Assembly: GCF_003003885.1 (NCBI RefSeq)
Contig: NZ_PVWN01000009.1
Coordinates: 1-64,000, forward strand
Direction of reading: 5' to 3'
Source: Chlorogloea sp. CCALA 695
GTDB taxonomy: Bacteria; Cyanobacteriota; Cyanobacteriia; Cyanobacteriales; Chroococcidiopsidaceae
Length of the DNA stretch: 64,000 bases
The notes under the pieces were generated by a model, which did not search any database, was not told the DNA's origin, and saw only the letters and a list, made by a program, of their open reading frames with translations. Positions within the stretch are counted from its first letter, which is position 1. Each line of letters begins with the position of its first letter. Positions 1 to 64,000 of this stretch are shown here, one piece after another. The position numbers and the translations under genes are program-made.

Positions 1-89
1 GGAGGACGGTTGCGTCCCCCAAGCCCCCTCCAAAAGGTCTCTCAATCGAGCCTTTGAGTCTTTGGCAATTCGCGGATTGTGGGTGTATA
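1..89. other. left-edge non-coding stretch
   Basis: Short C-rich flank downstream of the minus-strand TPR gene. I see no gene, tRNA or clear terminator in it; the window edge prevents saying more. Confidence 0.4.
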
Positions 90-1022
90 TTACGATTTCT
101 TGGGGTTAACTAAACGATTTGCAGCTTTACTTCTTTCTCTCTCTATTTGTTTGACTAAAGTAGCTGGGAGTTGGGCTTTTTTGGCGATCGCTTTATCAAA
201 GTTTTCTAGTGATGCTCTTAGCATTGATTGGTCATTTTCTTTTTTGCTGTATTCTGCCTGAATTTGCGCTTTTAAGTAAAATAATTCGGGGTTGTTGGCT
301 GTCCCTTCTATTGCCCGATTTACCGCTTTTAAAGCTTCGTTATACTGCTCTAAGTCCCGGTAGCCAATAGCTAAACCGCGATCAGCTAAATATTTGGGTG
401 CGGCAAATTTTTCTAATCGCTCAATTGCTTGTTCGGGGTTTGAAAAAGGCAAGTTGACTGCTAATAGTAAATCCATGTAACCGCGCATCAAATTAGTTTC
501 TGGATCGTTAGCCCCAACTGATTGCGCTTTATCTAAGTGTTCGTATACTAATCGCAATTTGGATAAAGCTTCGGGAGTGCCTCTAACTGTACCATCACGA
601 GCCAAAACAGAAGCACCTTGTAAAAAATAACCTACCGCCGCGTACAAGTTTCCCCGCAAAGGATCGGTATTTATTAGTTGTTTAGCCGTTTCTAAGGTTT
701 TGTTGCCGTATAAACTAAAAGATGTCAAGTCTTTATCTACGCTGTAAGCTAAAGATGCTTGCATGGCATGGGCTAAAGGTTCGTTTGCTTCGGTAACTTG
801 AGCTTGTTTGAGATAACCTTGGGCTGCTTTGTAATTACCATCTTGAAATATAGCTTTAAAAGCTGCTTCGGTTTGATCGCCTATGGGATGGGGGTTTGTC
901 GTCCGAAAAGGATCGGCGGCTTTACTGGGGCTAGTTGCTATTAGTGTTAATAAGATAGTAGTAGCGATCGCTTTTAGCGCTGCGCTTTGCGCAATCGCGC
1001 CCCAAAATCGATAGTTTCTCAT
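90..1022 (-). CDS. exported TPR-repeat protein, cyanobacterial
   Basis: A 310-residue protein of unknown specific function. Residues about 14-36 form a hydrophobic stretch ending in SPSKA-ADP, which reads as a Sec signal peptide with cleavage after Ala, so the protein is probably periplasmic, thylakoid-lumenal or lipid-free membrane-attached. The rest is helical with TPR-like units, for example around residues 55-85 (NYKAAQGYLKQAQ), 205-240 (YRDLEQYNEALKAVNRAI) and 245-285. Such repeats mediate protein-protein contacts. It is transcribed away from the divergent ABC ATPase, so it has its own promoter. No catalytic motif is visible. Confidence 0.75.
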   Translation of the reverse strand: MRNYRFWGAIAQSAALKAIATTILLTLIATSPSKAADPFRTTNPHPIGDQTEAAFKAIFQDGNYKAAQGYLKQAQVTEANEPLAHAMQASLAYSVDKDLTSFSLYGNKTLETAKQLINTDPLRGNLYAAVGYFLQGASVLARDGTVRGTPEALSKLRLVYEHLDKAQSVGANDPETNLMRGYMDLLLAVNLPFSNPEQAIERLEKFAAPKYLADRGLAIGYRDLEQYNEALKAVNRAIEGTANNPELFYLKAQIQAEYSKKENDQSMLRASLENFDKAIAKKAQLPATLVKQIERERSKAANRLVNPKKS

Positions 1023-1151
1023 AGTTTAAAAATTACACCTAAATTGCTAAGGATTTATAGATAGCAAGACCTTTGACGATAAATATAGTTGGAGGTTGCC
1101 CGAAAGTTGCCGTTGTTATCCACAATTGATTAGTAGCTAGTTTGTTATCCC

Positions 1152-1805
1152 ATGCTTTATCTCAAAAATTTGACCTATCACCCCCCAGCTAGTTCTATAG
1201 CTATTCTAAAAGGTATTAACTTGGAACTTGCCCCAAAACAGTTAGGGCTAATTGTCGGGGCTAGTGGTTCGGGGAAAAGTACCTTACTAGAAATTTTAGC
1301 GGGGCTAGTTGAAACAACTTCCGGTAATATTTCTTGGCGCGAACAAGAACTAATATCCGAGCAATTACAACAGTTGGCTGGTTTGGTTTTTCAATTTCCC
1401 GAACGCCATTTTTGCGGTAGCACAATTTTAGAAGAACTGCGCTTAGGTCATCCAGAATTAGGCTCAGAACGAGTCAAGCAGGCTTTACTTGAAGTTGGTC
1501 TAGAGCAATTATCTATTCATACCTCGCCCCAGGCTTTGAGTGGCGGTCAACAGCGCCGTTTGGCTTTGGCTGTACAATTAATCCGCCAGCCCCCGTTATT
1601 GCTGTTAGATGAGCCGACAGCAGGCTTAGATTGGTCAATGCGTCGGCAATTGGTCGCTCTGCTGGAAAAGCTAAAACAAGATTGGACGTTATTAATTGTC
1701 ACTCACGATCCTGGAGATTTACTTGCCATTAGCGATCGCACTTGGAACTTAAATCGCGGTGAATTATCTACTCATTCACCCGTTGCCGAAAATCAAAATG
1801 TCTAA
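1152..1805 (+). CDS. ABC transporter ATP-binding protein, ECF/CbiO-like
   Basis: A 217-residue single nucleotide-binding domain. The Walker A motif GASGSGKS is at residues 36-43, the Q-loop region (FQFPERHFCG) is at 80-89, the signature LSGGQ is at 129-133, the Walker B LLLLDEP is at 149-155, and the switch His sits in IVTHDP. The phrase QFPERHFCG resembles the QFPExQ segment of energy-coupling-factor (EcfA/CbiO) ATPases, so it may power vitamin or metal uptake with partners encoded elsewhere. No permease gene is adjacent. The stop codon overlaps the start of rsmG, suggesting cotranscription. Confidence 0.85.
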   Translation: MLYLKNLTYHPPASSIAILKGINLELAPKQLGLIVGASGSGKSTLLEILAGLVETTSGNISWREQELISEQLQQLAGLVFQFPERHFCGSTILEELRLGHPELGSERVKQALLEVGLEQLSIHTSPQALSGGQQRRLALAVQLIRQPPLLLLDEPTAGLDWSMRRQLVALLEKLKQDWTLLIVTHDPGDLLAISDRTWNLNRGELSTHSPVAENQNV

Positions 1806-2493
1806 TTTATTACCAGAAATGACCGATTTATGGCTCAAAACTATCAATTGGCAACCAAACGATTTACAAAAATCCCAGTTTCAACAGGTTTACGAACAAG
1901 TAATTAAAGGCAATAGTCAATTTAATTTGACGCGCATTACTGAACCAATAGAGTTTTGGGAAAAGCATTTGTGGGACTCATTACAACCCATTGTCCCGTT
2001 GCTGTCGCTAGCAAAGCCCCAAATAATCGATATTGGTACAGGTGCAGGGTTTCCCGGCTTGCCAATGGCGATCGCCTTGCCCGATTCTACCGTTACTTTG
2101 GTTGATTCTACGCGCAAAAAAATTGCTTTTCTCGATACACTGCTGGCAGAACTAAGTATTCCCAATGCTTTAACATTAACTTCACGAGCGGAAACTTTGG
2201 CTAAACTTCCCCAATACAGCAACGCTTATGATGTGGCGACTGTTCGCGCTGTAGGTTCGGCGGCTATTTGTGCAGAATATGCTTTACCTTTAATCAAACC
2301 TGGGGGAATAGCGGTACTTTATCGCGGAAATTGGACAGAAGTAGAGCAAGAAGCTTTGATAAGTGCGATTTCTCCAATGAATGGCAAAATTGATTCTATC
2401 GATAGTTTCACAACTCCCCTTAGTCATAGCGTCCGTCACTGCATTTATTTAAAAAAGCTGATAACTTCTACCCCAAACCAAGCTCGCGTTTGA
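1798..2493 (+). CDS. rsmG: 16S rRNA (guanine527-N7)-methyltransferase
   Basis: RsmG methylates N7 of G527 in the 530 loop of 16S rRNA using S-adenosylmethionine. The SAM-binding segment IDIGTGAGFPGLPMAIA is plain, followed by VTLVDSTRKKIAFL for the ribose-binding acidic loop and RAVG further on. The open frame extends upstream to 1759, but ATG 1798 gives the usual N-terminus (MSNLLPEM) and overlaps the ABC ATPase stop by 8 bases, so I choose it (231 residues). The 3' end overlaps the convergent GntR gene by 26 bases. Confidence 0.93.
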   Translation: MSNLLPEMTDLWLKTINWQPNDLQKSQFQQVYEQVIKGNSQFNLTRITEPIEFWEKHLWDSLQPIVPLLSLAKPQIIDIGTGAGFPGLPMAIALPDSTVTLVDSTRKKIAFLDTLLAELSIPNALTLTSRAETLAKLPQYSNAYDVATVRAVGSAAICAEYALPLIKPGGIAVLYRGNWTEVEQEALISAISPMNGKIDSIDSFTTPLSHSVRHCIYLKKLITSTPNQARV

Positions 2494-3442
2494 GCAAATC
2501 AATAGATTTTGTCCCCACAAAGTTTTCGCAACAAATTAACTGGGGAGGACGAATAATGTCTTCTCTAACAGCTTGAACGGCGGATTTGAGCGTAGCAAAA
2601 CTAGGGCGATCGCAAATAATCGCCTGAGCGCTTTTGACAATGGCATTTAGCTTGTAAGCGTCTCCTATTTGGGCAGTAAGTACCAGTAGTTCGCTTCCGC
2701 GTAAACTATGAATAATTACTTCAGCCGATCTTAGCAAGCCCGAACTAATGCTAACAACGCCTATACAGCTATCTTTAGTTAGTTTTTTGAGGAGTTTGAT
2801 TTCTTGTTCGTAGTTGTAAATATCAATGGGAATAATGCGGACAGATTTAAGCGCTGCTATTTCTTCGGTTTGACCGATAAAATACCTAGTAGTCACAACC
2901 GTTCCCGCAATTTGCTCCATGTTCTTTAGGTCTTCTAAAGATACTAGCTGTACGGGGATACCTAAAGATTGTTCTAATTCCTCAACAATTAATTTTCCTG
3001 CGCCAATGTCATCTTCTGGCACTGTAACTATAACTTGAGCAATTGAGCGCAATCGCCAATCGATTTCGGCAGAAAACAGCTCTCGTGCTTGGTTGAGAGA
3101 GCAACCTTGCTGTAGCAATTGATCTAAAGATTGTTGGACGATTTTATCAGCTTGGGGATATTGCTCAAGTAAAGGAATTAAAGCCGGGTTACGCCGAATA
3201 GTTTGAGCGCGGACATAAATACCTGAACCTGCAACACTTTCGACTAATCCATCTTCTTCAAGATGGCGATACACCTTGCTGATAGTATTGCGGTGCAAGC
3301 CCGTTTGCGTTGCTAAAGCTCTTGTGCTTGGTAAGCGATGACCAGGGGAAAATTGCCTTGAGGCGATCGCATAGCGAATTTGATTCAACAATTGAGTTGA
3401 AGAAGGAATTTCGCTATCGGGCTGAATGTGGAATTGAACCAT
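2468..3442 (-). CDS. GntR-family transcriptional regulator
   Basis: A 324-residue DNA-binding regulator. Residues about 1-75 form the GntR winged helix-turn-helix (QLLNQIRYAIASRQF, PSTRALATQTGLHRNTISKVYRHLEEDGLV is the recognition region). The C-terminal 240 residues are not an aminotransferase (too short for MocR), nor obviously FadR or HutC; they alternate beta strands and helices and may form an unidentified effector or oligomerisation domain. Transcribed alone, with its 3' end overlapping rsmG on the opposite strand. The ligand and targets are unknown. Confidence 0.85.
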   Translation of the reverse strand: MVQFHIQPDSEIPSSTQLLNQIRYAIASRQFSPGHRLPSTRALATQTGLHRNTISKVYRHLEEDGLVESVAGSGIYVRAQTIRRNPALIPLLEQYPQADKIVQQSLDQLLQQGCSLNQARELFSAEIDWRLRSIAQVIVTVPEDDIGAGKLIVEELEQSLGIPVQLVSLEDLKNMEQIAGTVVTTRYFIGQTEEIAALKSVRIIPIDIYNYEQEIKLLKKLTKDSCIGVVSISSGLLRSAEVIIHSLRGSELLVLTAQIGDAYKLNAIVKSAQAIICDRPSFATLKSAVQAVREDIIRPPQLICCENFVGTKSIDLLKRELGLG

Positions 3443-3788
3443 GTTTTGATAAACGTACGAACTAATTGCGCGATCGGTGTAAATTGGTGTGGGACAAAAA
3501 ATTATCGCTACTTTGGTTAATGTTCCTCACCGAAACTTGGGGATTTCTGCTAATGTTGCTTATCTTATCGCGCGCTCGCTCTTCTCCTGAAAGTTCATTA
3601 TCTATTTCGGGGGCGGAACATAGTTTTTACGCACCGCGCAGGCTAGTTATAATAAGGTGGCTGCGATAGATGCTTGACAACAGGTCAAAGAGTTGTTTCA
3701 ACTGCATTTGTCTAACTAATTTTTGCGTTTAAATATAAGACTGGCAAATAAATATCATTTTTGCCCCACTGCCCCACGAGCTAATGTT
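3443..3788 (+). other. 346-bp gap with possible decayed coding remnant
   Basis: The region between the GntR gene and the S1-domain gene has no convincing intact gene. One plus-strand frame from about 3488 to 3715 reads as protein-like text (TLVNVPHRNLGISANVAYLI, later SYNKVAAIDA and VKELFQLHLSN) but is broken by in-frame stops, which looks like an old pseudogene of unrecognised origin. A 67-codon open frame at 3466-3669 in another frame has no protein-like character and is probably chance. Promoters for both flanking genes must lie here. Confidence 0.3.
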
Positions 3789-4691
3789 ATGAACTCTAAA
3801 TCAAAATCTACTCCCGCCACCGAATCAGCCTTTTCAATGGATGATTTTGCCAAAGCCCTCGAACAACAAGATTTTCAGTTTCAAAATGGGCAAACTGTTA
3901 AGGGCAAAGTGTTTCAGTATGAAAATAATGGCGCTTACGTAGATATTGGCGGCAAATCGGCGGCTTTTATTCCTAGCGAAGAAGTTTCTTTGCGTCCGGT
4001 AACAGATTTGAGCGAAATGTTGCCATTGCAAGAAGAATTAGAGTTTGTAATTATCAAAGAGCAAGACGCAGACGGTCAAGTTACCGTTTCTCGCCGCCAA
4101 TTAGAAGTTCAGCAAATTTGGAACCGTCTTGCAGAGATGCAAGAAAATAGCCAAACTATGCAAGTGCGAGTAACAGGGGTAAATAAGGGCGGCGTAACGG
4201 TAGATGTGCAGGGAGTCCGGGGCTTTATTCCGCGCTCGCACCTTTTGGAACGAGAGAATTTAGACCAATTAAAAGGTCAGACTTTGAGTGCTAGTTTTTT
4301 AGAAGTCGATCTGAGCAACAATAAACTGGTACTTTCTAATCGTTTGGCAACTCGTTCAGCTAGTTTTAGCCAATTAGAGATTGGTCAATTGGTAGAAGGA
4401 AAAATTACTGGAATCAAGCCTTTTGGTATGTTTGTCGATTTAGAAGGTGTAAGCGGTTTACTGCACATCAAACAAATTAGCCAAAAATTCATTGAGTCTT
4501 TATCACCATTGTTTCAACCAGGACAAATACTTAAGGCTGTAATTATTGATTTAGATGAAGCCAAAGGACGAATTTCTTTATCTACCAGAGTGTTAGAAAA
4601 GTACCCTGGTGAGATGGTTGAAAACATGGCTGAAGTAATGGCAAATGCGGAAGAACGTGCAAGTAAAGCTAATAAGACTGTAGAAGAATAG
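3789..4691 (+). CDS. S1 RNA-binding domain protein (ribosomal protein S1 homolog)
   Basis: Three consecutive S1 domains are visible at about residues 31-105, 120-185 and 200-275 (typical strings VKGKVFQYENNGAYVDIGG, VTGVNKGGVTVDVQGVRGF, VEGKITGIKPFGMFVDLEGV). At 300 residues it matches the short, three-to-four-domain S1 proteins of cyanobacteria and plastids, which bind mRNA at the 30S subunit. ATG 3789 is chosen over the upstream in-frame start at 3723 because the first 22 codons there are not protein-like. The C-terminus is an acidic, Ala-rich tail. Cyanobacteria carry two S1 paralogs; I cannot say which this is (rps1A or rps1B). Confidence 0.85.
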   Translation: MNSKSKSTPATESAFSMDDFAKALEQQDFQFQNGQTVKGKVFQYENNGAYVDIGGKSAAFIPSEEVSLRPVTDLSEMLPLQEELEFVIIKEQDADGQVTVSRRQLEVQQIWNRLAEMQENSQTMQVRVTGVNKGGVTVDVQGVRGFIPRSHLLERENLDQLKGQTLSASFLEVDLSNNKLVLSNRLATRSASFSQLEIGQLVEGKITGIKPFGMFVDLEGVSGLLHIKQISQKFIESLSPLFQPGQILKAVIIDLDEAKGRISLSTRVLEKYPGEMVENMAEVMANAEERASKANKTVEE

Positions 4692-4754
4692 TTTGTTTGA
4701 GATCCATACAATAGGCGATCGTTATGTTTATGCTAAACAATTGGAATTTCACAA

Positions 4755-5282
4755 ATGAAAGCAAGAGTTTTTACCTGTAATAGAGAAGCATGGCCCTATC
4801 ACGATGTTCAAGAGGATATAGACAAAGCGAAAAATCAACTTTCTGAAGGTATAGTTTTTAGAGACTCTTGGAGTTGCGGAACAATAAAACAAATTAAGGT
4901 TGGCGATCAAGCCTATTTCTACAGGGTAGGCAACAATCCTCGTGGATTCTTTGCTTATGGGCGTGTTGTAGCTGCCGAAATTAAACATCAGTCAAGGCTA
5001 AATACATCTGGTCTTCAAGATTTAAGTGAGGCTTATACTGATGTCTACGATGACTTAAGGATCACTTTTGAGTGGTATTCAGTTGTTGATTACGACAAAA
5101 CATTAACACCTAGAGCGCTCAAAAATACGGGGAAATTTGAAGAATGTAATTTTCTTTATAAACAGTCTGGAGGAAGCTTTAGCGAAAAATATATTGAACT
5201 ATTAAATAGTTACTGGGAACAGCACACATTAAAGATGGTAAAGCAAGGTCACGGCGCTTATACTGACCCTCCTAATCTTTAA
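4755..5282 (+). CDS. EVE/PUA-like domain protein, function unknown
   Basis: A 175-residue protein. Residues 1-80 contain the pattern W-S-C-G (56-59 region), KVGDQAYFYRVG and PRGFFAYGRV, the signature of EVE/PUA-like domains found at the N-terminus of HNH and McrB-type restriction proteins, where they recognise modified bases. No nuclease motif follows; the C-terminal half ends with a KYIELLNSYWEQ helix. It may be a stand-alone modified-base reader or a trimmed piece of a larger restriction protein. The base composition is more AT-rich than the S1 gene before it and there is no HIP1 octamer inside, hinting at acquisition. Confidence 0.5.
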   Translation: MKARVFTCNREAWPYHDVQEDIDKAKNQLSEGIVFRDSWSCGTIKQIKVGDQAYFYRVGNNPRGFFAYGRVVAAEIKHQSRLNTSGLQDLSEAYTDVYDDLRITFEWYSVVDYDKTLTPRALKNTGKFEECNFLYKQSGGSFSEKYIELLNSYWEQHTLKMVKQGHGAYTDPPNL

Positions 5283-5589
5283 TTTAAACTTTGATTGTGT
5301 AATAAATACTAAAGTTAACCAGTCATTCAAGAGATGCTATGAGAAATTATTTATTGGATTCTTACCTTAGTTGTCTCCTCTACGCTTACTTGTGTAGAAA
5401 TATTATATTTTCTAATGAAACTTCTCATGCCTATCAAAGTTGGGTGGGTACTGAAAATGACATTTACGACGAAGTTTTTGCTGACGTTCTATTAGAGTAG
5501 TGAAAATATCAGAATAATTTGCAATTAGAAATTATCACTTAGCAGCAGCTAAACGAGATAGGGTTATATAGATGCGATTACGAATATAA
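5283..5589. other. 307-bp intergenic region after the EVE-like gene
   Basis: AT-rich spacer containing one short open frame (listed separately) and otherwise nothing recognisable. The promoter of the AI-2E-type transporter gene should lie in its last 80 bases. Confidence 0.4.
5339..5500 (+). CDS. possible small protein, 53 residues
   Basis: An ATG-initiated frame of 53 codons reading MRNYLLDSYLSCLLYAYLC at the start and TENDIYDEVFADVLLE at the end. The composition is protein-like (acidic C-terminus, aromatic-rich centre) and the frame is closed by TAG, but there is no strong Shine-Dalgarno sequence and I recognise no family. It could be a real small gene, or the tail of a decayed larger gene acquired with its upstream EVE-like neighbour. 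Confidence 0.3.
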   Translation: MRNYLLDSYLSCLLYAYLCRNIIFSNETSHAYQSWVGTENDIYDEVFADVLLE

Positions 5590-6666
5590 ATGACAGCTTC
5601 TCCTAAAGTCGATCGGTGGTTAAAACTGGGCTTACCCTTCCCTATAGTTGTGTTTAATGGCTGGCTTTTGCTGCAAGTTATTCAATACTTTCAACCACTG
5701 GTGACTATTTTTGTCTTGGCGGCGGTGCTGGCGTTTGTACTAAACTATCCCGTGCAGTTTCTTCAGCAACGGGAAATTAAGCGTACTTATGCCGTTGTAT
5801 TAGTTTTTCTAGTTAGTGTAGCCCTTTTGGTTGCTCTGAGTATTACTTTAATCCCAATTCTTTTAGAGCAATTTAACGAAAGCTTGCTACTATTACCGAA
5901 ATGGATTGAGTCGGGGACTCAAGAATTAAAAAGTCTCAACAATTGGGCAGCAGCGCGGAATTTACCAATCAATTTTAATCAACTAGCAACTCAACTAACC
6001 GATCGCTTGCCAGAGGAACTGCAATCAGTGGCAGAAAACTTTGTAAGTTTGGCAATAGGTGCGGTTGATAGCGTTTCTGAGGTGGTGCTAACTATAGTTT
6101 TGGCTTTTTACCTATTATTAGACGGAGCAAGGATTTGGGCTTACTTATTTAAGTGGTTGCCGCCGCAAGTTGCGATCGCTATCCAACAATCTCTCCAGCA
6201 AAACTTTCAAAACTACTTTGTCGCCCAAATAGCTTTAGCGTGTTTAGTTGGGGTAGCAATGACTTCAACGTTTTTAGTCTTAAAAGTTCCCTTTGGGTTA
6301 GTTTTTGGATTAGCGATCGCCGTACTAACTTTAATTCCCTTTGGTGATGTGTTGGGTTTTAGCTTAGTTAGTCTGCTTGTAGCTTCTCATGACTTTTGGT
6401 TAGGCGTAAAAACTATAGTGGTAGCGGTAATCGTCGATCAAACTATCGATCAAGCGATCGCGCCTCGGCTACTGGGAAGTTTTACAGGTTTAAGTCCAGT
6501 GGGAATTGTCGCGGCTTTGGCGGTAGGAACAAAAGTAGCGGGATTACTAGGATTACTAATTGCTGTCCCTATAGCTAGTTGTTTAAAAGACGTTTTAGAT
6601 AACTGGCAATCTTTCACGGATAATAGCCCTACAAACCAGTTAGCTGCTTCCCCAACTGAACACTAA
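5590..6666 (+). CDS. AI-2E family transporter (PerM/YdiK-type permease)
   Basis: A 358-residue integral membrane protein with the UPF0118/AI-2E exporter layout: two helices near the N-terminus (residues 15-70), a third near 75-95, a polar periplasmic segment at 96-150, and then a cluster of helices at 150-330. The conserved C-terminal string (LIPFGDVLG, VDQTIDQAIAPRLLG, LSPVGIVAAL, GLLGLLIAVPIAS) is diagnostic of the family. Members export small molecules or ions; the substrate in cyanobacteria is unknown. Its end is followed by an inverted repeat and the convergent PmbA-like gene. Confidence 0.85.
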   Translation: MTASPKVDRWLKLGLPFPIVVFNGWLLLQVIQYFQPLVTIFVLAAVLAFVLNYPVQFLQQREIKRTYAVVLVFLVSVALLVALSITLIPILLEQFNESLLLLPKWIESGTQELKSLNNWAAARNLPINFNQLATQLTDRLPEELQSVAENFVSLAIGAVDSVSEVVLTIVLAFYLLLDGARIWAYLFKWLPPQVAIAIQQSLQQNFQNYFVAQIALACLVGVAMTSTFLVLKVPFGLVFGLAIAVLTLIPFGDVLGFSLVSLLVASHDFWLGVKTIVVAVIVDQTIDQAIAPRLLGSFTGLSPVGIVAALAVGTKVAGLLGLLIAVPIASCLKDVLDNWQSFTDNSPTNQLAASPTEH

Positions 6667-6674
6667 GGTAGTCT

Positions 6675-6701
6675 GTAGAGACGTTGCATTGCAACGTCTC
6701 T
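6675..6701. repeat. dispersed palindromic repeat, copy 1
   Basis: Near-perfect palindrome built on AGACGTTGCATTGCAACGTCT, lying between two convergent genes. Four other copies are in this window (12694, 45737, 59909 and 59942). It can fold into a long hairpin and could serve both convergent genes as a transcription stop. It resembles the small mobile palindromes of cyanobacterial intergenic regions. Confidence 0.8.
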
Positions 6702-6717
6702 TGCATTTGTTTTACAA

Positions 6718-8058
6718 TTATTCTCCGGTAATTGATAGATTATCAACCCAAACTCTAGGACAAACGCCGCCAGGAGTTAGTTCTGCTTCCTTTTCAATAT
6801 AAATAATTGATTGAAACAGTTCTAAAATGTCTCCAGCTACCGTTGCCGATTCAATACTCGTTAGCTTACCGTTATTTACAATCCAGCCATCAAAAGGCAA
6901 AGAGAAAGAGCCTTGTAGGGCTTTTACTCCCGCATGAAGGGCTTGCAAGTTGTCGATAAATATGACATTATCGGCGCTATCTAAGCTATATTCTTGCCCT
7001 TGGGTCGCGGCGGAAAAAACGTGGTAAAAGTGAGGACTAACCGATACTTTTGCGCCGATATTAGCGTGTCCGGTAGGTTGAGCATTTAGGCGTTTTGCTG
7101 TACCTGCGCTGTGAATAAAGTTGCTTAACACGCCGTCAGTAATTATTGGCAATCTGCGTGTGGGCGTACCTTCACCATCAAAGGTTTCTGTCGCTACATT
7201 ATCAGGATGCAAAGCATCATCAGCAAAGGAAAGCAAAGGCGAGGCGATTTGCTTTCCTAAAGATTCGGGAGTTGAAAGGCTTTGCTTGTCGAGAATGTTT
7301 TGAGCGTTAAAAAGGTTAGAAAATGCCCCTATTAAGCTCAAAAAAGCATTGGGTGAGAAAACTACTCGATATTTGCCTGTTTTAACTTTCTCGTAGTCTA
7401 AATGGCTAATTGTTTTTTCTGTAGCTTCTTTTAAGCAAGCAGAAATGTCAAGTTTAGGCAGACTGCGACTAATGCGAAAAGCTCCCGCACTGCGAGTTTT
7501 TTTGCCTTCTTGCTCGGTTTTGGTGTAAAGATAAATGGAGGTATAAGAACGAGCTTCATTACGAACAGCCCCCGCACTATTGAGATAAAATCGATTAATA
7601 TCTCGTTGGGCAAGAGAATTATAAGGTACTCCAGCAATCGCACTATGAGCCGATAATAGTTTACTTTCAGCCTTAACTAGGGTTTCAATCAGTTCTGATA
7701 CAGGCACTTGTGTGGCAGTTTCTTGAGTTTGGTCACCAAGAGGCGTAGTTGCTTCGGGGCTAAAATCGGGGATGTTGTCTTTAACTCCAAAAAAGCTGGC
7801 TTCGTAAGCAGTTTTTAAAGCTAATTCTAGTCCTTTAGGGTCTACATCGGTCGTGCTGGTCACTCCCATTGTATTGTCAGCATTCCAAACCCTGACCATT
7901 ACACTAGAACGGTTTGAGGCTTTAACTTGCTTTGGTTCTCCAGTATCTACTTGCACGCTGGTTTCATCCACCGAAGAACCGTAAATATCAAATTTGTCTA
8001 TACCTAGCTTTTCGGCACTTGTTTGAGCATAATTTGCAATCTCGGCAATTTTTGTCAT
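6718..8058 (-). CDS. TldD/PmbA family metallopeptidase-like protein
   Basis: A 446-residue protein of the TldD/PmbA (TldE) superfamily. Family features include the N-terminal AxxYGSS-like segment (KFDIYGSSVDETSVQVDTG), the central RYRVVFSPNAFLSLIGAF-type region, and the C-terminal GxxSLPFDGW and ESATVAGD strings. In E. coli, TldD and TldE form a heterodimeric protease that matures microcin B17 and degrades CcdA. This chain has no HExxxH motif, so it corresponds to the non-catalytic PmbA/TldE-like subunit; its TldD partner is not in the window. Confidence 0.85.
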   Translation of the reverse strand: MTKIAEIANYAQTSAEKLGIDKFDIYGSSVDETSVQVDTGEPKQVKASNRSSVMVRVWNADNTMGVTSTTDVDPKGLELALKTAYEASFFGVKDNIPDFSPEATTPLGDQTQETATQVPVSELIETLVKAESKLLSAHSAIAGVPYNSLAQRDINRFYLNSAGAVRNEARSYTSIYLYTKTEQEGKKTRSAGAFRISRSLPKLDISACLKEATEKTISHLDYEKVKTGKYRVVFSPNAFLSLIGAFSNLFNAQNILDKQSLSTPESLGKQIASPLLSFADDALHPDNVATETFDGEGTPTRRLPIITDGVLSNFIHSAGTAKRLNAQPTGHANIGAKVSVSPHFYHVFSAATQGQEYSLDSADNVIFIDNLQALHAGVKALQGSFSLPFDGWIVNNGKLTSIESATVAGDILELFQSIIYIEKEAELTPGGVCPRVWVDNLSITGE

Positions 8059-8155
8059 GGTATATCCTTTGAAATTGTTAGTTTTCCTAGGTAACTAATG
8101 ATGAATAATCCTGTATTCCTGTGCAGAAAATCTAAAATTAATCAATTTATCTAAG

Positions 8156-8228
8156 TGGAGTCATGCGGATTCGAACCGCAGACCCCCTCCATGCCATGGA
8201 GGTGCTCTACCAACTGAGCTATAACCCC
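8156..8228 (-). tRNA. tRNA-Ala (anticodon GGC)
   Basis: The minus strand folds into a full cloverleaf: 7-bp acceptor beginning GGGGTTA with the G3:U70 wobble that defines alanine tRNA, D arm AGCTCAGTTGGTAGAGC, anticodon stem CCTCC/GGAGG enclosing the loop ATGGCAT (anticodon GGC), and T arm GCGGTTCGAATCCGC. The discriminator base is A. No CCA is encoded, as is usual in cyanobacteria. Confidence 0.97.
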
Positions 8229-8299
8229 TTGTAGTCCTTTGCTATTATCTCTCAATAATTGTCTAGTTGTCAAGGCTTTTAATAAAAATTCTTAGGCTA

Positions 8300-8491
8300 T
8301 TAATTAATATTCATTAAATAATTAAGGCAGTTGTGCATCAGAAAATAAACTACCAGCATTGCGGCTGCCGAAAAGGCAACTAAAGTTCCGGCTAACATCA
8401 AAGAAAATTCCCGCTTCTGTACTGCCGCATCCATGAGGTGCAGCGACCAAGCCACCAGCGCCACATCAAAAACTAATATAGAAACGAGCAT
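8300..8491 (-). CDS. small two-helix membrane protein, conserved hypothetical
   Basis: A 63-residue protein consisting almost wholly of two hydrophobic segments (about residues 3-19 and 31-52) joined by a charged loop with QKREFS. The length and character match small hypothetical membrane proteins of cyanobacteria. No function can be proposed from sequence. It sits alone between tRNA-Ala and hisF on the same strand as both. Confidence 0.6.
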   Translation of the reverse strand: MLVSILVFDVALVAWSLHLMDAAVQKREFSLMLAGTLVAFSAAAMLVVYFLMHNCLNYLMNIN

Positions 8492-8562
8492 ATATTAAGA
8501 AAATTAAACTTATTAATCTAGCTTAACATAAGTACAATAAGTCAGCAGCGATGGGGATTTTG

Positions 8563-9333
8563 TCAAGCTGCCCGAACAAGACAAGAGCGATCGCGCAGAT
8601 AATTTTTAATCTGAGCAACGCTAAGATGACCGTAATGGAGTAATGAGGCAAGTAGCGCCGCTTCTGCTTTGCCTTCAGTAAGCGCTTGATAGATATGTTC
8701 GCAATTTCCCGCACCACCAGAAGCGATCACAGGAATTTGTACCGAAGATGCGACTTGGCGTGTTAATTCTAAGTCATACCCGGCTTGCGTACCATCAGCA
8801 TCCATACTTGTAACTAATAGCTCACCAGCGCCACGTTGTTCGAGTTCTTTTGCCCAAAGTAAAGCATCTAACCCTGTGTTTTCTCGTCCGCCGCGCACGT
8901 ATACATCCCAGCCAGGATTTGCCGGATCTTGTCTGCGTCTAGCATCAATAGCGACAACAATACACTGATTGCCAAAGCGATCGCTGGCGCGGTTAATTAA
9001 GTCTGGTTGGCGCACGGCGGCGGAATTGATACTAACTTTATCTGCCCCCGCCCTTAACAAATTTTTAATATGTTCTAATGATTGAATACCACCACCAACA
9101 GTTAAGGGGATAAAAACCTGTTCCGCAGTCCTGTAAACGACATCAATAATTGTGTCTCGTCCTTCATGAGTTGCCGTAATATCCAAAAATACCAATTCAT
9201 CCGCCCCAGCTTCGTTGTAAACTTTCGCAAGTTCCACCGGATCACCAGCATCGATGAGATTGACAAAATTAACTCCTTTAACTACTCGTCCGGCGTTGAC
9301 ATCTAAGCAAGGTAAAATTCTTTTGGCAAGCAT
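8563..9333 (-). CDS. hisF: imidazole glycerol phosphate synthase subunit HisF
   Basis: HisF is the cyclase half of IGP synthase: it uses ammonia from HisH to turn PRFAR into imidazole glycerol phosphate and AICAR in histidine biosynthesis. The 256-residue (beta/alpha)8 barrel begins [20 protein letters not shown], with catalytic Asp at position 11, and contains LTVGGGI, VAIDARR, the second catalytic Asp in SMDADGT, and PVIASGGAG for phosphate binding. Length is normal. HisH and other his genes are not nearby, typical of dispersed cyanobacterial his genes. Confidence 0.96.
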
Positions 9334-9417
9334 AAGATTAAAGACTCTAATTATATTTACTAAGCAAAATTTTTTATTGCACCCTAATCAAGCTAAAAAA
9401 GGCTCATAGCTGGCAAT

Positions 9418-10515
9418 ATGGCAATTATTTCTTCAAAACAAGATCCAAACGAACCCCATAAAAAGCGCTCTGAATTTGTAAAACGCGATCGCCCTGTATC
9501 CCAACCCTTACTTAAACCCGAAGTTACCGCCGACGAAAAAGGCAAGCAAGAAGACACCATTCGCCCTCATCGCTTTGCTGATTATATTGGACAAAAAGAG
9601 CTAAAAGAAGTTCTCGACATTGCCATTAAAGCCGCTATTGGGAGAAACGAAACCTTAGATCACTTACTACTATACGGCCCTCCAGGATTGGGAAAAACTA
9701 CCATGTCGCTGATTTTAGCTTCAGAGATGGGGGTAGACTGCAAAATTACCAGTGCGCCAGCTTTAGAACGTCCGCGAGATATTGTTGGGCTGTTAAATAG
9801 TCTAAAACCTGGCGATGTTTTATTTATTGATGAAATTCATCGGTTATCGCGGATGACAGAAGAGATACTTTATCCAGCAATGGAGGACTTTCGCTTAGAT
9901 ATAACTATTGGTAAAGGTTCTAGTGCCAAAACTCGCTCTTTACCATTACCAAAATATACGTTAGTAGGGGCAACCACAAGGATAGGGGCGCTATCTTCAC
10001 CGTTGCGCGATCGCTTTGGTTTAATTCAACGCCTGCGTTTCTACGCCCATGACGAACTAACTTTGATTGTTTTACGCACCGCCCAACTATTGCAAACGCC
10101 CATTACCGACGATGGCGCAGAAGAAATTGCTAGGCGATCACGCGGAACTCCTCGAATTGCCAACAGATTGTTAAAAAGGGTGCGAGACTACGCCCAAGTC
10201 AAAAACGCTGGAATAATCAATCAAACTATAGCCGCCGAAGCTTTAGAGCTATTCCAGGTCGATCCCTGCGGCTTAGATTGGACAGATAGACAGATGTTAA
10301 GCGTGATGATCGAACAGTTTAATGGTGGCCCAGTAGGTTTAGAGACAATGGCTGCTGCAACAGGGGAAGATACGCAGACAATAGAGGAAGTGTATGAGCC
10401 GTATTTAATGCAAATTGGCTACTTAAATCGTACTCCTCGCGGACGAATTGCTTCCGCCGCCGCTTACAAACACTTAGGTTTTACTCCTCCAAATCAACAG
10501 TTATCGTTACTATGA
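9418..10515 (+). CDS. ruvB: Holliday junction branch migration helicase RuvB
   Basis: RuvB is the hexameric AAA+ motor that, with RuvA, drives branch migration of Holliday junctions in recombination repair. Walker A GPPGLGKT lies at residues 87-94, Walker B is LFIDEIHR, sensor 1 is VGATTR, and the arginine finger region is SPLRDRFG. The C-terminal winged helix contains GPVGLETMA. At 365 residues it has the extra basic N-terminal arm of about 40 residues common in cyanobacterial RuvB. The stop overlaps the start of the following TPR gene by 4 bases (ATGA). Confidence 0.96.
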
Positions 10516-11312
10516 TGCGTTTAATTTCGATTGTTTTACTTTGTGTATCTCTATTATTTGGCAATTGCGATCGCGCATTGGCGCAAACCAAACCTACCCC
10601 AGAACAACTGCAACAGCTAGACACTTTAGCGCAAAAAGCAATTAAGTCTACCAATGCTGGAGATTTTGCCACCGCCGAAACTTATTGGACAGAAATTATC
10701 GAGCAATTTCCCGATAATCCCGCCGCCATCAGCAATCGGGGAAACGCGCGCATTAGTCAAAATAAATTAACTGATGCGGTTTCTGATTTTGATAAAGCAA
10801 TCGAACTTGCACCTACGGCTACAGACCCCTATCTCAATCGCGGTACAGCTTTGGAAGGTTTGGGAAAGTGGGATGAAGCGATCTCCGATTACAACAAAAT
10901 TTTATCACTCGATCCTAAAGACGCAATGGCGTATAACAATCGCGGTAATGCCCAAGCTGGTTTAGGAAATTGGGATAAAGCGATCGCCGATTACCGTACT
11001 GCTGCCGATTTAGCGCCCAATTTTGCCTTTGCAAGAGCCAATTATGCGATCGCTCTGTATCAAGATGGTCAAACCAGTGAAGCTATCCGTAACATGAGAA
11101 ATATAGTCCGCAAATACCCTAATTTCGCTGATATGCGTGCAGCTTTAACCGCCGCTTATTGGGAACAAGGAAACCAAGGCGAAGCCGAAAGTAACTGGGT
11201 TGCGGCGGTTGGACTAGACAAGCGTTACAAAGATTTAGACTGGGTAGTTAAAGTACGCCGTTGGCCCTCAAAAATGGTTGCAGCTTTAGAAAAGTTTCAG
11301 AAGTTACAGTAA
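10512..11312 (+). CDS. exported TPR-repeat protein
   Basis: A 266-residue protein with an N-terminal signal peptide (hydrophobic 4-19, cleavage near ALAQ-T at about 25). At least four TPR units follow; units at about 70-200 show the canonical pattern ([57 protein letters not shown]). The C-terminal 60 residues ([19 protein letters not shown]) are shared by thylakoid TPR proteins of cyanobacteria and plants. Translationally coupled to ruvB by the ATGA overlap. Its likely location is lumen or periplasm; the partner is unknown. Confidence 0.8.
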
Positions 11313-12083
11313 TAATAACTGTGAAATCTCGGCGGGTGTAAGTTCTTGAATGTTATCAAAAACAATTGCCGCACCCGCCGTTATTAGAGTTTTGGTATAG
11401 TCGCTACGGCGTTGTTCTATGGTTTGGACGTGAGGTGGGAGAATGCCTACACCAATCCATTGTCTCTGAGGAAAAAGACTCCGCGCTTTTTCTACTGTAT
11501 ACATATCGCCTACAGTGTCGCCAGCATATACTACAGGCAACATTTTATCTAAGTTATGTTTTTGCTCTAATTGCTCTACGGCGGCAAAAAGTCCGGTAGG
11601 ATCGGGCTTACCAGGGGCATCTTCCATCGCAATTAGTAAGGGAGACTGCAAACCCAAGCGTTTTGACAACACATAGTTCGCAGAGGCGCGAGTTGCACCG
11701 CTAAAAAAGCCCCAAGGAATGCCAGCATTAGTTAATTGTTCTAAATAGTCTGGTTGTAGCAATAAGGGTTCATTGCAGATATAACCAGTCCAATTATTAT
11801 CATCTTCCCCTCGGTAGCGAGATTGAAAAAAAGTGACAATTTCTTGGTAGTCTGTCTCAATCGGGTTTCCTAAAGCGCGAAAATAACGGGAAATTAATTC
11901 TTGAGAAGCTTCCCAATCGTTATTCCAAACTCCTGCGGATTTCAGGGTATCGATATCTAATTCTGTAGGACGATAAACCCCACCCGTAAAACGTTCTACC
12001 GTGTCCGCCAAAGCCCGACGATAAGAATTTCCGACATCGCGGACAACCCCATCAATATCAAAAATTGCGATCACACTTGTCAA
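11304..12083 (-). CDS. HAD-superfamily hydrolase (TIGR01548-like)
   Basis: A 259-residue haloacid-dehalogenase-fold phosphatase. Motif I DIDGVVRDVG (nucleophile and acid Asp near positions 9 and 11) is followed by a helical cap and the later motifs (GFFSGATR for motif II, and KPDPTG then YAGDTVGDM for motifs III and IV). The DGVVRDV form matches the TIGR01548 subfamily found in cyanobacteria next to histidine or sugar-phosphate metabolism. The natural substrate is unknown. The 3' end overlaps the convergent TPR gene by 9 bases. Confidence 0.82.
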   Translation of the reverse strand: MTSVIAIFDIDGVVRDVGNSYRRALADTVERFTGGVYRPTELDIDTLKSAGVWNNDWEASQELISRYFRALGNPIETDYQEIVTFFQSRYRGEDDNNWTGYICNEPLLLQPDYLEQLTNAGIPWGFFSGATRASANYVLSKRLGLQSPLLIAMEDAPGKPDPTGLFAAVEQLEQKHNLDKMLPVVYAGDTVGDMYTVEKARSLFPQRQWIGVGILPPHVQTIEQRRSDYTKTLITAGAAIVFDNIQELTPAEISQLLLL

Positions 12084-12181
12084 AATATTTACACCTTACG
12101 GGGCAGAGAAATTGATATTGAGTTACAATAAGTGATCGCACGGTTTTAAGCAAGTCCAGTACAAACAAGTGGAGGTAAGAT

Positions 12182-12481
12182 TTGACCAAGTTTATATTAA
12201 AAGTTCTATGGTTGGATGAAAACGTAGCCCTAGCAGTAGATCAAATTGTTGGAAAAGGCACTAGCCCGTTAACTCGTTACTTTTTTTGGCCGCGCAATGA
12301 TGCGTGGGAAGAACTAAAAAGCGAAATGGAAGCAAAACACTGGATAGCCGAACAAGATCGAGTCTCCGTACTCAATCAAGCTACCGAAGTAATCAATTAC
12401 TGGCAAGAAGAAGGTAGAAAGCGACCCATTGCTGAAGCCCAATTAAAATTTCCTGAAATTGCTTTTACAGGTAGCGCCTAA
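12182..12481 (+). CDS. ribosomal protein PSRP-3/Ycf65
   Basis: A 99-residue homolog of plastid-specific ribosomal protein 3 (Ycf65), a component of the small subunit in cyanobacteria and chloroplasts. The family string [18 protein letters not shown] opens the protein, followed by [18 protein letters not shown]. Translation appears to start at TTG 12182: a strong Shine-Dalgarno GGAGGT lies at 12172-12177, 4 bases before it, and no ATG or GTG in frame is better placed. A rho-independent terminator follows at 12541. Confidence 0.93.
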
Positions 12482-12540
12482 TAGCTACTTTTAAGAAATT
12501 ACTGGTTACCAGAATTGATCCAACCTAAATAACAACAGCC

Positions 12541-12587
12541 AAAACCGCCCATCCACAACCTTCAAAAGTGTAGTTTGGGCGGTTTTT
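12541..12587 (+). terminator. rho-independent terminator after psrp3
   Basis: An 11-bp perfect stem (AAAACCGCCCA pairing with TGGGCGGTTTT) with a loop of about 24 bases, followed by T residues. It lies 60 bases after the PSRP-3 stop in the sense direction. Confidence 0.85.
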
Positions 12588-12693
12588 GAATTAAAAAACT
12601 CCTCTATCTATAGCTGGTTAAAGGAGTAAAGAGTTTTAAATAAAGCGTTACCAATTGCGGGTGCAAATATAATTTCGACTGATTTCAAAACAG

Positions 12694-12722
12694 GTAGAGA
12701 CGTTGCACTGCAACGTCTCTAC
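12694..12722. repeat. dispersed palindromic repeat, copy 2
   Basis: Palindrome beginning GTAGAGACGTTGCACTGCAA and closing with the inverted arm ending CTCTAC, 14 bases before the end of atpC on the minus strand. In this position it could act as the terminator of the atpD-atpC operon. Differs from copy 1 by one base in the centre. Confidence 0.8.
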
Positions 12723-12735
12723 AATCAGCAACTAT

Positions 12736-13149
12736 TTAAACCATTCCACCCGCCGCTTGAAACCGGGCGCGGGCGCGTTTGAAGGCTTGATTTGCTTGAA
12801 TTTGCTCTTGGCGATTAGCATTAGCTAGTTGATTCAACTTAGCTTCAGCTTGAGTATAGGCAGTACGGGCAGTTTCTAAATTAATAGTATCGCCACGTTC
12901 CGCACCATTTACTAAAATAGTGACTTCATTATTTTCAACTTCGGCAAAACCGCCCATTAAAGCGATCGCAACCCATTCTTTATTTGAAGACGGACGAACC
13001 CGCATTACGGCCGTATCTAAGGCAGTTAATAGCGGCGCGTGTCCGGTCAAAATACCTACTTGACCAGTGGTACTAGGCAGGATTACTTCTTCAGCCGTAG
13101 CATCCCAGACGGTCTTATCTGGAGCAACTACACGAACAGTTAATGTCAT
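12736..13149 (-). CDS. atpC: ATP synthase epsilon subunit
   Basis: The epsilon subunit of the F1 rotor, which couples and inhibits ATP hydrolysis. The N-terminal beta-sandwich is typical ([37 protein letters not shown]) and the C-terminal two-helix part is present ([16 protein letters not shown]). Length 137 is normal for cyanobacteria. It lies 72 bases downstream of atpD, the standard split atpB-atpE arrangement of cyanobacteria and plastids. A hairpin in the spacer may lower its expression relative to beta. Confidence 0.96.
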
Positions 13150-13175
13150 AGGAAATAGGTGATTGTAAGTGAGAC

Positions 13176-13210
13176 AAAAAAAGGGAGCTAAGGAAGAATA
13201 TTTCTCCCTT
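13176..13210 (-). terminator. terminator-like hairpin between atpD and atpC
   Basis: Read on the minus strand, AAGGGAG pairs with CTCCCTT across a loop of 16 bases and is followed directly by a run of T. It lies inside the atpD-atpC spacer, so it would act as an attenuator or as an RNA stability element rather than an operon end. The stem is only 7 bp. Confidence 0.5.
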
Positions 13211-13221
13211 ATCTATTGCCT

Positions 13222-14691
<1,470 letters not shown>

Positions 14692-14896
14692 TTAGCTGTT
14701 TCGGCGTTGAAAAATTAAAATTGCCATTGTTCAGATTATCACCCAAAGGGTAACGATTCTAATAGTTATTATCGCCTTGCATCGATATTTTTTTGCTCAG
14801 GATCTAACTAATGCCTCTTACCACAAAACGAACAGCAAGGTATACTCCAAAATAAGATATATAAGCCTTATTTGAAATTTCCAGAGAAACGGGTCT

Positions 14897-15541
14897 ATGA
14901 CATCTTATGCTACCTCGTCAGCCAAGGCTGAAATGAGCGAACTTAGGCGATTAAAAACTATCATGCCGCCAGAATTGCAAAGCTGGGTGAGCGTTGAAGG
15001 CACAACTGAAGTAAATCCTCCGCTAATCCGTTCTGAAGAAGTTGGTAGCGACCAAGTAGAAATTCAAATTGACTTGGTGAAGTGGGATGCTTTGGCAATG
15101 GATCAGCGCAATTTGCTATTTTGGCACGAAGTATCCCGCGTTCAAAACGATACTATCCCTAAAGATGGTTGGGAAATGGCAGCGTTAGCCATTGGTTTAG
15201 GGGGTGCGGTGGGCGAATTATGGGTACAAGATATATTGCTGCTGATATTGGCGCTTTCCTTGTGCGGAGTCTCCGGCTATCGCTTGTACGTGAAAAATAA
15301 CGGCGAGAAGCAGCTAAAAGTAATGACTGATGCTGATGAAAAAGCGATCGCACTTGCTACTCGTTTTGGTTATACTCTCCCCAATGCCTACAAAAGCCTT
15401 GGTAGTGCTTTAAAAACTCTTGTCGATCAAACTTCTAGTAAAAGCCAACGCACTAAGTATGAGCGACGTTTGCAGGCGTTGAAACGCAGTGCTAATAAAG
15501 CTAAAGCCAAAGTCCAATCTGCCCAGGTAGAGGAAATCTAG
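14897..15541 (+). CDS. DUF3318 family protein
   Basis: A 214-residue cyanobacterial protein of unknown function. Residues 10-80 contain a conserved head (AEMSELRRLKTIMPPELQSW) and a LLFWHEVSRVQNDTI string that resembles a vestigial metallopeptidase-like helix. Two hydrophobic segments at about 96-108 and 112-126 suggest a membrane hairpin, and the C-terminal 60 residues are basic and helical. Divergent from atpD. Confidence 0.75.
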   Translation: MTSYATSSAKAEMSELRRLKTIMPPELQSWVSVEGTTEVNPPLIRSEEVGSDQVEIQIDLVKWDALAMDQRNLLFWHEVSRVQNDTIPKDGWEMAALAIGLGGAVGELWVQDILLLILALSLCGVSGYRLYVKNNGEKQLKVMTDADEKAIALATRFGYTLPNAYKSLGSALKTLVDQTSSKSQRTKYERRLQALKRSANKAKAKVQSAQVEEI

Positions 15542-15549
15542 AATAGTAA

Positions 15550-15706
15550 GAGGTAGGAGAACTGTTAAGCTAGTCAAATCTGATCCGGTAATTAAAGCTA
15601 CATTTTCTCCTCCTCGTCGATTAATTATAAATACCTGATGGTTCTCGGCAACTTGGTCTAATAACTGAAAAAATCCTTTTCTAGCATCCGTTGGAGAAGT
15701 AATTTT
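15550..15706 (-). pseudogene. decayed Phd/YefM-type antitoxin gene
   Basis: The minus strand reads ITSPTDARKGFFQLLDQVAE then NHQVFIINRRGGENVALI and GSDLTSL, which is the N-terminal two thirds of a Phd/YefM antitoxin. Immediately upstream the frame has a stop (TAG at 15707-15709) where the start codon should be, and the C-terminal toxin-binding helix is replaced by unrelated residues. No RelE/Txe-type toxin gene is next to it. I read this as a dead remnant of a toxin-antitoxin pair. Confidence 0.6.
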
Positions 15707-15783
15707 CTAGGAAAACATAGCTAACGTACAGAAATATGTTCGTTTATTTTACTTCTACTGGTTAGAGAGTGTGATCGCGCGAG

Positions 15784-16548
15784 TCAAAGCTGCTGTAACA
15801 TTTTATGAGTCTGAGGTACAACCCGGACTTGCTTAATCCACTTCTTCATTAATGCTTGCCAAGTCAACACTTGCTCAGGAGTTGGCGCAAACATCGTACC
15901 CACTTCTAAAGGTGTTACTGGTTGCAAATATATAATTATTTCCGGGCTAACTGCTGCAACTAAATTTGCCGCTCTTTCTAATTCCGCCACATCTGTTTGA
16001 CTAGAAATAATTATCTTGACAAATACCTCTATTTGTGAATTGTAACAAGACTGCAAAAACTGCGCGTGTGCTTGCCAATGACTTTCGCCGCTTACACTAG
16101 GTAGCTTTAAATCCATCCCTACCGAATCCAAGTAAGGCAAGATTGTTAGTAATTGTTCGGGGCGATGTCCGCCAGTTTCTAGATAAATTGGTAAATTAGT
16201 AAGACTTCGCACTTCTGGAAGAAACTCTTTTAAAAACGGTGCGTGTAACAAGGGTTCGCCCCCAGTCAAACTAATACTATCGTGCAATAGCGGGACATTC
16301 TGCCGTTCAACAAACTTTAGCAAAGTAGTTAGTTCTACAGGATTAGAATAAACTTCAAAATCGCGCAGCCCAGGATGTACTTCGATGCGATACTCCGCAG
16401 GAGTTACCCAAGTATGGGCGCTATCGCAGTAATTGCAGCGCAAATCGCAAATTGCAAACCGAATAAATATTTGACGAGTACCAACATTGAGTCCTTCCCC
16501 TTGAATAGCGGAAAAAACTTCGATAAGTCTGGCAGTTTTGTTACTCAT
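15784..16548 (-). CDS. queE: 7-carboxy-7-deazaguanine synthase (QueE)
   Basis: A radical-SAM enzyme that converts 6-carboxytetrahydropterin to 7-carboxy-7-deazaguanine, the step that makes the deazaguanine ring for queuosine and for deazapurine DNA modifications. The 4Fe-4S ligands are C34, C38 and C41 (CDLRCNYC), preceded by the IQGEGLNVG segment typical of QueE; SLTGGEPLLH contains the SAM-binding GGE motif. The length of 254 is on the long side but within the range of cyanobacterial QueE. Transcribed singly, diverging from yqeK. Confidence 0.9.
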   Translation of the reverse strand: MSNKTARLIEVFSAIQGEGLNVGTRQIFIRFAICDLRCNYCDSAHTWVTPAEYRIEVHPGLRDFEVYSNPVELTTLLKFVERQNVPLLHDSISLTGGEPLLHAPFLKEFLPEVRSLTNLPIYLETGGHRPEQLLTILPYLDSVGMDLKLPSVSGESHWQAHAQFLQSCYNSQIEVFVKIIISSQTDVAELERAANLVAAVSPEIIIYLQPVTPLEVGTMFAPTPEQVLTWQALMKKWIKQVRVVPQTHKMLQQL

Positions 16549-16583
16549 TTAGAATAGAAATAAATCTTACAAAAACTTTTATA

Positions 16584-17222
16584 GTGTTACCTCTCAACCA
16601 TAGCTTGGAGTTTAGTACCATTGACCGCGAACAAGTTTTAGCATGGTTAGCCGATAACGTTCCCCCTAAGCGCATCAAGCATATTTTGGGCGTGGAACAA
16701 ATGGCTGTGGACTTAGCAACTCATTATCAAATAAACTTAGAAAAAGCTGCCATAGCTGGCTTAATGCACGACTTGGCTAAATACTTTAAGCCGCAAAAGC
16801 TTTTAGAAATGGCTCAAATAGCCGGAGTAGAAATCGACCCTATAAGCGCTGCTAATCCTCACTTATTACACGCAGATGTTAGCGCGATTGTGGCTAGAGA
16901 TACCTTTAAAGTAACTGATACAGAGGTGTTGGATGCGATCGCAAATCATACTTTAGGTAGACCAGGCATGAACGAACTTAGTTGTATTGTGTTTTTAGCA
17001 GATACCTTAGAACCAGGTCGCGGTAACACTCCAGAATTAGAGCATTTGCGAAAGATTTGTTACCAAAGCTTAGATAAAGCGCTTTTCCAAACCTGCGATT
17101 ATTCGCTTAAATTTCTACTCGAAACTCATTGCCTAATCCATCCCCGCACCATTGCTACTCGGAACTGGTTTTTGCAAAAAGCCCAAAAAAAGCAACTGGC
17201 TACACCGCCAAAAACTGCATAA
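16584..17222 (+). CDS. yqeK: HD-domain hydrolase YqeK (diadenosine tetraphosphatase)
   Basis: YqeK proteins hydrolyse Ap4A and related dinucleotides symmetrically. The HD metal-binding pair is H62-D63 in GLMHDLAKYFKP, with an upstream ligand His in RIKHILGVEQM and later ligands in LLHADVSA and AIANHTLG. Length 212. The start appears to be GTG 16584; the next in-frame ATG would remove the metal-binding first helix. Next gene is rsfS, the classic yqeK-rsfS pair of many bacteria, with a 75-bp gap. Confidence 0.9.
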   Translation: MLPLNHSLEFSTIDREQVLAWLADNVPPKRIKHILGVEQMAVDLATHYQINLEKAAIAGLMHDLAKYFKPQKLLEMAQIAGVEIDPISAANPHLLHADVSAIVARDTFKVTDTEVLDAIANHTLGRPGMNELSCIVFLADTLEPGRGNTPELEHLRKICYQSLDKALFQTCDYSLKFLLETHCLIHPRTIATRNWFLQKAQKKQLATPPKTA

Positions 17223-17297
17223 ACGCCTAATTTTTGTTAGGATGCAGGGAAAACTTTTCATTGTTTTAACTTAGAAACCATCAGCCTTTGAGGTTTA

Positions 17298-17759
17298 ATG
17301 ACAGATCATTCCCAAGCTAATTTACAATCCCAGTCTACACTCGTTGCTACAAACACCCGCCCTGTTGCCCAACATCCCGAAGAAAGTCGAGAATTAGCGA
17401 TGATATCTGCCGCCGCCGCCGCAGATCGCAAAGCGGCAGATATGGTAGTGTTAGGAGTTGCCGAAGTCTCTTTTTTAGCTGATTATTTTGTTTTAGTTAC
17501 AGGCTATTCTAAGGCGCAAGTAAGAGCAATCTCCCAATCTATAGAAGACGAAGTAGAAGAACAATTGCACCGCCTCCCCATCCGCACCGAAGGACAAGCA
17601 GAAGGAAGTTGGGTATTGAAAGACTACGGCGATGTCATGGTGCATATCATGATGCCCAAAGAAAGAGAATACTACAACCTAGAAGCATTTTGGGGTCATG
17701 CGCGCCGAGTTGATTTGCCAGATACTATTGACAATCCTCCTAGGGAGTTAGAAGAATGA
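17298..17759 (+). CDS. rsfS: ribosomal silencing factor RsfS
   Basis: RsfS (YbeB/Iojap) binds ribosomal protein L14 on the 50S subunit and blocks subunit joining when nutrients are short. The conserved core is present: AAAADRKAADMVVLGV, FLADYFVLVTGYSKAQVRAI, GSWVLKDYGDVMVHIMMP and REYYNLEAFWG. The first 30 residues are a Gln/Ser-rich extension. Its stop overlaps the following ycf36-like gene by 4 bases. Confidence 0.95.
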   Translation: MTDHSQANLQSQSTLVATNTRPVAQHPEESRELAMISAAAAADRKAADMVVLGVAEVSFLADYFVLVTGYSKAQVRAISQSIEDEVEEQLHRLPIRTEGQAEGSWVLKDYGDVMVHIMMPKEREYYNLEAFWGHARRVDLPDTIDNPPRELEE

Positions 17760-18256
17760 TTGAGGCTTCGACTTATGTTTGTCCTGTACCTACCGAACAG
17801 CAGCCGTTGAATGAATACGAAGAATTGAAAGCAGCAGGTTTTTTTAAAACTTGTACCTTAAATTGGCAGCAATATATTAACAAACTTGTGTGGATTTGGG
17901 GAATATCCTGGTTAATAGCTGGCCCTGTGGCTGCTGCTAGTTTTGCTCCCCACAAATACATAATTCAATTTATCCTGTGTGGCAGTGCCGGGGCAAGCGT
18001 AGGCGTATTGCTAGTATTGGTGCGGATGTATTTGGGATGGTCGTATATAAAAAGTCGCCTGACTACTGCTACAATTTTTTATGAAGAATCGGGCTGGTAC
18101 GATGGGCAAACTTGGACGAAACCCGCAGAAGTGCTATCGCGGGACTTATTAATTGCTAACTACCAAATCAAACCAATTTTGCAAAGACTACAGCAAAGTT
18201 TTATCAGTTTGGTCTTAGGATTACTTGCGGGGACGGTAGTTTGGAATTTTTTATAA
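17756..18256 (+). CDS. Ycf36/CGLD27 family membrane protein
   Basis: A 166-residue homolog of plastid Ycf36 (DUF1230) and of Chlamydomonas CGLD27, which is linked to iron-deficiency and photosynthetic fitness. The opening CPVPTEQQPLNEYEELK is the family signature. Three hydrophobic segments (about 45-62, 70-92 and 146-163) predict an integral thylakoid or plasma-membrane protein; the middle domain has TIFYEESGWYDGQTWTKP. Translationally coupled to rsfS by an ATGA overlap. Confidence 0.85.
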   Translation: MIEASTYVCPVPTEQQPLNEYEELKAAGFFKTCTLNWQQYINKLVWIWGISWLIAGPVAAASFAPHKYIIQFILCGSAGASVGVLLVLVRMYLGWSYIKSRLTTATIFYEESGWYDGQTWTKPAEVLSRDLLIANYQIKPILQRLQQSFISLVLGLLAGTVVWNFL

Positions 18257-18298
18257 ATATTTAGCTGTAATGACGCTGGTAAATGGTACATTTTACCC

Positions 18299-19252
18299 AT
18301 GACAAGGGGAAAAAGAACACAAGCTGCGGAACTTGAAGTCAGGTTACTGCGTGAAGGGATTATTGAATCAAAGCATCAAGTCCAAGCGGTTGTCTGCGAT
18401 GACCGAGGACGGGTTTTGTCGGTGGCAGGAAACTCAGAAACGGCTACCTTTGCACGCTCGGCGCTCAAACCATTTCAGGCTTTAAGCGTCACGGCTACAG
18501 GCACTTTAGACCGCTACGAATTGAGCGATCGCGATTTAGCAATTATTTGTAGTTCCCACCAGGGTACAATCGAGCAGGTACGCCAAGTATTTAATATCTT
18601 GTGGCGCTCAGATATTGAAGCTTCACTCCTCCAATGTCCGATACCCGAAGGTAAAAGCAGCCGCTTACAATATAATTGCTCTGGCAAACACGCCGGAATG
18701 CTGGCAGTATGTCAACAACGGCATTGGCCCTTAAATACTTACTTACAGCACAATCACCCCGTACAACAACTAATTTTTGGTAAAGTTGCCGAGTTGCTAA
18801 GAATGCCCGCCGCCGAGTTTATTCATGCTCATGATGATTGTGGTGCGCCAACTTATTTGTTGCAGTTGGGACAAATGGCATCTTTGTACGCGCAATTAGC
18901 TTCGGGGCAAAATTTAGATATGGAGCGGATTGTTCGCGCTATGACCCATCACCCCACAATGATAGCGGGAGAAGGAGAATTTGATACTGAACTCATGCGT
19001 TTGACTGAGGGAGAACTGGTGAGCAAAGCTGGGGCCGAGGGGGTGCAGTGTATCGGTAGAACTGGCGAAGGGATGGGAATTGCAATTAAGGTCATGGATG
19101 GGGCCAAACGGGCTAAGTATGCCGTTGCAATTCATGTATTACAACAAATGGGCTGGATAGATCCTAGCGTGGGAGAAATTTTAACAGAAAGCTTTATGAC
19201 TCTGGGCAAATTCAAGCGTTTAGAAGTAATTGGCGAATTATCTATTCTTTAG
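18299..19252 (+). CDS. L-asparaginase II family protein
   Basis: A 317-residue member of the asparaginase II (AnsA-like, thermolabile) family typified by Rhizobium etli. Conserved strings include ESKHQVQAVVCDDRGRV, RSALKPFQAL, the ICSSHQG box, NCSGKHAGMLAVC and DDCGAPTYLL; the C-S-G-K and D-D-C-G clusters belong to its metal/substrate site. It probably deamidates L-asparagine or a related amide. The family lacks the classic type I/II asparaginase fold. Followed directly by tRNA-fMet. Confidence 0.85.
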   Translation: MTRGKRTQAAELEVRLLREGIIESKHQVQAVVCDDRGRVLSVAGNSETATFARSALKPFQALSVTATGTLDRYELSDRDLAIICSSHQGTIEQVRQVFNILWRSDIEASLLQCPIPEGKSSRLQYNCSGKHAGMLAVCQQRHWPLNTYLQHNHPVQQLIFGKVAELLRMPAAEFIHAHDDCGAPTYLLQLGQMASLYAQLASGQNLDMERIVRAMTHHPTMIAGEGEFDTELMRLTEGELVSKAGAEGVQCIGRTGEGMGIAIKVMDGAKRAKYAVAIHVLQQMGWIDPSVGEILTESFMTLGKFKRLEVIGELSIL

Positions 19253-19291
19253 TTGCCAAAATCAAAAATAGTGTTATATTGATAAAGGCGA

Positions 19292-19365
<74 letters not shown>

Positions 19366-19372
19366 TTAAGAT

Positions 19373-19413
19373 AAATAAGCCCTGGAACTATAAATTAGTT
19401 GCAGGGCTTATTT
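19373..19413 (+). terminator. terminator after initiator tRNA
   Basis: An inverted repeat AAATAAGCCCTG / CAGGGCTTATTT with a 17-base loop begins 8 bases after the tRNA. The 3' arm ends in TTATTTAG, giving a weak U tract. It likely terminates the tRNA transcript. Confidence 0.7.
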
Positions 19414-19427
19414 AGTAATATCGATCT

Positions 19428-21899
19428 ATGCAAAAAAATAAACTTTATCCCTGGCAAAATATCGGGATTTTGCTCGTAATATGGCTATTGGGCGCAGTGG
19501 TAGACTTGGTATGGCTAAAATGCGATCGCTCAATCCCTCCTTGGGATCAGGCAGATTACTTAACCGGAACCTTAAATTATCACCAAGCTTTACAGCAAGC
19601 TCAATGGTTCAACCGCCAGTGGTGGGAAAGTTTGTGGCGGCTTTCCAGTCAAATTCCCCCCTTTACTTACATGGCGGCTGCAATTATTCAACAAATTGCT
19701 GGTACAGGACAAGACCAAGCTATTTTCGTCAACGTGTTGTTTAACGGTATCCTCATCGGTGCGGTGTATGGGTTGGGGGTTGAATTATTTTCCATCGAAG
19801 TTGGTTTGTGGGCAGCGCTGTTGTGTCAATTGTTTCCAGCTTTTTATCAACTGCGGTTAGATTTTTTACTTGAGTTCCCCCTGACGGCGGCGGTAATGTT
19901 GAGTTTTTGGTGTTTGACAGTTTGGCGTAGTGAAAAGACGCAAAAAGTAAAAAGTTGGTTATGGGCGATCGCTTTTGGCATTAGTTTGGGTTTGGCGTTC
20001 ATGGTGAAACAGACCACGGTGTTTTTTATGCCGATCCCGATAATTTGGGTAGGAGTAACAATAATTAAGCGTCGCCTTTGGGGTAAGTTATTGCAGCTAG
20101 TAACATCTTTAGGAGTGATGCTATTAGTTTGCGGCGCGTGGTATCGAGCAAATTGGCTATTTGTACTGACTACTGGCAAACGAGCAACTATCGATAGTGC
20201 GATCGCTGAAAATGATCCGGCGTTAAATACAATTGGCGCATGGACTTATTACTGGCAAGTTTTGCCTATTCAAGTTTCGTGGTTATTGTTGATTGTGCCA
20301 ATAGTCGGTTTGCTGCTGTATAAGCGATCGCTATTTACAGAAAAACAAAAAGATAGTTTTGGGTGGTTAGCGGTTTTTTGGATAGGCGCTTATTTTCTTT
20401 CTTCGGTAAATATAAATAAAGACAGTCGCTATGCCTTGCCTTATTTGCCCGTAGTAGCGTTATTTTTAGCCTACGGCTTGACTTGCTTTCGCGGGCGCTG
20501 GCAAAAGTATATTCACACTGGTACGGTAGGTTTGGCAGTGCTGTTGATGATTTTTAATTTGTTTCCGGTGGGTGGTGTAGCGGAAACTTTGACAAAGGTA
20601 GTAAGTCCTTACGGGCAGCATTACGCTGATTTGACAACTTCATTGCCGCATCGTCAGGTAATTGCCGAGATTATTCAACAAGAGCCTTATTTACGATCTA
20701 CCGTGGGAGTATTACCTTCTACTTCCGAAATCAATCAACATAATTTTAACTATTTTGGTGCTTTAGAGAATTTCCAAGTCTACGCTCGTCAAATAGGTAT
20801 GCTCAAAAAGCAAGTTAGGCAAGATGCGCGTAGTTTTGATTGGTTCTTAACCAAAACTGGCGCTCAAGGCACGGTTCCTGAAGCTCAAGCTCTGATAGTC
20901 AAAGCAGTGGAGGATTCATCATATTTTCAAATCCACAAAACTTGGCTCTTACCCGATGCTACTAATTTGCAGCTTTATCATCGCCGCTTACCCGCAGTCA
21001 AAGTAGAACCTATAAAGGCAAAAATGGATAGAGTTGAGTTGCAAGTTAATATACCCAATAGTTCGCCGCCGGGGGTTCCTATACCTGTAACTTATCAGTG
21101 GAGCGGTGACTGGAGACAGTTGCAATCGGGGTTAGTATTGCTAAGTTGGCATCAAATAAATCAGACTCAAACAAGCTGGTTGCACGATCACGCCATTGGC
21201 ATGGGTGCTTTGTATAGTGGTATTGCCAATAACAAGTATTTTCAAGTCACAGAAACTAGCGCCATGCTACCGCCCAAAAATACACCCCCAGGAATTTATA
21301 CTGTAAATGCAACTTATATAAACCAGAAAACAGGCGAAAATTATCCTTTTTCTCCTCCAGTAACTTTAGAAATCAACCCCAGTAGCACCCCATCGCCAGC
21401 ACCCGAATTAGATTTAATTACTCAATTACAGGTTTTAGCAGCTACTTTACCCCAAGGTACGACAGCCCTCGAACATCTATTTGCCGAGGTTGGGCGAATC
21501 AATCAGTACGATCCCACTCAAGATTACTTACAGCAAACGATATTAGCTATGCAATATCGCTTAAAATTATCGCAGAAAGATCCGCATTGGGCTTATGCTT
21601 TAGCTTTAGCAACAGCCTTGAAAAAAGATGTCAATGGAGCAATTGCAGCTTTCGAGCAAGTAACACAGCTAGACTCTCAAAATCCCTACGCTTACGCCTA
21701 TCTTGCTTTTGTGCGTCTCTACAACTTTCAACCTCATTTGGCGGAAAATGCTGTACTTAAAGCAATTTCTCTTAATCCCAAATTACCAGAACTTCATGCC
21801 CTCCATAGCATTGCGGCGCTGATGCAGGGGAAACTGATTTCTGCCTGGGACTATTTTCAACAGTACAAAGCTAATAGTTTAATTAAGGTAACGCATTAA
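19428..21899 (+). CDS. family 39-type glycosyltransferase with C-terminal TPR
   Basis: An 823-residue membrane protein. Residues 10-400 hold about ten hydrophobic helices with the PMT/ArnT arrangement: an acidic first loop (RSIPPWDQADYLT) after the first helix, LDFLLEFPLTAAV, and GLAFMVKQTTVFF. This fits lipid-linked sugar transferases of family 39/83 that modify lipids, glycans or proteins at the outer face of the membrane. Residues about 420-650 are a soluble, beta-rich region, and about 690-815 carry TPR units. The 3' end overlaps the convergent kinase gene by 21 bases. The acceptor is unknown. Confidence 0.75.
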   Translation: MQKNKLYPWQNIGILLVIWLLGAVVDLVWLKCDRSIPPWDQADYLTGTLNYHQALQQAQWFNRQWWESLWRLSSQIPPFTYMAAAIIQQIAGTGQDQAIFVNVLFNGILIGAVYGLGVELFSIEVGLWAALLCQLFPAFYQLRLDFLLEFPLTAAVMLSFWCLTVWRSEKTQKVKSWLWAIAFGISLGLAFMVKQTTVFFMPIPIIWVGVTIIKRRLWGKLLQLVTSLGVMLLVCGAWYRANWLFVLTTGKRATIDSAIAENDPALNTIGAWTYYWQVLPIQVSWLLLIVPIVGLLLYKRSLFTEKQKDSFGWLAVFWIGAYFLSSVNINKDSRYALPYLPVVALFLAYGLTCFRGRWQKYIHTGTVGLAVLLMIFNLFPVGGVAETLTKVVSPYGQHYADLTTSLPHRQVIAEIIQQEPYLRSTVGVLPSTSEINQHNFNYFGALENFQVYARQIGMLKKQVRQDARSFDWFLTKTGAQGTVPEAQALIVKAVEDSSYFQIHKTWLLPDATNLQLYHRRLPAVKVEPIKAKMDRVELQVNIPNSSPPGVPIPVTYQWSGDWRQLQSGLVLLSWHQINQTQTSWLHDHAIGMGALYSGIANNKYFQVTETSAMLPPKNTPPGIYTVNATYINQKTGENYPFSPPVTLEINPSSTPSPAPELDLITQLQVLAATLPQGTTALEHLFAEVGRINQYDPTQDYLQQTILAMQYRLKLSQKDPHWAYALALATALKKDVNGAIAAFEQVTQLDSQNPYAYAYLAFVRLYNFQPHLAENAVLKAISLNPKLPELHALHSIAALMQGKLISAWDYFQQYKANSLIKVTH

Positions 21900-24692
21900 A
21901 ATACATTCTAATTGAGGAATGCCAAAAGGCTTGCTGAGATAGTCATTTGCCCCCGCTTTTAAACACAAAACGCGATCGCCTACCATTGCCATTGCCGTTA
22001 CCATCACCACAGCTACTTGTTGCAAATCTGGATATTGACGCAAACGACTAACTAAATCTAACCCTGAAACATTGTCGCGCAGTTGGACATCTAATAAAAT
22101 TAAATGGGGTTGAAAGTTTCGGACGCGCTCTAAAAATTTAGTGGTTTCTGCGGTGTACTCAATTTCGTAGCCAATAGCTTCTAAATAATCTTGCAACAAC
22201 ATGGCTGTGCATTCGTCGTCTTCAATAATCAAAATCCGTTTAGGTGCTTGGACTAGAGGTTGTTCGCTAAATAGACCGCTTACAAATAAGTTAGAATCTG
22301 TAACATTACTAGGTAAAAATAAAGTAAATTGACTACCCTTACCTAAAGTTGACTGTACGGTTACATCTCCGCCGTGCAACTGGGCTAACTTGCGTGTCAA
22401 TGCCAAACCTAAGCCCGTCCCTTCGTACTGACGATTTAAGCGGCTATCAAGTTGTTTAAAGGGTTGAAACAAAAACTTGATTTGGGACTCATCAATACCA
22501 ATTCCTGTATCTGTGACGGTAAAAGCTATGCCTGCTCGTACTTTTTGCACTTGCAACGATACCGTACCAACCGATGTAAATTTAACGGCATTAGAAAGCA
22601 AATTTAGCAACATTTGTTTGAGCCGCCGCTCGTCACCAAGGCAAGAAGATATTTGTGGATCTATTTGATAGATTAGTTGTAGTTTTTTCTCTCCAGCGCG
22701 ATCGCGAATTAAAGACAAACAAGCCTCACTTAACTCTTTCACATCTATTGGTAAAGGCGTTAATTCTTCCCTCCCTGCCTCTATTTTGGATAAATCAAGA
22801 ATGTCATTAATTAACGCTAAAAGGTGTTCGCCACTGCTATGAATGCAGTCTATATATTCTTTTTGTTTAGGATTGACTTCTCCAAATATTTCTTGCTGTA
22901 ATAACTGCGACAATCCCAAAATAGCATTGAGAGGTGTTCGCAATTCGTGACTCATGGTTGCCAAAAACTCGCTTTTTGCTCGACTACCTGCCACGGCGGC
23001 TTCTTTGCTTTCTAGCAAGGCGTTTTCTATTTGTTTGCGATCAGTAATGTCTCGGACAATGCTAATAACTTCTTCATTTCCACTTGCTACAATCCGGGCT
23101 TCGTAGTCGCGCATTTTGCCTCTACTTAGCAATTGATACTCAATGGCTTGCGCCTCCCCTGTAGTAAGAGTTTTCTCTATAGCGAACATAGTTTTTTGAG
23201 CTATTTCTGTAGGCATTACTGCCTGGATTTTTTCACCTAAAAATTCACTCGGCTTGGCGTACAAATCAATGTCTTTGGAGGCTTTAAAATCTAAAACTGT
23301 ACCATCAATGCTAAACCTAAATATTAAATCGGGAATTACATCTAATAAAGCGCGGTTTTTTGCTTCACTTTTTCCTAATGCTTCTACTGCTGATGTTTGT
23401 TCTGTAATGTTGTTGAGCGTACCGGAGGTACCCATAAATTTACCCTCAATATCAATTACAGAGTGGGCATAAATTTCTACCCGACAGTAACCACCATCAA
23501 TTGTTAAATAACGAAGTTCGCAACAGCAATTGTTTTGTTGGAGTTCAATTAACGAGGTAAATAAATTTAAAGCTAATTTGCGATCGTCAGGATGAACGTA
23601 GTTTAAAAAGTTTTTGCCGATACTCTCTTCAACACTAAAACCCGTAATGTCTGTCCAAGCCGGATTTAAAAATGTCCAGCAACCTGTTACGTCTGCGTTA
23701 AAAATTACTTCTTTGAGGTTATCAACTAAGGAGCGATAACTTTGTTCGCTTTGATGTAACGCGTCCATTGTCCGTCGGCGAACAATTACATTGCCAATAC
23801 TAGCCGCCGCCGTATCTAATATTGATTGTTCGTTTACTGTCCAATGTCTTTGACTATGACAGTCATCAAAACCAATAAATCCCCATAATTCATTGGCAAT
23901 TAAAATCGGCACTAATAATACAGAGACAATATTATGTGCTGCTAATATTTCTTGCTGATGAATGGGAAAATTTGGAGCTAGGTTATTAATAGGCTGACCA
24001 CTTGCTAAAGTCTCGTACCATTGAGGAAACAAACTGGCGTGAGGTAAGTTTTTAGTTTCAATGTGATTAATTTGCGATTCTACGGAAAACTGACACCACT
24101 CAAAACTTCGGCTAATTGAGAGTTGCTTAGAGTTAACCTGATTACAACTTTCAAAAATATATACTCGGTCGATACCGCAAGTTTTACCCAAGCTAGCAAG
24201 AGCCTGATTAATTGCTGTCGTAAAATCTGTAATGGTGAGTAAATGATTAGTAGCGGCGGCCACCCCGGCTATTAAGCGATCGCAATTTCTCTGGGTTACT
24301 TCGGTACGTTTGCGATCGCCTATATCTCTTTGAACTGCTACATAACATAATAGTTTACCTGTACTATCACGCACGGCAAAAGCTGATAAATCTATATCTA
24401 CCATCATGCCATTTTTTGCAATACTACACGCTTGACCTTGGTAGGTGTCATATTTTTTTAGTGACTCCATTACCAGCGCAAACTCTACTTCCCCTAAATG
24501 AATTGTGGGTTTTTTATCCTTAAGTTCTTGGTCACTGTAACCTAGAAGCAAGCGATGAGCCGCATTTTGTTCTAAGTAATAACCTTGAGGATCGACTATC
24601 GCAATTCCATCGTTATCATTAGCAATAATTTGTTTATATAGATTGAGCTTTTCTTCTATTTGCTGTTGGAAAGCAATATCTGGGATTGTCAC
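21879..24692 (-). CDS. hybrid sensor histidine kinase (PAS-GAF-PAS-PAS-HK-REC)
   Basis: A 937-residue cytoplasmic signalling protein. Domains in order: PAS (about 10-130), GAF (about 150-300; a cyanobacterial type with CGIDRVYIFE and ILIANELWGFIGFDDC), PAS (about 315-435), PAS (about 445-555), HisKA with phosphoacceptor H582 in MSHELRTPLN, HATPase (N box NLLSNAVKFTS, G1 VTDTGIGI, G2 EGTGLGLALT) and a C-terminal receiver with phospho-acceptor D868 in LLDVQL and K near the end (YLSKPFG). There is no transmembrane segment. The ligand or light input of the GAF domain is unknown: no bilin-binding Cys is obvious. No partner response regulator is adjacent. Confidence 0.9.
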   Translation of the reverse strand: MTIPDIAFQQQIEEKLNLYKQIIANDNDGIAIVDPQGYYLEQNAAHRLLLGYSDQELKDKKPTIHLGEVEFALVMESLKKYDTYQGQACSIAKNGMMVDIDLSAFAVRDSTGKLLCYVAVQRDIGDRKRTEVTQRNCDRLIAGVAAATNHLLTITDFTTAINQALASLGKTCGIDRVYIFESCNQVNSKQLSISRSFEWCQFSVESQINHIETKNLPHASLFPQWYETLASGQPINNLAPNFPIHQQEILAAHNIVSVLLVPILIANELWGFIGFDDCHSQRHWTVNEQSILDTAAASIGNVIVRRRTMDALHQSEQSYRSLVDNLKEVIFNADVTGCWTFLNPAWTDITGFSVEESIGKNFLNYVHPDDRKLALNLFTSLIELQQNNCCCELRYLTIDGGYCRVEIYAHSVIDIEGKFMGTSGTLNNITEQTSAVEALGKSEAKNRALLDVIPDLIFRFSIDGTVLDFKASKDIDLYAKPSEFLGEKIQAVMPTEIAQKTMFAIEKTLTTGEAQAIEYQLLSRGKMRDYEARIVASGNEEVISIVRDITDRKQIENALLESKEAAVAGSRAKSEFLATMSHELRTPLNAILGLSQLLQQEIFGEVNPKQKEYIDCIHSSGEHLLALINDILDLSKIEAGREELTPLPIDVKELSEACLSLIRDRAGEKKLQLIYQIDPQISSCLGDERRLKQMLLNLLSNAVKFTSVGTVSLQVQKVRAGIAFTVTDTGIGIDESQIKFLFQPFKQLDSRLNRQYEGTGLGLALTRKLAQLHGGDVTVQSTLGKGSQFTLFLPSNVTDSNLFVSGLFSEQPLVQAPKRILIIEDDECTAMLLQDYLEAIGYEIEYTAETTKFLERVRNFQPHLILLDVQLRDNVSGLDLVSRLRQYPDLQQVAVVMVTAMAMVGDRVLCLKAGANDYLSKPFGIPQLECILMRYLN

Positions 24693-25244
24693 TTGCTATA
24701 CCTTTAACTTTTTTAAATAAAGACTGTGCTAAAAGTTGATATGTTTGCTTGTTTCGCTACTATTTTTGCCTGTGATTGAGATTATTTATCTCAGTTTTTT
24801 TAACTCTAGAGCTAAAACTAGCTTTTTTGATTACCTTGATATTAAGTTTTTGCTATATTTTTTATTAAGCATCAGTTTTAGATAAACTTTTTGTTCCCAT
24901 CTAAAAAAGAATTAAAATAAAATTCCTCGCTTATACTAATAAAGGTTTTTGTGTCAAGCTGATTATTTGTCTGCTGTGATAATATATACAGCTAAACAAC
25001 TTTATCAAGCTGATTAATTTATTGCTAAGGGCTAAAAATTTTCTCAATGTACGCAAATTATTTAGATTACAAACAAAGGTTAAATGGTTTTTGTTTGAAG
25101 AATGATTAAAAACAATAGAATTTTTTATTAACATTAGGAAATAAAATTTAATTGTAAGCGTTGTAACTTTTCAAAAAATAATTAGGTAGTATGAAGTAAA
25201 TTTAGGATATCTAAACAAGTTTTTAAAACAGCAGTCAAAAAAAT
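24693..25244. other. 552-bp AT-rich intergenic region
   Basis: A strongly AT-rich divergent spacer between the hybrid kinase and the cobalamin-binding-type gene. I see no gene, tRNA or recognised riboswitch in it; a 67-codon minus-strand frame at 24931-25134 looks like chance. It must hold promoters for both flanking genes. Confidence 0.5.
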
Positions 25245-26171
25245 ATGAATAATCAAAATTTAAGAATTGTCTCCTTGCTCCCCAGTGCTACAGAGATTGT
25301 AGCGGCATTGGGACTAAATTCGGCAATTGTTGGGCGTAGTCACGAGTGCGACTATCCTCCAGAAATTCAAAATCTGCCAGTGTGTACCCAGGCACGTTTA
25401 GACTCAAAAAAGCCTAGTGGAAAAATTCACGATGATGTTACTGGTATTGTGGAATCTGCTTTAAGCATTTATCAAATAAAAATTGATACTTTACAACACT
25501 TACAACCAACTCACATAATAACTCAAGATCAGTGCGATGTCTGTGCTGTTAGTCTCGCTGAAGTAGAAAAAGCGGTAGCAAACTTAGGAGATACGCACCC
25601 CAAAATTATTTCTTTGCAACCAAATGTAATTACCGATCTTTGGTCAGATATTGAGCGGGTAGCAGAAGAATTAGGAGTTGAATCTAAGCGCTTAGTAGAA
25701 GACATGGAAGCACGAGTAAAAATTTGCGCCCAAAAAACTCAACAACTCTCGATTATGGAACGTCCAAGCGTTGCTTGTATCGAGTGGACAGATCCTTTAA
25801 TGATTGCAGCAAATTGGATTCCCGAATTAATAACTTTTGCGGGTGGACAATGTTTATTTAGCGTTGCTGGTAAAAATGCGCCTCAAGTAACGTGGGAAAC
25901 TTTAGTTGCTACAAATCCTGATGTAATTATATTTATGCCTTGTGGGTTCGATTTAGCGCGGACTCGCACCGAAGCAATGGTATTAACCAATCGTCCTGAA
26001 TGGCAAAATCTCCAAGCGGTAAAGAGTGGGAGAGTGTACATCACTGATGGTAATTCTTACTTCAACCGTCCGGGCCCTAGATTGGTCGATTCCGTAGAAA
26101 TTTTGGCAGAGATTTTACACCCAGAAATTTTTGACTATGGGTACAAAATGCAGGCGTGGGATGTGATGTAG
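25245..26171 (+). CDS. cobalamin-binding-type periplasmic-fold protein, BtuF-like
   Basis: A 308-residue protein of the BtuF/FecB substrate-binding fold: IVSLLPSATEIVAALGL at the start, VGRSHECDYPPEI, LVATNPDVIIFMPCGFDL and RPGPRLVDSVEILAEILHP. There is no signal peptide or lipobox, so unlike E. coli BtuF it is cytoplasmic, as in many bacteria with free-standing cobalamin-binding proteins of this group. Cys residues (QDQCDVCAV) are frequent in this subfamily. No ABC transporter genes are adjacent; the ligand is inferred only from family. Confidence 0.75.
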   Translation: MNNQNLRIVSLLPSATEIVAALGLNSAIVGRSHECDYPPEIQNLPVCTQARLDSKKPSGKIHDDVTGIVESALSIYQIKIDTLQHLQPTHIITQDQCDVCAVSLAEVEKAVANLGDTHPKIISLQPNVITDLWSDIERVAEELGVESKRLVEDMEARVKICAQKTQQLSIMERPSVACIEWTDPLMIAANWIPELITFAGGQCLFSVAGKNAPQVTWETLVATNPDVIIFMPCGFDLARTRTEAMVLTNRPEWQNLQAVKSGRVYITDGNSYFNRPGPRLVDSVEILAEILHPEIFDYGYKMQAWDVM

Positions 26172-26213
26172 AGGCGTTGTATTTCTCTGTATATATTCCT
26201 AAAATTCTCAACT

Positions 26214-26242
26214 AAAAAGTCCTCTCTAGATTTAGAGAGGAC
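26214..26242 (-). terminator. terminator of the low-complexity membrane protein gene
   Basis: On the minus strand GTCCTCTCT and AGAGAGGAC form a 9-bp stem with a 6-base loop, followed by TTTTT. It lies 31 bases beyond the stop of the minus-strand gene. The hairpin also falls 48 bases after the convergent plus-strand gene. Confidence 0.85.
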
Positions 26243-26272
26243 GGTAACAGGTATCTAACTTATGATTGAGCG

Positions 26273-27025
26273 CTAATTAGAACCATTTGTAGCCGGAGCG
26301 GTACTATTTTCTGTAGTCGTACCTTGCATATCTGAACTGCTAGAAGTATCACTTTTTGACGGTGCTGTTTCTGTTGTAGTCGTACTTTGCATATCTGAAC
26401 TGCTAGAAGTAGTGCTTTTTGGCGGTGCTGTTTCTGTTGTAGTCGTACTTTGTGTATTTGAACTGCTAGAAGTATCGCTTTTTGGCGGTGCTGTTTCTGT
26501 TGCGGGTACTTGTTTTGCTGCGGGGGATGGCTGTGTAGCGGGAGGAACAGTAATATTAATATTTTGTGCTGGAGCCGCCGCAGAGGGTTTAGGTGCGGGA
26601 GAAGCTTGCTGCTGAGGAACAGGAACTAAAACTTCTGTATTTTTTTCGATAATTTTGGTTTCTGTTCTAATTTCAGGAGAGGGGCTAGGCTCGGCTCTAT
26701 TGGGTACAGGAAGTACTACCGGAGTAACAGTATTGACATCATTACTTTGATTTGCAAACCATACTGCACCCGCCGTTATAGCCGCCAAAGATGCCAACAA
26801 AATACCAATTAATAAACCCCGTCCGGCATTTTCATTATCACGGGCAACTAACGCATCTTCTTGGTAGCTTTCAGCCACTTGACCGTTTACAAAACCATCT
26901 TTATAGGCGTTAGAGCCATTTACAGTTTCAGTAGTTTTAGTCACATCAACGCGACCGTCAGTGGTGTTGTGTATTTCTTTACTTACTTCCTTACCGTAGT
27001 TTTGGGGTTCGTTTGGGTTAGACAT
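26273..27025 (-). CDS. membrane-anchored low-complexity protein with Ser/Thr-rich repeats
   Basis: A 250-residue protein. Residues 1-70 are polar, followed by a single membrane span at about 70-92 (GLLIGILLASLAAITAGAVW). The external or lumenal part is Pro/Ala/Ser/Thr-rich and ends in three 21-residue repeats containing TTTTETAPPKSDTSSSSD. The repeats are encoded by 63-bp tandem units. It probably has a structural or surface role; no catalytic motif is visible. Transcribed alone, diverging from the helicase operon. Confidence 0.6.
   Translation of the reverse strand: MSNPNEPQNYGKEVSKEIHNTTDGRVDVTKTTETVNGSNAYKDGFVNGQVAESYQEDALVARDNENAGRGLLIGILLASLAAITAGAVWFANQSNDVNTVTPVVLPVPNRAEPSPSPEIRTETKIIEKNTEVLVPVPQQQASPAPKPSAAAPAQNINITVPPATQPSPAAKQVPATETAPPKSDTSSSSNTQSTTTTETAPPKSTTSSSSDMQSTTTTETAPSKSDTSSSSDMQGTTTENSTAPATNGSN
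26300..26512 (-). repeat. 63-bp tandem repeat in coding sequence, about 3 copies
   Basis: Copies of a 63-bp unit lie head to tail (marker GCATATCTGAACTGCTAGAAG at 26326 and 26389, and a diverged version at 26452). Each encodes 21 residues of the Ser/Thr-rich tail. The count may differ between strains. Confidence 0.85.
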
Positions 27026-27317
27026 AATATTGATAAAACTCTCTTTAGTAGTTAAAATTGGCGGATTATTAGCAACTTATAAAAATACTTAGGTAGTATT
27101 TTTATGTCTTATTTATTACTTAAGCTGTAGTTGTTATTAGAATAGCTTTGGCGATCGCCCAATCGGCTCTATCTACAGATGTGATTAGATCGTCTATCTA
27201 AGGGCTGATTACGATCGCAAATAATTAATACTGCATCCCTAATTTTTGAGTGGTAAGTGGTAGTTTCTTGTCAATCTAGGGAATCCTATAGATAGAGAAA
27301 ATACTAATTAGCCTTAT
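27026..27317. other. divergent spacer upstream of the helicase operon
   Basis: A 292-bp spacer. It contains a perfect inverted repeat TAAAAATACT...AGTATTTTTA centred near 27092 (27080-27104), which could be a regulator-binding site or a small hairpin. Otherwise I see a GCGATCGCC-rich tract and no gene. Promoters for the divergent genes must be here. Confidence 0.45.
27080..27104. promoter_or_regulatory. inverted repeat in divergent promoter region
   Basis: A palindrome with 10-bp arms (TAAAAATACT / AGTATTTTTA) and a 5-base centre lies about 55 bases upstream of the 26273-27025 gene start and 215 bases upstream of the helicase operon. The position fits an operator, but no protein is known to bind it. 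Confidence 0.35.
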
Positions 27318-30300
27318 ATGACTACTGCTATCGAGTTTGGTTGTTTGGTGCGATCGCGCAACTCACTTTTAGGAATTGGCAAAGTTACGGAAATAACTCC
27401 CGATCATGCTGTTGTTGAGTATTTTTGCTCTATGAAGCAACGTATCCACAAAACCCTACCTTTAGACTCGCTGCAAAGGGTTAGGCTGCCAAAACAGACG
27501 CGCTGCTATCTTTATGTGGAAGACAAAGAAACCTGGACGATTGGCAGAGTTTACGCGGAGGACAACTATGAGTATCAAATTGATTTGCCCGATCGCCAGA
27601 CGATAGTAGCAATAGAACAAGAAATTTATGTACGTTGCGATCGCCCGATTACAGATCCCATTGAAATATTGGCAATGAAGGGACACGAAACGCCTTATTT
27701 TCACGCCAAGCGATCGCGTTTTGTTCAATGTTTGCTACAACAACGGGCGGTTAGTCGCGGAATGACAGGACTTATCTCGGCAAATATTGCCCTTTATCCC
27801 CATCAAGTAGAAGTTGTCCGGCGGGTACTTGAAGACCCCATTGGGCGCTACTTGTTGGCGGACGAGGTGGGACTAGGAAAGACGATTGAAGCGGGAGCTA
27901 TATTGCGGCAATACCTGCTAGATGAGCCTCGCAAACAAGTATTAATCGTAGTTCCTCAATATCTTTTAGCACAATGGCAGCAGGAGTTAGAAAGTAAGTT
28001 TTATCTCTCTAACTTTACCAAGCGGGTACAGTTAGTTGCGGTAGAAGATTGGATGCAAATTAGCCGTAAAGATATTGGCTTTCTAATTTTGGATGAAGCA
28101 CACCACATTGCTGCAATGGCTTCATCTTCAAGTAAGGTACAAAATCAGTGTTTCGAGACTTACAAACAACTTGCTCATAAGAGCGATCGCTTGTTGCTAC
28201 TATCTGCAACGCCTGTTTTAAATCACGAGCAAGATTTTTTAACAATGCTGCATCTGCTCGATCCTACTACTTACAAACTTGAGGACTTAGCAGGCTTTAG
28301 CGCGAAAGTGCTGAAGCGTCAGGAAATTGGTAGAGTGTTGCTGGCTTTTAAACCCGGTGCAAAAGCATTTGTTTTGAAGACAAATCTTAGTAAACTGCAA
28401 AGTCTTTTTCCAGATGACACTTACTTGCTAAATCTTCTGGATCAGTTGCAGCAACAAGAATCTACTACCGAAATTGATAAAATGGTGCAGGTAATTCGCA
28501 ATCATATTAGCGATACCTACAGGCTGCATCGCCGGATGCTCAGAAATCGCCGCGCAACTGTAGAAGATGTAATTTTTGACCGCAATGCTATACCTAAAAC
28601 CGAAGATGACTTAGATGAGCGTTCCAATGCCATTCACGAACTATTAGAGGAGTGGCGAACGGTTGCACCAAGCGGACAATATACGCGGATTTTCTTACTA
28701 TTATTTCGCGCCGCCGGGACTTGGTTGGGAGTTTTAAAAGCAGTGGTTACAACCCGTTTAAAGGGCGTATCTAATGCAGATTTAGTTAAAGAATTTGGCA
28801 ACGAAGATGTGCGCCTTTTGGTTGAAACTCCTAAGTTTTCGGGAGAGGAGGAGATTTTGCAAGCTTTACTGAAGATTTTACAACAACCATCAGAAGACGG
28901 CGATCGCCTAGAATTATTGCAAACTATTTTGCTTTACCACCTCTCGGAAGTTCTCAAACTCCAGTCTTACAAAGGAGATATTGTTAAATTACTAGAGCAA
29001 GTGCAAAAAAGAATTGATAGACCAATAAATGGCGACTTCTTACCGAAAATAATTGTATTTACAAGCTTTGTGCAGACTTGCGCGGAACTTAATCGCTACT
29101 TAGTGCAGACTTTTGGGGAAAGTGCGATCGCAATTCATCAATATGGCACATCAAGAGAACAAGCCGAAGATAATATCAACCGATTCAAAAACAATCCTAG
29201 TTGTTTTATCTTAATTAGCGATTTTTCTGGAGAAGAAGGACGCAATTTACAATTTGCTGATGGATTAATTCATTTTGACTTACCTTGGTCGCCCAATCGC
29301 CTAGAACAAAGATTAGGCAGAATTGACCGGATTGGGGGCAAAGTAGCGATCAATTCTTGGTTACTAGCGGGGGTAGATTTGCCCGATAGTCCTCATCAGG
29401 CTTGGTATGAGTTGCTAAAAGCCGGATTTGGCATATTTACTCAATCCGTTGCCAGCTTACAGTTTTATGTTGATGAAAAGTTACCAGAATTAGAAAATAT
29501 CCTTTTTAATTCTGGCGCTACAGGGTTAATAGAGGCGAGCGCTCAAATTCAAACGGAGATTGAAACTGAACAAGTAAAAATTAGCGAACAAAATGTTTTA
29601 GATGATATTGATGCAAACGATGAAAATGCGCTTTCCTATTTCCAAGAATTAGAAACCTACGATGATCGCCATCAAGAATTGCAAAAAGCTACAGAAAGCT
29701 GGCTGTGTAGTGCTTTACAGTTTCTCCGAGTCGATAACCCCGATTTAGCAGGAGTTTGTCAATACCAGCCAAGCGATCGCACTTTAGTACCCGCTAACGT
29801 GCTAGTTGAACGCTTTTCTACTCAGGCGAAAAAACCTGGAACTTACAATCGCAGGGTAGCAAACAAACATTCTGGAATCGATCTTTACCGCATTGGCGAA
29901 GGATTTACAGAAAAATTAGCGTCTTATATGTATTGGGATGATCGCGGACAAGCCTTTGCAATGTGGCGACACGACAAAGCATGGGATGCGGGAGAAGGTA
30001 CAGAATGGCTGGGATTTCGCTTTGATTATACGGTGGAAGCCAATTTAACTTTTGCTAAAGATTCCGCTCTCAATAAGTTAGAGATTAAAACACTTAGACG
30101 ACGCGCCGATGCGTTGTTTCCACCCAAATTAGAGACAGTTTTTGTCAACGCGCGGATGGAGATTGTTGAAGATACAGGCTTATTAAATATCCTGCAACGT
30201 CCTTACTATGGCAAAGACAGCGATTACCGCGACTACAACTTGGCGAAAGACCGTTTATCAATTATTGATGAATTTATCGATCCGGGTAAATGGTCTAACT

Positions 30301-30614
30301 TCTGCCAACTGGCGCGGAAAACTTCAGAAAAATTGTTACGCGATCGCACGAGTTTCGGCGAACTATGCCAACAAAGAGCCAAAGTTGCAACTTTAAAACT
30401 AGACAACCGCCTCAACCAGCTTCAATTGCGCCTTGACCGAGTATCGGAAGCAACTGCTAAGTCTTCTTTACTAGCGGAGGAACTTACTAACGAAACCAAT
30501 ATTAGCCAAGCCTTGGTTGAAGGAATATATCGCCCTCGTCTCAAACTTGACTCAGTGGGATTCATGATAATTTCTGGGCGATCGCCTGTCGGGGAAAATG
30601 GAGCGATCGGCTAA
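27318..30614 (+). CDS. dpdE: SNF2/DEAH-type helicase, DpdE-like
   Basis: A 1098-residue superfamily-2 helicase/translocase. The N-terminal 150 residues form a small all-beta domain (FGCLVRSRNSLLGIGKVTEI). Helicase motif I is DEVGLGKT at 182-189, motif II is DEAH at 259-262, motif III is SATP at 296-299, and the C-terminal half carries FTSFVQTCAEL, DFSGEEGRNLQFAD and motif VI QRLGRIDRIGG from residue 664. The tail of about 350 residues matches no simple family. DpdE is one of the restriction-side proteins of the Dpd 7-deazaguanine DNA system. First gene of a tight operon; its stop overlaps the next start by one base. HIP1 octamers inside suggest long residence in this genome. Confidence 0.7.
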   Translation: MTTAIEFGCLVRSRNSLLGIGKVTEITPDHAVVEYFCSMKQRIHKTLPLDSLQRVRLPKQTRCYLYVEDKETWTIGRVYAEDNYEYQIDLPDRQTIVAIEQEIYVRCDRPITDPIEILAMKGHETPYFHAKRSRFVQCLLQQRAVSRGMTGLISANIALYPHQVEVVRRVLEDPIGRYLLADEVGLGKTIEAGAILRQYLLDEPRKQVLIVVPQYLLAQWQQELESKFYLSNFTKRVQLVAVEDWMQISRKDIGFLILDEAHHIAAMASSSSKVQNQCFETYKQLAHKSDRLLLLSATPVLNHEQDFLTMLHLLDPTTYKLEDLAGFSAKVLKRQEIGRVLLAFKPGAKAFVLKTNLSKLQSLFPDDTYLLNLLDQLQQQESTTEIDKMVQVIRNHISDTYRLHRRMLRNRRATVEDVIFDRNAIPKTEDDLDERSNAIHELLEEWRTVAPSGQYTRIFLLLFRAAGTWLGVLKAVVTTRLKGVSNADLVKEFGNEDVRLLVETPKFSGEEEILQALLKILQQPSEDGDRLELLQTILLYHLSEVLKLQSYKGDIVKLLEQVQKRIDRPINGDFLPKIIVFTSFVQTCAELNRYLVQTFGESAIAIHQYGTSREQAEDNINRFKNNPSCFILISDFSGEEGRNLQFADGLIHFDLPWSPNRLEQRLGRIDRIGGKVAINSWLLAGVDLPDSPHQAWYELLKAGFGIFTQSVASLQFYVDEKLPELENILFNSGATGLIEASAQIQTEIETEQVKISEQNVLDDIDANDENALSYFQELETYDDRHQELQKATESWLCSALQFLRVDNPDLAGVCQYQPSDRTLVPANVLVERFSTQAKKPGTYNRRVANKHSGIDLYRIGEGFTEKLASYMYWDDRGQAFAMWRHDKAWDAGEGTEWLGFRFDYTVEANLTFAKDSALNKLEIKTLRRRADALFPPKLETVFVNARMEIVEDTGLLNILQRPYYGKDSDYRDYNLAKDRLSIIDEFIDPGKWSNFCQLARKTSEKLLRDRTSFGELCQQRAKVATLKLDNRLNQLQLRLDRVSEATAKSSLLAEELTNETNISQALVEGIYRPRLKLDSVGFMIISGRSPVGENGAIG

Positions 30615-33127
30615 TGGTTAACTCCTTTCAAGCACTCCAAAACTTTATTCAAACTGGGGATACATCTTTCTCTAACTTTGAAGCTTGTCATCAACGCTTA
30701 ATCGATGCTGTTAAGGCTGAGGGAAGAAAGCGATCGCCTGTAGATATTGCCTGTTTAGTTCGTCACGCCCTCCGACGCGAAGATGAATTACAAAAAGGAG
30801 AAGCTTTTATTAAAGTACCTCGAACTTTTCCTTATCCTGACCGAGAAACCTGGCAACAAAGCGGCATCAAAATTGTGGGTGAAGGCTCGGACTACTATCT
30901 AATTAGCGCCCGTCCTTGGCTACCTGACTGGCTCAATTGTGCTGACGAATCCCCAGAATCCGCCGCCTTTAAAGAGACTTTACGGCGCAACTACGACCCC
31001 GTACCGGGCGATCCATTTCTCAAGTTAGTTGGCTTGCAAAATTATCGGAGTGCGGCGCAACGCGAGGCTATTCGCGCGGTTTTGACTGCGCCCAAAAATT
31101 CGACATTGGTAGTCAACCTTCCTACAGGTTCGGGGAAAAGCCTTTGCGCTCAACTACCTGCTTTGATGCAAAGTCGCAATGCTGGAGTCAGTGTTGTAGT
31201 TGTTCCGACAACCGCTTTAGCCCTCGATCAAGAACGAGCTTTAGAACCTTATATTCGGCATCCAACGGCTTATTATGGCGATGACTCAGAGCGCGGGATT
31301 GCGCGAAGAAAAGAGATGAAAGCTCGGATACGCCAGGGGACTCAACGGATTATTTTTACTTCTCCTGAAAGTCTCATTGATTCTCTTGCTCCTGCTCTTT
31401 ATGATGCCGCTAAACAGGGACTATTGCGTTATTTTGTCATTGATGAAGCTCATATGGTCGAACAGTGGGGAGATGGATTTCGCCCAGCTTTTCAACAATT
31501 ACCGGGGTTACGCACCGATTTGTTGCGTTTGTCATCTTTCAATACTTTATTACTTACTGCAACTTTGACGGCATCTTGTTTAGATACTTTAGAAACATTA
31601 TTTGGGCAACCTGATGGTTTTAAAGTTATATCCGCCGTCCAATTGCGCCCAGAACCCGCTTATTGGTTTGCTTGGTGTGACGACGAAGAAATAAGGATGC
31701 AAAGGCTAGTAGAGGCTGTGTATCACCTACCTCGCCCGTTAATTATTTACGCCAGTACGCGGGAAGCTGTCGCCCGATGGCGCAGTGAATTATCGGCGGC
31801 GGGATTTCGGCGCTATGCAACGATGACGGGCAAATCTACCACGAAAGAGCGATCGCAATTAATTCAAGATTGGCGCGATCGCAAAATTGACATTGTAGTT
31901 GCAACTTCTGCTTTTGGTTTAGGTGTAGATCAAGCCGATGTTCGTGCTGTTATTCATGTTTGCATTCCCGAAACTATCGATCGTTTCTATCAAGAAGTGG
32001 GTAGAGGAGGGCGTGACGGTAATGCCGCAGTTTCTTTGACACTACATACTAAGGAAGATCGCATAATTGCTGCCTCTCTCAACAAAAAATCAACTATTAC
32101 CATCGAGCGGGGTTTGCAGAGATGGGAAAGTATGTTTTATCGAAAAAAGCTTGCTGAGAATGGCAAATTTATTATTCCAACAAATACCTCTCCGTCTCAA
32201 ATGCCGGGAGATATTGATATGGATGGCGAAGAAAATCAAAAATGGAACATTCGCACCCTAACGTTAATGAATCGGGCAGATTTAATTAAGCTTGATTGGA
32301 AAAATCCGCCATTGAGAAATAATTTTGATTCTCAAGAGAGTTATTTTCAAGCACTTGAAGAACATCGTAACTTTCGAGTTATTAGCGTTACAAACGAACA
32401 TCACTTACTAAAAGATACTTGGGAAACTCAAGTTGCGCCAGTGCGTTCAAACCGTCAGTTTTGGAGTAATCGCAATTTAAAATTGATGTTAGAAGCATTA
32501 AAAACAAATCCCCAACGTTGCCTTTCAGAAATCTTTGCTCACGCTTATTCAATTCCTAGTCGAGAAGCCCCATTTTTGAGAAAATCAATTAATGTTTCTC
32601 GTGCTTGCGGTGGATGCAATTTTTGCAGAAGGCGTAAAATTAAAGCTTTTTCAGGAATTATGCCTGTACCCATTCCTGTTTGGCAAAATCCTTGTTTTTA
32701 TATAGGAGAACAGCTTAAAAGTTTACTTAAAGAAAGCAATTTGATCTTAATTTTCTATGATGTGCTTGAACAAAATAAATGGGAGCAACAGCGCAATAAT
32801 TTATTTAGATGGTTAGTTATTCAAGGTATTAGTAATGTTGTGTCTAAAAATTTAAAAAATATTTTTACTCAAGAAGAAAACTCTTTTATTTTTTGGTTTG
32901 ATATCGATAACTATCAACATATAAAAATGCCTTGTCTGCCAACTTTAATTGTTTATTCTCAAGGAGATAATTTGTCTTATAGTCCTCTAAATCATAATCA
33001 AGCACCATGTATTATTTTACTTCCCATTGATACACCAGATCCAACTAGAAGCGATCGCAGGTTAATAGACATATTTCCCGGTCGTAGTTTTCGTTTTGAA
33101 TCATTTTGTAAACAGGTGGGAATATGA
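30614..33127 (+). CDS. dpdF: RecQ-like DEAH helicase, DpdF-like
   Basis: An 837-residue RecQ-type superfamily-2 helicase. Residues 1-140 are a family-specific N-terminal domain. Motif I PTGSGKS starts at P170, motif II is DEAH at 277-280, and motif VI is QEVGRGGRDG starting at Q460. A Cys cluster (C636, then C665, C668 and C671 in ACGGCNFC) matches the four-Cys zinc site of RecQ. The C-terminal 150 residues are AT-rich and lack recognisable motifs. In Dpd islands, DpdF partners DpdE as the second helicase, presumably acting on unmodified foreign DNA. Overlaps both neighbours. Confidence 0.7.
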   Translation: MVNSFQALQNFIQTGDTSFSNFEACHQRLIDAVKAEGRKRSPVDIACLVRHALRREDELQKGEAFIKVPRTFPYPDRETWQQSGIKIVGEGSDYYLISARPWLPDWLNCADESPESAAFKETLRRNYDPVPGDPFLKLVGLQNYRSAAQREAIRAVLTAPKNSTLVVNLPTGSGKSLCAQLPALMQSRNAGVSVVVVPTTALALDQERALEPYIRHPTAYYGDDSERGIARRKEMKARIRQGTQRIIFTSPESLIDSLAPALYDAAKQGLLRYFVIDEAHMVEQWGDGFRPAFQQLPGLRTDLLRLSSFNTLLLTATLTASCLDTLETLFGQPDGFKVISAVQLRPEPAYWFAWCDDEEIRMQRLVEAVYHLPRPLIIYASTREAVARWRSELSAAGFRRYATMTGKSTTKERSQLIQDWRDRKIDIVVATSAFGLGVDQADVRAVIHVCIPETIDRFYQEVGRGGRDGNAAVSLTLHTKEDRIIAASLNKKSTITIERGLQRWESMFYRKKLAENGKFIIPTNTSPSQMPGDIDMDGEENQKWNIRTLTLMNRADLIKLDWKNPPLRNNFDSQESYFQALEEHRNFRVISVTNEHHLLKDTWETQVAPVRSNRQFWSNRNLKLMLEALKTNPQRCLSEIFAHAYSIPSREAPFLRKSINVSRACGGCNFCRRRKIKAFSGIMPVPIPVWQNPCFYIGEQLKSLLKESNLILIFYDVLEQNKWEQQRNNLFRWLVIQGISNVVSKNLKNIFTQEENSFIFWFDIDNYQHIKMPCLPTLIVYSQGDNLSYSPLNHNQAPCIILLPIDTPDPTRSDRRLIDIFPGRSFRFESFCKQVGI

Positions 33128-34002
33128 GCGTATTAAAAACATCTTTAGCAAATCCTAGCAGAATGCAGGGAATATTTAGATATTTGCTTTATGCTAAAGA
33201 GCAAAGAGAAAAAAGAGAAGTTTTAGAACAAATCATTTCTCCTAACAAGTTAGTTGAACATATAAACGATCCGCGTCCTATGTTCCGAGCGGCGCTTAAT
33301 GAAAGTTTAAAGTGTCGCCTGTTAATAGAAGACGATTCTTACATTACTATTAATCCTGATTTACCTGAAAAAGCTAAAAGTATTGAATCTGGTAATCAGC
33401 AATTACCTAATACATTTGCTAATTTGTTTTTCACTTCAGGTAACAAAGATGAAGAAGATTTTGGTTATGATTGCGCTTGGTATTTAGCACAAGACATATA
33501 TGATACGCCTGGGACATGGGAAGACGTACAAAAAAAAGTTCATCAACAAAAAGCTGGCGAGTTTTTAAGGCTATCTAACAATAGTATTTTCGGTCACTTA
33601 GGAGATTGGATGTGTTATCTGGGTTTAGCTTGGAGTCATTCATTAGGAGGCAAAGTATTAGTTCCAGATCCTACAGTTTATATTCGACGTAATCTCAAAT
33701 CGTTATTTAGTAAACACACTGACGACAAAATTTTGCTTAATGAATTTATAAATAGATTAGCAGTGAAATGTCCTTTATTTGAAACAGGCAAGTTTAGAGA
33801 AGCTGTAGAAGAAATTATCGGTCAGCGTCAAGCTAATTATTTGTCAACATCTACAGCTTTTGCTTTATTTCGTTTGCAAGATGAAGGTTATATTCAGCTA
33901 ATTAGAGAATCCGATGCAGATTTGACGATTTTACCAAAAGCTAATGCTCAAGTTGATGATGACGGACGAGTTTCTCATATTATTTATTGTGATAAATCAT
34001 GA
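33124..34002 (+). CDS. dpdG: DpdG-like protein
   Basis: A 292-residue protein without catalytic motifs. It looks helical, with a winged-helix-like N-terminal region (residues about 20-75, ILEQIISPNKLVEHI to ALNESLKC) and a C-terminal similar segment (FALFRLQDEGYIQLIRESDADL). I assign it to DpdG because of size, position between the RecQ-like and P-loop genes, and the conserved gene order; I cannot name a biochemical role. Starts and ends in ATGA overlaps, so it is translated with its neighbours. There is no HIP1 octamer in it. Confidence 0.6.
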   Translation: MSVLKTSLANPSRMQGIFRYLLYAKEQREKREVLEQIISPNKLVEHINDPRPMFRAALNESLKCRLLIEDDSYITINPDLPEKAKSIESGNQQLPNTFANLFFTSGNKDEEDFGYDCAWYLAQDIYDTPGTWEDVQKKVHQQKAGEFLRLSNNSIFGHLGDWMCYLGLAWSHSLGGKVLVPDPTVYIRRNLKSLFSKHTDDKILLNEFINRLAVKCPLFETGKFREAVEEIIGQRQANYLSTSTAFALFRLQDEGYIQLIRESDADLTILPKANAQVDDDGRVSHIIYCDKS

Positions 34003-37000
34003 CATTTCAAAACTTTGTTTGCTGGGATTTCGAGCAAGTTCAGCGTGTAATGAATGTGGAAGCAACCCAACCTCCAGATTATATATTTCTAGCTACTCAT
34101 CACCCAGTTGCTATGAAAAAAAGTGAGCTTATTAAGGGTGGTACAGAGCTTTTTTATAATGAGCAGGATTTTTTAAAAGATTTTTTAGCAACCCCAGACT
34201 TTGCTTTTGTACCAGTCTTAGGTACTTCAGGTACAGGAAAATCGCACCTAATTCGGTGGTTAGCAGCAAATATAAAATCGACAGATAAACGCCAAGTTTT
34301 ATTAATTCCTAAAATTGGTACTAACTTAAAAGACATCATTGAGATGATTCTTAGTCTCGAAGGGACAGAAAGCGAAAAATTTGCTGATTACCGCCAACGA
34401 ATAAAACGAGCTACAAGCACGTTGACGGAGTTGCAAGCGCGGGAACAACTATTAAACCAACTAGCGATCGCCGTAGGAATAAATAACCAGCGCGATCGCT
34501 CTAAACTCATGGAGGTACAAGAATATTTAATTGAGGAACTTGGTTCTCTATTATACGATCCGTTCTTCCGCAAACATTGGCTGAAAGATAATGGTATTAT
34601 TCATCGCTTAATTGTGCATACCCTCGGACAACACAACAAGCTTGAAATTGTAGAAGAAAGACGACAATTTTCTCTCAGTGATTTACCTTTAAGTATTTCA
34701 GACTTGCATAAAGCTGGTGAAAAATCCAGCGATTTTTATGCGACTTTAATTAATGATGATGATGTACAAAAAGCAACAATAGAATGGTTAAACCACCATC
34801 TTGATGAAGCTATTACCCAAGTATTAAGTCTTGGTAGAGAAGACTTACAAAGGCTAATGCGCGAAGTCCGCGAAACTTTAGGAGAACAAGACATTGAACT
34901 TGTATTATTAATTGAAGATTTTGCTAAATTGCAGGGTATAGATAGAGAGGTATTAGAAGCAGTTTTAGCACGACCTCAACAACCAGGAAGCAAGCCTTTA
35001 TGTGCAATTAGAACTGCTTTAGCTTGCACAACAGGGTATTTTGACAATCTGATTGATACAGTACAGCAAAGAGTTACTTTCAGTGTCAACTTAGATGTGG
35101 GTACAGTTGGCGACAAATCTTTAGTTACGCAAGTAGATATACAACAGTTTGTAGGTCGATATCTTAATGTAATTCGTGCAGAAAATAATAAACTTATTAA
35201 TTGGGCAAATAGTTTAAATGAAGAGCCAGAAAATCTAACTGAACTACCAAATTTTTGCAACGAATGCGAACATCGTCCAGCTTGTCATGCTGGTTTTGGT
35301 GAAACTAATGGAGTAGGGTTTTATCCATTTACACCCAAAGCCTTAAAACAAATGCTGCATCAAGTTAATCCCGGAGATTTTAATCCACGAATTTTAATTA
35401 AAGATGTTCTCAAATATACTCTAGAAAATTCAATTGATGAAATTAAACAAGGGCGTTTTCCTACTGTTTCCTTACAAGAACATTTCGGTCATAAGAGAAT
35501 TAAAGCTATAGTTCAAGACAATATTAGAGCCAAAGATTCTTTAAATTATGCTCGTCGTGAAGTGTTAATTGATTTGTGGACTGACAGTGATACATTAGTT
35601 GATTTACCTGCTGAAGTTCACACAGCTTTTAATATTCCACCTTTGGGAGTGAGTATAGAAAAAGTAGAACCAGTTCAGCCGATTGAACCAGAACCATCAT
35701 TACCAGTAGAAAACTTAATTCATGATAAATTAGCAAACCAACTAGCCATTCTTGATAAATGGAATAATCAAGAAATTTTGCCTCAAGATGTTGAAAAACC
35801 TATTCGTGAGTTTATTTATCCTGCGATTATTGAACGAATTGAATGGGATACAGAAATGTTGCTGGAAGGAAGTTTTACAGGTAAAGGTGGTAAATTATTT
35901 CAGCAAAGAAACGTAATTGCTCATAACCCAAGAATTACGAGAAGGGACAATCTTGGAGCAATTGTTTTATTGCTTCCTATTAACCCCGATAATGAAAAAG
36001 AATTTCGAGAAACTACGATCGCATTTCAAGGCATTTTGCAATACAATTACCACAAAAATTGGAAGTTTCCTGATGGCGATCGCTATTTTCGCGCCTACGC
36101 TAGTCAATTAGAGCGCTGGAGTCAGTATATTATTGAGGAAATTCGCCGCCGTCCTAGAGAAAGTAGTCAAGTTTGGAATCCCGTACCCGCTACGGTGGAG
36201 TTATTAGCGATCGCAGCGCGGATGTCGGGACACTCTACCAGTTTTCCCGAAAATATAATTAATGCTTTGTTTTTAGAAATAGAAGACAAAGACGAAGAAA
36301 ATCGAACTAAAGCCTGGAAAGATTTATTCAAGTTTCTGAAAAGCAAACGTCAGGAATTACTAGAAATTGTCAAGAGTAGAATTGCTTGTACCAAAGGTAG
36401 TAACAGCACCTTTCAAGTTATCGATGCTGTTCAAATTCTTGCGCCACTAAAAGATATTTGCCAAGATTGGCAACTTAAATCAGAGATTCCTAACGATTTA
36501 AACACCGAATATCAGGTAATTCAAAAAACCCGGCAGAAAGTAGATGAATTATTGCTAACAGCAATTGAAGAAGAATGCGATCGCCAATTTGAAATCTACA
36601 AATCTTTGGTAGAAGAATTTGGCGAAGAAGTTAAAAAGAAAGACGTAGTTGATATTATCAAGCAGGCAAAAGAAAAGGCAAGAGAAGCGGGAGTTTTTGG
36701 CGAAAAAAGTGCGGAAAATTTAACTTTTGTAATAGAGCAATTTCAAAAAACTCGCTTTGGCGGTTATACCGATGCAATGAAGCGCGTACAAACTGAAATT
36801 GAGAAGCCAGAACCCCAACCTACTAAATTGTTACAACATTTAAGTGAAAACAATCAAAAAGCTATGAATGATGCTTCAGAGTTTCTAAAAGAAACTAATA
36901 ATTTTTTAGATAAATCTATAGATAAGGCACAAAATGAAATCGAACTACTTAAATTAACGGAAGGTGCAACTGTAGAATTTCATCTAACAGCTATTGAAAG

Positions 37001-37046
37001 TAGTTTATCTCAGTTACAAAGTTTGCTTACAGAGATTAAAGGATAA
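33999..37046 (+). CDS. dpdH: large P-loop ATPase, DpdH-like
   Basis: A 1015-residue protein. A Walker A motif GTSGTGKS is at residues 75-82 and a Walker-B-like string ELVLLIEDFAKL lies near 300. A CxxC-x5-CH cluster (C420, C423, C429, H430; CNECEHRPACH) should bind zinc. The C-terminal 350 residues are rich in charged helices and predict coiled coils. Such ATPases may act as switches or clamps for helicases; in Dpd islands, DpdH is the ATP-binding member of the restriction side. Overlaps the DpdG-like stop; the fifth gene starts 5 bases after its end. Confidence 0.65.
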   Translation: MTFQNFVCWDFEQVQRVMNVEATQPPDYIFLATHHPVAMKKSELIKGGTELFYNEQDFLKDFLATPDFAFVPVLGTSGTGKSHLIRWLAANIKSTDKRQVLLIPKIGTNLKDIIEMILSLEGTESEKFADYRQRIKRATSTLTELQAREQLLNQLAIAVGINNQRDRSKLMEVQEYLIEELGSLLYDPFFRKHWLKDNGIIHRLIVHTLGQHNKLEIVEERRQFSLSDLPLSISDLHKAGEKSSDFYATLINDDDVQKATIEWLNHHLDEAITQVLSLGREDLQRLMREVRETLGEQDIELVLLIEDFAKLQGIDREVLEAVLARPQQPGSKPLCAIRTALACTTGYFDNLIDTVQQRVTFSVNLDVGTVGDKSLVTQVDIQQFVGRYLNVIRAENNKLINWANSLNEEPENLTELPNFCNECEHRPACHAGFGETNGVGFYPFTPKALKQMLHQVNPGDFNPRILIKDVLKYTLENSIDEIKQGRFPTVSLQEHFGHKRIKAIVQDNIRAKDSLNYARREVLIDLWTDSDTLVDLPAEVHTAFNIPPLGVSIEKVEPVQPIEPEPSLPVENLIHDKLANQLAILDKWNNQEILPQDVEKPIREFIYPAIIERIEWDTEMLLEGSFTGKGGKLFQQRNVIAHNPRITRRDNLGAIVLLLPINPDNEKEFRETTIAFQGILQYNYHKNWKFPDGDRYFRAYASQLERWSQYIIEEIRRRPRESSQVWNPVPATVELLAIAARMSGHSTSFPENIINALFLEIEDKDEENRTKAWKDLFKFLKSKRQELLEIVKSRIACTKGSNSTFQVIDAVQILAPLKDICQDWQLKSEIPNDLNTEYQVIQKTRQKVDELLLTAIEEECDRQFEIYKSLVEEFGEEVKKKDVVDIIKQAKEKAREAGVFGEKSAENLTFVIEQFQKTRFGGYTDAMKRVQTEIEKPEPQPTKLLQHLSENNQKAMNDASEFLKETNNFLDKSIDKAQNEIELLKLTEGATVEFHLTAIESSLSQLQSLLTEIKG

Positions 37047-37051
37047 ATACT

Positions 37052-37756
37052 ATGCTTACTGATAGAGCAAAACAATTGATTGAACTTATCGAAGAGAAAA
37101 ATAAACTTTACAAGTATGCAAATCAACTTGATAGTTTTAAAACCAGACAACAGCAAATTGAAAAAGCAGTATCAGATATACTTCCTTTTGCAAATACATT
37201 AAGAGTATTTCGTCAGAAAAATATCGTTGATTGCGATCTTGTACAAAAAGTTGAGAAATTTTTGTATTCTGTCAATTTGATATTAGAAAAATTTAAAGAA
37301 TCTCCAGAATGGATCGTTGATTCTCAAAATTTTGACGGAAATATTTTAGAGAGAAGTATCAGAGGCATAACAAAAGAACTAAATGAGCAGCTAATCCAAG
37401 CTTGGGAAAATTATCTAGCTGAAAAAATGCCTAGCACTAATCAAGAAATGCTCAATGTTTTAGTAAAAATTGAAGCATTTAGACCAAATGTACAAAGGAT
37501 TCGAGATTTAAACGCTCAAATTCAACGCCAAAAACTCCCACAAAACTATGAAGAATTTGAGCATATAGAGCGATTAATCGACCAATTACGAGAACATTGG
37601 CTTACCCTAAGTTCTGATGATTTTCCAGAAACCGTATTACATTTTCTCAAAGCTACGGTTGATTTTGGAGCGCCGCTTAATCTCCTAACTACAGAAGTTC
37701 GTGATTGGCTTGATTGTCACGGGATATCTGACAGTTTACGAATTCGCTTGACTTAG
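37052..37756 (+). CDS. fifth operon gene, coiled-coil protein (possible DpdI)
   Basis: A 234-residue protein that begins right after the DpdH-like gene. It is almost all helical and charged (RAKQLIELIEEKNKLYKYA; DLNAQIQRQKLPQNYEEFE), with no enzymatic motif. In the known Dpd clusters, the gene after dpdH is called dpdI, so position suggests that name, but I do not recognise the sequence itself and do not give it a symbol. It may be a structural partner of the large ATPase. The end of the operon is not marked by a clear terminator. Confidence 0.5.
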   Translation: MLTDRAKQLIELIEEKNKLYKYANQLDSFKTRQQQIEKAVSDILPFANTLRVFRQKNIVDCDLVQKVEKFLYSVNLILEKFKESPEWIVDSQNFDGNILERSIRGITKELNEQLIQAWENYLAEKMPSTNQEMLNVLVKIEAFRPNVQRIRDLNAQIQRQKLPQNYEEFEHIERLIDQLREHWLTLSSDDFPETVLHFLKATVDFGAPLNLLTTEVRDWLDCHGISDSLRIRLT

Positions 37757-38055
37757 TAAATTTCGATTTGTGGTGCTGTGGTTAAATTGCCATTCATCGC
37801 AAACAACCAAGTAAAAACTCGCTACCGACAAAGGACAAGTTTTTACTTAATTTAATTTATTAGTGCGATCGCTAAATTATTTAAGGCAGTTTCCCAGCCA
37901 ATTATATATATATAGGAATTGGTAAAATAACGACAAGCCGCTCTTAACGTATCTTCCTATGATGCTTGTACGCTAGTGGATGCGATCGCAAGTTAAAGCC
38001 GACGAGCGAGAAAAACTTGCGACGGTGCTAGATAATTGATGCGAGGAATTTAGAA
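37757..38055. other. junction region between operon and toxin-antitoxin cassette
   Basis: A 299-bp stretch without an intact gene. It contains a minus-strand fossil of an M16 peptidase 3' end (listed separately) and, beyond it, a short broken frame from about 37979 reading MRSQVKADEREKLATVLDN before a stop, of unknown origin. It looks like a scar of earlier insertions and deletions. Confidence 0.55.
37852..37956 (-). pseudogene. fossil C-terminus of an M16 peptidase gene
   Basis: Minus-strand translation gives EDTLRAACRYFTNSYIYIIG then WETALNNLA. The intact M16 gene at 39373-40650 has EDTLRAANRYFTNPYISIVG then PETALNDLA at its end. Over 86 gap-free bases (37871-37956 against 39383-39468) I count about 69 identities. 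The match breaks off at 37956, so this is only the last 30 or so codons of a duplicate. Both copies have the same orientation, so they flank the toxin-antitoxin cassette as diverged direct repeats. Confidence 0.85.
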
Positions 38056-38377
38056 GTGAGGATTCCTGAAGATTTAATCATCCCCGACGCTAAAATCACT
38101 CAGTATCTTTTGGTGCTGAAAGCACGGAATGACAAATCGAAGTTCTTAGCCCAGGCTGGATTTACTCACGAAAATCCAGAGGTTTTAAAATTAGCCATCG
38201 AGACACAAGCATTGGTAACAGAAGCGATCAAAGAGAAAAGTAACTAATATGGCACTTTTTACCATGTTCAAGGAGAATTAATCGGTGTAAATGGGGTGAG
38301 TTTGTCAGTTGTTACAGTTTGGTTACAAAGACAAACTAGATGGTAAATTTCAGTTTGTGATTTTCAAATCTAATTAG
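38056..38377 (+). pseudogene. DUF6883 gene with a stop codon and a frameshift
   Basis: From GTG 38056, the frame reads MRIPEDLIIPDAKITQYLL and on through KSKFLAQAGFTHENPE, which matches DUF6883 proteins. A TAA at 38245-38247 replaces the expected Glu codon, after which the same frame resumes with YGTFYHVQGELIGVNGVSLS and VVTVWLQRQT. A one-base insertion near 38337 then shifts the frame so that the family's ending (DGKFQFVIFKSN) appears in the next frame. Two lesions make a sequencing error unlikely. DUF6883 usually precedes DUF4926, as here. Confidence 0.75.
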
Positions 38378-38387
38378 GAGTAGTAAC

Positions 38388-38636
38388 ATGACCGTAGAGC
38401 TATATCAAGAGGTTGCATTAACTCGTGACTTACCAGAGCATAGGCTGAAAGCTGGAGATATTGCCATGCTGGTTGATGTTGTTCCTCATCCAAGGGATGG
38501 TGAAGAAGGCTGTGTGTTGGAAGTTTTTAATGCTATTGGTGAATCTTTTACAACGATCACTGTACCAATCTCGGCGGTAGAGGCTCTGCGCTCTGATGAA
38601 ATTTTATCCGTTCGCCCTTTGATAAAAGCATTGTAA
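38388..38636 (+). CDS. DUF4926 family small protein
   Basis: An 82-residue protein with the DUF4926 pattern: LYQEVALTRDLPEHRLKAGD, IAMLVDVVPHP, GCVLEVFNA. The fold is predicted to be a small beta-barrel. It pairs with DUF6883 in cyanobacteria and other bacteria in what looks like a toxin-antitoxin-like unit; here the partner is broken, leaving an orphan. A good ribosome-binding site (TAGGAG, 6 bases before ATG) precedes it. Only two bases separate its stop from the DUF433 gene. Confidence 0.8.
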   Translation: MTVELYQEVALTRDLPEHRLKAGDIAMLVDVVPHPRDGEEGCVLEVFNAIGESFTTITVPISAVEALRSDEILSVRPLIKAL

Positions 38637-38638
38637 CT

Positions 38639-38869
38639 ATGAACTACCGAAACTACATCACGATCGAACCCAATAAACGCGGTGGTAAGCCTTGTGTGCG
38701 TGGCTTACGAATTACAGTTTACGAAGTGCTTGAGTACCTAGCTTCCGAGATGACTGAAGCAGAAATTCTTGATGATTTTCCCGATCTGACGCGAGAAGAT
38801 TTAAAAGCCTGTATAGCTTATGCTGCTGACCGCGAGCGTCGGTTTATGACTGCTCCATTATCCGCATGA
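38639..38869 (+). CDS. DUF433 antitoxin
   Basis: A 76-residue DUF433 (VapB45-like) protein. The family motif is clear: YITIEPNKRGGKPCVRGLRITVYEVLEYL, then ASEMTEAEILDDFPDLT and LKACIAYAADRE. DUF433 proteins are DNA-binding antitoxins paired with DUF5615 PIN-like toxins. The stop overlaps the toxin start by 4 bases, giving translational coupling. Confidence 0.88.
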   Translation: MNYRNYITIEPNKRGGKPCVRGLRITVYEVLEYLASEMTEAEILDDFPDLTREDLKACIAYAADRERRFMTAPLSA

Positions 38870-39198
38870 AATTGCTTTTTGGTGAAAATTTGTCGCCCAA
38901 GTTGCCGAATCCTTTGAACGATCTTTTCCCAAATTCGCTTCACGTTCGAGATATGGACATGAAAGCAACGATCGACCCAATAGTTTGGGATTATGCAAAA
39001 GACAATAATTTGATGATTGTCTCGAAAGATGCGGATATGCACGACCTAAGCTTAGTATTCGGGAATCCACCGAAAGTTATTTGGCTTCGCCTTGGCAATT
39101 GTTCGACATTGCAAATTGAAAATTTGTTGCGTCGAGATTTTAACGCGATCGCCTTATTTTATGAAGATGAGAATTTATCGCTGCTTGCTTTATCGTAA
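38866..39198 (+). CDS. DUF5615 PIN-like toxin, first acidic residue lost
   Basis: A 110-residue DUF5615 (Mut7-C-like PIN) protein, normally a putative ribonuclease toxin. Family members begin FDENLSP; here the string is FGENLSP, with Gly at position 6 in place of the conserved metal-binding Asp (codon GGT instead of GAT). The second acidic cluster (VSKDADMHD) and the RLGNCST motif remain. The change should weaken or abolish metal-dependent catalysis. Coupled to the DUF433 antitoxin. Confidence 0.85.
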   Translation: MKLLFGENLSPKLPNPLNDLFPNSLHVRDMDMKATIDPIVWDYAKDNNLMIVSKDADMHDLSLVFGNPPKVIWLRLGNCSTLQIENLLRRDFNAIALFYEDENLSLLALS

Positions 39199-39372
39199 TG
39201 CACCAATGGCTTTAGACATTTTTCCAAGGTTTTTACAAATAGAGAAAATATCACAGCGATCGCTGCATAACAAAGCCAACTACCCAGAGTCGATTGTTTA
39301 TGATGCAAGGTTATCTGCGGCGGGTGATGGACAAAGCCACCGAAAAGGACAAATTTTGAGGGGGGTAAATAA
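39199..39372. other. short flank between toxin gene and M16 gene
   Basis: A 174-bp stretch with no intact gene. The last 40 bases (ACCGAAAAGGACAAATTTTG) resemble the sequence next to the fossil at about 37825-37842 (ACCGACAAAGGACAAGTTTT), extending the duplicated segment beyond the M16 stop codon. Confidence 0.5.
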
Positions 39373-40650
39373 TCAAGACTTTGCTAAATCATTTAAAGCT
39401 GTTTCCGGCCCAACTATAGATATATAAGGATTTGTAAAGTAACGATTTGCTGCTCTTAAAGTATCTTCTGTTGTCACTTCGGAAACTTGTTGTTGAAACT
39501 TAGTATCAAACTCAATTCCCAAGCCAATAATTTCGTACCAGCCATACACCTGAGCAATTTGAGCGTTGGTTTGTTTCCCTAAAGCGTACTGTCCTAAGAG
39601 CTTGTTTTTAGCGGTTTGCAGGGCTTCATTACTAAGTTCGGCGCTACACAATAAATCAATTTCTGTTTGCAATCCTTCGCGCGCGATCGCAGTATTTTCG
39701 GGAGCCGTACCCATATAAACTACAAACTGAGCTACATCTTGCCTTGTAGGATAAAATGCCGAAACATCGTAAGCTAATCCTCGCTTTTCTCGCAGTTCTA
39801 CAAATAACCGACTAGAAAGCCCGTTACCCAAATAAGTAGAAAGTAGCTTTAGCGCCGTATAATCAGCCTCTCGCACCGCCGGAGCAAGATAACCAAGCAT
39901 AACGATAGATTGCTGGGTTTGCTTGGCTGTCATCGTGGGATAAGGCTGAGAGACAAGATCGGGAAAATTGAGCGTCGGTAAAGGAGTTGTAGGTTTTTGC
40001 CAATCGCCAAAAACTTCTTCAATCATGGCGATCGCATCTTTTTCACTCACGCGACCAGCTAGACTAATTACAACATTATCTGGGCGAAAATGGGTTTGAT
40101 GAAACTCTTGCAAATCTTCTTGACGCAGATTAGTTACCGTTTCTTGCGTCCCCAAAGCTGACATGGCGTAAGGGTGGTTTTGGTACATTGCTTGACGCAG
40201 CTTGTCAAAAGCAATCGTAAATGGTTGCTCTTGCTGGGAACGAATACCTTGCAAAGTCAAACGCTGCTCAAGTTCTACTTCCATTTCTGGGAAAGTAGGA
40301 AACCTTAATATTTGCCCCGCTAGTTCTAACATTGATGGCATATCTGCGGTTACAGTTTTCAGGCTGAGGACGAAATAATCTCCCGCCGCATCGGTACTTA
40401 AACTTGCTCCTAATGATTCTACGCGATCGCCTATTTCAAAGGAGGAAAGTTTTTCTGTTCCTTTGGTAATCACATTCGATAATAAATGTGCAAGTCCTGC
40501 TTGGGTTGACGCTTCCCAACTACTACCCGCGCGAATAAATAGCCGCGCTGCAATAATATCGGCTACGGGGTTTTCTGCTACCAGTATTGTGATGCCATTA
40601 CTTAAAACTGTGCGTTGAATTGCTTGATTTTGTAATTGTTGAGTCGTCAC
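39373..40650 (-). CDS. M16 family peptidase-like protein, non-catalytic subunit
   Basis: A 425-residue member of the pitrilysin (M16B/C) family. The active-site HxxEH motif is degenerate: the equivalent string is AHLLSNVITKGT, with no Glu-His. The C-terminal RGLAYDVSAFYPTR glycine-rich loop region is kept. Such proteins act as regulatory alpha subunits that hold substrates for an active partner. Encoded directly downstream of the active M16 gene with a 35-bp gap, implying a heterodimer. A partial duplicate of its 3' end lies at 37852-37956. Confidence 0.87.
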   Translation of the reverse strand: MTTQQLQNQAIQRTVLSNGITILVAENPVADIIAARLFIRAGSSWEASTQAGLAHLLSNVITKGTEKLSSFEIGDRVESLGASLSTDAAGDYFVLSLKTVTADMPSMLELAGQILRFPTFPEMEVELEQRLTLQGIRSQQEQPFTIAFDKLRQAMYQNHPYAMSALGTQETVTNLRQEDLQEFHQTHFRPDNVVISLAGRVSEKDAIAMIEEVFGDWQKPTTPLPTLNFPDLVSQPYPTMTAKQTQQSIVMLGYLAPAVREADYTALKLLSTYLGNGLSSRLFVELREKRGLAYDVSAFYPTRQDVAQFVVYMGTAPENTAIAREGLQTEIDLLCSAELSNEALQTAKNKLLGQYALGKQTNAQIAQVYGWYEIIGLGIEFDTKFQQQVSEVTTEDTLRAANRYFTNPYISIVGPETALNDLAKS

Positions 40651-40685
40651 GCCTGCAATTCCTTCTGTTGATGATTATTTTTAAC

Positions 40686-41957
40686 CTAACAAGGTTTGAG
40701 TACAGTTACCGCATACTGAGAAGGCGATAAATATTGACGAGCCAATAATTGCAGTTCTTCACTCTGAAACGATCGCACTTCTTGAGGGTAACTTAAAGCA
40801 AGTTCCGGCGAGGCGATCGTGCTGTAATAGCCGTAAAGTCCGGCAATTTGGCTTGGTGTTTCGGTGTAAAAAGTATAATCGTTACACATTAGCCGTTTGC
40901 AGCGATCAAGTTCTGATGAACAAATGGGCATAGTTTGCAATTCTTCTAAACAAGTACGAATCAAAAACTCGACTCGCTCTAATTGGTGCGGATCTAACCA
41001 AGCTGTAATCGTAAATAAACTTGACTCCTTTTGTAAGGAAAAGTCACAATTAATCCCTTGTACAAGTTGCCGTTCTTCTCTTAATTCTTTCACCAAACGG
41101 CAAGACCTGCCACCCGCTAACACAACCGAAAGCAAATCTAAACCGTAAGCATGGCGAAACTTATCGATGCCTGGCCCTATCCATGCCATCATCAACCGCG
41201 CCTGTTCTAAATTGGGCAATTTAATTTCTTGACGGCGCACTCCTGCTAGTAAGTATTCTCCTAACTTCACTTTTGGGCGATCGCACGGGGGAATAATTGG
41301 CTGATATTTGCGCTCAAAAGTATTACTAACCATCTCTACCGCCCGATCTTGTTCAATTTCTCCTACAATTACCACCGTCATATTTTCCGGTTGATAGTAA
41401 GTACGGTGAAACGATTGCATTGCGGCGACCGAATGCTGGAGTAAGTTGTTAGTTGTACCTAAAACCGAACGCCCGTAAGGATGAAATTGGTAAACGCTTT
41501 CACTAAGAGCTTGAAAACCAATCCAGTCTGGATCGTCGTAGCAGGAGCGGATTTCTTCTAATACTACATCTCGTTCTTTGTCAAACTCATCTTCAGGAAT
41601 TACGGCGTTTAAAAGTAAATCGGCTAGGTAAGGTAATGTATCTGCTAAATAAGCTGTAGCGGTCGTTAAAAAGTAATGGGCGTAATCGTGACTTGTTGCA
41701 GCGTTTGTCATCCCGCCATTATTTTCTATTACTCGGTCAAATTCTCCCGGACGAATTGTAGAAGTGCCTTTAAAAATCATGTGTTCGAGAAAGTGCGCCA
41801 TTCCATACCAGTTTTCTGGTTCTCGGACTGCGCCAGCATTTACCCATACGTCTGCTACAACTACCGACGTAGTGCTTAGGTATTGGTGAATAACGGTTAA
41901 TCCGCTATCTAGTTTAAGAAAATTAGCTGTGGGGAGGGGAGCCGTTAGCAGTTGCAA
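40686..41957 (-). CDS. M16 family zinc peptidase, catalytic subunit
   Basis: A 423-residue M16 peptidase. The zinc-binding HxxEH motif is H55-F-L-E-H59, with the third ligand Glu expected in EIRSCYDDPD. Cyanobacterial M16 pairs resemble mitochondrial processing peptidase and probably degrade or process short peptides. The best start is TTG at 41957; an ATG at residue 53 would cut away the first strands. Transcribed before and with the non-catalytic partner. Confidence 0.9.
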   Translation of the reverse strand: MQLLTAPLPTANFLKLDSGLTVIHQYLSTTSVVVADVWVNAGAVREPENWYGMAHFLEHMIFKGTSTIRPGEFDRVIENNGGMTNAATSHDYAHYFLTTATAYLADTLPYLADLLLNAVIPEDEFDKERDVVLEEIRSCYDDPDWIGFQALSESVYQFHPYGRSVLGTTNNLLQHSVAAMQSFHRTYYQPENMTVVIVGEIEQDRAVEMVSNTFERKYQPIIPPCDRPKVKLGEYLLAGVRRQEIKLPNLEQARLMMAWIGPGIDKFRHAYGLDLLSVVLAGGRSCRLVKELREERQLVQGINCDFSLQKESSLFTITAWLDPHQLERVEFLIRTCLEELQTMPICSSELDRCKRLMCNDYTFYTETPSQIAGLYGYYSTIASPELALSYPQEVRSFQSEELQLLARQYLSPSQYAVTVLKPC

Positions 41958-42030
41958 TTAACAGTTTTAACTAGAATTTAATCTTATTATAATAACGTTT
42001 ATAGGCGCATTCATTGAATTTTAAGATTAA

Positions 42031-42061
42031 AGAAAAGAGGTAATAGTGTTACCTCTTTTCT
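42031..42061 (-). terminator. terminator of the mrp gene
   Basis: A 13-bp stem (AGAAAAGAGGTAA / TTACCTCTTTTCT) with a 5-base loop, read on the minus strand just past the stop codon of mrp and followed by TTTAA. The stem itself supplies much of the U tract. Confidence 0.8.
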
Positions 42062-42067
42062 ATGTAA

Positions 42068-43138
42068 TTATGTCAAGGCTGCAACAGAGACTTTTCCGGC
42101 AATATTTAGGGCGATCGCCGTCAGAGCTTTGGCGGACGCTGATTCAGGTTCGGCAATGACAATCGGGATACCGCGATCACCACCTACACGCAGAGCAATT
42201 TCTAAAGGTATGCAGCCTAGCAACGGTACGCCCATTTCTTTAGCGGTTTTTTCACCACCACCAGAGCCAAAAATGTCATACTGCTTATCCGGCATATCGG
42301 GGGGGATAAAATAACTCATGTTTTCTACCATTCCCAATACTGGAACGTGCATTTGCTCGAACATTTTTAGCCCTTTACGGGAGTCTAGCAGCGCCACTGT
42401 CTGGGGTGTAGTGACAATTACGGCTCCCGCCATAGGTACAGCTTGAACTAGCGTCAATTGCGCGTCACCCGTGCCTGGAGGCATATCAACAATTAGGTAA
42501 TCTAATTCTCCCCACTGCACTTGATAAAGAAACTGACGAATTACACCATTTAACATTGGGCCGCGCCAAACCACAGGCTGATCGCGGTCAATTAAAAAGC
42601 CCATCGAAACAAGCTTAACGCCGTGATTAAAAGCTGGTTCTAGTACGTCTTGTTTGCCGTTGTTTTGTACCAGTATTTTCGCGTCTGCAAGTCCTAACAT
42701 AGTTGGCGCGTTAGGCCCGTAAATATCAGCATCTAGTAAGCCAACTTTTGCCCCAGTTTGAGCCAATGCTACCGCAATATTTACAGCTACAGTGCTTTTG
42801 CCTACGCCACCTTTACCGCTAGAAATTGCCACAATATTTTTTACTCCAGCAATTCCCGTGCGATCGGGTAAGCCTTTTTGCTGAGGAGTCTCGGCGGTTA
42901 CCTCTATCAAAACCTCGGTTACGCCGGGTAATTTTTTAACGGCTTTGGTGCAGTCTTCAACAATAAATTCTCGCAACGGACAAGCGGGGGTTGTGAGTAC
43001 CAAAGTAAAGCTGACTTTGCCGTTGTCAATTACGACGTTACGAATCATATTCAGTTCTACCAGGCTTTTTTGCAGTTCTGGATCTTGAACTGGTCGCAAT
43101 ACTTCTAATACAGAACTAGAGTTAAGGGTTTCAATCAT
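42068..43138 (-). CDS. mrp: Mrp/NBP35-family Fe-S carrier ATPase
   Basis: A 356-residue iron-sulfur cluster carrier. Residues 1-85 are a MIP18/DUF59-type domain; the deviant Walker A motif GKGGVGKS lies at 108-115, followed by DADIYGPNAPTMLG and the MPPGTGD string. The CxxC usually present in E. coli-like Mrp (near VENMSYF) is replaced by FIPPDMPDKQYD, as in cyanobacterial relatives, so a bridging cluster may bind differently. Transcribed singly with its own terminator. Confidence 0.92.
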   Translation of the reverse strand: MIETLNSSSVLEVLRPVQDPELQKSLVELNMIRNVVIDNGKVSFTLVLTTPACPLREFIVEDCTKAVKKLPGVTEVLIEVTAETPQQKGLPDRTGIAGVKNIVAISSGKGGVGKSTVAVNIAVALAQTGAKVGLLDADIYGPNAPTMLGLADAKILVQNNGKQDVLEPAFNHGVKLVSMGFLIDRDQPVVWRGPMLNGVIRQFLYQVQWGELDYLIVDMPPGTGDAQLTLVQAVPMAGAVIVTTPQTVALLDSRKGLKMFEQMHVPVLGMVENMSYFIPPDMPDKQYDIFGSGGGEKTAKEMGVPLLGCIPLEIALRVGGDRGIPIVIAEPESASAKALTAIALNIAGKVSVAALT

Positions 43139-43224
43139 AGTGTTTTAAAAAACAAAGCATACAGCAAGGATTGTACTTCTTCCTGCATCTTAGCTTTCTA
43201 AGCCGAGGCAATTCCTGGGGCTAA

Positions 43225-43788
43225 TTAAAACTCAAAACTATTTTTTGGGTTTTTGGCAACTCTAGGCAACCCATCGGCGGCTTTTTCGGCGGCGGCAGCC
43301 AATGCTGCGGCTACCTTGGCGGCGTAAGGACGGGAAAAAGACCAAATCAACGGCGATAACCAGCCATTAAGCGTTACTGAGTAAGAAATACAGTTACCGC
43401 AGACTGTAGACTCTACTCGATAAGTTACTCTTTCTTCTATCCCAGGAATTGCAATTACTCTGACACTTAGCAATTCTCCAGGTCTAACCATCTCCACAAA
43501 AATTCTTACAGGAATGGGACCTAAGCGCGTTACTGCTTGATAAATTAAGCCCGGTTTTGGTACTACCCCACAAGGAACATTGGTGCTTGATAAGACTGGA
43601 TGCCAGGAAACATCTGCCAAATTTACCACTGTTCGCCACAATTCATCTACCGAGGCGGAACTAATAACTTGATAGGTTCGTGCTAAAGAACACCGAAACC
43701 AGCGCTGTTTGCGGTGGATAAATTTGGACAAACATTTGTGCATTTTTCTAAATGTCCTTTCTAAGCACTTTTTATACAATTTTGGCAT
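43225..43788 (-). CDS. SRPBCC-superfamily protein
   Basis: A 187-residue protein with the START/polyketide-cyclase-like (SRPBCC) ligand-binding fold. The core runs from about residue 37 (RTYQVISSASVDELWRTVVN) to 165, with the beta-sheet strings GVVPKPGLIYQAVTRLGPI and VEMVRPGELLSVRVIAIPGI. The first 35 residues are basic and may be dispensable; Met 16 (MHKCLSKF) is a possible alternative start. The function is unknown; family members bind small hydrophobic ligands. Confidence 0.7.
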   Translation of the reverse strand: MPKLYKKCLERTFRKMHKCLSKFIHRKQRWFRCSLARTYQVISSASVDELWRTVVNLADVSWHPVLSSTNVPCGVVPKPGLIYQAVTRLGPIPVRIFVEMVRPGELLSVRVIAIPGIEERVTYRVESTVCGNCISYSVTLNGWLSPLIWSFSRPYAAKVAAALAAAAEKAADGLPRVAKNPKNSFEF

Positions 43789-44026
43789 TGCAACCCAAAC
43801 CTTAGTTTAGTTTTTCACATAGTTGCAATTTGTTTCTATACCATTATTATCGCCCTTGAAAATTTTGTTTAAGTTACGTAATATGCGATCGCTCGTTAAG
43901 CCTGATTTAAGCGAAAATAGTTGCAGCGTTTGTCTCGCTCCCAAAATAGCGAAATTAATTAGCATATTTGTTAGTACAACCTGATAAATATAGTAAAACT
44001 TAACTTTTCTTTAAATTTAGTAAATT

Positions 44027-45049
44027 ATGACCACTACCTCAATCCATACACCCACTGCCTTACCCCCAGAAAATGCCAAAGATCAAGTCAGACAAATGAT
44101 GCAAGGTTTGCAAGATGAAATTTGTCAAGCTTTAGAACAGGTTGATGGAGTAGGTAAATTTCGTCAAGATGCTTGGGAACGGGAAGAGGGCGGTGGTGGG
44201 CGATCGCGGGTAATGCGCGATGGCGATGTATTTGAACAAGGTGGGGTAGGTTTTTCCGAAGTTTGGGGAACCCATTTACCCCCGTCAATTTTAGCCCAGC
44301 GTCCCGACGCAGAAGGGCATAGATGGTTTGCAACGGGTACATCAATGGTTTTACATCCCCGTAATCCTTACGTGCCTACCGTACACCTAAACTATCGTTA
44401 TTTTGAAGCTGGCCCGGTTTGGTGGTTTGGTGGTGGCATCGATTTAACTCCTTACTACCCTTTTGCAGAAGATGTTAAGCAGTTTCATTTAACCATGAAG
44501 CAAGCCGCCGATGCCCATAACCCTGAATACTACCCAGTATTTAAGAAGTGGTGCGATGAATATTTTTACTTAAAGCATCGCAACGAAACTCGCGGCGTAG
44601 GTGGACTCTTTTTTGATTATCAAGACGGACAAGGCGAATTATATCGCGGTACAGACCCAGAGGGCCCAGCAGGCAAGTATAACCAGCAAATTGGCAAACC
44701 AGATCCGCGCAGTTGGGAAGACTTATTTAGCTTTGCGCGAGATTGTGGGAAAGCATTTTTACCTGCTTACTTGCCAATTGTCGAAAAACGTAGAGGAATG
44801 GAATATAGCGATCGCCAGCGTAATTTTCAATTGTATCGTCGCGGACGTTATGTAGAATTTAATTTAGTTTACGACCGGGGAACAATTTTCGGCTTGCAAA
44901 CCAATGGGCGCACTGAATCGATTTTGATGTCTTTACCGCCTCTAGTACGTTGGGAATACGGCTATCAGCCAGAACCCAATACTCCCGAATCGGAACTATA
45001 CGAAACCTATTTAAAGCCCCAAGACTGGGCTAATTGGACTCAAGAGTAA
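44027..45049 (+). CDS. hemF: oxygen-dependent coproporphyrinogen III oxidase
   Basis: HemF decarboxylates coproporphyrinogen III to protoporphyrinogen IX using O2, for heme and chlorophyll. The 340-residue protein shows the typical segments [40 protein letters not shown], the DDGRGG-like YGD-type HKRNETRG region ([16 protein letters not shown]), and [16 protein letters not shown]. Length is typical. Cyanobacteria use HemF in oxic conditions and HemN otherwise. Confidence 0.97.
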
Positions 45050-45050
45050 T

Positions 45051-45089
45051 TCCCAATTACCAATTCCCAATTCCCAATTACCAATTCCC
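45051..45089 (+). repeat. heptamer tandem repeats (CCCAATT / CCAATTA type)
   Basis: Five or six near-identical 7-bp units (CAATTAC, CAATTCC) run from just after the hemF stop to the ATG of the DUF2499 gene. Such short tandem repeats are frequent in filamentous and related cyanobacteria. They leave no room for a normal ribosome-binding site before 45090. Confidence 0.8.
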
Positions 45090-45437
45090 ATGAACGCTCT
45101 ATCTATTCCTACCTGGATTATTCATGTTTCTAGCGTTATCGAGTGGATTAGCGCTATTTGGTTAATTTGGCTTTATGGCGAAACGACCAAAAACCGCTCT
45201 TGGTTTGCTTTATCCTTCGCCATGCTACCAGCTTTGATCAGCGCCATGTGTGCTTGTACTTGGCACTTTTTTGATAACTCACCTTCCTTAGAATGGTTGG
45301 TGATACTCCAAGCAGCGATGACGCTAGTTGGCAATTGTACGCTTTTAGCGGCGGGGTGGTGGATTTGGAAAACAAGTAAATTAAAACCAGAAACAAATTC
45401 CAAATTACAGCCAAATTCTTCTAAACTAGACGCATGA
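45090..45437 (+). CDS. DUF2499 (Ycf49-like) membrane protein
   Basis: A 115-residue protein of the DUF2499 family, related to plastid Ycf49. It begins with the family string [20 protein letters not shown] and has [10 protein letters not shown] later. Three hydrophobic helices at about 13-31, 40-58 and 71-93 predict a thylakoid membrane location. The function is unknown. The start codon directly abuts heptamer repeats. It overlaps the DUF3593 gene by 4 bases. Confidence 0.85.
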
Positions 45438-45727
45438 TTTCTAAAGAAACTCTGTTTGCTTTATCTTTGTTTCCTTACTTAGGTTTCTTGTGGTTTCTCA
45501 GCCGTACTAAGCTAATGCCACGTTTGGCACTGATGGGCTTTTACGGAACTTTAGTTTTTGTTGCTGTTACTATCCCTGCCGGAATTTACGCTCAAGTGCA
45601 TTATGGTAAATCTTTAGCTAATGTTGATTGGCTGCATGGTTCGGCGGAGTCATTTTTAACAGTATCTAATATCATACTGGTATTGGGTTTTAGACAAGCT
45701 TTGATGGCGGCTAAAAGCTCGCAATGA
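45434..45727 (+). CDS. DUF3593 membrane protein
   Basis: A 97-residue DUF3593 protein with three predicted helices (about 6-22, 31-51, 73-88). DUF2499 and DUF3593 are consistently adjacent in cyanobacteria and are both conserved in plants, suggesting a shared complex of unknown role in photosynthetic membranes. Translationally coupled through the ATGA overlap. Confidence 0.85.
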   Translation: MISKETLFALSLFPYLGFLWFLSRTKLMPRLALMGFYGTLVFVAVTIPAGIYAQVHYGKSLANVDWLHGSAESFLTVSNIILVLGFRQALMAAKSSQ

Positions 45728-45736
45728 CATCAAAAT

Positions 45737-45761
45737 GTAGAGACGTTGCAATGCAACGTCT
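45737..45761. repeat. dispersed palindromic repeat, copy 3
   Basis: GTAGAGACGTTGCAATGCAA followed by its inverted arm, between two convergent genes. Same family as the copies at 6675, 12694, 59909 and 59942; it may end both transcripts. Confidence 0.8.
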
Positions 45762-45767
45762 GTTAAT

Positions 45768-46745
45768 CTATACGGTAACTGGTAGGCGATCGCGGTTATG
45801 TATTTCCTCAAAGTTAATTATTGGTCCTTTGGGAACAATTCTTGTCGGGTTAACATTGGGATGACTTCTGTAATAATGCCGTTTGATATGGTCTAGATTA
45901 CAGGTTTCTTTGATTCCTGGCTGCTGGTACAAGTCTTTAAGGTAATTCCAGAGGTTAGGATAATCAACAATGCGGCGCAAGTTACATTTAAAATGGACGT
46001 AATAAACCGCGTCGAAGCGCAACAAAGTAGTAAACATAAACCAATCAGCTTCGGTAATGCGATCGCAAGCTAAATATCTTTGCTTGGCTAAAACACTTTC
46101 CCAGCGATCAAGATTGGCAAATAATTCAGTTACGGCTTCATCGTAAGCGGATTGAGTCGTCGCAAAACCTGCTTTATAAACGCCGTTATTTATTGGTTGA
46201 TAGATAGCATCGGCTATTTCATCAATGGCGCTTTGCAATTTTTCCGGATAAAAATCAACATCATTTTTTGCATAAGCCTCAAACTGCGTGTCAAACATTT
46301 TGACAATTTCACGAGACTCGTTATTGACAATCGCGTTTGTTTGTGTATCCCACAACACGGGAACTGTTACCCGTCCGCTATAGTTAGGGTCGGCTTTTAA
46401 ATAAAGTTCCCACAAATAGCGGGTATTGTTGACAGTATCGGGAATACAACCGGGTTCTGTATCTGAGAATTCCCAACTATTTTGGTCAATTTCTGCCGCT
46501 ACCACCGATAGACCAATTACATCTTCTAAGCCCTTTAAGCGGCGCATAATGGCGGTACGATGCGCCCAAGGACAGGCCCAAGAGATGTAGAGATGGTAGC
46601 GCCCCGGTTCGGCTTTAAAACCGCTACTACCATCAGCCGTAATGCGATCGCGGAAAGTAGTAGAAGGGCGAACAAATTTGCCTTGCTCGTCTTCTTGATC
46701 TCTTTGAGCAATCCATTTCCCGTCCTTAAGTACACCCAAACCCAT
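45768..46745 (-). CDS. glutathionyl-hydroquinone reductase (ECM4/YqjG-type GST)
   Basis: A 325-residue xi-class glutathione transferase. The catalytic Cys is C58 in the diagnostic CPWAHRT motif, the GSH-site VPVLWDTQTNAIVNNESREI follows, and the C-terminal domain has the conserved YYVHFKCNLRRIVDYPNLWNY region. Such enzymes reduce glutathionylated hydroquinones and help in detoxification of quinones. Length is typical. Transcribed singly. Confidence 0.92.
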   Translation of the reverse strand: MGLGVLKDGKWIAQRDQEDEQGKFVRPSTTFRDRITADGSSGFKAEPGRYHLYISWACPWAHRTAIMRRLKGLEDVIGLSVVAAEIDQNSWEFSDTEPGCIPDTVNNTRYLWELYLKADPNYSGRVTVPVLWDTQTNAIVNNESREIVKMFDTQFEAYAKNDVDFYPEKLQSAIDEIADAIYQPINNGVYKAGFATTQSAYDEAVTELFANLDRWESVLAKQRYLACDRITEADWFMFTTLLRFDAVYYVHFKCNLRRIVDYPNLWNYLKDLYQQPGIKETCNLDHIKRHYYRSHPNVNPTRIVPKGPIINFEEIHNRDRLPVTV

Positions 46746-46823
46746 AATTGTTTCCTCTACAAGTGTTTACTTAAAGTTAAATTTAATTATGGCTTAGGCT
46801 GCATCATTCTTAAGTGCTAGGGA

Positions 46824-47114
46824 TCATTGGGCGCTGAGGATTTGGGGAACTTTGAAAAAGTCTCCTTCTTGGTCTGGCGCATTAGTTAGCATAGCTTCTC
46901 TTTCGCCATAGGGTTGTAAGTCATCACTGCGCGTCACATTACTAACGTCAATGGCGCGGGTTGTTGGTTGAACATCAGTAACATCAAGTTCGCTCAGTTG
47001 AGCAAAATAATCTAAAATACTGCCCAACTGGGTAGTAAATTGTGCTTCTTCTTCGGGGGATAGTTCTAAGCGGGCTAGTAATGCAACTTTGTGGACTTGT
47101 TCGCGGTCGATCAT
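46824..47114 (-). CDS. gatC: aspartyl/glutamyl-tRNA amidotransferase subunit C
   Basis: GatC is the small subunit of the GatCAB amidotransferase that converts Glu-tRNA(Gln) to Gln-tRNA(Gln). The 96-residue protein is typical: [39 protein letters not shown] and [19 protein letters not shown]. GatA and GatB are not adjacent, as is usual in cyanobacteria. It precedes ycf3 on the same strand. Confidence 0.95.
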
Positions 47115-47157
47115 AAGTTAGTTAATGGGAGGAAATATTGTAAAACCGAAGTTAGAG

Positions 47158-47679
47158 CTAGAAATAAACATCTATATTCGAGCGTCCGGTAGTTTTGAGC
47201 CAGTTTTGGGCTTCTAGGTAGTTATTAGGAGCCATGCGAATTGCTCTTACCCAGTATTGAGCAGCTTTATCAAACAACTGTTCGGCTGCGTCAGCATCTC
47301 CAATAGCTTTGGCTTGTTCACCTTGATAGTGGTAGATTACGGCAATGTTATTCAAAGCTTGAGGTAAGCGGGGATTAGATTCTATCGCTAGTTCGTATTG
47401 AGTTAAAGCTCTTTGATGTTCGCCATTACTAGCATAAATTAGCCCCATATTGTAGAGAATATAGCTGCGATCATTCGTATCTTCCTCTAATTCCAAAGCT
47501 TCGTTGTAATTGTCTAGAGCTTCCGCGTATTCTCCATCAGCTTGCGCCGACATTCCATCGCGGTAATAAACAAAGGCTTCTTTGGCTTTTTTGTTGGTAG
47601 GCAAGATTTTTAAGATAATATCTGCCATTACAGTAAAAGACTTGTCGATAAAATTATCGTTACGTTGAGTTCTTGGCAT
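47158..47679 (-). CDS. ycf3: photosystem I assembly protein Ycf3
   Basis: Ycf3 is a TPR chaperone for assembling photosystem I subunits at the thylakoid. Length 173 matches. It begins [20 protein letters not shown], the family signature, and carries three TPR units at about 35-70, 72-105 and 118-152 ([40 protein letters not shown]). Divergent from the GNAT gene and 43 bases upstream of gatC. Confidence 0.97.
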
Positions 47680-47759
47680 AGTCGTTTTTATTAATGTTTT
47701 TGCTAACGGCTGGGTTATAAGTAATTTTGTGATTGTTTACCACCTATATCTAAGGTAGT

Positions 47760-48278
47760 ATGTCTGCGGTCGATTGTTGTACCCCAAAATGCGATCGCCC
47801 TTTAGTTGAAATGCAAATTCGCTTGTTTCACCCCCAAGACACTGATCAAGTAGCCCAGTTATTTCATCAAACCGTGCATGAAATCAACCGCCGCGATTAT
47901 TCTAGCAATCAATGTTTAGCTTGGTCGCCAAAGGATATTTATTTTCGAGACTGGGAAAAAGTTTGCTCTAATCGCTATACTTTTGTTGCCGAAATTAAGG
48001 ATGCGATCGTTGGTTTTGCCGAATTAGAAGCCAATGGTCATATTGATGGCTTTTATTGCCATAAAGACTATCAGCGTTGTGGTGTTGGTAGTAAAATCTA
48101 TCAAGCGATTGAGGATAAGGCGGTAGAACTGGGTTTGCAGCGTTTATTTACTGAAGCAAGTATTACGGCAAAGCCATTTTTTCAGCATTTAGGGTTTGTA
48201 ATCATTACTGAGCAGCAAGTTAGTTGTCGAGGAGAAACTTTTACAAACTACGCAATGGAAAAGTTTTTGAATCTATAA
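47760..48278 (+). CDS. GNAT-family N-acetyltransferase
   Basis: A 172-residue GNAT. The acetyl-CoA-binding motif A is CHKDYQRCGVGSKIYQAIE (Q/RxxGxG), and a terminal beta-strand pair with KPFFQHLGFV is present. Residues 1-20 look dispensable, and translation may start at Met 18 (MQIRLFHPQDTDQ). The substrate is unknown. It lies just before the Argonaute gene, but 64 bases and different composition separate them, so the association may be accidental. Confidence 0.8.
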   Translation: MSAVDCCTPKCDRPLVEMQIRLFHPQDTDQVAQLFHQTVHEINRRDYSSNQCLAWSPKDIYFRDWEKVCSNRYTFVAEIKDAIVGFAELEANGHIDGFYCHKDYQRCGVGSKIYQAIEDKAVELGLQRLFTEASITAKPFFQHLGFVIITEQQVSCRGETFTNYAMEKFLNL

Positions 48279-48342
48279 GATAGTTAGTGTTGTCTTATGC
48301 TAGTAACTTCCGATACAGTTATCTCAAAAGGTTTGATTCTCC

Positions 48343-50535
48343 ATGGCATTTGAATTAGAAAAAACTTCAATCGTGTTAAATCGTTTCCTTGTAAGGAATT
48401 TAGCCGAGGGCGATCAAAACATTTCTGAATACAATTGTAGATTCACCCAAAATCCTGAGCATGGAAAAGAACATCAAGCAATCGCCAGTATTTGCTACAA
48501 ACTTGGCATACCTGCAATCAGGCTTGGCAATAAAATTATTACTAAAGAGTTAGTAGATTCAGCCCGTTTGCAAGGTGACGGGTGGGAAGTAAAGTTTACT
48601 TGTAAAAGAACATTAGATTGTACCAATCCTGCTGAACGTCAAGGAATAGAACAGTTAGAAAGAAAAATACTAGAACAGAACTTAAAGAAGCAATGGGATA
48701 AAACTGCGATCAAAAAAGCGTCTGAAGGCGGATTAATTTGGTGGGTTACTGGAGAAGCAGGGAAAGAAAAATGTGGCATGGGTTGGGAAGTTCATAAAGG
48801 AAGAAGAATAGATGTCAGCGTTGATGCTGATAGTAATCTCTATCTAGAAATCGATCTACACCATCGTTTTTATACTCCTTGGACACTCCATGAGTGGCAA
48901 GACAAATACCCAGATATTCCAATTAGTTATGTTCGCAATACATATAAAGATAAGAATAATAATTATATTACTTGGCAATATGAAGATGTCTCCGAACAAA
49001 CGCCAGAACAAATATTGATCGAGGGTTTAGGCATTACCCTAGCTGCTTATCATCGTCAGATTGGTGCTAGTGATGCAGAAATCGAAAACTCCCGCGTAGT
49101 CTACGTTAAAAAAGCTAATGATTGGAAAGCTCAACTTACTACTCACTTATCTCGTCGGCTTTCGCCAAGTTTGACTATGGAGATGTTGGCAAATATCGCA
49201 GAGAAATCTGACACTGAAGAAAAGAAAAATGTTCAAGGAGTATTTGATTATATTAAAAAGTCTTTAGATATTCGCTTGAAAGAATCGGAGAAAACTGCAC
49301 AGCTAATCATTGAGAAGATTTACAAGATACCTACACCTATACAGGCATCAATTGTAACTGGATATATCCTACCCAAAGGAAAAATCTTTGCTAAAAATGG
49401 AGAAGTGGATAAGACTGGCAAAATTCTTTATAAAGGTTGCATTAAAGTAGGAGAAACCAAGTTCGGTTGTTTAAATCTCTTTAGTAATATTCATAAATAT
49501 CCTGATGAAGTTGAAAAGTGCTTGAAAGAAGTTGCAAAAAAGAGCGGTGCAAAGATAGAAATTGACTCTTATAAAACTTCTCGACAGATGCCTGAAGGTG
49601 AATTAGATCGGCAAATTTTCTGGCAAGAGTGGGCAAATGACGTAAAGACAATTTTAGTAGTTGCTCCTTGGTTACCGAATGCTCGTAAGAGAAAAATTAG
49701 AGTTGAGGCACTGCAAGCTGGAATTGCTACCCAATTTATACTGCCTTTACCAAAAGCTGATGCTTATAAAGCGATGAATGTAGTTTTAGGTTTGCTATGT
49801 AAAGCAGGATGGCAAACAGTACGGTTGGAACCATTAGACCATCCCGAAGCTGCCGACTTGATTATTGGTTTTGACACAGGAACAAACCGTCAGCTTTACT
49901 ACGGAACTTCAGCTTTTGCTGTACTTGCAGATGGGCAGAGTTTGGGGTGGGAACTACCTGATGTGCAGCGAGGCGAGAGTATATCGGGGCAAGCAGTCTG
50001 GCAAACAGTATCTAAGCTGATTATGCGTTTTCACAAAATCTGCGATCACTATCCCAAAAGATTACTATTAATGCGAGATGGATTAGTTCAGGAAGGAGAA
50101 TTTAAACAAACTATTAAGGCGTTGCAAGAGAAAAACATTGCAGTTGATTTAGTTAGTGTCCGCAAAAGTGGCACAGGCAGAATGGGGCGTGAAGTTTTTG
50201 AAGGGCAAAGAAAAATATATCGGGATGCTACTGTTGGTAGCGTTGTATTTTTGCCAAAAGAGAATTCTTTTCTGATTGTGACAAGCCAACCAATTAATCA
50301 AAGTATTGGTAGTGTCAGACCTCTACGAGTTGTACATGAGTACGGTGATACTTCACTGGAGATATTAGCTTTACAAACTTATCATTTAACTCAGTTACAT
50401 CCTGCTAGTGGCTTCCGCTCTTGCCGACTGCCTTGGGTACTGCATTTAGCTGATAGAAGTAGTAAAGAATTTCAGCGCATTGGTCAGATTAGTATTCTCC
50501 AAAATCTCAATCGAGAAAAGCTAATTGCTGTCTAG
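48343..50535 (+). CDS. long prokaryotic Argonaute, catalytically complete
   Basis: A 730-residue Argonaute of the long-A type, like Synechococcus elongatus and Thermus Ago. The PIWI catalytic tetrad is complete: D511 (IIGFDTGT), E545 (glutamate finger, RGES), D579 (LMRDG) and D704 (LHLADR). The spacings of 34, 34 and 125 residues are close to those of Thermus Ago (34, 34, 114). The N and PAZ regions span about 1-260 and the MID domain about 400-500. Such proteins use small DNA guides to cut plasmid or phage DNA and to help replicon separation. No HIP1 octamer is in the gene, unlike its neighbours, suggesting recent acquisition. No helicase, nuclease or SIR2 partner is adjacent. Confidence 0.9.
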   Translation: MAFELEKTSIVLNRFLVRNLAEGDQNISEYNCRFTQNPEHGKEHQAIASICYKLGIPAIRLGNKIITKELVDSARLQGDGWEVKFTCKRTLDCTNPAERQGIEQLERKILEQNLKKQWDKTAIKKASEGGLIWWVTGEAGKEKCGMGWEVHKGRRIDVSVDADSNLYLEIDLHHRFYTPWTLHEWQDKYPDIPISYVRNTYKDKNNNYITWQYEDVSEQTPEQILIEGLGITLAAYHRQIGASDAEIENSRVVYVKKANDWKAQLTTHLSRRLSPSLTMEMLANIAEKSDTEEKKNVQGVFDYIKKSLDIRLKESEKTAQLIIEKIYKIPTPIQASIVTGYILPKGKIFAKNGEVDKTGKILYKGCIKVGETKFGCLNLFSNIHKYPDEVEKCLKEVAKKSGAKIEIDSYKTSRQMPEGELDRQIFWQEWANDVKTILVVAPWLPNARKRKIRVEALQAGIATQFILPLPKADAYKAMNVVLGLLCKAGWQTVRLEPLDHPEAADLIIGFDTGTNRQLYYGTSAFAVLADGQSLGWELPDVQRGESISGQAVWQTVSKLIMRFHKICDHYPKRLLLMRDGLVQEGEFKQTIKALQEKNIAVDLVSVRKSGTGRMGREVFEGQRKIYRDATVGSVVFLPKENSFLIVTSQPINQSIGSVRPLRVVHEYGDTSLEILALQTYHLTQLHPASGFRSCRLPWVLHLADRSSKEFQRIGQISILQNLNREKLIAV

Positions 50536-50707
50536 ATATGTGTAATTAGGAGTAAAGAGAGATAACAAATCATTGGAGGGGACTAAAAAGTAATATTTTA
50601 GTAACAAGCGAAAGGTACCTATGCCGCTCAATTTAACCGTTAGGCAGCTTTATATCTTAATTGGGACGGCAATTACAAAGTTGTTAGTCAGTATTTGAGT
50701 ATATAAA

Positions 50708-51250
50708 CTAAGAACACCCTTCAACGTATTCGACTTCTGGTAATTTTCCGGCTCTAAAGCGAAGGACTCGTTTTCCATCAGTTTCAAATACCAGTCGATA
50801 AGAGCGATCGCTTTTATCTTTAGGTACAAACGTCAAATAGTGTCCGCCACTGTCTCCTGTGTATTTATGAGCGCTGACTTTTATTTGTCCTGGATACAGT
50901 GCTTTAATTCGGGCTTCGGTATCACCAATTTTTGCGCCGCTTAGAGTAGTAACGGAACTTTTATCATATACGTCTACTCTAGCAATGCGCCCATCTGTCA
51001 CCATCAATCCCAGACCTTTAGGTGCGCCTTGAGGCTGGACGTAATAGCAACTAGACTCTACTTTACCAACTAGCTTAATACCTGCGGCTTTGCTTGCCTC
51101 TGCAACGGTCATTCCCACTCGAATTGAGCCAATGCCATTAATCGCAAGTTTAGACTGATTTATAATTTTTGTTTGGGCGTTAGTTGCACCAATCGCTACT
51201 ACAGCAACGACTAAGGGACTAATTAAATAAGTTAAAAATTTTATTTTCAT
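50708..51250 (-). CDS. exported hypothetical protein
   Basis: A 180-residue protein with a signal peptide (hydrophobic core 8-22, cleavage near TNA-QT). The mature part contains RVGMTVAEASKAAGI and RIARVDVYDKSSVTTLSGAK, a pattern of small periplasmic beta-rich proteins found widely in cyanobacteria and beyond. Two cysteines (in SSCYYVQ and at the C-terminal VEGCS) could form a disulfide. The function is unknown. Confidence 0.7.
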   Translation of the reverse strand: MKIKFLTYLISPLVVAVVAIGATNAQTKIINQSKLAINGIGSIRVGMTVAEASKAAGIKLVGKVESSCYYVQPQGAPKGLGLMVTDGRIARVDVYDKSSVTTLSGAKIGDTEARIKALYPGQIKVSAHKYTGDSGGHYLTFVPKDKSDRSYRLVFETDGKRVLRFRAGKLPEVEYVEGCS

Positions 51251-51310
51251 ATTAAGTAACTATTTATTTTAAATTGACTAATCACAGCGCCCAATTGTTG
51301 CCAAGCACAA

Positions 51311-51341
51311 AAAAAGGGATGACAAAATGTCATCCCTTTTT
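51311..51341 (-). terminator. terminator of ftsH
   Basis: A perfect 14-bp stem (AAAAAGGGATGACA / TGTCATCCCTTTTT) with a 3-base loop, 18 bases after the ftsH stop on the minus strand and followed by more T. It is symmetric enough to work in both directions. Confidence 0.92.
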
Positions 51342-51358
51342 AATTTAATCAATCTTAA

Positions 51359-53248
51359 TTACAGAGTTGGTACAAACTTCTGCTTTTCTGGTACGTCTGT
51401 ATACTCAGCTACAATTTGTCGTAATTCTTCACCGTCGATGGTTTCTTTTTCAATCAACAAATCAACTAAGCGATCGCATACAGTGCGATTTTCTCTAATT
51501 ATCTGCTTGGCGTGTTCGTAGCACGCACCAACGATAAGCCGTACTTGCTCGTCTACACGGGAAGATATAGCTTCCGAGCATTCCGAGCGCGACATCAAAT
51601 CGCGCCCTAAAAATACCTCGCTACTCTGGCTATCCAACGACAATGGCCCTAAGTCAGACATACCAAACTTAGTTACCATTTGTCTTGCCATTCCGCTTAA
51701 CTGTTGCAAGTCGCCGCCTGCACCTGTCGTAATTTCCGAAGGGCCAAATACTTCGTATTCTGCCGCTCTACCGCCCAATGCGCCAGTAATTCTAGCCTTC
51801 AGTTGCCCTCTAGATATCAATCCCTGTTCTTCATCAGGGGTAAACCAGGTCAATCCTTGAGCTTGTCCGCGTGGAATTAGCGTAACTTTCTGGACTGCAT
51901 CGTGGTCTTTAACCAAAGTCCCAATTAAGGCGTGTCCAATTTCGTGATAAGCAATTAAGCGCTTGCTCTTGCTATCAACTAAAGGCGTACCTTCCATTCC
52001 TGCTACTACCCGATCTACCGCATCGTCAATTTCTGCTAGGGTAATCGCATCTTTGCGCCGTCTAGCGGTCAAAATTGCCGCCTCGTTGAGCAAGTTAGCT
52101 AAATCTGCTCCCGTAAAGCCTGGAGTCCGCCGCGCGATCGCTTCTAAGGATACCGAAGCTGCAAGTTTTTTGTTGCGCGAGTGGACATTTAGTATTTCTA
52201 CTCGTCCTTTGAGATCCGGCGCATCTACCGTTACTTGGCGGTCAAAACGACCCGGACGCAATAACGCCGAATCAAGTACGTCTGGGCGGTTGGTAGCAGC
52301 AATAATAATAATGCCTGTATTGCCCTCGAAACCGTCCATTTCTGTGAGTAACTGGTTTAGAGTTTGTTCTCTTTCATCGTTACCGCCGCCAATTCCTGCA
52401 CCCCGTTGTCTACCTACTGCGTCAATTTCATCGATGAATATTAAGCAAGGAGCGCTTTCTTTGGCTTTTTTAAACAAGTCGCGGACGCGAGAAGCTCCCA
52501 CACCAACGAACATTTCGACAAATTCCGAACCAGAGATACTAAAAAATGGTACTCCAGCTTCTCCTGCGATCGCTTTTGCAAGTAAAGTTTTACCTGTTCC
52601 TGGAGGTCCAATTAGCAATACGCCCTTGGGAATTTTTGCCCCTACCGCCGTAAACCTTTCTGGCTGCTTCAAGAAAGTAACTACTTCCTCTAATTCTTCT
52701 TTAGCTTCATCAATTCCGGCTACATCATCAAACTTGATTCCAGTTTTAGCTTCGCTTTGAAAACGGGCTTTTGATTTGCCAAAATTCATTGCTTGACCAG
52801 GCCCACCGGGAATATTGCTAGAGCGTCTAAATAAGAAAAATAAACCGCTAATTAACAATATCGGGAAAACCAAATTTCCTAGCAAACCCCAAATTGCGCC
52901 ATCATTCCGCATCGGGTGAGAGTCTAAGTTGACATTGGCTGCTCGTAACTTAGCAATCAATTCTGGTGCATTGTAAGGTAAGTCTACCCGCAAGCGTTGA
53001 ATGCGATCGTCTAAGTCTGGATCTACAGCTTCAACTATGGCTGTTCTACCACCTTCGTACAAGTCTACAGTTTTGACTCGTCCTGAATCTATATATTCTA
53101 AAAACCGCCCGTAGGTCATGCGGGTACTAGCGGTATTTTTAGTTGTATCCACCGGAGCCGTTGCAAAAGCTCCTTGCCAAAAGAAAAATCCAATGACTAA
53201 AGGTGGCAAAGTCCACAGTACCAGTGATTTCCAAGAAAATTTCATCAA
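51359..53248 (-). CDS. ftsH: ATP-dependent zinc metalloprotease FtsH
   Basis: A membrane-bound AAA+ protease that degrades damaged membrane proteins, including photosystem II D1 in cyanobacteria. The N-terminus has two transmembrane segments (about 8-26 and 112-132). Walker A GPPGTGKT starts at G214, the second region of homology lies around [15 protein letters not shown], and the zinc-binding motif is H435-EIGH. Length 629 is typical of the thylakoid FtsH paralogs. I cannot tell which of the four cyanobacterial paralogs it is. Confidence 0.96.
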
Positions 53249-53548
53249 TTAGCTGCCTCTATTTTTGTAAAAATCGCAAATTATCTTTACTCTAATTTAT
53301 TACTGTAGCCCTTACGGGATTAAGCTTTTAGATGTAACTGCTTACCAAACAAGTTTTAGGGATCTAGCCGCAAGCTAAGTAATCGATATTTGTGTTGAAT
53401 CTTAATTAAATTTAACTTAATTTTAAGTCTTCTCACCACCTAGCTCCTAGAGATCAAACTAAAGAGGTTAATTGTCTCCTTTTCTAGGTCTTTCGATCTA
53501 CCTGTCTATGGTTATTATGGGAAGATACGTTAAGAAATGTAAAGACTT
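53249..53548. other. divergent spacer between ftsH and SDR gene
   Basis: A 300-bp region between divergent genes, containing promoters of both. I see no gene or strong hairpin in it; the sequence is AT-rich with a TTAATTTTAAGTCTTCTC segment near 53420. Confidence 0.4.
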
Positions 53549-54253
53549 ATGAAAAATAAAGTTATTGTAGTTGTGGGCGCAACGGGTGGTATAGGTTCTG
53601 CTTTGACCCGCAAAGCCGCTAATGCTGAAGCGCGTTTAGTATTGGTAGCACGAGACAAGGACAAATTGGCAACTTTAGCCGAGGAGCTATCAGGAGAAGT
53701 TGTTATTATTCCTACAGATATTACTAAACCAGAGCAAGTAGATGCACTATTTAAGCAAGTAATTGTCGAGTTTGGGCAAATAGATGCTTTAGTTAATGCG
53801 GCGGGAGCAGGGGTAATGAAGCCTTACAGCAACGTAGAATCAGCCGATTTGGATGCCATGTTAGACGTGAACCTAAAGGGCAGTTTCTACACCTGTCAAA
53901 GGGCGGCGGAGTTGATGCAGGAGCGCAAATCAGGACATATTTGTAATGTAGTAGGAATTTTAGGCAAGCACTCAATGCCAATGGCTTCTGCTTATTGTGC
54001 TTCAAAATACGCTGTAGTGGGCTTCAGTAAGTGCATGGCAGAAGAATTAAAGCGTTTTGGGGTAAAGTTCACGCTATTCTACTTTGGTGGGGTAGATTCG
54101 CCTTTTTGGGATAATGTCAGTTTGAAGGTAGACCGAAAAAAAATGCTAAGTACCGAAACGGCTGCCTCAGCTATTTTGTATGCTCTAGCCGCCGATCCTC
54201 AAGCTGTACCAATGGAAATAAATATTCAGCCAGAAAGTCATTTATTTTTTTAG
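53549..54253 (+). CDS. short-chain dehydrogenase/reductase
   Basis: A 234-residue classical SDR. The cofactor-binding TGxxxGxG motif is GATGGIG at about 10-16, NAAGAG at about 83-88 is the adenine-ring motif, and the catalytic pair is Y149 and K153 (SAYCASK). The R37/D38-type residues (VARDKDKL) suggest NADPH preference. The substrate is unknown. Possibly cotranscribed with the HPPD gene 96 bases downstream, but a promoter could fit between. Confidence 0.88.
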   Translation: MKNKVIVVVGATGGIGSALTRKAANAEARLVLVARDKDKLATLAEELSGEVVIIPTDITKPEQVDALFKQVIVEFGQIDALVNAAGAGVMKPYSNVESADLDAMLDVNLKGSFYTCQRAAELMQERKSGHICNVVGILGKHSMPMASAYCASKYAVVGFSKCMAEELKRFGVKFTLFYFGGVDSPFWDNVSLKVDRKKMLSTETAASAILYALAADPQAVPMEINIQPESHLFF

Positions 54254-54349
54254 TAAAGCAAAGTCAATACTAGAGAGTGACCTGCAAGTTGATGTAGATC
54301 GGGCAAAATTTACTTAAAGTGAGCTTAAAAGCTGGATTTTGACAGATTT

Positions 54350-55375
54350 ATGAAAATTGACCGCGTTCACTTCTATGTAGAAAATGCCCAAGCTTCCCGC
54401 GACTGGTTTATTAACCAGTTGGGGTTTCAATCGGTAGCTAGTAGTGAAGATTGGCACACCTGCACGGAAGTAGTAAACAACGGCGCTGTTTGTTTTGTTC
54501 TGTCTTCACCGCTAAATATTACAAGTCCTGTAGCTAAGTTTTTAAACCAGCATCCCCCAGGAGTTGCGGATATTGCTTTTAGTGTTGATGATGTGGAAAA
54601 TGCGATCGCCCTTGCAAGTTTTGGTGGCGCAAAAGTCCTAGAAAACGTGCAAATAGACACAGCAAACGGGAGCAAGTGGGCGAAAATTTCTGCTTGGGGT
54701 AGTTTGACTCATACTCTGGTTGAAAAAGTTGAAAAAAAATCGATTTTCTCCCCTTCTAGCTTTACTGGCATCGATCATGTTGTGCTAAACGTTGAAGCAG
54801 GAGAATTAGATCCGGCGGTGGCTTGGTATCAAGATACTTTAGGATTTCAGGCTAAACAAGCGTTCAAAATTCAAACAGAGCGCTCGGCTTTACACAGTCA
54901 AGTTATGGTTTCTCCTAATAATCAAGTCCAGTTTCCCATTAATCAACCTGCTTCCCCTAATTCCCAAATTCAAGAATTTTTAGATGCCAATAAAGGCGCG
55001 GGAATCCAACATATTGCTCTTGAAACCGCAAATATTATCAGCGCGATCGCCCAGTTTAGGCGCTGTGGGGTTGCTTTTCTCCCTGTACCTCCCAGCTACT
55101 ACACGCAACTCCAACAACGCCCAGGACTGCCGCTAAGGGTTGCTGAACTAGCAGAAATTGCCGAACACGAAATCTTGGTTGATTGGCAACCGACAGTTCC
55201 CCAAGCGATACTCTTGCAGACTTTCACCCAACCAATTTTTAGCCAACCTACTTTTTTCCTAGAAATTATCGAGCGCCGCCAGCAAGCGCGGGGTTTTGGG
55301 GAAGGCAATTTTCGGGCTTTGTTTGAAGCTATCGAACGCGAACAACTTAAAAGGGGTAGTTTGCAAGATTTTTAA
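54350..55375 (+). CDS. 4-hydroxyphenylpyruvate dioxygenase
   Basis: HPPD turns 4-hydroxyphenylpyruvate into homogentisate for tocopherol synthesis. The 341-residue protein has two VOC-type domains; the iron ligands are H143 (GIDHVVLNV), H221 (GIQHIALET) and E305 (FLEIIERR), all present. The C-terminal segment ends GFGEGNFRALFEAIEREQ, an HPPD hallmark. The gene symbol hppD or hpd is used elsewhere; I leave it blank because usage varies. Confidence 0.9.
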   Translation: MKIDRVHFYVENAQASRDWFINQLGFQSVASSEDWHTCTEVVNNGAVCFVLSSPLNITSPVAKFLNQHPPGVADIAFSVDDVENAIALASFGGAKVLENVQIDTANGSKWAKISAWGSLTHTLVEKVEKKSIFSPSSFTGIDHVVLNVEAGELDPAVAWYQDTLGFQAKQAFKIQTERSALHSQVMVSPNNQVQFPINQPASPNSQIQEFLDANKGAGIQHIALETANIISAIAQFRRCGVAFLPVPPSYYTQLQQRPGLPLRVAELAEIAEHEILVDWQPTVPQAILLQTFTQPIFSQPTFFLEIIERRQQARGFGEGNFRALFEAIEREQLKRGSLQDF

Positions 55376-55464
55376 TCAATCCGATTAGGAATTTAAAACT
55401 CACTCCGGTACAATTTTGCCCAGCTTGAGATAACGTATAAATAAAGTTTATCTTTTGTGTCTAA

Positions 55465-56163
55465 ATGTTAAGAATAATTACGGACTTTGATGGGCCAATT
55501 ACTGATGTTTCCGAGCGCTATTACCAGGTTTACAAATATTGTTTAGAAACTAGCAAGCACCCCGAACAGTCTGTAAAGCCGCTAGACAAGGCAGAATTTT
55601 GGCAATTGAAGCGATCGCGCGTTCTTGAAAACCAAATTGGCATTATTTCTGGGCTAGATGAAACCCAAGCAAAAACCTTTGCTCAATTGCGTCGCCAAAC
55701 CGTACATACTCCTGATTATTTTAGCTACGATAGCCTCGCTCCCGGTGCTGTGGCAGCTCTTGAAAAAGTCCAAGCGGCGGGGATAGATTTGGCGGTAATG
55801 ACTATGCGCCGGGTCAAAGAATTAGATTATGCTTTTAACCGCTACGATTTGGGCAGATTTTTTCCAAAAAATCGCTGCTACTGCCTCAAAAATGATTATG
55901 TCAAAACCTGCGATATTGATGATAAGGCTTTACTAATGGAACGAGCCTTAGTAGAACTCCCTTCAGTAGCAGATACTTGGATGATCGGAGATACAGAGGC
56001 AGACATCATAGCAGCTAAAAACCACAATGTCAAAGTAATGGCGGTTTTATGCGGTATCCGCGATCGCGAACAACTCCAACTCTACAAACCCGACTTAATT
56101 GTGGAAACTTTAAGCGAGGCTGTAGAGATTTTAATTGCCAAATCTTTGTCTCAAGTAGCTTAA
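55465..56163 (+). CDS. HAD-family hydrolase
   Basis: A 232-residue HAD phosphatase. Motif I is TDFDGPITDVS (nucleophile D8, acid D10), motif II is VMTMRR, and motif III-IV is NDYVKTCDIDDKALLM followed by WMIGDTEADIIAAKN. The substrate is unknown; the DFDGPITD start defines a cyanobacterial group. Convergent with the CPP1-like gene, with no gap. Confidence 0.82.
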   Translation: MLRIITDFDGPITDVSERYYQVYKYCLETSKHPEQSVKPLDKAEFWQLKRSRVLENQIGIISGLDETQAKTFAQLRRQTVHTPDYFSYDSLAPGAVAALEKVQAAGIDLAVMTMRRVKELDYAFNRYDLGRFFPKNRCYCLKNDYVKTCDIDDKALLMERALVELPSVADTWMIGDTEADIIAAKNHNVKVMAVLCGIRDREQLQLYKPDLIVETLSEAVEILIAKSLSQVA

Positions 56164-56790
56164 CTAGCGCAAAAAGCTACTAACTAGCCAGAGAACAACA
56201 AACGTTACCACCGTAGAGAATTGCTCTGCTTGGATATTAATTTGGTTTAGGGGAGAAATTAGCAAGTTAGCCAGTAACCCGCCCACTACTAGCCCAACAA
56301 TTAATCCGGCTCCTGTTATTAGGATGGCGCGGCTAAAGTTTTGTTCTTTGCGCCGAATAAAGTAAATACTTAGGCATACGCCCACCATTAGCACTACTTG
56401 CAATAGTTGAGCGCCGACTGTTGGATAAACAACGCTCAATCCGCTCAAACTTAGAAATAAACCCCCAGGCAATAATATATCTTTGGGGCTAGGGCGATCG
56501 CGCAATTTTTCCAGCCACGAGGGCGATTGCATTTTAGGGCTTTGGTTTTGCTTTTGGGGTGGTTGAGAAAGACGCTCGGCAAATTTGATACCTTCTGGCA
56601 CTTTGATTTTACCTTCTTGGCGCATCCGCAAACGCTCCATCAATATTGCATCGTAAGCTTCCTCTACCATATTCAAATGCTGTGAGTCGCCATTGTACTG
56701 CGTTGCAAGGCGATTGCGAGCTTCTTGAATTTGATCGAAGGTAGCGTCTTGTTTTAACCCAAGTTTTTCGTAGTGATTAGGCTCGCTCAT
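56164..56790 (-). CDS. CPP1-like (J-like) membrane protein
   Basis: A 208-residue homolog of plant CPP1 (chaperone-like protein of protochlorophyllide oxidoreductase). The N-terminal 70 residues form a J-like domain without the HPD motif (HYEKLGLKQDATFDQIQEAR); four hydrophobic segments at about 103-118, 122-143, 150-172 and 190-207 anchor it. It may help stabilise POR or thylakoid precursors. Confidence 0.85.
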   Translation of the reverse strand: MSEPNHYEKLGLKQDATFDQIQEARNRLATQYNGDSQHLNMVEEAYDAILMERLRMRQEGKIKVPEGIKFAERLSQPPQKQNQSPKMQSPSWLEKLRDRPSPKDILLPGGLFLSLSGLSVVYPTVGAQLLQVVLMVGVCLSIYFIRRKEQNFSRAILITGAGLIVGLVVGGLLANLLISPLNQINIQAEQFSTVVTFVVLWLVSSFLR

Positions 56791-57239
56791 GTAACTTTAT
56801 CGCCTCAGCATCGATCGGAGCATCTGGTAAACAAAAATAAATTTAGACTAACGTGTTAGTTAAAGTCGTTGCCACTGGTAACTAATCTTTTTGGGTAATG
56901 GCAACGGTCAAGATCGCAACGTGCAGCCTGTCTTCTATATTGGACTTTAGCATATGCTAACAGCTACGTGCAGCTATAGTTTTACCTAAATATATTGTTG
57001 TTTTAGTTCCAAGGAAAAACAGTGAGGATTTAGGATATAATTTTCGATCTGGCAACATCAGCGTTCAAAAGTAAAGGCTATAAATTGCGAAGCTCTGCGT
57101 GCTTGTGGCTCTATCGCGCTTAAAGAACGTTAACAACTGTTGGTTTTGTTAAGTTATGAGTTAATAATTAGTAAGAATACAATAACTTGAAAAAAAGTTG
57201 CATCTGCTTGTCAATCCTCTCTTTTAGTTGTACAAAGTA
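56791..57239. other. 449-bp divergent spacer, possible non-coding RNA
   Basis: Region between the CPP1-like gene and the response regulator. It contains a stem CGTTGCCA / TGGCAACG at 56867-56906 and a repeated ACGTGCAGC (near 56918 and 56963), but no protein-like frame. A small RNA is possible but I cannot match it to a known class. Confidence 0.4.
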
Positions 57240-57950
57240 ATGGCTATGGCTCTTGCCAAAATTCTGATAGTTGATGACGATCCGGCAATTCGTAATTTAA
57301 TCCAACGCTTTTTGAGCAAGCAGAAATACCAAGTAGAATCGGCGGAAGATGGTAAAACGGCTCTAGCAATCTTCGAGCAATTTAACCCTGACTTGGTAAT
57401 TTTGGATGTGAATTTGCCTGATGTGACTGGTTACAACCTTTGTGAGGAGATGCAAAAACGCACGAAGGTTTTTGTGCTGATGCTCACAAGTCGCGCCGAC
57501 GAAGCCGATAAAATTCGCGGGTTTGCTCAAGGAGCAGATGACTACTTAACTAAACCTTTTGGCTTAGGCGAATTGGAAGTTAGAGTTGGAGCAATTTTAA
57601 AGCGCCAACGCACAGTTACAGCCCCAGAGAAACAGCGTTTGAGCTTTGAAAAACTGGTAATAGACCCAGAGCGACGGGAAGTAACGCTAAACAATCACCT
57701 GATTCTTTTAACTGCTTTAGAATTTGACTTGTTACGTTTTCTTGCCAGTCATCCCGGTAGAGTTTGGCGACGAGCGGAACTATTACAAGAAGTTTGGGAC
57801 TACGATTATGTAGGCGATCAAAGAGTTGTAGACGTTCATATCGGTCAAATTCGCAAGAAAATTGAAATAGATGCAACACAGCCGATCTTAATTCAGACAG
57901 TGCGAGGGGTTGGCTATAAGTTTGAGGCTCCTGATCACCCTACACAATAA
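57240..57950 (+). CDS. OmpR/PhoB-family response regulator
   Basis: A 236-residue two-component regulator. The receiver (residues 7-120) has phospho-acceptor D56 (VILDVNLPD), acidic pair DDD at 12-14, T/S in LTSRAD and K in LTKPFG. The DNA-binding winged helix occupies about 135-232 (LTALEFDLLRFLASHPGRV and VRGVGYKFE). ATG 57240 is chosen over TTG 57228; ATG 57246 is a further alternative. It does not look like RpaA or RpaB; no kinase is adjacent. Confidence 0.9.
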   Translation: MAMALAKILIVDDDPAIRNLIQRFLSKQKYQVESAEDGKTALAIFEQFNPDLVILDVNLPDVTGYNLCEEMQKRTKVFVLMLTSRADEADKIRGFAQGADDYLTKPFGLGELEVRVGAILKRQRTVTAPEKQRLSFEKLVIDPERREVTLNNHLILLTALEFDLLRFLASHPGRVWRRAELLQEVWDYDYVGDQRVVDVHIGQIRKKIEIDATQPILIQTVRGVGYKFEAPDHPTQ

Positions 57951-58004
57951 CAGATGAAAGGAAAAACTTAGTAGCCGTCAATGCGGCGAGCGCATTTTTA
58001 GTTT

Positions 58005-58205
58005 CTACGAGCAGTGATGAAAGAGAGTTTCGAGATATACTCTAGCCGCGCGGCGATCGCCATCGCTATTTTGTAGCAAAAACAATGATAAAGCCGCCGC
58101 AAAAACTCGGTCTTGATCCCAATCCGGATGATTTTCTAAGTAGCTTTTGAGGGACTGGTGTAGTTCTTCGGGAATTTCCGTCAAGATGCTAAGGGTATTG
58201 CTCAT
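58005..58205 (-). CDS. DUF2811 family protein
   Basis: A 66-residue cyanobacterial protein (DUF2811). The signature is nearly the entire protein: ISILTEIPEELHQSLKSYLE is represented here by SILTEIPEELHQSLKSYLEN, followed by HPDWDQDRVFAAALSLFLLQ. Predicted all helical; the function is unknown. It is convergent with the response regulator. Confidence 0.85.
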   Translation of the reverse strand: MSNTLSILTEIPEELHQSLKSYLENHPDWDQDRVFAAALSLFLLQNSDGDRRAARVYLETLFHHCS

Positions 58206-58592
58206 TGATTACCTCGCCTTGGGCTTAAATAAAACAATCTTCCCTCTTAGTCACAAACTTAGGCTGTCAATGCTAGTGAAAGTCTAAAGGAACTTTAGAG
58301 GCAAGTGCTTTATTGTGCGCTACGAGGGGGTAGAGTTGTCAATGCTACGAAATATTGCAATTGTTTTTGCTCAAGAAAATTAGCTACGAAGTAATAGGAC
58401 TTTTAGTCTATTTTTGTTACTTAACTTTATACAAACTGCGTACTTGTAGAGTTTTAATGGCAAAATAAATAATCCACAAGGAAGGTATTTGTCTTTAGCT
58501 ATCGTTAAAACCTGGGGAAAACCTGGGGAAAATCTGAGGAAAAGTAAGCTTAAAAATAAGAATTACAAACTAGGGAAAATCTTTAGCTATTT
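58206..58592. other. 387-bp intergenic region
   Basis: No gene is visible. There are imperfect 10- to 13-bp direct repeats around 58507-58540 (CCTGGGGAAAA, twice, and a third diverged copy ATCTGAGGAAAA), whose role is unknown. The promoter for the DUF2811 gene lies in the left part. Confidence 0.4.
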
Positions 58593-58916
58593 TCAAGTAG
58601 ACGGACGTTGTTTAAACTGTTGAACCGCAGCCTGAATAGCCAAAGCGAACAAAGCTACAGCCACAATGGCAAATATAAAAGTGGCTAAGGTACTTAAACC
58701 GACAACTAAAGTACGAACAGCAATGCTAATTTTGACAACTAGGGCATTGTCAGAATGTAGAGGTTTTTGGGCAAAACCTTGAGAGATAGCCCCTGTAACG
58801 CGATATAAAGCGATCGCCATTCCTGAAGCAATTAGCCCCCCTAGAGAGGAGCGTAGGGGGCTAGGGAGAGGCTTAGAATCGGTTGCTGGCTGTTCGGTGG
58901 GAGTGGGATCATTCAT
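58593..58916 (-). CDS. DUF3082 family membrane protein
   Basis: A 107-residue protein with two hydrophobic segments (about 28-42 and 66-94) and a polar Pro-rich N-terminus (PTPTEQPATDSKPLPSPLRS). DUF3082 is found beside ispE in many cyanobacteria, as here, 11 bases downstream on the same strand. The role is unknown. Confidence 0.8.
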   Translation of the reverse strand: MNDPTPTEQPATDSKPLPSPLRSSLGGLIASGMAIALYRVTGAISQGFAQKPLHSDNALVVKISIAVRTLVVGLSTLATFIFAIVAVALFALAIQAAVQQFKQRPST

Positions 58917-58927
58917 GGTTAAAATTA

Positions 58928-59884
58928 CTAATCTTTATTACTAGACATTACTTGAATGCCTGTAGAAGTTAAACGAGCAATAAACAAATCTAAATCGCTT
59001 GGTTGTGCAAGCAGTCGTCCTTGCTGATGCACTTTTTGGGCTTGATTTTCGCTATCGCAAAGAGCAAATACCGTAGATCCTGAACCCGACATCATTGCGC
59101 CCAAACAGCCAGCATTTTGAAATGTCTCTTTCAACTGCAATATTTGCGGATAAGCTGGGATGACTACGCGCTCTAAGTCGTTGTGTAGCCTTTGACCAAT
59201 TTGAAATCGATCTTCATGAATAATTGCTTGTACCATTGAGCTAGAATGAACCGCCGCCGCACGAGAAGTAAGATCCTGTTTATTGACAACGTAGGTATTG
59301 CCAAAGTTCGCGCGGTAAGTTTGGTAAGCCCAAGCAGTAGCAACATCTAGATGGCGGTATTTACCTAGCACTACATACAAATTATCTACGCTGGGTAAGG
59401 GCGAGAGCCTTTCACCTCGTCCTGTAGCGATCGCACTACCGCCAGCAATACAAAAAGGTACATCCGAGCCTAATTGACTGCCTAATTCTTCTAATTCTGA
59501 CTGAGTTAATCCTAATTGCCAGAGTAGATCTAGCCCTACCAAAACGGCGGCGGCGTTGCTAGAACCTCCAGCTAAACCCGCCGCGATAGGAATACGCTTA
59601 TCAATAGTAATTTCTACGCCGCCAAACTGGGCGAAAGCGTCAGGAAATTCTGCCGCCATTAATGCCGCCGCTTGATAGGCTAAGTTAGAGCGATTTATTG
59701 GTACTTGAGGATGAGAGCAACGAACAGAGATAGTATCGGTACTAAGACTTCGCAAATCAACTTGATCAGCTAAATCAATGCTTTGCAGTACCATTGCTAA
59801 TTCGTGATAACCATCGGGGCGATCGCCAATTATTTCTAGATATAAATTAATTTTTGCGGGAGCGATTAAAGAATAAGAACGCAT
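58928..59884 (-). CDS. ispE: 4-diphosphocytidyl-2-C-methyl-D-erythritol kinase
   Basis: IspE phosphorylates CDP-ME in the MEP pathway that feeds carotenoids, chlorophyll phytyl chain and quinones. The GHMP kinase motifs are present: PAKINLYLEIIGDRPDGYHE at the start, the ATP loop IPIAAGLAGGSSNAAAVLVG around 95-114, and MMSGSGSTVFAL near the C-terminus. Length 318 is normal. The DUF3082 gene follows. Confidence 0.96.
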   Translation of the reverse strand: MRSYSLIAPAKINLYLEIIGDRPDGYHELAMVLQSIDLADQVDLRSLSTDTISVRCSHPQVPINRSNLAYQAAALMAAEFPDAFAQFGGVEITIDKRIPIAAGLAGGSSNAAAVLVGLDLLWQLGLTQSELEELGSQLGSDVPFCIAGGSAIATGRGERLSPLPSVDNLYVVLGKYRHLDVATAWAYQTYRANFGNTYVVNKQDLTSRAAAVHSSSMVQAIIHEDRFQIGQRLHNDLERVVIPAYPQILQLKETFQNAGCLGAMMSGSGSTVFALCDSENQAQKVHQQGRLLAQPSDLDLFIARLTSTGIQVMSSNKD

Positions 59885-59908
59885 TGGGGTTGATAGTTAC
59901 ATTATTTT

Positions 59909-59933
59909 GTAGAGACGTTGCATTGCAACGTCT
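59909..59933. repeat. dispersed palindromic repeat, copy 4
   Basis: GTAGAGACGTTGCATTGCAA plus its inverted arm. It sits 8 bases before copy 5, so two units of the family are arranged side by side upstream of ispE. Confidence 0.8.
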
Positions 59934-59941
59934 AAAATTCT

Positions 59942-59969
59942 TAGAGACGTTGCAATGCAACGTCTCTAC
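59942..59969. repeat. dispersed palindromic repeat, copy 5
   Basis: TAGAGACGTTGCAATGCAAC plus its inverted arm (ends GTCTCTAC). It forms a double array with copy 4 between the convergent-spaced prxQ and ispE genes (both on the minus strand), 30 bases downstream of the prxQ stop. Confidence 0.8.
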
Positions 59970-59999
59970 ACTAAAATTTATACCCTAGGCACACTGATT

Positions 60000-60437
60000 C
60001 TACAAACCTAATGTTGCCAAAACATCACTAGCATGAGTAGAAGTATTCACGCTGGAATCTACGTGAGTAATTTTGCCACTACTATCAATTACATAAGTAA
60101 CTCGTTTAGCATAACCACCACCATCGACATCGTAAGCTTTAATTAAAGTTTTCTCAGTATCGGCTAGCAAGGGAAAATTGAGATTATATTTCTCTGTAAA
60201 CTTTTGATGAGATCCTTCATCATCGGCGCTAACACCTAGAATTACTACATCTTTGCCCTGATACTCGGTACTTGCATCGCGGAAACCACAAGCTTGCTTA
60301 GTACAGCCTGGGGTGTCATCTTTGGGGTAGAAATACAAAACTACTGTTTTACCAGCATAGTCAGATAGCGAAACAGTGTTGCCATTGGTGTCTTTGACGG
60401 TAAATGCTGGTGCATTTGTGCCAACTGCTAAAGCCAT
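60000..60437 (-). CDS. peroxiredoxin of the BCP/PrxQ type
   Basis: A thioredoxin-dependent peroxidase. Peroxidatic C45 and resolving C50 lie in DTPGCTKQACGFRD, the atypical-2-Cys spacing of BCP/PrxQ. The 145-residue protein has the N-terminal GTNAPAFTVKDTNGNTVSLS strand and ends TLGL. It detoxifies H2O2 and alkyl peroxides. Transcribed singly. Confidence 0.94.
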   Translation of the reverse strand: MALAVGTNAPAFTVKDTNGNTVSLSDYAGKTVVLYFYPKDDTPGCTKQACGFRDASTEYQGKDVVILGVSADDEGSHQKFTEKYNLNFPLLADTEKTLIKAYDVDGGGYAKRVTYVIDSSGKITHVDSSVNTSTHASDVLATLGL

Positions 60438-60527
60438 AGTATGCCCTTAATATCAAGTTTTCTAGTCCTCGATATTTATAACAGTTTTCTTTGGTGCAAA
60501 TACATCTATCTAGGCGGCGATCGCACT

Positions 60528-61280
60528 CTAGGGGTTTCCGCGTAGCAATTCCATTAATTCATCTCGGTAATCGTGAAATATAGAGTGGCGCTTAACTGTA
60601 ACGTTGCGATCGGGTAATTTAATTGACATTTCCTTGTTGATCGTACCGGGACGCGCTGTTAAAGCATAGATTCGATTCGAGAGAAATACTGCTTCTTCTA
60701 CGTTGTGGGTAATCATAAAAATTGTTAAGTTGGTTTTTTCCCAAAGCTCTAACATAAATTGGTGCATGGATTCTTTGGTATGGACATCTAACGCGCCAAA
60801 AGGCTCATCCATCAACATTACTTTTGGCTCAGAAGCCAAAGCACGAGCGATCGCGCAGCGTTGTTTCATCCCGCCCGATAGCTCTTTTGGTAAGGGTTTG
60901 GCAAAGTTTTCTAACCCCACTACTCTTAAATAATAGCTGGCTTTTTCGCGGCGCTCTTTTTTGGACAATCCTTGTAACTTCAGCCCAAATTCTGTATTTT
61001 TTTGGACGCTCATCTAGGGATAAAGCGTGTAATGCTGAAATACCATTCCTCGGTCGGAGCCAAAGCCAGTTACGCGCCTCCCGTCAACTTTAACTTCTCC
61101 AGTGGTGGGGCTATCTAATCCGGCAATTTGACGCAATAAGGTAGATTTGCCCGATCCTGATGCTCCTACAGCGCAGATAAATTCACCGCGTGCGATCGTC
61201 ATATTGATATCCTTCAAAACGGCTGAAGAGCCTTGCTTTGTCTCAAAGTTTTTGTGTAAGCTATTGACTTGTAGATACAT
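60528..61280 (-). pseudogene. ABC transporter ATPase, interrupted by a TAG stop
   Basis: The ATP-binding component of a nitrate/taurine-type (SsuB/TauB-like) ABC importer. Residues 1-88 end YTLYP and contain Walker A GASGSGKS near 39-46. A TAG at 61014-61016 stands where the family has Trp (LFPW), then the frame continues unchanged with MSVQKNTEFGLKLQGL, the signature LSGGMKQR, Walker B LMDEPFGALD and the His-switch MITHNVEEA. A single TGG to TAG change thus splits an otherwise intact gene. It is the last gene of the decayed guanidine operon. Confidence 0.85.
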
Positions 61281-61321
61281 GATTTGACCCTGGTTGTTTG
61301 GTAGACGATCAACGGTAGATT

Positions 61322-61999
61322 TATCTTTTTTGACTTGCCCAGCTACATAAAATCCTTAATAAATATTGAACTAGCAAGTCAAAAGTCAGTCCAATCACAA
61401 TTAACCCCACAAAAATTTCATCAGTTTTCAAAAACCTTCCTGCAACGCTGATTCGCCGCCCTAAGCCTTCATTGGCGGCAATTAATTCCGACACAATCAC
61501 CCATTGCCAAGCGGCGGCTAAGTTAATCTGACAAGCATCAATAATTCCTGGGATAACGTGGGAAAAATTACCTGCAACAATGTCTGTATCCGATTTCCAC
61601 CCAAGGTATAGGTTGCCTCAATCAAGTCTTTGGGTACAAATTTGACTGTATCCATGACCATCAAAGAGTTGAAGAAAAATACGCCAATGAAGATTAAAGT
61701 AATTTTTGGTTCTTCGCCAATCCCCAAATACAAAATTAGCAACGGAATAAAAGCAGGCGCAGACATATACCGGACTAAACCAAATAAAGGTTCTAGCAAG
61801 GCTCTAATACTGGCAAAACTGCCCATCAATACGCCTACATAAATCGAACATACTGCCAGCGAAAACCCTACGCCCACCCGTCACAGACTCGCTACGGTAT
61901 CTTTCAATAACTCTCCCGTACCCCACAAGCGCCCAAATGCCCCCAATACTTTCGCCGGAGAAGGCAAAAAATTTGGATCTACATTGCTAAAAGTAGTTA
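61322..61999 (-). pseudogene. ABC permease with stop codon, frameshift and lost N-terminus
   Basis: The minus strand shows a binding-protein-dependent permease broken in three ways. Its start is lost: homology begins with FLPSPAKVLGAFGRLWGTGE, behind an IS-derived sequence. A TGA at 61881-61883 interrupts DTVASL and RVGVGFSLAV. Near 61560 one base is missing in the HVIPGIIDACQINL region, and the correct frame resumes with WQWVIVSELIAANEGLG to the final helix ending at about 61324. It resembles permeases of nitrate/taurine-type importers. Confidence 0.8.
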
Positions 62000-62000
62000 C

Positions 62001-62166
62001 TATAGCAATCCTAGATGAGTTGAAGAAAAGTGAGTATTTAACTATTGTGAATAATGAATGTAGCATTTAAGAACTAATTGAACAATGGACGAACTGGTCA
62101 AGTTTATTGAGAGTAATCCTGACTCCAGGCAACTCAAACGAGCCTTAGCAATGCAAATGGCAATGC
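62001..62166 (+). mobile_element. fragment of an IS630-type transposase (5' end)
   Basis: The plus strand from ATG 62085 reads MDELVKFIESNPDSRQLKRA then LAMQMAM, which matches the first 27 codons of cyanobacterial IS630-family transposases (helix-turn-helix N-terminus). The frame ends within a few codons because the element has been cut at about 62166, where guanidine hydrolase sequence begins in the other orientation. The left end probably lies near the TA at 61999-62002 by the permease. The rest of the element is missing. Confidence 0.7.
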
Positions 62167-62688
62167 GCCAGAGCTAAAAATGTGAGCAATTCCTTTAAAA
62201 ATTTGGTCAAAAGATTTTTCATTATTAGCGGGAATTGTAAAAATATTGCCCACATCACATAAGGTAATTTGTTCGCGCAAATATACCCCTAATTCAAAAC
62301 TATAAGGGGTATAAAGAGCCGAAATGCGCCGGATTCCTTGAGACCCGAAACGAGTACCGGGGCGATAAGTTGTGCCAGAATCATGAGGTACGCCAACAAC
62401 TGCTACATCAAATTCGCCAACTCTACGGACATCTTCAATATAAAGAGCTTTTAAAAAAGCATTGATTCCCGCATAATGAGGTAATTCACCACGAGAAAAA
62501 GTAGGAATAGAGCGATCGCCTATACTTTCTACTCCTTCTAAACCAAATTCTAAGCCCTTAGAGACTTCTTGTTACCAACCCGTTAAAGGTAACTGTCTTT
62601 CGCTTTCTAAGGCTCTTTCCGCCTCGCTAGGGGGTTGCTGAGGATGAGATTCTAAACTTTTTTCTAATGGGTGATCGCGTTCGGTCAT
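62166..62688 (-). pseudogene. guanidine hydrolase (GdmH/ureohydrolase family), truncated
   Basis: Minus-strand sequence encodes the first half of a ureohydrolase closely matching the cyanobacterial Ni-dependent guanidine hydrolase: it opens MTERDHPLEKSLESHPQQ, and contains FSRGELPHYAGINAFLK, VVGVPHDSGTTYRPGTRFG, ISALYTPYSFELGV, and KSFDQIFKGIAHIF. Codon 39 is TAA (62572-62574) where CAA is expected, and the gene ends at about codon 174 of nearly 390, at the IS fragment. The metal-binding His/Asp half is therefore gone. It lies directly behind a guanidine-I riboswitch. Confidence 0.85.
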
Positions 62689-62726
62689 TTTAACTGCTCC
62701 CTGGTATAAAACTGCACTTTGTCAAC

Positions 62727-62779
62727 AAAAAACCCAGGAGTCAACAACAGTTGTATAACTGTTATTGGTTCTCCCGGGT
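62727..62779 (-). terminator. riboswitch-controlled intrinsic terminator
   Basis: On the minus strand the 3' end of the aptamer (CCCGGGAG) pairs with CTCCTGGG and is followed by TTTTTT. An inner hairpin AACAGTTATACAACTGTT occupies the centre. Because the terminator stem uses the final aptamer strand, guanidine binding should prevent it from forming, giving an ON switch. Confidence 0.85.
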
Positions 62780-62892
62780 TTTTCTCCCGCCGTGTAACTA
62801 ATATTCTTATGAATGTTAGTCGCTTCTCTTGTACCTGGCGCTTAAATTTCCTGATGCAAGGGAAAATTTAAAACGGAACCCTAGAAGCCAAT
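62770..62892 (-). promoter_or_regulatory. guanidine-I (ykkC) riboswitch
   Basis: The minus strand carries the conserved core strings of the guanidine-I aptamer in the right order: CTAGGGTTCCG (62874-62884), the GCCAGGTACAAGAGA loop near 62825-62840, and ACACGGCGGGAGAAAAACCC then GGGAGA (62770-62796). It sits 82 bases before the gdmH start. The aptamer senses guanidine. It remains apparently intact although every downstream gene is damaged. Confidence 0.9.
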
Positions 62893-62993
62893 TAAGTTTT
62901 TTGCTTTTGCTAATAATCTAAACTATTAGTAGTCAGTGCTAATTGACAGTAATACCAATAGTTTCTCGATGTAAATGTATTTATAATTACAAA

Positions 62994-63395
62994 ATGGCAA
63001 CTATTGAATCTAGAAGTAATAATTCCATAACGTATTCCCCAAAAACGATCGCTAGAGCCAAGCAAAGTTTATTTTGTTCGCCTTTTAAAGAGCATCTGCT
63101 AGCAAAGATGCGTCACCAAAGCGTACCGATTAATGCGATCGCTTCTGTTGCGGGAGTGGAAAATGGCTATACTCGACGAGCTATATCAGAACTTGCCGCC
63201 GACAATGCCCTAGGATGGTTAATTCAAGTCGGGATACTCCGCCGCGAAGTAGATGGACAAGGAATTACTGATAGTTTTCGCCTTACACCCCTGGGTAGTC
63301 AGCTAATCGAGCAATATACAGCTAGTAATTGGCAACCATCCTGGCGCGATCGTTTGTACAATGCGATAAATCAGTGGTTGAGATGGCCGTTTTAA
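62994..63395 (+). CDS. Npun_F0494 family protein
   Basis: A 133-residue cyanobacterial protein. Conserved strings are SPKTIARAKQSLFCSPFKEH, SVPINAIASVAGVENGYTRR and GILRREVDGQGITDSFRLTPLG, the last of which resembles a winged-helix segment. It may bind DNA or RNA; no function is established. ATG 62994 is preferred to TTG 62943 because the first 17 codons of the longer frame are not protein-like. Confidence 0.8.
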   Translation: MATIESRSNNSITYSPKTIARAKQSLFCSPFKEHLLAKMRHQSVPINAIASVAGVENGYTRRAISELAADNALGWLIQVGILRREVDGQGITDSFRLTPLGSQLIEQYTASNWQPSWRDRLYNAINQWLRWPF

Positions 63396-63490
63396 AAATT
63401 GGTTGTAGTTAATAGTTAAAACTAAGCAGGAACAGGGAAGAATAAAACAGACGGGGCATTTTTAATTGGTATTTTTCCTAATAACTGCTT

Positions 63491-64000
63491 ATGAAATCCT
63501 TAATGGTAGTGGGAACAACCTCCCACGCTGGAAAATCTCTACTAACTACAGCTATATGTCGAATCGCCGCTCGTCGTGGCTGGCGAGTAGCACCTTTTAA
63601 GGGGCAAAACATGGCGTTGAATGCCTATGTAACCGCAAGTGGGGGAGAAATTGGTCACGCGCAAGCAGTACAAGCTTGGGCCGCCGGGACGCAGCCAACT
63701 ATCGATATGAACCCAATTTTGCTTAAACCCCAAGGTGATATGACATCTCAAGTCATCCTTAAAGGTAAAGCAGTAGGTAAAGTGGGAGCGGCGGATTACT
63801 ACGAGCAGTATTTTGATATAGGCTGGCAAGCAATTCAAGAGTCTTTGCAGCATTTAAGTACAGAATTTGATTTGATTGTGTGTGAAGGTGCGGGGAGTCC
63901 AGCAGAAATCAATCTCAAACACCGCGATTTAACTAATATGCGGGTGGCAAAACATCTTAATGCGCCAACGATTTTAGTAGTAGATATCGAGCGCGGTGGG
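63491..64000 (+). CDS. cobQ: cobyric acid synthase, 5' part (cut by window edge)
   Basis: CobQ amidates the side chains b, d, e and g of adenosylcobyrinic acid a,c-diamide in cobalamin biosynthesis. The visible 170 residues start MKSLMVVGTTSHAGKSLLTT with the P-loop variant, then KGQNMALNAYVTASGGEIGH and GAGSPAEINLKHRDLTN, which are diagnostic. The gene continues beyond the window. ATG 63491 follows a 95-bp gap after the Npun_F0494 gene. Confidence 0.93.
   Translation, partial: MKSLMVVGTTSHAGKSLLTTAICRIAARRGWRVAPFKGQNMALNAYVTASGGEIGHAQAVQAWAAGTQPTIDMNPILLKPQGDMTSQVILKGKAVGKVGAADYYEQYFDIGWQAIQESLQHLSTEFDLIVCEGAGSPAEINLKHRDLTNMRVAKHLNAPTILVVDIERGG

Follow-up and report, generated by a model that had tools for sequence, protein, structure and literature searches.

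Does a set of Dpd genes that has parted from the genes for base modification represent a broken island, half of an island whose remainder lies elsewhere in the genome, or a system in its own right? The question is raised by an operon of Chlorogloea sp. CCALA 695, found at positions 27318-37756 of the 64,000-nucleotide stretch of DNA analysed here (hereafter, the window). A complete dpd cluster is reported to restrict an unmodified plasmid more than 1000-fold (PMC5567051), and a 2025 EcoSal Plus review states that the restriction activity tied to ADG "has not been further explored" (PMC12707154). A large survey of dpd clusters demanded the presence of dpdAB (PMC11888242), which placed operons consisting of dpdE to dpdI only (hereafter, solo E-I operons) outside its reach.

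Identity and layout of the five genes

Direct reading of the window confirmed the five plus-strand open reading frames of the preliminary description, with their coordinates and lengths (Table 1), as well as their junctions, namely a 1-base overlap between the first and second genes (TAATG), ATGA overlaps at the next two junctions, and a 5-base gap between the last two genes. Genes were called with NCBIfam equivalog profiles against their curated cut-offs, with PADLOC as a second source. By these profiles the operon is dpdE-F-G-H-I, in that order, as had been proposed from motifs and product sizes; DpdE, DpdF, DpdG and DpdH exceed their cut-offs and are also called by PADLOC (1e-241, 6e-222, 6e-15, and 5e-147, respectively), while DpdI, positioned as expected, gives a full-length match that lies under its cut-off. 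As DpdI proteins from cyanobacterial islands carrying dpdD, dpdJ and dpdK score equally low (37-52 bits), the low score is, on this profile evidence, a matter of divergence within the phylum. None of the five proteins scored better in a rival defence family in the NCBIfam and PADLOC comparison.

Table 1. Coordinates, products and profile matches of the operon genes
Gene	Position in window	Strand	Product	Profile score and other matches
dpdE	27318..30614	+	SNF2/RapA-type helicase, 1098 aa	NF041062, 1092 bits (cut-off 500); SNF2 and Helicase_C
dpdF	30614..33127	+	RecQ-like helicase with CGGCxxC motif, 837 aa	NF041063, 927 bits (cut-off 550); RecQ/RECQ5 structures
dpdG	33124..34002	+	292 aa	NF041064, 123 bits (cut-off 80)
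dpdH	33999..37046	+	P-loop ATPase with CxxC-x5-CH motif, 1015 aa	NF041065, 898 bits (cut-off 450); AAA_22
dpdI	37052..37756	+	234 aa, predicted all-helical	NF041066, 60.9 bits (cut-off 150); AlphaFold pLDDT 79

DpdE retains an intact Walker A motif (ADEVGLGKT), a DEAH box, the SATP motif and the C-terminal helicase motifs, and shows secondary matches to the DrmD and BrxH models; DpdH displays a Walker A motif (GTSGTGKS) and an acidic LLIEDF box. The Walker A, DEAH/DEAQ-type and C-terminal helicase motifs of DpdE and DpdF, the P-loop of DpdH, and the Cys motifs of DpdF and DpdH are intact in the window operon and in almost all of the relatives compared with it. The closest solved structures are RapA for DpdE and RECQ5/RecQ for DpdF, the C-terminal region of the latter having no Pfam or PDB-sequence match. 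The AlphaFold model of DpdG was too poor (pLDDT 53) for use, and that of DpdI yielded no fold match at E <= 0.001 and no confident PDB match. Searches of Pfam, NCBIfam and PDB sequences detected no nuclease domain in the five proteins, including the C-terminal regions of DpdF and DpdH and the whole of DpdG and DpdI.

One could conceive of such an operon as type IV-like, attacking DNA that contains 7-deazaguanine or another base of phage or plasmid origin, in which case a host mark would be unnecessary. Phages with DpdA and deazaguanine DNA do exist (PMC6884629), and an unmarked host would be safe from such an activity. Nevertheless, we regard this as improbable, given that no base-binding domain was identified in DpdE to DpdI and that its polarity would be the opposite of that of the published Dpd system, which restricts unmodified DNA (PMC5567051).

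The operon contains 18 HIP1 sites (9 in dpdE, 4 in dpdF, and 5 in dpdH), that is 1.7/kb compared to 1.2/kb for the remainder of the window. Their use as a sign of long residence, proposed in the preliminary description for dpdE and dpdH, is uninformative for dpdG and dpdI, which have none. Since these last two genes also show a GC3 of 0.21-0.23, and dpdH one of 0.25, all lower than in the rest of the window genes (0.27-0.45), the operon may be a mosaic of genes of different age.

Absent Dpd genes and distribution of the solo arrangement

The host assembly amounts to 5.2 Mb and is 99.99% complete, the operon lying on a contig of 132 kb (C6). The lack of dpdA, dpdB and dpdC, originally noted for the window, extends to the whole genome, where no match was found to DpdA (NF041059), DpdB (NF041060) or the DUF6884 (PF21818)/DpdC-type domain. 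The same searches found no DpdD and no DpdK, and DpdJ (a YprA helicase) gave only weak generic helicase matches; DpdK and DpdJ are the proposed PLD nuclease and helicase of the complete cluster (PMC5567051). What is absent is thus, in terms of gene content, the base-modification half together with the nuclease/helicase half (D, J, K). The genome has a single TGT (PF01702; 386 aa, E 6e-149), which is read as the ordinary housekeeping enzyme. Within the assembly, these results rule out a split island with its remainder, or an intact dpdA-dpdD set, elsewhere in the genome, one of the two options originally put forward. They also correct the initial label of a restriction operon without modification genes, which is accurate as to the latter but overstated as to restriction, DpdD, DpdJ and DpdK being missing as well.

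A screen of 386 cyanobacterial genomes identified DpdH above its cut-off in 11, DpdA in 6, and both in 3; the presence of one is associated with that of the other (Fisher p 3e-4), yet most DpdH genomes are devoid of DpdA. Seven of the 11 harbor E-I without A, B, D, J or K, namely the window genome, G048 (in which dpdH is divided between two contigs), G064, G072, G131, G203 and G354. As the G064 assembly consists of two contigs, its absences are not assembly gaps. Elsewhere, G027 carries an intact DUF6884-DpdA fusion with D, J and K; G105 a DUF6884-DpdA fusion and a partial DpdJ-like match, without D or K; and G199 and G078 possess D, J and K, together with a truncated or remnant dpdA and a dpdE that lacks the N-terminal 232 residues. 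Within the DpdH genomes, D, J and K are confined to those keeping traces of A/C (Fisher p 0.024, for 11 genomes that are not independent). G101, G157 and G185 show the converse half, having DpdA and lacking DpdH.

Outside the cyanobacteria, five annotated DpdH plasmid regions were examined, one further plasmid lacking gene annotation, and none of the five held a solo E-I operon. The Methylobacterium and Caulobacter regions have F-I-like genes with A/B and without J, K and D; the Agrobacterium region has E-K and D; J and K are present in that of Paenibacillus; and the Deinococcus region contains a DUF6884 gene with PLD/helicase genes close by.

The genes flanking the solo operons differ by lineage and are of housekeeping type: MenC-like, AMP-ligase and thioesterase genes (menaquinone genes), ferritin, a branched-chain amino-acid-type ABC transporter, TldD, or M16 peptidases. 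These surroundings bear on the idea that E-I is restriction machinery keyed to another self-mark provided in trans, for instance by a methyltransferase or by a modification enzyme not yet recognised as such. Two genomes offer a candidate: a type ISP restriction-modification enzyme is situated 0.5-0.8 kb from the G131 operon, and G203, the only solo genome with a DUF6884 protein, encodes it in an unlinked operon with TGT-like and HerA genes. However, no modification gene is common to the neighbourhoods compared, and a TGT of the G203 type acting in trans is absent from the window genome, with its one TGT and no DUF6884, and from the other solo genomes, so that we consider a substitute mark rather unlikely.

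Phylogeny, selection and exchange at the locus

In a FastTree phylogeny of E-F-G-H, solo operons occupy four places, interleaved with islands bearing D/J/K and/or A/C: (i) the window operon, (ii) G131, which is sister to G105 (support 1.0), (iii) Tychonema, Microcoleus and G354, and (iv) G064 and G072, nested in a clade comprising G199, G078 and a Nostoc plasmid; horizontal transfer could alter this number of solo lineages. Gene order is kept across the solo operons, with junctions that overlap or almost touch. The recurrence of a largely intact five-gene set in unrelated lineages suggests that it works alone. Pairwise dN/dS values ranged from 0.19 to 0.26 for the window operon compared with those of the Chroococcus sp. 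and Aliterella sp. metagenome-assembled genomes, from 0.20 to 0.33 for G064 compared with G072, and from 0.22 to 0.43 for Tychonema compared with Microcoleus. As judged from these coding substitutions, solo E-I is shown to be under purifying selection.

This result argues against the operon being a degenerating remnant, in which an ancestral full island, having lost A/C and D/J/K, would be left with a functionless E-I drifting to loss. Broken relatives can be cited in favor of decay: dpdE and dpdF are fused by a deletion in G354, dpdI is frameshifted in the Chroococcus sp. genome, dpdF-I have been lost from G308, and G199 and G078 show the truncations described above. On the other hand, E-I is full-length and free of internal stops in the window, G064, G072, G131, G203 and Microcoleus. 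Moreover, the operon and its downstream M16-peptidase flank are matched in the Chroococcus sp. (83-86% DNA identity) and Aliterella sp. (84-94%) genomes, so that one site with a common downstream flank is kept in three Chroococcus/Aliterella-like genomes; the same matches suggest that the host is close to these two organisms. Taken with the dN/dS values, these observations render decay unlikely, although of the alternatives weighed here it is the one to which we give most credit.

The same locus in G308, a sister species of the same genus without DpdH, retains an intact dpdE (91% identical; dN/dS 0.16) and approximately 90 bases of the dpdF start. The place of dpdF-I is taken by three other genes, which encode an abortive-infection reverse transcriptase of the AbiA type (651 aa; TIGR04499, 628 bits against a cut-off of 250), an antitoxin resembling HicB, and a PIN protein. 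G308 was accordingly rejected as an empty-site comparison, the site being swapped and not empty. Because one presumed defence unit has been exchanged for another at a fixed position, the site acts in the manner expected of a defence locus. In addition, dpdE occurs alone on plasmids of Trichormus variabilis, 134 bp downstream of a replication gene, and of Nostoc NIES-3756. Given the swap in G308 and these lone plasmid copies, the Dpd genes behave as modules nested one within another: dpdE by itself; E-I; E-I joined by J, K and D; and the whole of this with A/C added.

A role in chromosome or plasmid maintenance, as a repair or remodelling complex unrelated to defence, would be in line with the RapA and RECQ5/RecQ relatives and with the lone dpdE of Nostocaceae plasmids, particularly the copy next to a replication gene, and a dN/dS below 1 fits such a role too. 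We nonetheless deem it very improbable in view of the patchy spread of the operon (11/386 genomes), the Abi swap at the locus, and the homology to an island that restricts experimentally.

Proposed function and relation to known systems

In a host that bears no mark, a machine destroying unmarked DNA would be untenable; E-I must therefore either be inert, which the selection acting on the operon disfavours, or sense something besides the missing mark. We thus favour, with moderate confidence, the reading that dpdE-I is a self-contained five-protein core of the Dpd restriction machinery, retained to act against invaders independently of modification. That the operon is self-standing, as initially suggested, is supported indirectly by its recurrence, by selection and by locus swapping, while the defence role and the independence from the mark are what we infer from them. 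In the mechanism that we envisage, the DpdH ATPase would form an assembly with DpdG and DpdI; this assembly might recognise, on incoming or replicating foreign DNA, a feature other than missing 7-deazaguanine, such as ends, forks, single-stranded DNA or supercoiling, and would drive the SNF2-type DpdE and RecQ-type DpdF translocases onto the invading DNA. These could then stall or strip invader replication, any cleavage being left to host nucleases. As no nuclease was found in E-I, blocking or remodelling is favoured over cutting, and E-I probably blocks invading DNA rather than cutting it. Mark-checking and cutting would most likely reside in the A/C set with D/J/K, since D, J and K are only found beside A/C traces.

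The arrangement is real, recurrent and previously unremarked in the literature searched, Dpd itself being known. The solo operons cut the eleven-gene island at evolved boundaries, a split that predicts mark-reading and cutting genes (A/C with D/J/K) on one side and an independent core (E-I) on the other. More tentatively, and with less than even confidence, dpdE-I could constitute a distinct, widespread defence system that tells self from non-self with neither a base modification nor its own nuclease; in that case, the Dpd island would combine this core with two additions, a deazaguanine check and a nuclease (A/C, D/J/K).

With DISARM-, BREX- and Druantia-type systems, the operon shares an SNF2 helicase (DrmD/BrxH-like) in a multi-gene defence setting. 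Its DpdE reaches 185 bits against the DrmD cut-off of 610, as opposed to 1092 bits as DpdE. When the five operon genes were scanned together with five ORFs next to them, neither DrmA/DrmB, a YprA helicase or a DNA methyltransferase nor the BREX proteins PglZ, BrxC/PglY and PglX came to light. Closer are the DpdA-bearing loci of G027 and G105, with which the E-I core is common (38-59% identical), whereas the DUF6884-DpdA, D, J and K of the former and the fusion and partial DpdJ-like gene of the latter are all absent here; the DpdA-only loci of G101, G157 and G185, with a DUF6884-DpdA fusion and no DpdH (G101 adding a DpdJ-like helicase), represent the complementary half. Finally, whereas the host genome differs from the S. 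enterica Montevideo-type Dpd island in being without dpdA, dpdB, DUF6884/dpdC, dpdD, dpdJ and dpdK, dpdE-F-G-H-I is homologous to its counterpart in that island, with an identical gene order and equivalog-level scores.

Composition and flank of the window operon

GC3 is 0.21-0.25 for dpdG, dpdH and dpdI, versus 0.27-0.45 in the other genes of the window, and dpdE and dpdF look native, unlike dpdG-H-I. The related Aliterella locus (L005) is 94% identical to the window in dpdI but only 74% in dpdH, and on both counts the operon looks mosaic. The small genes downstream, for which the DUF4926 match is slightly below its cut-off, possibly form a toxin-antitoxin pair at the dpd locus.

Coordinates of dpd-related features
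Feature	Location	Details
dpdG, dpdH, dpdI	window 33124-37756	
DUF4926 and DUF5615 (PIN-like) small genes	window 38388-39198	just 3' of dpd operon
Sister-species locus (G308)	L093:1258-6610	same genus as the window; same site as the window operon
dpdE/dpdF ORF (G354)	L038:12914-15280	788 aa
dpdA, truncated or almost absent	G199:C7 ~178000-182000 (L030); G078:C70 (L082)	
TGT-like/HerA operon (G203)	L074:8958-13920, contig C217	TGT-like 344 aa, unknown 539 aa, HerA 511 aa, DUF6884 241 aa; unlinked to dpdE-I
Lone dpdE	L098:12004-15309	on plasmid A of Trichormus variabilis ATCC 29413; scores 890 bits against the DpdE model, whose cut-off is 500
Lone dpdE	L099:12004-15303	Nostoc NIES-3756 plasmid

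Rearranged and solitary relatives

In the sister species, an AbiA-type defence reverse transcriptase comes after an intact dpdE and takes the place of dpdF-I; ~90 bases of dpdF survive at the junction. The single ORF of G354 joins the dpdE N-terminus to the dpdF C-terminus near their DEAH boxes, apparently through in-frame deletion. Both G199 and G078 have a dpdE devoid of its first ~232 residues, Walker A included, and they share three small genes (76, 189 and 322 aa) between dpdA and dpdE. On the two plasmids, no other dpd gene was found within 12 kb of dpdE, which in T. variabilis lies 134 bp behind a replication gene.

Deazaguanine-type genes apart from dpdE-I

The G203 operon, absent from the other genomes carrying dpdE-I without dpdA, B, D, J and K, looks like a separate HerA/deazaguanine system. 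DUF6884-DpdA fusions occur in three genomes without DpdH (G185, L078; G101, L079; G157, L080), accompanied in G101 by a 1652-aa DpdJ-like helicase and adjoined in G185 by a second TGT-like match. These three loci are the complementary half of the Dpd island.
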